A stretch of DNA of 15,463 bases from an uncultured Elusimicrobium sp. (lineage in GTDB: Bacteria; Elusimicrobiota; Elusimicrobia; Elusimicrobiales; Elusimicrobiaceae): assembly GCA_946061795.1 (NCBI GenBank), contig CAMGSK010000016.1, positions 1-15,463 of the forward strand, in the 5' to 3' direction. The notes under the pieces were generated by a model. That model saw only the letters and a list, made by a program, of their open reading frames with translations. It had not been told where the DNA came from and searched no databases. Each line of letters begins with the position of its first letter. Position 1 is the first letter of the stretch. Position numbers and translations under genes: made by a program. Shown here piece by piece: positions 1 through 15,463 of the stretch.

Positions 1-683
1 TCACCTGACTCCCCGCCGTATTTTTCTTTTAAATTTTCTTCAAAGAAGGTCTGCACCCGTTCTATGGCCAGCCGGCGGTTTTCTTCCGTTTTGACGATGC
101 CGTGCGGCACCTGTTTGGGCGTGAGTTCAAACTGGGGTTTGATAAGAAACACGATTTCGCTTTGCGCGGCCATGACCTTAAACAGCGGTTCCATAATCAT
201 CGTCAGCGAAATAAAAGACACATCCACCGCCGCGAACTGCGGCGCGGATTCAAACAAATCCGCCGTCATATATCGGGCATTGGTTTCGGGCTTGAAATGG
301 AAATTTTTATATCGGCGCATTTCGTCGGCCAGCTGGCCTTTGCCCACGTCCACGCCATAGACTTCTTTCGCCCCGGCCTGAATCATACAGTCGGAAAATC
401 CGCCCGTCGCCACGCCGATGTCCACGCATACTTTGTCTTTTATATCAATGTTCCACGCTTTCAGCGCGCCGGCCAGTTTTAAGCCGCCTCGTGAAACGTA
501 GGGACAGGATTTTTCTTTCAAAGACAGGATATCTTCCGGCAGAATCGTGCGGTCGGCCCGTGTGTCCGGCTGGCCGTTAACCAGCACTTCCCCGGCCATA
601 ATGCTGGCCTGGGCGCGGGTGCGGCTGGGGAAAAACCCCTGTTCCACCAGGGCCATGTCCAGGCGGAGTTTTTTATTGGGCAT
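1..683 (-). CDS. tlyA: TlyA-family rRNA 2'-O-methyltransferase (hemolysin A-like), 3' end outside the window
   Basis: The frame starts at the ATG complementary to 681-683 and stays open to the left edge, giving 227 residues; the family usually runs about 245-270, so a short C-terminus is missing. Residues 6-55 form an S4 RNA-binding domain. A Rossmann methyltransferase domain follows, with SAM motif VDIGVATGGFSD (87-98), DVSFISL (154-160) and LIKPQFE (180-186). Known family members methylate 2'-hydroxyls of 16S and/or 23S rRNA in the cytoplasm; some also show haemolytic activity, and the sequence cannot say which role applies. The start overlaps the end of xseB by 11 nt with only a weak ribosome site, so it is probably translated by coupling as the last visible gene of the pheS operon. 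Confidence 0.93.
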   Translation of the reverse strand, partial: MPNKKLRLDMALVEQGFFPSRTRAQASIMAGEVLVNGQPDTRADRTILPEDILSLKEKSCPYVSRGGLKLAGALKAWNIDIKDKVCVDIGVATGGFSDCMIQAGAKEVYGVDVGKGQLADEMRRYKNFHFKPETNARYMTADLFESAPQFAAVDVSFISLTMIMEPLFKVMAAQSEIVFLIKPQFELTPKQVPHGIVKTEENRRLAIERVQTFFEENLKEKYGGESG

Positions 684-924
684 CGTCGCTCTCGTTTGCG
701 TCGCCTTGCGGCGTGTCAAAAGGTTCGCTCAGCAGGGCCGCGCCTTTTTTCTTGAGCGCGACCACCTTAAACTTTACTTCCTGCAGCTGTTGGGTCAGTT
801 CTTTGGACAGCGTGACGCCTTCTTCAAACAGTTTGACCGAAGCGTCCAAGTCCGTTTGTTCTTCTTCCAGCTTGGCCACGATGTCTTCCAAGCGGTTTAA
901 TTTGTGTTCAAATCCGTTTTTCAT
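673..924 (-). CDS. xseB: Exodeoxyribonuclease VII small subunit
   Basis: This 83-residue protein has the XseB signature of an amphipathic helical hairpin: FEHKLNRLEDIVAKLEEEQ at 5-23, then LDASVKLFEEGVTLSKEL, followed by a polar Asp/Asn-rich tail. XseB binds the coiled coil of XseA in exonuclease VII, which degrades single-stranded DNA from both ends in cytoplasmic repair. The start overlaps the xseA stop in an ATGA arrangement, and a strong GGAGG lies 5 nt before the ATG, inside the xseA end. That suits stoichiometric production of the small subunit, several copies of which sit on each XseA in known enzymes. Length and position right after xseA are typical. Confidence 0.95.
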   Translation of the reverse strand: MKNGFEHKLNRLEDIVAKLEEEQTDLDASVKLFEEGVTLSKELTQQLQEVKFKVVALKKKGAALLSEPFDTPQGDANESDDAQ

Positions 925-2126
925 TTGACCTCCGCATGTATCATGCCGTCTTTGACCTGAATGTAAATGGTTTCTTGTTCCTGCGTTTGGCCGACGCGGG
1001 AAATTACCCGGCCTTCGGCGTTGCGCGTAATGCTGTAGCCGCGTCTCAGTACGGCAAAGGGACTCAAGGCGCTAAGTTTGTGTTCCAGCAGTTCCAGCCG
1101 TGTCTGCGCCGAGAGCAGGAGTTTTTCAAACGCGTTTTCCAGCGCGAGCATCAGCTCGTCCACGCGCTGTTCTTTTTCCTGCGTCAAGAGTTCCGGGCGT
1201 TTAAACACCCGGCTGCTGGTTGCCAGCTCCAGACGGGATTTTGCGCGTTCGTAAAACAGGCTGACGGACTGGAAAAGCCTCTTTTGCAGTTGGGCGATGT
1301 GTTCGGCCACGCCTTGCGCGTTTTGCACCACCAGTTCCGCCGCGGCGGAGGGGGTGGGAGCGCGCAAATCCGCCACAAAATCCGCAATAGTAAAATCTAT
1401 TTCGTGCCCGACGCAGGAAATCACCGGGATTTTGCTGGCGTAAATGGCGCGCGCGACGGGTTCTTCGTTAAACGCCCAAAGGTCTTCCATACTGCCGCCG
1501 CCGCGGCCCACCAGCAGCACGTCCGGCGCGGGCTTTAAGGCGTTTAAATCCGCAATCCCTTGCGCAATCTGTTCCGCCGCTCCTTCCCCCTGCACCAACG
1601 CCGGCGCAAGGATGACTTCCAGATTGGGGCTTCTGCGGCGCAGGACGGACAAGATGTCGCGTATGGCGGCCCCCGTGGGGGACGTCACCACGCCTACGCG
1701 GCGCGGAAAAGCGGGCAGCGGTTTTTTGTGCTCTTGGGCAAACAGGCCTTCGGCTTCCAGCTTCTTTTTGAGTTTTTCAAATTCTAAAAATAAGTTGCCT
1801 TTGTGCAGCGCTTCTGCGGTTTTGACGACGATTTGATACCGCCCCTGCTTGGCGTAGCAGGACAAATCCCCGAATACGCGCACTTGCACGCCTTCCTGCA
1901 AATCCATGCCGTTTTTACGCGCATCCCATTTAAACATTACGGCGGAAAGCAGTGCGTCGCGGTCTTTCAAATCAAAATAGACGTGTCCGCTGGAGGCTTC
2001 GCGCAGGCCGCTGATTTCTCCTTCCACAAACACGCCGCGGAACACCCCTTCCATCATTTGTTTAATGGCCAGGGTAATGGCGGTGACGGAAAAAACCTGT
2101 CCTCTGAACGGAGCTTCGGGTTCCAT
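921..2126 (-). CDS. xseA: Exodeoxyribonuclease VII large subunit
   Basis: The protein has 401 residues, somewhat shorter than the roughly 450 of the E. coli and Bacillus forms. An N-terminal OB-fold (about 8-105) binds single-stranded DNA. The catalytic core carries the family motifs VGVVTSPTGAAIRD (144-157), GRGGGSMEDLWAFNEE (207-222), PVISCVGHEIDFTI (234-247) and ADLRAPTPSAAAE (252-264). A charged coiled coil for XseB binding follows, and the C-terminus is the usual short beta-rich piece with LRRGYSIT. It is the nuclease subunit of exonuclease VII. Its ATG directly abuts the rarA stop codon, with AAAGGA 6 nt upstream, so it is tightly coupled to rarA. The small size probably reflects a shorter coiled coil; no catalytic motif is missing. 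Confidence 0.96.
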   Translation of the reverse strand: MEPEAPFRGQVFSVTAITLAIKQMMEGVFRGVFVEGEISGLREASSGHVYFDLKDRDALLSAVMFKWDARKNGMDLQEGVQVRVFGDLSCYAKQGRYQIVVKTAEALHKGNLFLEFEKLKKKLEAEGLFAQEHKKPLPAFPRRVGVVTSPTGAAIRDILSVLRRRSPNLEVILAPALVQGEGAAEQIAQGIADLNALKPAPDVLLVGRGGGSMEDLWAFNEEPVARAIYASKIPVISCVGHEIDFTIADFVADLRAPTPSAAAELVVQNAQGVAEHIAQLQKRLFQSVSLFYERAKSRLELATSSRVFKRPELLTQEKEQRVDELMLALENAFEKLLLSAQTRLELLEHKLSALSPFAVLRRGYSITRNAEGRVISRVGQTQEQETIYIQVKDGMIHAEVK

Positions 2127-3371
2127 TTATTGTCCTTTTATTTTTTTCAGCCGCTCTATCAGAGGGCCTTCTTTGCCTTGGGAAGTGGGGTGAAAAAATT
2201 GCACCGGGTCTGGCATGTATTGCTGTTTGACGTAATGGTTGGGGTAGTCGTGCGCGTATTTGTAGCCTTGGTTCTTGCCGCCGGAGCGCAAATGGTCCGG
2301 CACGCGGCGCAGTTTGCCTTCGCGCACTTCTTTGAGCGCGGCGTCTATGGCCAGATAAGCAGAGTTGCTTTTGGGCGCGCAGGCCACGTAAATGGCCGCG
2401 TGCGCCAGCGGAATGCGCACTTCCGGCATACCCAGCACTTCGGCGGATTTAAAAGCGGCTTGCGCAATCATTAAGGCGGCCGGTTCGGCCAGCCCCACGT
2501 CTTCGCTGGCGCAAATCAAAATGCGCCGCGCGATGAAGCGCGGGTCTTCCCCGCTTTCCAGCATGCGGGCCAGCCAGTACACGGCGGCGTCTGGGTCGGA
2601 GCCGCGCATAGATTTGATAAAGGCGGAAATAACGTCATAATGTTCATCGCCTTTTTTGTCATAATTAAGGTGACGCTTTTGGATGCATTCTTTGGCGGCG
2701 GGCAAATCCACTTGTTTGAGGCCGTTTGCGTCCGGCTCCGTGGTCAGGGAAGCGATTTCCAACGCGTTGAGCATTTTGCGGCCGTCGCCGTTGGCCTGGG
2801 TGATGAAATATTGCGCAGCTTCGTCGGTAAGGCTGACGCGTTCTTTGTCCGCCGCGCGCAGCAGAATTTTGCGTAAATCTTTGTCTTCCAGCGGTTTAAA
2901 TTCAAATACGGAAAAGCGTGAAAGCAGTGCGCTGTTGACGTAAAAATACGGGTTTTCCGTGGTAATGCCGATGAGAATTACGTCCCCGCGTTCCACGCTG
3001 GGCAGCAGGACATCCTGCTGGGTTTTATTGAAGTGGTGTATTTCGTCCAAAATAAGCAGGGTGCGCCGCTCTTCAAAGGAAGGCGTGCGCATGCGTTCTT
3101 TGGCTTCGGCCAGCACTTTTTTCAGGTCCGCCACGCCCGCGGCGGCGGCGTTGAGCTCCACCACGTGCGCCTGCGTACGGCTGGCCACGTAACGCGCGGT
3201 GGCCGTTTTGCCGCAGCCCGGCGGCCCGAAAAACACGGCGGATTTGAGCGTGTCCGTCTCCAGCAGGCGGCGCAGCATTTTTCCCTCGCCCAGCAGATGC
3301 GGCTGTCCGGCGAAGTCTTCAATGCTTTTCGGGGCCTGTCTGGCGGCCAGGGGCATGAAATCGTCTTGCAT
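2127..3371 (-). CDS. rarA: RarA/MgsA-type AAA+ ATPase (replication-associated recombination protein A)
   Basis: This 414-residue AAA+ protein has Walker A GPPGCGKT (49-56), Walker B LLILDE (105-110), a sensor-1 region with GITTENP (135-141) and arginine finger SRF (151-153). The C-terminal half carries the typical MgsA segments, for example [19 protein letters not shown] and [13 protein letters not shown]. Known family members (RarA, MgsA, eukaryotic WRNIP1) are clamp-loader-like tetramers acting at stalled replication forks. The start lies 4 nt after the zapA stop with no clear Shine-Dalgarno, so translation is probably coupled. Its position just upstream of the xseAB nuclease genes puts several DNA-maintenance functions on one transcript. 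A RuvB assignment is rejected because the C-terminus matches RarA. Confidence 0.95.
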
Positions 3372-3375
3372 AAAT

Positions 3376-3672
3376 TTATTTGGAAGCGTTTAAAACGCTT
3401 TGCAGTTTGTTAACCAACTGTTCCACGCGTCCCGCGTCTTCTTTTTGGCGGCCGCCTTCGGCTTGCTCTTTTAGGTAAGCGTCAGCGGCGAATTTCAGCG
3501 CGACGACCAACGCCTGTTTAAGCGTGTCAATGACGTCGTCTTCTTCCTGCAGGCGTTTCATTTCCCGTTCCACTTTGGCGGCCAAATCGGCTATTTCCAC
3601 GTAGCCGAGCTCCGGGATTTCCACGTCCACGGGGATTTTTTTGATTTCTACGCTTACGGTGTTTTTGGCCAT
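3376..3672 (-). CDS. zapA: ZapA-family cell division protein
   Basis: The 98-residue protein has the ZapA layout: an N-terminal beta region (VSVEIKKIPVDVEIPE), a conserved helix (IADLAAKVEREMKRLQEED) and a long C-terminal helix suited to a coiled-coil dimer or tetramer. ZapA binds FtsZ in the cytoplasm and bundles protofilaments at the division ring. Length is typical. The ATG follows the stop of the upstream coiled-coil gene by 6 nt without a visible ribosome site, implying coupling. zapA near pheT is a familiar arrangement in several phyla, which supports the call. Small coiled-coil proteins are easily confused, so a little doubt remains. Confidence 0.87.
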   Translation of the reverse strand: MAKNTVSVEIKKIPVDVEIPELGYVEIADLAAKVEREMKRLQEEDDVIDTLKQALVVALKFAADAYLKEQAEGGRQKEDAGRVEQLVNKLQSVLNASK

Positions 3673-3678
3673 AGGTTT

Positions 3679-3939
3679 TTACAGTAAATCGTCTTTTTCT
3701 TCGTTGGCGCGCGCGATTTCTTTTTCCAGGCGCGTTTCCAGCTTTTTCAGGACGGAAACGGCGTTGCGTTTCCATTCGCGCAGGGCTTTGAGCTCGCTTT
3801 CGTTTTCTTTCAGGCGCGCAACGGTTTCCTCTTGCGAGCGGATTTTTTGGCGCAAAGCGGCCGCTTCGCGCTCCTGCGTTTGCAGGCGCGCGGCGGCTTG
3901 CGAGACCAAAAGTTCCAGCTGCTTGAGTTTCTCTTGCAT
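3679..3939 (-). CDS. Small coiled-coil protein between pheT and zapA (possible ZapB-like division factor)
   Basis: This 86-residue protein is almost entirely a heptad-patterned helix: repeated Leu/Ala positions among Glu, Lys, Arg and Gln from the N-terminus (MQEKLKQLELLVSQAAARL) to about residue 80. It has no signal peptide, membrane segment or Cys. The start codon lies 1 nt after the pheT stop and zapA follows 6 nt downstream, so the gene is embedded in the operon and surely real. Placement before zapA, size and all-coil composition resemble ZapB, the ZapA-binding coiled coil known in proteobacteria. Coiled coils converge readily, so that role is inference; a structural or unrelated scaffold role is equally possible from sequence alone. 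Confidence 0.75.
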   Translation of the reverse strand: MQEKLKQLELLVSQAAARLQTQEREAAALRQKIRSQEETVARLKENESELKALREWKRNAVSVLKKLETRLEKEIARANEEKDDLL

Positions 3940-3940
3940 A

Positions 3941-6325
3941 TTATCTCAGTTCGGCTCCGGCTTTTTCATGCAAAGCCTGCACCAGCGCGTTGAAAGCGTC
4001 GTCGGTTTCTTTGTCCTTAAGCGTGCGGTCCGGTGCGGAGAAAGCCAGCGTAAACGTCAGGCTCTTTTTGTCCGCCGGCACGTGTTCCCCTTCGTACAAA
4101 TCCATCAAGTCAAAACGCAGTGCGACGGACAGCGGCGTATTTTCCAGTATGGCTTTGATGTCGGCATACGAAGTCTGTTTGTTGACCAGTACGGACAAAT
4201 CGCGCAAAGACGGCGGGAACTGCGCCACGGCCTTGGCCGGGCGGAAGAGCTGCGCGTTAAAAGATTTTTCCAGCGGTTTGAGAGAAAGCTCAAACGCCAG
4301 CGCGTCTTCGGCTTTCAAGCCGTTGTTTTTGAGCGTCAGCGGGTGCAATGCGCCGAATACGCCGGCTTTTTTGCCGTTGACCAGTACGTCCATACAAATT
4401 TTGGGGTGCATATAGACGGGCGCATTTTGAGACGGAACAAAAGAAACCGCGTCAAAATCTTTGAGCAGCTCTTGCATGACGCCTTTTAAGAAAAAGAAGT
4501 CCGGTTTGTCCGCTTGTCCCTGGAAAAACGGGCGGCCCGTCAGGCGGCCGCAGAGAACGCCGGAAACGGTGTAAGTCTCGGCGGGGAAGCCTTTGGCCAG
4601 CGCAAACGTGCGGGTGGCTTCAAACAAAGCCAAATCTGCGCTGCCGCGCCGTTGGTTAAACTCCGCGTTTTTAAGCAGGGAGGGCAGCAGCGTCGGCCGC
4701 AGGTAATCCCAGCCTTTGGCCATGGCGTTTTTGATTTTGACGGCATTTTTAGGTTCAAAACCGAAAGCCGCCAGTTCTTTTTCCCCTAAAAAGTCAATAT
4801 TTTTGCATTCAAAAAAACCCAGGGAGGCCAATTTGTTGCTGAAAATTTCCAGCAGGTCCACCCCTTTGGGATTGTCGGAGAATCCGACGAAAGCGCGGGA
4901 GTCTCCGGCCGGAATTTGGTCAAATCCGGCAAAGCGGGCGGCTTCTTCGGCCAGGTCCCAGCGGTGGTTTAAATCGCGGCGGTGAGAGGGGGCCTGAAAG
5001 GTCCATTCTGCTCCGGACGCGTCAAAATGCAAAGCCAAGCGGGAGAAAATGTCTTTCAGCGTTTCATCCGCGATGTCCGTCCCCAAAATGCCGTTAATTT
5101 GCGCGGGAGTAAAGCGCACGACGGGGTTAACATATTCAGAAGGATAAACGTCCCGAATTTCGGACGGCGTGCCTCCGCAGGCGGCGACAAACAGTTCCGT
5201 CGCGCGTTTCAAGGCCGTTTCCGTCATGCCGATATCCGCTCCGCGTTCAAAACGTTGGGAAGAATCGGACGAGACGGCGTATTTTTTGGAGGTTTTGTTG
5301 ACGGTCGGTGCGTCAAAATACGCTGATTCAATAAAAATATCTTGCGTGTTTTCTTTGATGCCGCTGTTTTGCCCGCCCATTACGCCGGCGAGTGCGGTGG
5401 CTTTCTGTTGATCGCCGATCATCAGCGCGTTTTCGTCCAGCGTCAGTTCGCGTCCGTCCAACAGCGTGAACTTTTCGCCGTTTTCCGCCCGGCGCACGAC
5501 GATGACGTCTCCGTCAATTTCGTTGCGGTCAAACGCATGCAGCGGCTGGCCCAGTTCAAACATCACGTAATTGGTGACGTCCACCAGCGCATTTTTGGGG
5601 TTTAAACCCATAGCCGACAGGCGTTCTTTGATGAGTTCCGGCGATTCGGCGTTTTTTACGCCGCGGATTAAACGGCCGCTGTAGCGGGGGCAGGCTTTCT
5701 CGTCGCGTACTTCCACGCGCAGACTTTCCCCTTGCCCCGGAAAATCTTTGATTTGCGGCATATGCACGGGCAGATTAAGAAGCGCGGAGAGTTCGCGCGC
5801 CACGCCCAAATGGGACAGCAGGTCCGGGCGGTTGGAGGTGATTTCCAGGTCAAACAGCGCGTCGGATTTGCCGTATAGGGAGCGTACGTCCGTTCCCAGC
5901 GGGATGTTTTCATCCAACACCAAAATGCCGCGCGCGCGGGTGTTGGTCAGACCCAATTCATCGGAAGAACAAATCATGCCTTCGCTGACCACGCCGCGTA
6001 TTTTGGCGGGGCCCAATACGTTTTTGCCCAAGCGCGCGCCCACGCGGGCCAGAGGCACCTTTTGCCCGACGGCTACATTCGGTGCGCCGCACACCACGCG
6101 CTGCGTTTTTCCGCCGCCCAGGTCCAGCGTGACCAAGTGCAGGTGGTCAGAGTCCGGGTGGTTCTCTATTTGGATGATTTGGGCGACGTTTACGCCTTCA
6201 AAATCCGCGCCTTTCTTTTCCACGGAGGCCACTTCAATGCCCAGCTCCGTGAATTTTTGGGCCAGTTCTTCCGGCGTCAGGTCTATGTCTATAAAATCTT
6301 TTAACCAGCTGTATAGTATTTTCAT
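3941..6325 (-). CDS. pheT: Phenylalanine--tRNA ligase beta subunit
   Basis: The protein has 794 residues, the normal length for bacterial PheT. Domains in order are an N-terminal segment (MKILYSWLKDFIDIDL), an EMAP-type tRNA-binding domain (about 43-150, with HPDSDHLH and VVCGAPNV), the B3/B4 editing domain after EITSNRPDLLSHLGVARELS (161-180), a B5 domain, the catalytic-like core and a C-terminal FDX-ACB anticodon-binding domain (about the last 95 residues). It forms the alpha2-beta2 synthetase with PheS and hydrolyses misacylated Tyr-tRNA(Phe). Translation starts 9 nt after the pheS stop with a good AAGGACAAGG ribosome site overlapping that stop. The gene is complete and shows no missing block. 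Confidence 0.97.
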   Translation of the reverse strand: MKILYSWLKDFIDIDLTPEELAQKFTELGIEVASVEKKGADFEGVNVAQIIQIENHPDSDHLHLVTLDLGGGKTQRVVCGAPNVAVGQKVPLARVGARLGKNVLGPAKIRGVVSEGMICSSDELGLTNTRARGILVLDENIPLGTDVRSLYGKSDALFDLEITSNRPDLLSHLGVARELSALLNLPVHMPQIKDFPGQGESLRVEVRDEKACPRYSGRLIRGVKNAESPELIKERLSAMGLNPKNALVDVTNYVMFELGQPLHAFDRNEIDGDVIVVRRAENGEKFTLLDGRELTLDENALMIGDQQKATALAGVMGGQNSGIKENTQDIFIESAYFDAPTVNKTSKKYAVSSDSSQRFERGADIGMTETALKRATELFVAACGGTPSEIRDVYPSEYVNPVVRFTPAQINGILGTDIADETLKDIFSRLALHFDASGAEWTFQAPSHRRDLNHRWDLAEEAARFAGFDQIPAGDSRAFVGFSDNPKGVDLLEIFSNKLASLGFFECKNIDFLGEKELAAFGFEPKNAVKIKNAMAKGWDYLRPTLLPSLLKNAEFNQRRGSADLALFEATRTFALAKGFPAETYTVSGVLCGRLTGRPFFQGQADKPDFFFLKGVMQELLKDFDAVSFVPSQNAPVYMHPKICMDVLVNGKKAGVFGALHPLTLKNNGLKAEDALAFELSLKPLEKSFNAQLFRPAKAVAQFPPSLRDLSVLVNKQTSYADIKAILENTPLSVALRFDLMDLYEGEHVPADKKSLTFTLAFSAPDRTLKDKETDDAFNALVQALHEKAGAELR

Positions 6326-6334
6326 GCCTTGTCC

Positions 6335-7381
6335 TTAAAATTGGTTTAAAATGCGCAGGTCGTTTTCATAAAACGTGCGGATGTCGTTGATGTTCATCAT
6401 CATCATGGCCAGGCGTTCTACTCCCATGCCGAAAGCGTAGCCGCTGTAAACCTCGGGGTCAATGCCGCAGTTTTTAAGCACGTTGGGGTGCACTACGCCG
6501 GAGCCGAGCATTTCAATCCAGCCCGTTCCTTTGCATATGTTGCAGCCTTTGCCCCCGCAGAAAACGCATTTTACGTCCACTTCCGCGCTGGGTTCGGTAA
6601 ACGGGAAAAAGGAAGGGCGGAAGCGAATTTCCGTTTTGTCGCCCAAGAGGCCTTTCATAAAAGCGGACAGATCCCGTTTGAGGTCGGCCATGCTGACGTT
6701 TTTATCCACGTACAGCCCTTCTATTTGGTGAAAGACGGGGCTGTGGGTGGCGTCCAAGCTGTCGTTGCGGAATACGCGACCGGGGGCCATGATGCGTATG
6801 GGCGGTTTGTGTTTTTCCATAAAGCGGCTTTGCACGTTAGAGGTGTGTGTGCGCAGCACCATGGAAAGAGGGGAGCCCGTCTGCGCAAAGAACGTGTCCT
6901 GCGCGTCGCGCGCCGGGTGGTGTTTGGGGATGTTGAGCATGTCAAAATTATGCTTTTCGTCTTCCACCCACGGGCCTTCCGCCCAAGTAAAGCCCAGTTT
7001 GGACAAAATGTCCGTCATGCGTTTTTGCGCAACGGAAAGCGGATGGCGCCGTCCGGCGGCCAAAGGCCGGGCGGGCAAGGTCAAATCCAGTTCCACGCGG
7101 TTTAGCGTCTCGTTCATCTCCCGGGCGGCCAAAGCGGCGGTTTTTTTATCCAGAGCGTCGTTGAGGGCGGCTTTTAACGCGTTGCCGGCCGGACCGGCGG
7201 TTTTCTTTTCCTCAATGGAAAAATCTTTGAGATTTTTCAAAAGTTCGGTCAGTGCGCCTTTGCGGCCCAAAGCAGCCACGCGCAACTCTTCCACGGACGC
7301 CAAATCGGCCGCGGAGGAAATTTTATCGGTGTATTCCCGCTCAATTTCGGAGCAGGCGTTTTGAAATTCTTGCAGAGTCAT
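6335..7381 (-). CDS. pheS: Phenylalanine--tRNA ligase alpha subunit
   Basis: The 348-residue protein begins with a helical coiled-coil tRNA-binding arm (about 1-90), followed by a class II synthetase core. Motif 2 is visible as RVFRND followed by THSPVFHQIEGL (202-222), and motif 3 as GMGVERLAM (318-326). FPFTEPSAEVDV (259-270) lines the Phe pocket, and a four-Cys knuckle (C272, C275, C280, C283) sits next to GWIEMLGSGVVHPNVL; such knuckles are common in many bacterial PheS. PheS attaches Phe to tRNA(Phe) together with PheT. It is the first gene of the long minus-strand operon, with a promoter 20-50 nt upstream and a very short leader lacking a strong Shine-Dalgarno. Confidence 0.97.
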   Translation of the reverse strand: MTLQEFQNACSEIEREYTDKISSAADLASVEELRVAALGRKGALTELLKNLKDFSIEEKKTAGPAGNALKAALNDALDKKTAALAAREMNETLNRVELDLTLPARPLAAGRRHPLSVAQKRMTDILSKLGFTWAEGPWVEDEKHNFDMLNIPKHHPARDAQDTFFAQTGSPLSMVLRTHTSNVQSRFMEKHKPPIRIMAPGRVFRNDSLDATHSPVFHQIEGLYVDKNVSMADLKRDLSAFMKGLLGDKTEIRFRPSFFPFTEPSAEVDVKCVFCGGKGCNICKGTGWIEMLGSGVVHPNVLKNCGIDPEVYSGYAFGMGVERLAMMMMNINDIRTFYENDLRILNQF

Positions 7382-7400
7382 AGATACTATATTCTACTTT

Positions 7401-7431
7401 ATTATAGGCCCTTGGCGGCAATATTTAACAA
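7401..7431 (-). promoter_or_regulatory. Promoter of the pheS operon
   Basis: On the minus strand a perfect TATAAT (complement of 7401-7406) lies 19 nt downstream of TTGTTA (complement of 7426-7431). The predicted start is near 7394, leaving a leader of only about 12 nt before the pheS ATG. There is no room for a Phe leader peptide or T-box, so classical pheST attenuation is absent here. The -35 match and the 19-nt spacer are imperfect. Confidence 0.65.
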
Positions 7432-7453
7432 ATGTTGTGAGGTTTGCCGCTAC

Positions 7454-7481
7454 AAAAAACCGCCTTTTCAAAGGCGGTTTG
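7454..7481 (-). terminator. Intrinsic terminator of the yjbQ-like/thioesterase unit
   Basis: On the minus strand the perfect inverted repeat AACCGCCTTT / AAAGGCGGTT with a 2-nt loop is followed by a run of T residues. It starts 6 nt after the thioesterase stop codon and separates this unit from the pheS promoter downstream on the same strand. Confidence 0.88.
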
Positions 7482-7486
7482 GAAAT

Positions 7487-7867
7487 TCAGCGCGTCATGG
7501 CGGCTTTTACGTCAGCGTCCATGGGTACGGGCATGCCGGTTTTGTCCACGCACACCAAGGTGGTCTTTCCTTTGGTGCACAGGCGGCCGTGCTGGTTGGT
7601 AATGACGTTTTCAAACACGATTTTAATGTCGGAAATTTCCAACACCTTCGTGTTTATGTCTATGACGTCGCCGTAGCGGACGGAATACTTATATTCCACT
7701 TCCTGCCGGGCCACTACGAAGTATAACCCTCTTTCCATCAGGGCGGGCACGGAAAAACCTTTTTCGGCCATATAAAGCGTGCGGGCCTCTTCAAAATATT
7801 TTAAATAGTTGGCGTAATACACCACGTTTCCGCAGTCGGTGTCATGATAAAAAATGGTTTTTTGCAT
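7487..7867 (-). CDS. YbgC/4HBT-type acyl-CoA thioesterase
   Basis: The 126-residue protein has the single hotdog fold of YbgC/FadM-type thioesterases. The signature YHDTDCGNVVYYANYLKYFE occupies residues 7-26, with the presumed catalytic Asp at 11, followed by strands such as VEYKYSVRYGDVIDI and LCTKGKTTLVCVD. Family members hydrolyse short- to long-chain acyl-CoA thioesters in the cytoplasm as tetramers; in proteobacteria YbgC sits with tol-pal, a link not seen here. Many relatives have His after G-V-V-Y, whereas this one has Tyr18, so specificity may differ. The ATG lies 2 nt after the upstream gene's stop, with GGGGA serving as ribosome site. A strong terminator follows. Confidence 0.88.
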   Translation of the reverse strand: MQKTIFYHDTDCGNVVYYANYLKYFEEARTLYMAEKGFSVPALMERGLYFVVARQEVEYKYSVRYGDVIDINTKVLEISDIKIVFENVITNQHGRLCTKGKTTLVCVDKTGMPVPMDADVKAAMTR

Positions 7868-7869
7868 AA

Positions 7870-8286
7870 TTATTCCCCGATAATTTTAATTAAAATCCGT
7901 TTGTTTCTTTGCCCGTCAAATTCCCCGTAGAAAATGGTTTCCCACGGGCCGAAATCCAGCCGTCCGTTTGTGACGGCCACCACCACTTCCCGCCCTAGCA
8001 GGGTACGTTTGAGGTGGGCGTCGCCGTTATCCTCTCCCGTCAGGTTGTGCTGGTATTTGTCTATGCCATAAGGGGCGAGCTCTTCCGTCCAGCGCAAAAA
8101 GTCGGCGTGCAGGCCGCGTTCGTTGTCGTTGATGAAAACGGACGAAGTGATATGCATGGAATTGACCAAGCACAATCCTTCGCGTATGCCGCTTTTTGCC
8201 AGAGCGCGTTCCACTTGCGGCGTAATGTTGACCACGTCATAACGTTTGTCCGTACAAACGGTCAAATATTCGGTGTGTGATTTCAT
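7870..8286 (-). CDS. YjbQ/UPF0047 family protein
   Basis: The 138-residue protein matches UPF0047 over its whole length: [20 protein letters not shown] (37-56), [16 protein letters not shown] (78-93), [11 protein letters not shown] (108-118), GEFDG (121-125) and the C-terminal KIIGE. Conserved His45, His80 and His91 cluster in the trimeric fold known for the family and could bind a metal. E. coli YjbQ has been reported to have weak thiamin-phosphate-synthase activity, but the real physiological role is unsettled and nothing in this context is thiamin-related. It is the first gene of a two-gene unit with the thioesterase. The -10 box lies just 6 nt before the ATG and there is no Shine-Dalgarno, so the mRNA may be leaderless. 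Confidence 0.9.
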
Positions 8287-8292
8287 ATATAA

Positions 8293-8321
8293 ACTATACC
8301 AAATCCGTTTCTCCGCGCCAA
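8293..8321 (-). promoter_or_regulatory. Promoter of the yjbQ-like gene, apparently leaderless
   Basis: The minus strand carries TTGGCG (complement of 8316-8321), a 17-nt spacer and TATAGT (complement of 8293-8298). Only 6 nt separate the -10 from the ATG at 8286, so transcription would start at about the A of the start codon. It is divergent from the promoter at 8332-8362 and next to it. Confidence 0.6.
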
Positions 8322-8331
8322 AACCGAAGAA

Positions 8332-8362
8332 TTGCCAGCGGACGGAATTTATTTGTTAAAAT
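8332..8362 (+). promoter_or_regulatory. Promoter of the 8369 membrane-protein gene, apparently leaderless
   Basis: TTGCCA (8332-8337) and TAAAAT (8357-8362) are separated by 19 nt. The -10 ends 6 nt before the ATG at 8369 and no Shine-Dalgarno is present, as in the divergent neighbour. The spacer is longer than ideal. Confidence 0.45.
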
Positions 8363-8368
8363 GTTTTT

Positions 8369-9232
8369 ATGGACAAAGAAAGACTGATGGACCTTTTGCG
8401 CAATCCGAAAAAGTTCCAAAAGAAAAAAAACGACAGCAAATCAACCTCCGTTCAGCAAACCACCCAGGAGGAAAAAGCCGCCAGAAAAGCTTCTTCCGAC
8501 CGGATGGCGGTAATCGCCGCGGGCGGCGTGGCGGCGTTGGCGCTGCTGTCTCTTTTGTTTGTTTTTTCCGCCAGCAAGCGCGCCGAGAACGTGACGGCCG
8601 CGCTGGATCCGGCCATTCTCAAAGGCCTGGTGGCGGACCGGACGTTTCATCCCGGAGGAGGCGTGCGCTATGTGCAGGTGGGGCAGGGGCATGAGCGCAA
8701 CGTCAGCGTGACGGGCGCGGGGGCCGGTTCGGTTATTCCGGTCATCAGCCGCTACAATTTCCGGGCGCTGACTCCGCAAAATTACGCCATTATCGGTACG
8801 GCTCCGTTTGCTTTGTCTATAAACGTGGATTCCAATGCCGAAGACCCCGATTTGCTGCGCTATTTGTTCAACGACCAAAACGTGACGGACGCTTTTTTGG
8901 CTCGCCCGGATGTGGCCCCTTATTTGGCCGATCCGGCTGCTTTGGCCAAATTGGCGGCAGATAAGACGGCAGTGGACGCTTTTTTGGCTGACGCCACCGT
9001 ACAGCGGGTGCTTGCTTCAGCCGAGCTGACGAAAGCTTTGGCCGGCAGCCGTTTGTTTTCTTCCATGTTAATCAGTAAGGCGGTAAAATATTACCGGGAC
9101 CGTCCCGCCCAAGCGGCGAAACTGATCAACTCTAGTCCCTCTTTGGCCGCGCTGAAAAAGAATCCGAACCTGCGGCAGGCCGTGGCGGAGAACCGGTATT
9201 TAAAAAATATATCGGCTACACTTTTAAAATAA
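8369..9232 (+). CDS. Unrecognised single-pass membrane protein with helical repeats
   Basis: I do not recognise this 287-residue protein. Residues 1-45 are hydrophilic and Lys-rich (KKFQKKK at 15-20 and nearby), and residues 46-68 form one hydrophobic membrane helix. The remainder, about 69-287, should lie outside the cytoplasm by the positive-inside rule. Residues 169-226 contain two 29-residue repeats, each with DAFLA then V...LA (aligned offsets D174/D203 and F176/F205). The tail continues with short Pro/Asn-capped helices (NSSPSLAALKKNPNLRQAV), somewhat like STI1-type DP repeats. The start is the first ATG in frame; a second ATG at residue 7 is possible. The gene has its own promoter, is followed by the tRNA-Gly promoter, and is monocistronic. 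Confidence 0.8.
   Translation: MDKERLMDLLRNPKKFQKKKNDSKSTSVQQTTQEEKAARKASSDRMAVIAAGGVAALALLSLLFVFSASKRAENVTAALDPAILKGLVADRTFHPGGGVRYVQVGQGHERNVSVTGAGAGSVIPVISRYNFRALTPQNYAIIGTAPFALSINVDSNAEDPDLLRYLFNDQNVTDAFLARPDVAPYLADPAALAKLAADKTAVDAFLADATVQRVLASAELTKALAGSRLFSSMLISKAVKYYRDRPAQAAKLINSSPSLAALKKNPNLRQAVAENRYLKNISATLLK
8873..9046 (+). repeat. Tandem 87-bp (29-residue) repeat inside the 8369 gene
   Basis: Two adjacent in-frame units encode residues 169-197 and 198-226. The clearest DNA identity is the 15-mer GACGCTTTTTTGGCT at 8888-8902 and again at 8975-8989, exactly 87 nt apart. Outside this core the units are diverged but keep the V-x3-LA pattern. Confidence 0.7.
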
Positions 9233-9236
9233 AATA

Positions 9237-9245
9237 TGCTATAAT
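9237..9245 (+). promoter_or_regulatory. Extended -10 promoter of tRNA-Gly
   Basis: TGCTATAAT gives a consensus extended -10, with TATAAT at 9240-9245 ending 20 nt before the mature tRNA 5' end. No good -35 is seen about 17 nt upstream, which is usual when a TGn motif is present. It starts 5 bp after the stop of the preceding gene. Confidence 0.65.
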
Positions 9246-9265
9246 TTTTGTAGGCAAAGATTTAC

Positions 9266-9339
9266 GCGGGCGTGGTTCAATGGTAGAACACGACCTTGCC
9301 AAGGTTGAGACGAGGGTTCGATTCCCTTCGCCCGCTCCA
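9266..9339 (+). tRNA. tRNA-Gly (anticodon GCC)
   Basis: A complete 74-nt cloverleaf is visible. The acceptor stem GCGGGCG (9266-9272) pairs with CGCCCGC (9329-9335), followed by discriminator T and an encoded CCA (9337-9339). The anticodon stem CGACC/GGTTG closes the loop TTGCCAA with GCC at 9298-9300, which reads GGC/GGT codons. The T arm has the usual GGTTCGATTCC loop region. It stands alone, with its own promoter and terminator. Confidence 0.97.
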
Positions 9340-9343
9340 TTTA

Positions 9344-9375
9344 AGAGGCTTCCGTAAAAGGGAGCCTCTTTTTTT
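9344..9375 (+). terminator. Intrinsic terminator of tRNA-Gly
   Basis: AGAGGCTTCC (9344-9353), a 6-nt loop and GGGAGCCTCT (9360-9369) form a 10-bp stem with one G-T pair, followed by a run of seven T residues. It begins 5 nt after the tRNA CCA. Confidence 0.92.
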
Positions 9376-9385
9376 GGGGAAAAGG

Positions 9386-9415
9386 AAACAGCCCCGGGAT
9401 TCCGGGGCCGTTTGT
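9386..9415 (-). terminator. Likely terminator of the dGTPase-like gene
   Basis: GCCCCGG (9391-9397) and CCGGGGC (9402-9408) form a very GC-rich 7-bp hairpin with a 4-nt loop, extended by AAAC/GTTT after one mismatch. On the minus strand it lies just after the stop codon at 9419. The T-rich tract that follows is interrupted by C, so efficiency is uncertain. It faces the tRNA terminator, closing a convergent junction. Confidence 0.65.
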
Positions 9416-9418
9416 GCG

Positions 9419-10540
9419 TCAGTTAAAGAATTTGATGGAATTGGGAAGGATAACGTCTTCCATGGCGCTCAGTGCATAAGAGTCCGTCATGCCGGCGATG
9501 TAGTCGGTAATAATTTCGTCGCGCAGTGCGGAGTCTTGCCCGTAAATTTTGGACATGGAGGCCATATAATTGGCAAAGCTGGTGGCCGTTTGTTTGCCTT
9601 CCCGTTCATAGGCGGAGTAATCAAATCCGTAGCGGGAAAAAATCGTACGGAAATAATCAAACAAATCCGCCACGCATTTATCAATGGTTTCTTTGCGCTG
9701 GCGCATTTGCGCATTATGATAAATGCGTTCATAGTTAAAATTCTTGAGTTCGGAAATGATATGGGTTTTTTCGGGAGAAAAGCCGATATAATCTTTGTCT
9801 TTGGAGTGTTCTATCAAATCCAGCGTCAGTGTATTGATGATTTCTCCGTTGGAAGAGCCGATTTCATCTTGAACGACCAAAGGAATGTCTTCCGGCGTAA
9901 TGAGGCCCGCTTTAACCGCGTCTTCAATATCCCTTCCCAAATAGGCGATTTTATCCGACACCCGCACAATACACCCCTCATAGGTGGTGGGCAGACAGCG
10001 GCGGCTGTGAATACTTTCCAAATCATTGGGGATTTGGGCCGGCCGCAATTCCCGGGTGGCGAAGTCTTCTCCGCAATGGCACAAAATGCCGTCTTTGACT
10101 GCATAGGTCAGATTCAGCCCTTCCCCGTAGTTGGCCAAGTGTTCCACCACGCGGTAGCTGTTGACTTCATGCAGGAACGGTTTGGGGGCGATGCAGGCCG
10201 CCAGCGCGCGTTCCCCTTCATGCCCGAACGGGGCGTGCCCGATGTCGTGCCCGATGCCGATGGCATAGGCCAAGTCTTGGTTTAAATCCCAATTTCCGCT
10301 TTGGTTGAGCCCGCGGCAAATGGCGGCGGCGATGGTGGCCACGTGCAGCACGTGTTCAATGCGGGTACAGATATGATCATTGTCCGGGGCGAAAAAAACC
10401 TGCGTTTTATGTTTCAGCCTCCGGAAAGGAAGCGAATGAATAATTTTGGTTTGGTCCCGAAAATACTCGCCGCGCACATCCGGCGTTTGCGGGCGGGTGC
10501 GTTTGTAATAAATATCTGGGGAAAGAGGGTTTTGGTTCAT
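9419..10540 (-). CDS. dgt: dGTPase-like HD-domain deoxynucleoside triphosphate triphosphohydrolase
   Basis: The 373-residue protein has the Dgt family signature: FRDQTKIIHSLPFRRLKHKTQVF (27-49), the HD metal set His63 (RIEHVLHV), His98-Asp99 (GIGHDIGHAPFGHEGE) and Asp196 (SDKIAYLGRDIEDA). Family members cleave dNTPs, classically dGTP, to nucleoside plus triphosphate and so control dNTP pools; many are allosterically activated and their substrate range varies, so the exact nucleotide is not knowable here. I chose the ATG at 10540 (MNQNPLSPD) over one 12 codons upstream, because that extension would be coded by the promoter region and does not resemble the family. It is divergent from coaD. Confidence 0.9.
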   Translation of the reverse strand: MNQNPLSPDIYYKRTRPQTPDVRGEYFRDQTKIIHSLPFRRLKHKTQVFFAPDNDHICTRIEHVLHVATIAAAICRGLNQSGNWDLNQDLAYAIGIGHDIGHAPFGHEGERALAACIAPKPFLHEVNSYRVVEHLANYGEGLNLTYAVKDGILCHCGEDFATRELRPAQIPNDLESIHSRRCLPTTYEGCIVRVSDKIAYLGRDIEDAVKAGLITPEDIPLVVQDEIGSSNGEIINTLTLDLIEHSKDKDYIGFSPEKTHIISELKNFNYERIYHNAQMRQRKETIDKCVADLFDYFRTIFSRYGFDYSAYEREGKQTATSFANYMASMSKIYGQDSALRDEIITDYIAGMTDSYALSAMEDVILPNSIKFFN

Positions 10541-10579
10541 AAATTTATGATACCATAATATAAAAGCCGTTCCCACGGC
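10532..10579. promoter_or_regulatory. Shared divergent promoter region of dgt and coaD with hairpin
   Basis: For coaD (plus), TTGGTT (10532-10537) and CATAAT (10554-10559) are 16 nt apart. For dgt (minus), TATCAT (complement of 10547-10552) lies 6 nt before the ATG at 10540, with only a poor -35. The two elements overlap. The inverted repeat GCCGT-TCCC-ACGGC (10566-10579) falls in the coaD leader and over the dgt -35 region. Exact elements are tentative. Confidence 0.45.
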
Positions 10580-10590
10580 CCGGAACGCAT

Positions 10591-11091
10591 ATGAGCAAAC
10601 GTACGGCAGTGTATCAAGGCACTTTTGATCCTTTTACCAACGGGCATTTGTCCGTTGTCCGCGCCGCTTTGTCCGCATTTGACGAGGTGGTGGTCCTTTT
10701 GCTGGTCAATCCGGCCAAGACTCCTTTGTTTTCCGTAGAAGAGCGAAAAGAAATGATTCGCTCCGCTGCGGCGGATTTCCCAAATGTGCGCGTGGAGTCT
10801 TATGACGGGTTGCTGGCGGATTATATGCGTTTGCACGGGTTGACGTGCTGCGTCCGCGGCGTACGCAATGCGGCGGATGCGGCGTATGAGCTGGAAAATC
10901 ATTCACTCAGCCGTGTTTTTTATCCTTCGTTGCAAACTTTATTGTTTCCTTGTGATGCGCAATGGCAAAATCTGAGTTCTTCCTCCGTGAAAGCCGCCTG
11001 CGCCTGCGGCCGCGTTCCTTCCGCTTGGGTTCCCCCCTCCGTTCAGCAAAAATTGAAAGAAAAATACCCCAATCTGGTCTTTTTTGAGTAG
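10591..11091 (+). CDS. coaD: Phosphopantetheine adenylyltransferase
   Basis: This 166-residue protein is of normal CoaD length and has the nucleotidyltransferase motif GTFDPFTNGH (10-19), NPAKTPLFSVEER (40-52), RGVRNAADAAYE (89-100) and the late SSSSVKA (129-135) that matches the ISSxxVR motif. CoaD joins ATP and 4'-phosphopantetheine to dephospho-CoA, the penultimate step of coenzyme A synthesis, as a cytoplasmic hexamer. No other CoA gene is adjacent. The ATG lacks a strong Shine-Dalgarno (only GGAA about 7 nt upstream). Base composition is mixed, unlike the strongly G-biased gene that follows. A possible terminator follows 8 nt after the stop. Confidence 0.94.
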   Translation: MSKRTAVYQGTFDPFTNGHLSVVRAALSAFDEVVVLLLVNPAKTPLFSVEERKEMIRSAAADFPNVRVESYDGLLADYMRLHGLTCCVRGVRNAADAAYELENHSLSRVFYPSLQTLLFPCDAQWQNLSSSSVKAACACGRVPSAWVPPSVQQKLKEKYPNLVFFE

Positions 11092-11098
11092 CTTCGTC

Positions 11099-11132
11099 TA
11101 GGTCCAAAGACCTATTTCGGCTGGGCCTTTTT
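11099..11132 (+). terminator. Possible terminator of coaD
   Basis: AGGTCC (11100-11105) can pair with GGGCCT (11124-11129), with one G-T pair, directly before a run of T residues. A competing small perfect hairpin, TAGGTC-CAAA-GACCTA, occupies 11099-11114. Either fold would lie just after the coaD stop, but the long loop weakens the call. Confidence 0.5.
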
Positions 11133-11160
11133 TGTTCTGCGTGAGGTCTCCCCTTTTTCG

Positions 11161-11190
11161 TATAATATTAGCGGAGAAGGATAAAAGGAG
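11161..11190 (+). promoter_or_regulatory. -10 box and strong ribosome-binding site of the leader region
   Basis: A perfect TATAAT (11161-11166) has no clear -35 partner. Nineteen nt further on, AAGGAG (11185-11190) sits 6 nt before an ATG at 11197. It is the best Shine-Dalgarno in the plus-strand part of the window and suggests that a short translated leader begins here. Confidence 0.5.
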
Positions 11191-11196
11191 ATTTGT

Positions 11197-11466
11197 ATGC
11201 CCCGCACAACAACAGGTTGTTTGCGCATTGGCGTGGCGCCGCGGCCGAAAGAACCGGCCGTTGGGCGGCGGACGGCTTTTTTCCAAAAATCCAATCTTTC
11301 CGCTTCCTTGGTTTCAAAATTCAGTTTTCATCATTATTGCAAGAACGTTTTTGATTTATTATGTAAAGACAAGCATATTTGTTTTTTGGAGTCTGGGCCT
11401 AAATACCTATACAAATATAGGACTTTAGGCCCTTTTTTTTCGCCCTTTAAACAGGCAGAATTATAG
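11197..11466 (+). CDS. Putative 89-codon leader reading frame upstream of the giant gene
   Basis: The frame opens with a well-placed AAGGAG and would encode 89 residues. They resemble no protein I know: the first third is Arg/Pro/Gly-rich (MPRTTTGCLRIGVAPRP), the rest Phe/Lys/Tyr-rich, with a sharp GC drop near 11282. Codons 67-81 cover a strong intrinsic terminator (11395-11440), so a transcript ending there would have no stop codon. The TAG at 11464-11466 abuts the ribosome site of the giant gene, 11 nt before its ATG. That layout suggests a regulatory leader frame whose translation opens the terminator and couples to the next gene. Equally, it may be a chance frame in a non-coding leader. 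Confidence 0.3.
   Translation: MPRTTTGCLRIGVAPRPKEPAVGRRTAFFQKSNLSASLVSKFSFHHYCKNVFDLLCKDKHICFLESGPKYLYKYRTLGPFFSPFKQAEL
11237..11282 (+). promoter_or_regulatory. GC-rich alternative hairpins in the leader, one terminator-like
   Basis: CGCCGC (11237-11242) can pair with GCGGCG (11265-11270), enclosing a second stem CGGCCG/CGGCCG (11243-11248 region and 11255-11260). Alternatively GCCGT (11257-11261) pairs with ACGGC (11272-11276) directly before six T residues, which looks like a small terminator. The two folds exclude each other, as in an attenuator, but this may be incidental to the high GC. Confidence 0.3.
11395..11440 (+). terminator. Strong intrinsic terminator 37 bp before the giant gene (candidate attenuator)
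   Basis: Outer stem GGGCCTAAA (11395-11403) pairs perfectly with TTTAGGCCC (11424-11432). An inner stem CCTATA (11406-11411) pairs with TATAGG (11416-11421) around the loop CAAA. Eight T residues follow (11433-11440). No convincing promoter lies between this point and the ATG at 11478, so transcripts reaching the giant gene from upstream must read through it. That makes attenuation or conditional termination a reasonable inference. Confidence 0.9.
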
Positions 11467-11477
11467 AAAGGACCCTT

Positions 11478-14400
11478 ATGAAAAAAATACTCTCTCTGTT
11501 TCTTTCCTGCTGTATCCTGTTCACGTCGATAGCGCCGTCGTGGGCGCAGGCGCGCGGGAACGGGCGGCGTCCAGCTAGGCGGCCAGCTGCGCGGCCGGTG
11601 GCGGGGACGAATGTATTTTCGCAATGGATGGCGCCGCAGAAGACGTTGGAGCAATGCAAGAAGCTGAAACAGGACACGGAAGCGGCCTTGTATGGGGTGA
11701 TGATGACGGCTCCTGTGCCGCAGAAAGTTTTCAATGAGAAGTACGGTGCCTGGTTAAACAGCGGATGTTTAAGGCGGTGGGGTGCGTTTTTAAATGGCAA
11801 TGTAGGGAACATGGTGAATTTGTCGGGCAGTATAGGGCGGACGGACTATTTGTGGTATGTAAGTAATTTTAATGCGCGCAAAGAGGCTAATGACCGGGTG
11901 GTACAGAATCGTCGTCAGGCGGCGGAGAAGAAGAAGGATCCTGTGGAGCATATAAAGGCGATGTTGGCGCAGCGTCAGGCAAATGCGCGTGCTGCGACGG
12001 CGGAAGCGCGGCGGCGTGGGCAGGCGACGATAGGGCCTTCTGTATCTACGGCGAAGAAATATGTAGGGATATCTGGGGAGTTGAGCTTGGTATGTAAATT
12101 TGGGCAGGGGAGAGGGACGGACAAGTGCACGTTTGGGGAGGTAAAGAATCTTAGGGGGCAGGTGGTGTTGAAAGGGCTGACGCTGACGAAGCAAGAGTGG
12201 TCGTGGGCGGGGTTGCGTTGGGATTTGGAGCACATTTGGAATAAACCGGACTGGAATATAGGGGAGAGTTATGACCGGGCGACTGGGCAAAACTATCCTA
12301 ATGGGGAGTTGGTAGGCAACAGTGTGGATATAGTGCGCAACATAGAGCAGTACGGGGTGGCGTATAAAGATGAAGGGAAAGCGCGTGCGCATTTAATTAC
12401 GATGTTGAAGCGGAAAGGGTTGTGTGAGGATAACCGGAGCTACTGGAAGACTCGTTCTATGAGTCAATTGGAGCAGCAGCGCAAGGTCAACGCGGCGGAG
12501 TTTAAATTTGCGCAGGAAGTGTCGCCTTTGTGCGGATTTAGCTTGGAGGTGATGGAAGGGTTAGCGGTGATTGCGGCGCAGCATAAGGACCAGACAGCGG
12601 AGCAGGGGATTTATGATTTTATGGCGGCGAAGCACCGCGGTGCGTTTGGCGGGATGATCGTTGCGCATGGAGTGGCGATGTTGATGGGTATTTCGACGGG
12701 GACATCGTATGGAAAAATGAGAGTATTTTTGGAGAGTCATGCCAAGCCGAGCACCGGGGAAAACATTTTAAATGCGCTGTCGTATGTATCGTTGGAGGGC
12801 GTGGGGAACGCGGCGGAAGAAGTTTCGACCGATGGGAAGTATTTGAATGACTATACGGAGCGGTTTGGATATTTGGATGATGTAAAGGCGAAGGAATATA
12901 ATCCGGGGTTAGACGTAGGGATGGTGACGAAGCAGGCGTTTACGCCTGGGTGGAAGTACCAGCTGCCGATGGGGAACGTGTATGAAGACATTGGGGAAAT
13001 GCTGGCGATGGACGTGGGAAACGGCTACACGAAGGCGGTAGGGAAGAAGATCCTTAACGGGGGATATGCGACGCCGCTGAAGGTGGGGTTGTTGGTTGGT
13101 AATGAAGGGAAATTTGCGGTGTATGCGTTTGGGAAGGAGAAGGCGGCGAAATATTGGAAAGGGCTGTTGGCGATGGATTTTACGGATATGAACGAAGGGA
13201 CGCAGCGGCGGATGAAAGAGCGGGCTGCGGTAGCGTTGGCTAAGAACAAGTATTTTACAGCGGAGCAGGCGAAGAAGTACGGCGAGAAAGACGAAGGGAA
13301 GTTTGCCCGGTACCGCCGGATGGGGAAGGTGAAATCCGTATTAGGCGGGATGGATTTGGTGATCATGGTGGTTTGTTTGCCGGCGTTAATCCGTGGTTTG
13401 GCCAACGGCGGGATGAAGATAATGAGCAAAATCGGCAAAATCCGCGGTTTTGCCAAAGCGTCCAAGCCGGCGACGAGGGCGGTGACGTCCACGCGGGGTT
13501 TGACGAGTACAGCGTCACGCGGGAGCAGAGGAGCGTCGGCGGCGACGAAAGCGCCAAAGAAACCGGCAGCAGCCAAGAAGCCGGCGGCTCCGAAGAGCCA
13601 GCCGAAAGTGAAGACGCAGCCGAAGGCAAAGGCGCAGCCGAAAGTGAAATCGCAACCGAAGGGACAGGGCGGGAGCCAGGCCGGAGCGGGTCGGTCTTCA
13701 TCGGGAGCGGCAGCTTCGCAAGCGGAAGGAGCGCATGCGGCGGGTCGCGGAGCGGTGTCTGCGGAAAATGCGGCTAACGGAACGGGAGCTGGGAATAAAG
13801 CTCCTGCGGAAGCGGCTGCGTTGCCGGAGAATACGGGTTTGAAAGTAAAAGAAGTGCGGGTGCGGGAAAACGGGATGGCGGAAATGAGGGTGGAAACGCC
13901 GGAAGCGGTGCTGAAGGCGGGCTTGACGACGGAAAAGACCACGGTTATTGAGACGCTTAATACGACGGAGGCGATGGGACGCGGCCTTGCCGAGCAGCAA
14001 AGAGTGTGGGCGAGACAGTTGGAGACGTTGAACCAGCTGGATCGATTAAGTTTTGTAGAATCAGGCGGAATTAGATTGTATGACTTGCCTGACGGGACGA
14101 AGGCGATGTTGCCTGTGGAGGCGGCGGCGAGAGCAGATGCTGCGGCCGGAATGAATTTGACGGCGAATGTGGCGCGTGCGGAACGTTTTGCCGGCGTAGG
14201 GGAAGCGGTGTCCGGAAGCGTTGGCAGCGGACCGAAGGTTGCCCCTGCGGTGGTGAAGAGCGGTTCTACGGCGAGGGGAGCGTCTGCGCCGAGGACGTTT
14301 GTGTTGGCCTCGGACGGGAAGGTGATCCCTGGCCGTATTGGTACGCCGGTGGATGTTGGTCCGAAGCCTTCGTTTGGGAAGATGTTGGGTGAGCGCGTGA

Positions 14401-15463
14401 AGTGGAACTGGAACCTCTTTAAAGTAGGAGTAAAAGACGGGGTAAGCCAAACCATGAACGCTCTGCGGACGAAGACGGGTGCTGCGGTGTTGGCTTTGTC
14501 TATGAATTTGACTCCCGTACCTGCAACGGTGGCGGATGCTGCGGGAGTGTTGAACGGCGTGGTCAAGACGGAACAGGTGGCGGCGAGAGCGGGCGGAGCA
14601 GTCAGCGAACTGAGCAAGGTGGAACAGGCTTTGAACATGGTGGAGCAGGGTTCCCGTGCGCGGAGCTTGATGCAGGTGGGCCGCGGGATGAAAGCGGTCC
14701 ATAATTTGACGTTTGCGGACCGGCTGGAGCATGCGGCCGTGACGGCTGCGCGTGCGGCGTCTGCTGCGGAGCAAGGCAGCCGTGCACCGGTGGCGCTGGC
14801 CGGATTTTTGCCTGCGGTGGCTACGCCGGGCGAGATCAGACAGTTTGGCCGCTTCTGGGATAAAGCCAGAGGCAGCAGCTATATCCCCGGCGTCAATATG
14901 TTTAAAGAGACGGCGAAGGACTATCTCAAAGATGTGGCGCGTTTTGAAAAAGCCTCTTTGATTAGTGCGGAGTCTGCCATAGACGTGGCGCAAGCGTCTC
15001 CCATAGAAATCAGCCGTATCATCGCGCAGTCTCCGACGCAGTTCTCGGAGAGCGCAGTCAAAGAAGCGCAGAATGTGCTGGCCTTTAATGAACATAGCGT
15101 GCGCGTGGCGCGCTTCCTTAGCGGCAACCGTGCCGTGCAAATGGCGTATGACCGTGCCGGATACCCGATTACGGGCAAAATCCAGACCGCCATCGCCAAT
15201 GCCCAAGACGCAGTCTATGTTAACGTTGTAGCGCCGATACAGTTGCGCAATAATCCGTATTACCGCGCCGCCCGTGCCGTGAAACAGGCCGCGCCGTCCA
15301 CCGTGGCGAGCGTGGTGGGTGAAAAGGTGCAAGGCGTGCTGAGTGGATTGGTGCAGGCCGACGGGACGTTGAATATGCCGGCGGTGAGATCGTATGTGCT
15401 GCAAACGGTGAGAGCGCATACGCCGCGCAATACGTCGGGCGTATTGAGCATGAACGGATTGGG
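11478..15463 (+). CDS. Giant secreted protein of unknown family, 5' part (at least 1,328 codons, open at the right edge)
   Basis: One frame runs from the ATG at 11478 (AAAGGA 5 nt upstream) to the window end with no stop. I do not recognise it. Residues 1-23 or 1-25 are a signal peptide (MKKILSLFLSCCILFTSIAP, then SWAQA), so it is exported. Next come an Arg/Pro/Ala-rich stretch (26-43) and a domain to about residue 620 with several Cys, which could be disulfide-bonded, and many Trp/Tyr. Residues 625-638 (MDLVIMVVCLPALI) are a weak hydrophobic segment. A Lys/Pro/Ala linker (690-731) follows, with QPKxKx repeats at 708-731, and then long Ala-rich helical stretches to the edge. Glycine codon GGG dominates the first half but is rare at the end. 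Possible roles are a surface, envelope-scaffold or contact-dependent protein; none is shown. Confidence 0.85.
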   Translation, partial: MKKILSLFLSCCILFTSIAPSWAQARGNGRRPARRPAARPVAGTNVFSQWMAPQKTLEQCKKLKQDTEAALYGVMMTAPVPQKVFNEKYGAWLNSGCLRRWGAFLNGNVGNMVNLSGSIGRTDYLWYVSNFNARKEANDRVVQNRRQAAEKKKDPVEHIKAMLAQRQANARAATAEARRRGQATIGPSVSTAKKYVGISGELSLVCKFGQGRGTDKCTFGEVKNLRGQVVLKGLTLTKQEWSWAGLRWDLEHIWNKPDWNIGESYDRATGQNYPNGELVGNSVDIVRNIEQYGVAYKDEGKARAHLITMLKRKGLCEDNRSYWKTRSMSQLEQQRKVNAAEFKFAQEVSPLCGFSLEVMEGLAVIAAQHKDQTAEQGIYDFMAAKHRGAFGGMIVAHGVAMLMGISTGTSYGKMRVFLESHAKPSTGENILNALSYVSLEGVGNAAEEVSTDGKYLNDYTERFGYLDDVKAKEYNPGLDVGMVTKQAFTPGWKYQLPMGNVYEDIGEMLAMDVGNGYTKAVGKKILNGGYATPLKVGLLVGNEGKFAVYAFGKEKAAKYWKGLLAMDFTDMNEGTQRRMKERAAVALAKNKYFTAEQAKKYGEKDEGKFARYRRMGKVKSVLGGMDLVIMVVCLPALIRGLANGGMKIMSKIGKIRGFAKASKPATRAVTSTRGLTSTASRGSRGASAATKAPKKPAAAKKPAAPKSQPKVKTQPKAKAQPKVKSQPKGQGGSQAGAGRSSSGAAASQAEGAHAAGRGAVSAENAANGTGAGNKAPAEAAALPENTGLKVKEVRVRENGMAEMRVETPEAVLKAGLTTEKTTVIETLNTTEAMGRGLAEQQRVWARQLETLNQLDRLSFVESGGIRLYDLPDGTKAMLPVEAAARADAAAGMNLTANVARAERFAGVGEAVSGSVGSGPKVAPAVVKSGSTARGASAPRTFVLASDGKVIPGRIGTPVDVGPKPSFGKMLGERVKWNWNLFKVGVKDGVSQTMNALRTKTGAAVLALSMNLTPVPATVADAAGVLNGVVKTEQVAARAGGAVSELSKVEQALNMVEQGSRARSLMQVGRGMKAVHNLTFADRLEHAAVTAARAASAAEQGSRAPVALAGFLPAVATPGEIRQFGRFWDKARGSSYIPGVNMFKETAKDYLKDVARFEKASLISAESAIDVAQASPIEISRIIAQSPTQFSESAVKEAQNVLAFNEHSVRVARFLSGNRAVQMAYDRAGYPITGKIQTAIANAQDAVYVNVVAPIQLRNNPYYRAARAVKQAAPSTVASVVGEKVQGVLSGLVQADGTLNMPAVRSYVLQTVRAHTPRNTSGVLSMNGL
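13599..13670 (+). repeat. Four 18-bp tandem units encoding QPKxKx in the giant gene
   Basis: The units at 13599, 13617, 13635 and 13653 encode QPKVKT, QPKAKA, QPKVKS and QPKGQG (residues 708-731). They sit within a wider Lys/Ala/Pro-rich linker from residue 690. The basic, Pro-spaced composition resembles periplasm-spanning or wall-contacting linkers such as that of TonB. The copy number could vary by slippage. Confidence 0.85.

What the first reader, a model, noticed from the sequence alone, without database searches (positions are those of the whole stretch)
11478..15463. Very large exported protein of no recognisable family
Seen: a signal peptide followed by at least 1,300 further residues without a stop, a Cys-containing first domain, a weak hydrophobic segment, a basic Pro-rich linker and Ala-rich helices. 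No enzyme, adhesin, autotransporter or secretion motif that I know is present. Inference: it is a lineage-specific envelope or surface protein built from two or more domains. A gene this big is a costly investment in an otherwise compact region.
Basis: partly seen in the sequence, partly recalled or inferred. Interest (0 to 1): 0.85.

Follow-up and report, generated by a model that had tools for sequence, protein, structure and literature searches.

The report
Giant membrane protein with recombining cassette
A gut bacterium's huge transporter-like membrane protein carries a long front section that seems to be copied between, and swapped among, several giant genes, and whose DNA shows the same odd G-rich strand seen in a known bacterial gene-shuffling system.

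Summary
The ORF is real (11478 to contig end, 1328 codons, ribosome site, signal peptide), but it is only the front of a gene. Its last 55 nt are also, identically, the first 55 nt of two other contigs of the genome, C33 and C35, which continue in frame into MFS-transporter modules. C33 is the likelier continuation. The protein belongs to a giant modular family met in one family only (Elusimicrobiaceae by record titles): signal peptide, alpha-helical solenoid-like core, one TM helix, basic linker, MFS domain, variable extras. The front looks like a recombination cassette. In a single-contig relative, presumably Elusimicrobium minutum, three giant genes share 2994-3095 bp at 100% identity between different signal peptides and C-termini; two database proteins 97% identical in the C-terminal part have fronts only 22% identical. 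Such shared fronts are extremely G-rich and C-poor on the coding strand, also at synonymous sites (four-fold skew +0.70 to +1.00 in 6 of 53 cores, -0.65 to +0.33 in the others); a blind change-point on the window contig returns 11540-14775. Concerted evolution plus G-skew is the double signature of Borrelia vls cassettes. "Lineage-specific multidomain protein" is right; inner membrane is likelier than surface. Conversion and function are inferred.

The parts
11478..15463 (+). 5' part of the giant gene (1328 codons, open at the contig end)
11467..11472 (+). ribosome binding site-like AAAGGA
   Evidence: read from the sequence
11478..11552 (+). signal peptide, aa 1-25 (hydrophobic core then S-W-A-Q-A); N-terminal stretch similar in several paralogues
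   Evidence: cleavage site judged by eye
11540..14775 (+). G-over-C skewed cassette (G fraction of G+C 0.68 inside, 0.51 outside), the single best segment of the whole contig
   Evidence: synonymous-site counts
12165..13496 (+). conserved alpha-helical core (solenoid-like), predicted periplasmic
12423..12425 (+). Cys316, invariant in 14 of 14 aligned cores
12531..12533 (+). Cys352, invariant in 14 of 14 aligned cores; possible disulfide partner of Cys316 (inferred)
13335..13391 (+). transmembrane helix aa 620-638
13392..13727 (+). very basic Pro/Ala/Lys-rich linker aa 639-750, predicted cytoplasmic
14472..14534 (+). KTGAA... hydrophobic segment aa 999-1019; judged by eye to match the place (HPVKTMGAAG) where proteins P0014 and P0016 become nearly identical again
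15123..15278 (+). hinge motif aa 1216-1267 (YDRAGYPITG...RNNPYY) shared by many paralogues; some contigs of other genomes begin or end here
15409..15463 (+). 55 nt identical to the starts of contigs C33 and C35 of the same genome: end of the shared stretch and assembly fork

Best explanation
The ORF is the front of a giant modular inner-membrane protein gene of Elusimicrobiaceae. After the signal peptide a periplasmic alpha-helical, solenoid-like domain is held by one TM helix; a basic linker lies in the cytoplasm; the chain goes on (most likely in contig C33, about 2,380 aa in all) into an MFS-type domain. Sister genes carry MFS plus a 5'-nucleotidase-like domain, two MFS stretches, a HAD hydrolase or a trypsin-like domain. 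The front section, from just behind the signal peptide to about aa 1100-1330, is a DNA cassette that homologous recombination (gene conversion) copies between the paralogous loci of one genome and that is exchanged for divergent versions between lineages, so a set of transporter/enzyme backs is offered with homogenised, replaceable front domains. The extreme G-rich coding strand of such cassettes is either what promotes the conversion (R-loop or exposed G-rich single strand) or its mark. Shown: architecture, shared identical DNA, different fronts on nearly identical backs, skew and its edges, at least three changes of skew state on the tree. Inferred: inner-membrane topology, gene conversion and that it is ongoing, the role of the skew, transport function, and that the driver is evasion of something that binds the front domain (phage, bacteriocin or predator).
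For: Assembly fork: window 15409-15463 is 100% identical to the first 55 nt of C33 and C35; other matches in the genome are at E 0.4 or worse. C33 is closest to coaD-PHP-locus genes of relatives (53%, 48%, 43%), C35 to a pyruvate-kinase-locus gene (53% and 42%), so they are two loci. Single-contig genome G112: three genes share 2994-3095 bp at 100%, with different signal peptides and C-termini. Homogenisation rather than a young locus: at the first G112 locus the two upstream neighbours are 59% and 51% identical in same-genus G220, while the giant core is 27% over 143 aa with no DNA match. Swapped fronts: P0014 vs P0016 signal peptide 94%, front 22%, C-terminal part 97%; 14 of 36 pairs are of this kind. 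Skew: four-fold sites C 0.04, G 0.47 in the G112 cassette versus C 0.20-0.24, G 0.16-0.20 in the C-terminal parts; window G:C 335:62 versus 524:605 in seven neighbour genes, p 1.5e-42. Edges: skew segment gene nt 186-3139 versus identity 189-3182. 5 of 5 genomes with a skewed front share 94-100% identical stretches with a second gene or contig; 0 of 10 non-skewed genomes whose fronts were compared have an exact match over 23 nt. At least 3 changes of state on the tree. MFS.
Against: No recombination was observed, only its products. In four of five skewed genomes the second copy is known only from shared contig ends or short stretches; only G112 is a single contig. The 5-versus-10 comparison is uneven: skewed genomes got a whole-genome DNA search, the others only a comparison of loci already found. 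Four genomes were left out as unclassed: G001 and G005 (shared ends of 131 and 127 nt, cassette not assembled) and G022 and G032 (one member begins at the hinge, so fronts could not be compared). Contigs also break inside giant genes of non-skewed genomes (G120, G255, G216), so a break alone proves nothing. G007 is strongly skewed in its C-terminal half, second copy not searched for; G034 has a 1391-bp, 99.6% in-frame duplication with only weak skew. No canonical G4 motif in the window gene or the G112 cassette. No silent cassette array was seen. The organisms behind P0014-P0022 are unnamed, so 'strains' is a guess. Structure models are of modest confidence (mean pLDDT 59 and 64, pTM 0.52 and 0.40).
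Confidence: 0.68

Rival explanations
1. An ordinary lineage-specific envelope protein; shared segments are just recent duplications that have not had time to diverge, with no special recombination.
For: Elusimicrobiota are reported to be enriched in huge proteins (PMC11573180, passages); G034 shows a plain internal tandem duplication.
Against: In G112 identity stops sharply on both sides inside three intact ORFs with unrelated flanks and C-termini. One of the three loci clearly exists in G220 too (two upstream neighbours 59% and 51%), and a permease (76%) lies beside a giant gene in both, though on the other side, so at least one locus is older than the identity. Fronts differ on nearly identical backs.
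Confidence: 0.13
2. The cassette is a mobile in-frame element (intein-like or transposed) that spreads between giant genes.
For: Same cassette in three unlinked genes of G112; sharp edges.
Against: Edges differ between pairs (3095 versus 2994 bp); homologous front domains occupy the same place throughout the family. Empty sites were not searched for; none came up.
Confidence: 0.05
3. The G-skew has nothing to do with recombination: it is selection on mRNA (little structure, translation of a giant membrane protein) or the amino-acid make-up.
For: Purines, not G alone, rise (A 0.33, G 0.47 at four-fold sites in G112). G007 is skewed in its C-terminal half with no known second copy.
Against: Skew is seen at synonymous sites; equally giant genes with the same architecture (G070, G010) have none; in G112 skew stops where identity stops although the same mRNA goes on.
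Confidence: 0.3
4. Bin artefact: C33 and C35 come from different strains or a chimeric bin.
For: The genome is a 159-contig assembly of 86% completeness; no reads available.
Against: C33 and C35 modules belong to two different conserved loci of the genus; the same pattern stands in the single-contig genome G112.
Confidence: 0.08

Closest known systems
vls antigenic-variation cassettes of Lyme disease Borrelia
   Same: Marked G-over-C skew on the coding strand confined to the recombining cassettes (0.52 on average there; 0.49-0.73 per 500 nt in the G112 cassette, 0.23-0.45 in the window gene), G runs without a conserved G4 arrangement, concerted evolution within strains, helical protein, a non-varying homologue without the skew (PMC11499132 and PMC3828179, passages seen).
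   Different: Chromosomal in G112; each G112 copy is a full ORF with its own signal peptide; copies identical there rather than about 90%; no silent array seen; the protein is fused to transporter/enzyme modules; unrelated phylum and protein; G+C rise clear in G112 only.
Major facilitator superfamily transporters (Pfam PF07690)
   Different: MFS proteins are usually about 400-500 aa (recalled); here the domain sits behind a front of 1,000 residues or more with a signal peptide, and sometimes before an enzyme domain.
HEAT/ARM-type alpha-solenoids
   Different: No Foldseek match at E<=0.001; may be only a common helical arrangement.
Neisseria pilE and Mycoplasma MgPa gene-conversion systems
   Same: Part of a protein replaced by recombination with divergent versions (recalled; papers seen only as listings).
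   Different: Those use silent partial copies (recalled); none was seen here.

Membership tests
[quoted passage not shown]
vls-type gene-conversion system | raised G+C in the cassette | tested here: inconclusive
   G112: 0.45-0.52 against 0.32-0.45 outside; window gene 0.51-0.63 against 0.44-0.57 just upstream
vls-type gene-conversion system | copies within a genome more alike than between relatives | tested here: met
   G112: 100% within; 27% protein identity over 143 aa to G220, no DNA match. Not measurable in the window's own genome, where only 55 shared nt are assembled
vls-type gene-conversion system | one expression site plus silent cassette array | tested here: not met
   in G112 all three copies found are intact ORFs with signal peptides; no array came up, so it is not filed as a member
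vls-type gene-conversion system | recombination observed during growth or infection | not testable with these tools
   needs culture and long reads
Major facilitator superfamily (the continuation, not the window part) | MFS_1 profile above its curated cut-off | tested here: met
   C33 38.0 bits and C35 67.8 bits, cut-off 33.4
Major facilitator superfamily (the continuation, not the window part) | MFS fold | tested here: met
Major facilitator superfamily (the continuation, not the window part) | transport of a substrate | not testable with these tools
   -
HEAT/ARM solenoid proteins | repeat-type alpha-solenoid fold of the core | tested here: inconclusive
Autotransporters, adhesins, defence systems | profile match in Pfam, NCBIfam or PADLOC | tested here: not met
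   window ORF: none above cut-off in Pfam, none at E 0.1 in NCBIfam and PADLOC

The most novel reading that the evidence does not exclude
Elusimicrobiaceae run a chromosomal, vls-like diversification system on giant transporter proteins: strand-asymmetric G-rich cassettes, evolved several times, mark and drive transcription-linked gene conversion that homogenises the front domain across loci and swaps it between lineages. Extreme synonymous G-skew would then be a general, searchable signature of conversion cassettes in bacteria.
Probability: 0.35. Interest if true: 0.92.

Novelty: new variant of a known kind. Interest (0 to 1): 0.8.

Why it matters
Coding-strand G-skew is proposed to matter for vls recombination, and the passages read call the combination unique to vls among the Borrelia systems compared (PMC11499132). 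A second case, in an unrelated phylum and with at least three changes of state on the tree, would make the link between skew and conversion testable by comparison. It may also explain why assemblies of these gut genomes break in their largest genes, and points to an unknown selective agent acting on a periplasmic domain of a transporter. No paper on this protein family or its cassettes turned up in the searches (listings; CC-licensed PMC only; the E. minutum genome paper of 2009 is not held).

Tried and rejected
Protein search with the whole window ORF found nothing and the first scan of genome contigs found no relative; both answers were misleading, since genome and profile searches then found the family. 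Phage records: none. PDB by sequence: none for the ORF at E 1; E 0.63 for the core profile, taken as chance. DUF6688_C (E 0.17) and other sub-cut-off Pfam hits were not used. The missing 3' end was sought through the PHP gene that follows the orthologues: not found in this genome's assembly, so the C33 assignment rests on C-terminal similarity. G4 motifs: none in the window gene or the G112 cassette. Cytosine deamination as cause of the skew: rejected, T does not rise. Foldseek gave no E<=0.001 for the core. The 5570-aa G261 protein was never scanned against Pfam. Rows dropped before the tree: G070C1a, G024C82, G112_1, G120C8 (over-long match ranges), and members matching 250 or fewer profile positions; G024C138 is also not in it. 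A first Fisher test counted 12 non-skewed genomes; G022 and G032 were then taken out because one member has no front, giving 5/0 versus 0/10, p 3.3e-4.
Full report

The gene is cut by a fork. The last 55 nt of the window are identical to the first 55 nt of C33 and C35. Both go on in frame and diverge at once. C33's module is closest to coaD-PHP-locus genes of G032 (53%), G024 (48%) and G006 (43%); C35's to the pyruvate-kinase-locus gene of G022 (53% and 42% in two pieces). So one front is shared by at least two loci, and the window gene most likely continues in C33. In C33 the gene is followed by murC-like and dap-like genes, not PHP, and no PHP relative was found in this assembly, so the assignment is likely, not certain.

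The same in a single-contig genome. Its three giant genes (2741, 2530, 3965 aa) at about 526, 699 and 728 kb share 2994-3095 bp at 100% identity. Identity starts behind different signal peptides and ends before different C-termini. At least one locus is old: same-genus G220 has the glycosyltransferase (59%) and the protein upstream of it (51%) beside a giant gene in the same order, and a permease (76%) beside a giant gene as well, though on its other side; yet the giant core is only 27% identical over 143 aa and gives no DNA match in G112. Fast divergence between species with identity within a genome is concerted evolution, best explained by gene conversion.

Different fronts on nearly identical backs. 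Nine database proteins of 2663-2929 aa (sources unnamed) have two front types: of 36 pairs, 22 are 79-100% and 14 are 21-25% identical over alignment columns 100-900, while signal peptides are 88-100% and the C-terminal part 80-100% identical; in the 14 low pairs the C-terminal part is still 80-100%. P0014 and P0016: 94%, 22%, 97%.

Strand composition. At four-fold sites the G112 cassette has A 0.33, C 0.04, G 0.47, T 0.16 (397 sites); the C-terminal parts of the three genes have A 0.19-0.21, C 0.20-0.24, G 0.16-0.20, T 0.39-0.42. Window, aa 1-600: C 0.07, G 0.68. G:C counts for aa 26-1100 are 335:62 against 524:605 in seven neighbour genes (p 1.5e-42), 515:479 in C33+C35 (p 1.0e-31), 92:80 in the two plus-strand neighbours (p 3.6e-14). 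Over the core, 6 of 53 family members stand at +0.70 to +1.00 (window, three G112, G220, G261), the other 47 between -0.65 and +0.33; G024's skewed gene (+0.75 to +0.80) did not enter that list. A change-point search over the whole window contig, not told where the gene is, returns 11540-14775; in G112 it returns gene nt 186-3139 against identity 189-3182. In the window the skew ends about 690 nt before the shared stretch does. Among 376 ORFs of 250 aa or more in fetched loci (window not included; loci chosen for this family, so a biased sample) 8 exceed +0.6 in a 250-codon stretch, and 8 of 8 are family members or pieces of them; the next is at 0.52.

Skew and sharing go together. Skewed fronts: window, G112, G261, G220, G024. 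All five show a second gene or contig sharing DNA: 55 nt with two contigs; 2994-3095 bp; 141 nt with C22 and C24 (100%) and 296 nt with C37 (96%); 201 nt at 98% with C50, both contigs ending at the same place; 417 nt at 94% with C121. In 10 non-skewed genomes whose fronts could be compared, the longest exact match between loci is at most 23 nt; 5/0 versus 0/10 gives p 3.3e-4, with uneven search effort and four genomes (G001, G005, G022, G032) unclassed. On a 44-row tree of cores the skewed state needs at least 3 changes forced by starred branches (quick tree, SH-aLRT only, G112 on a very long branch). Against: G007's skewed C-terminal half without a known copy, G034's weakly skewed duplication, and contig breaks inside giant genes of non-skewed genomes.

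What it works like. Passages of PMC11499132 report for vls cassettes a mean coding-strand GC skew of 0.52, G runs, no conserved G4 arrangement, and absence of the skew in the non-varying homologue; passages of PMC3828179 report concerted evolution of the cassettes. The Elusimicrobiaceae cassettes show both traits in G112 and the skew in the window. They differ in having no silent array, so I do not file them as vls. My reading: conversion copies the front between loci, possibly helped by R-loops or exposed G-rich strand. Selection by a binder of the periplasmic domain is a guess.

Confidence. Architecture and sharing: high. Gene conversion as cause: about 0.8. Skew causally linked to conversion: about 0.35-0.4. 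Function as transporter with replaceable front: about 0.5.

Noticed in passing
window 9266-9339: tRNA-Gly (gcc) between an unknown conserved ORF and a dgt-like gene.
   Followed up: no
window 8369-9232: 287-aa ORF with a hydrophobic segment near the N-terminus, with similar-looking ORFs in the same place in G010, G070 and G001 (by eye); no Pfam family above cut-off.
   Followed up: partly
L042 8525-9331; L043 11125-11949; L098 6170-6943; L099 10948-11742; L100 2766-3557; L101 4347-5111; L102 5777-6556; L103 7219-8013: A TM protein of about 260 aa, similar-looking by eye, sits directly beside giant genes of one subgroup; the two tested (L099, L101) have no Pfam match. Possible partner.
   Followed up: partly
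L042 9355-14079 (G034): In-frame tandem duplication of 1391 bp at 99.6% identity inside a giant gene.
   Followed up: partly
L043 7821-11057 (G007): C-terminal half with four-fold skew +0.64 to +0.94; a second copy was not searched for.
   Followed up: partly
L099, L100, L037, L048, L121: Genes that look like 5'-nucleotidase/metallophosphatases (by eye) lie beside or near several giant genes, and the C35 protein has such a domain fused.
   Followed up: no
L094 11103-12617; L158 2533-4062; L160 4009-5460: Permeases of about 500 aa (organophosphate-antiporter-like by recall) next to giant genes or pieces of them in two genera.
   Followed up: no
L109 2874-9365 (G070): C-terminal response-regulator-like match (E 2.3e-4, below cut-off) in a giant protein with no TM found beyond the N-terminus.
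   Followed up: no
L134 and L140 (G120, G255): Two genomes share nearly identical core domains (0.005 apart on the tree) but differ just behind the signal peptide: another mosaic.
   Followed up: partly
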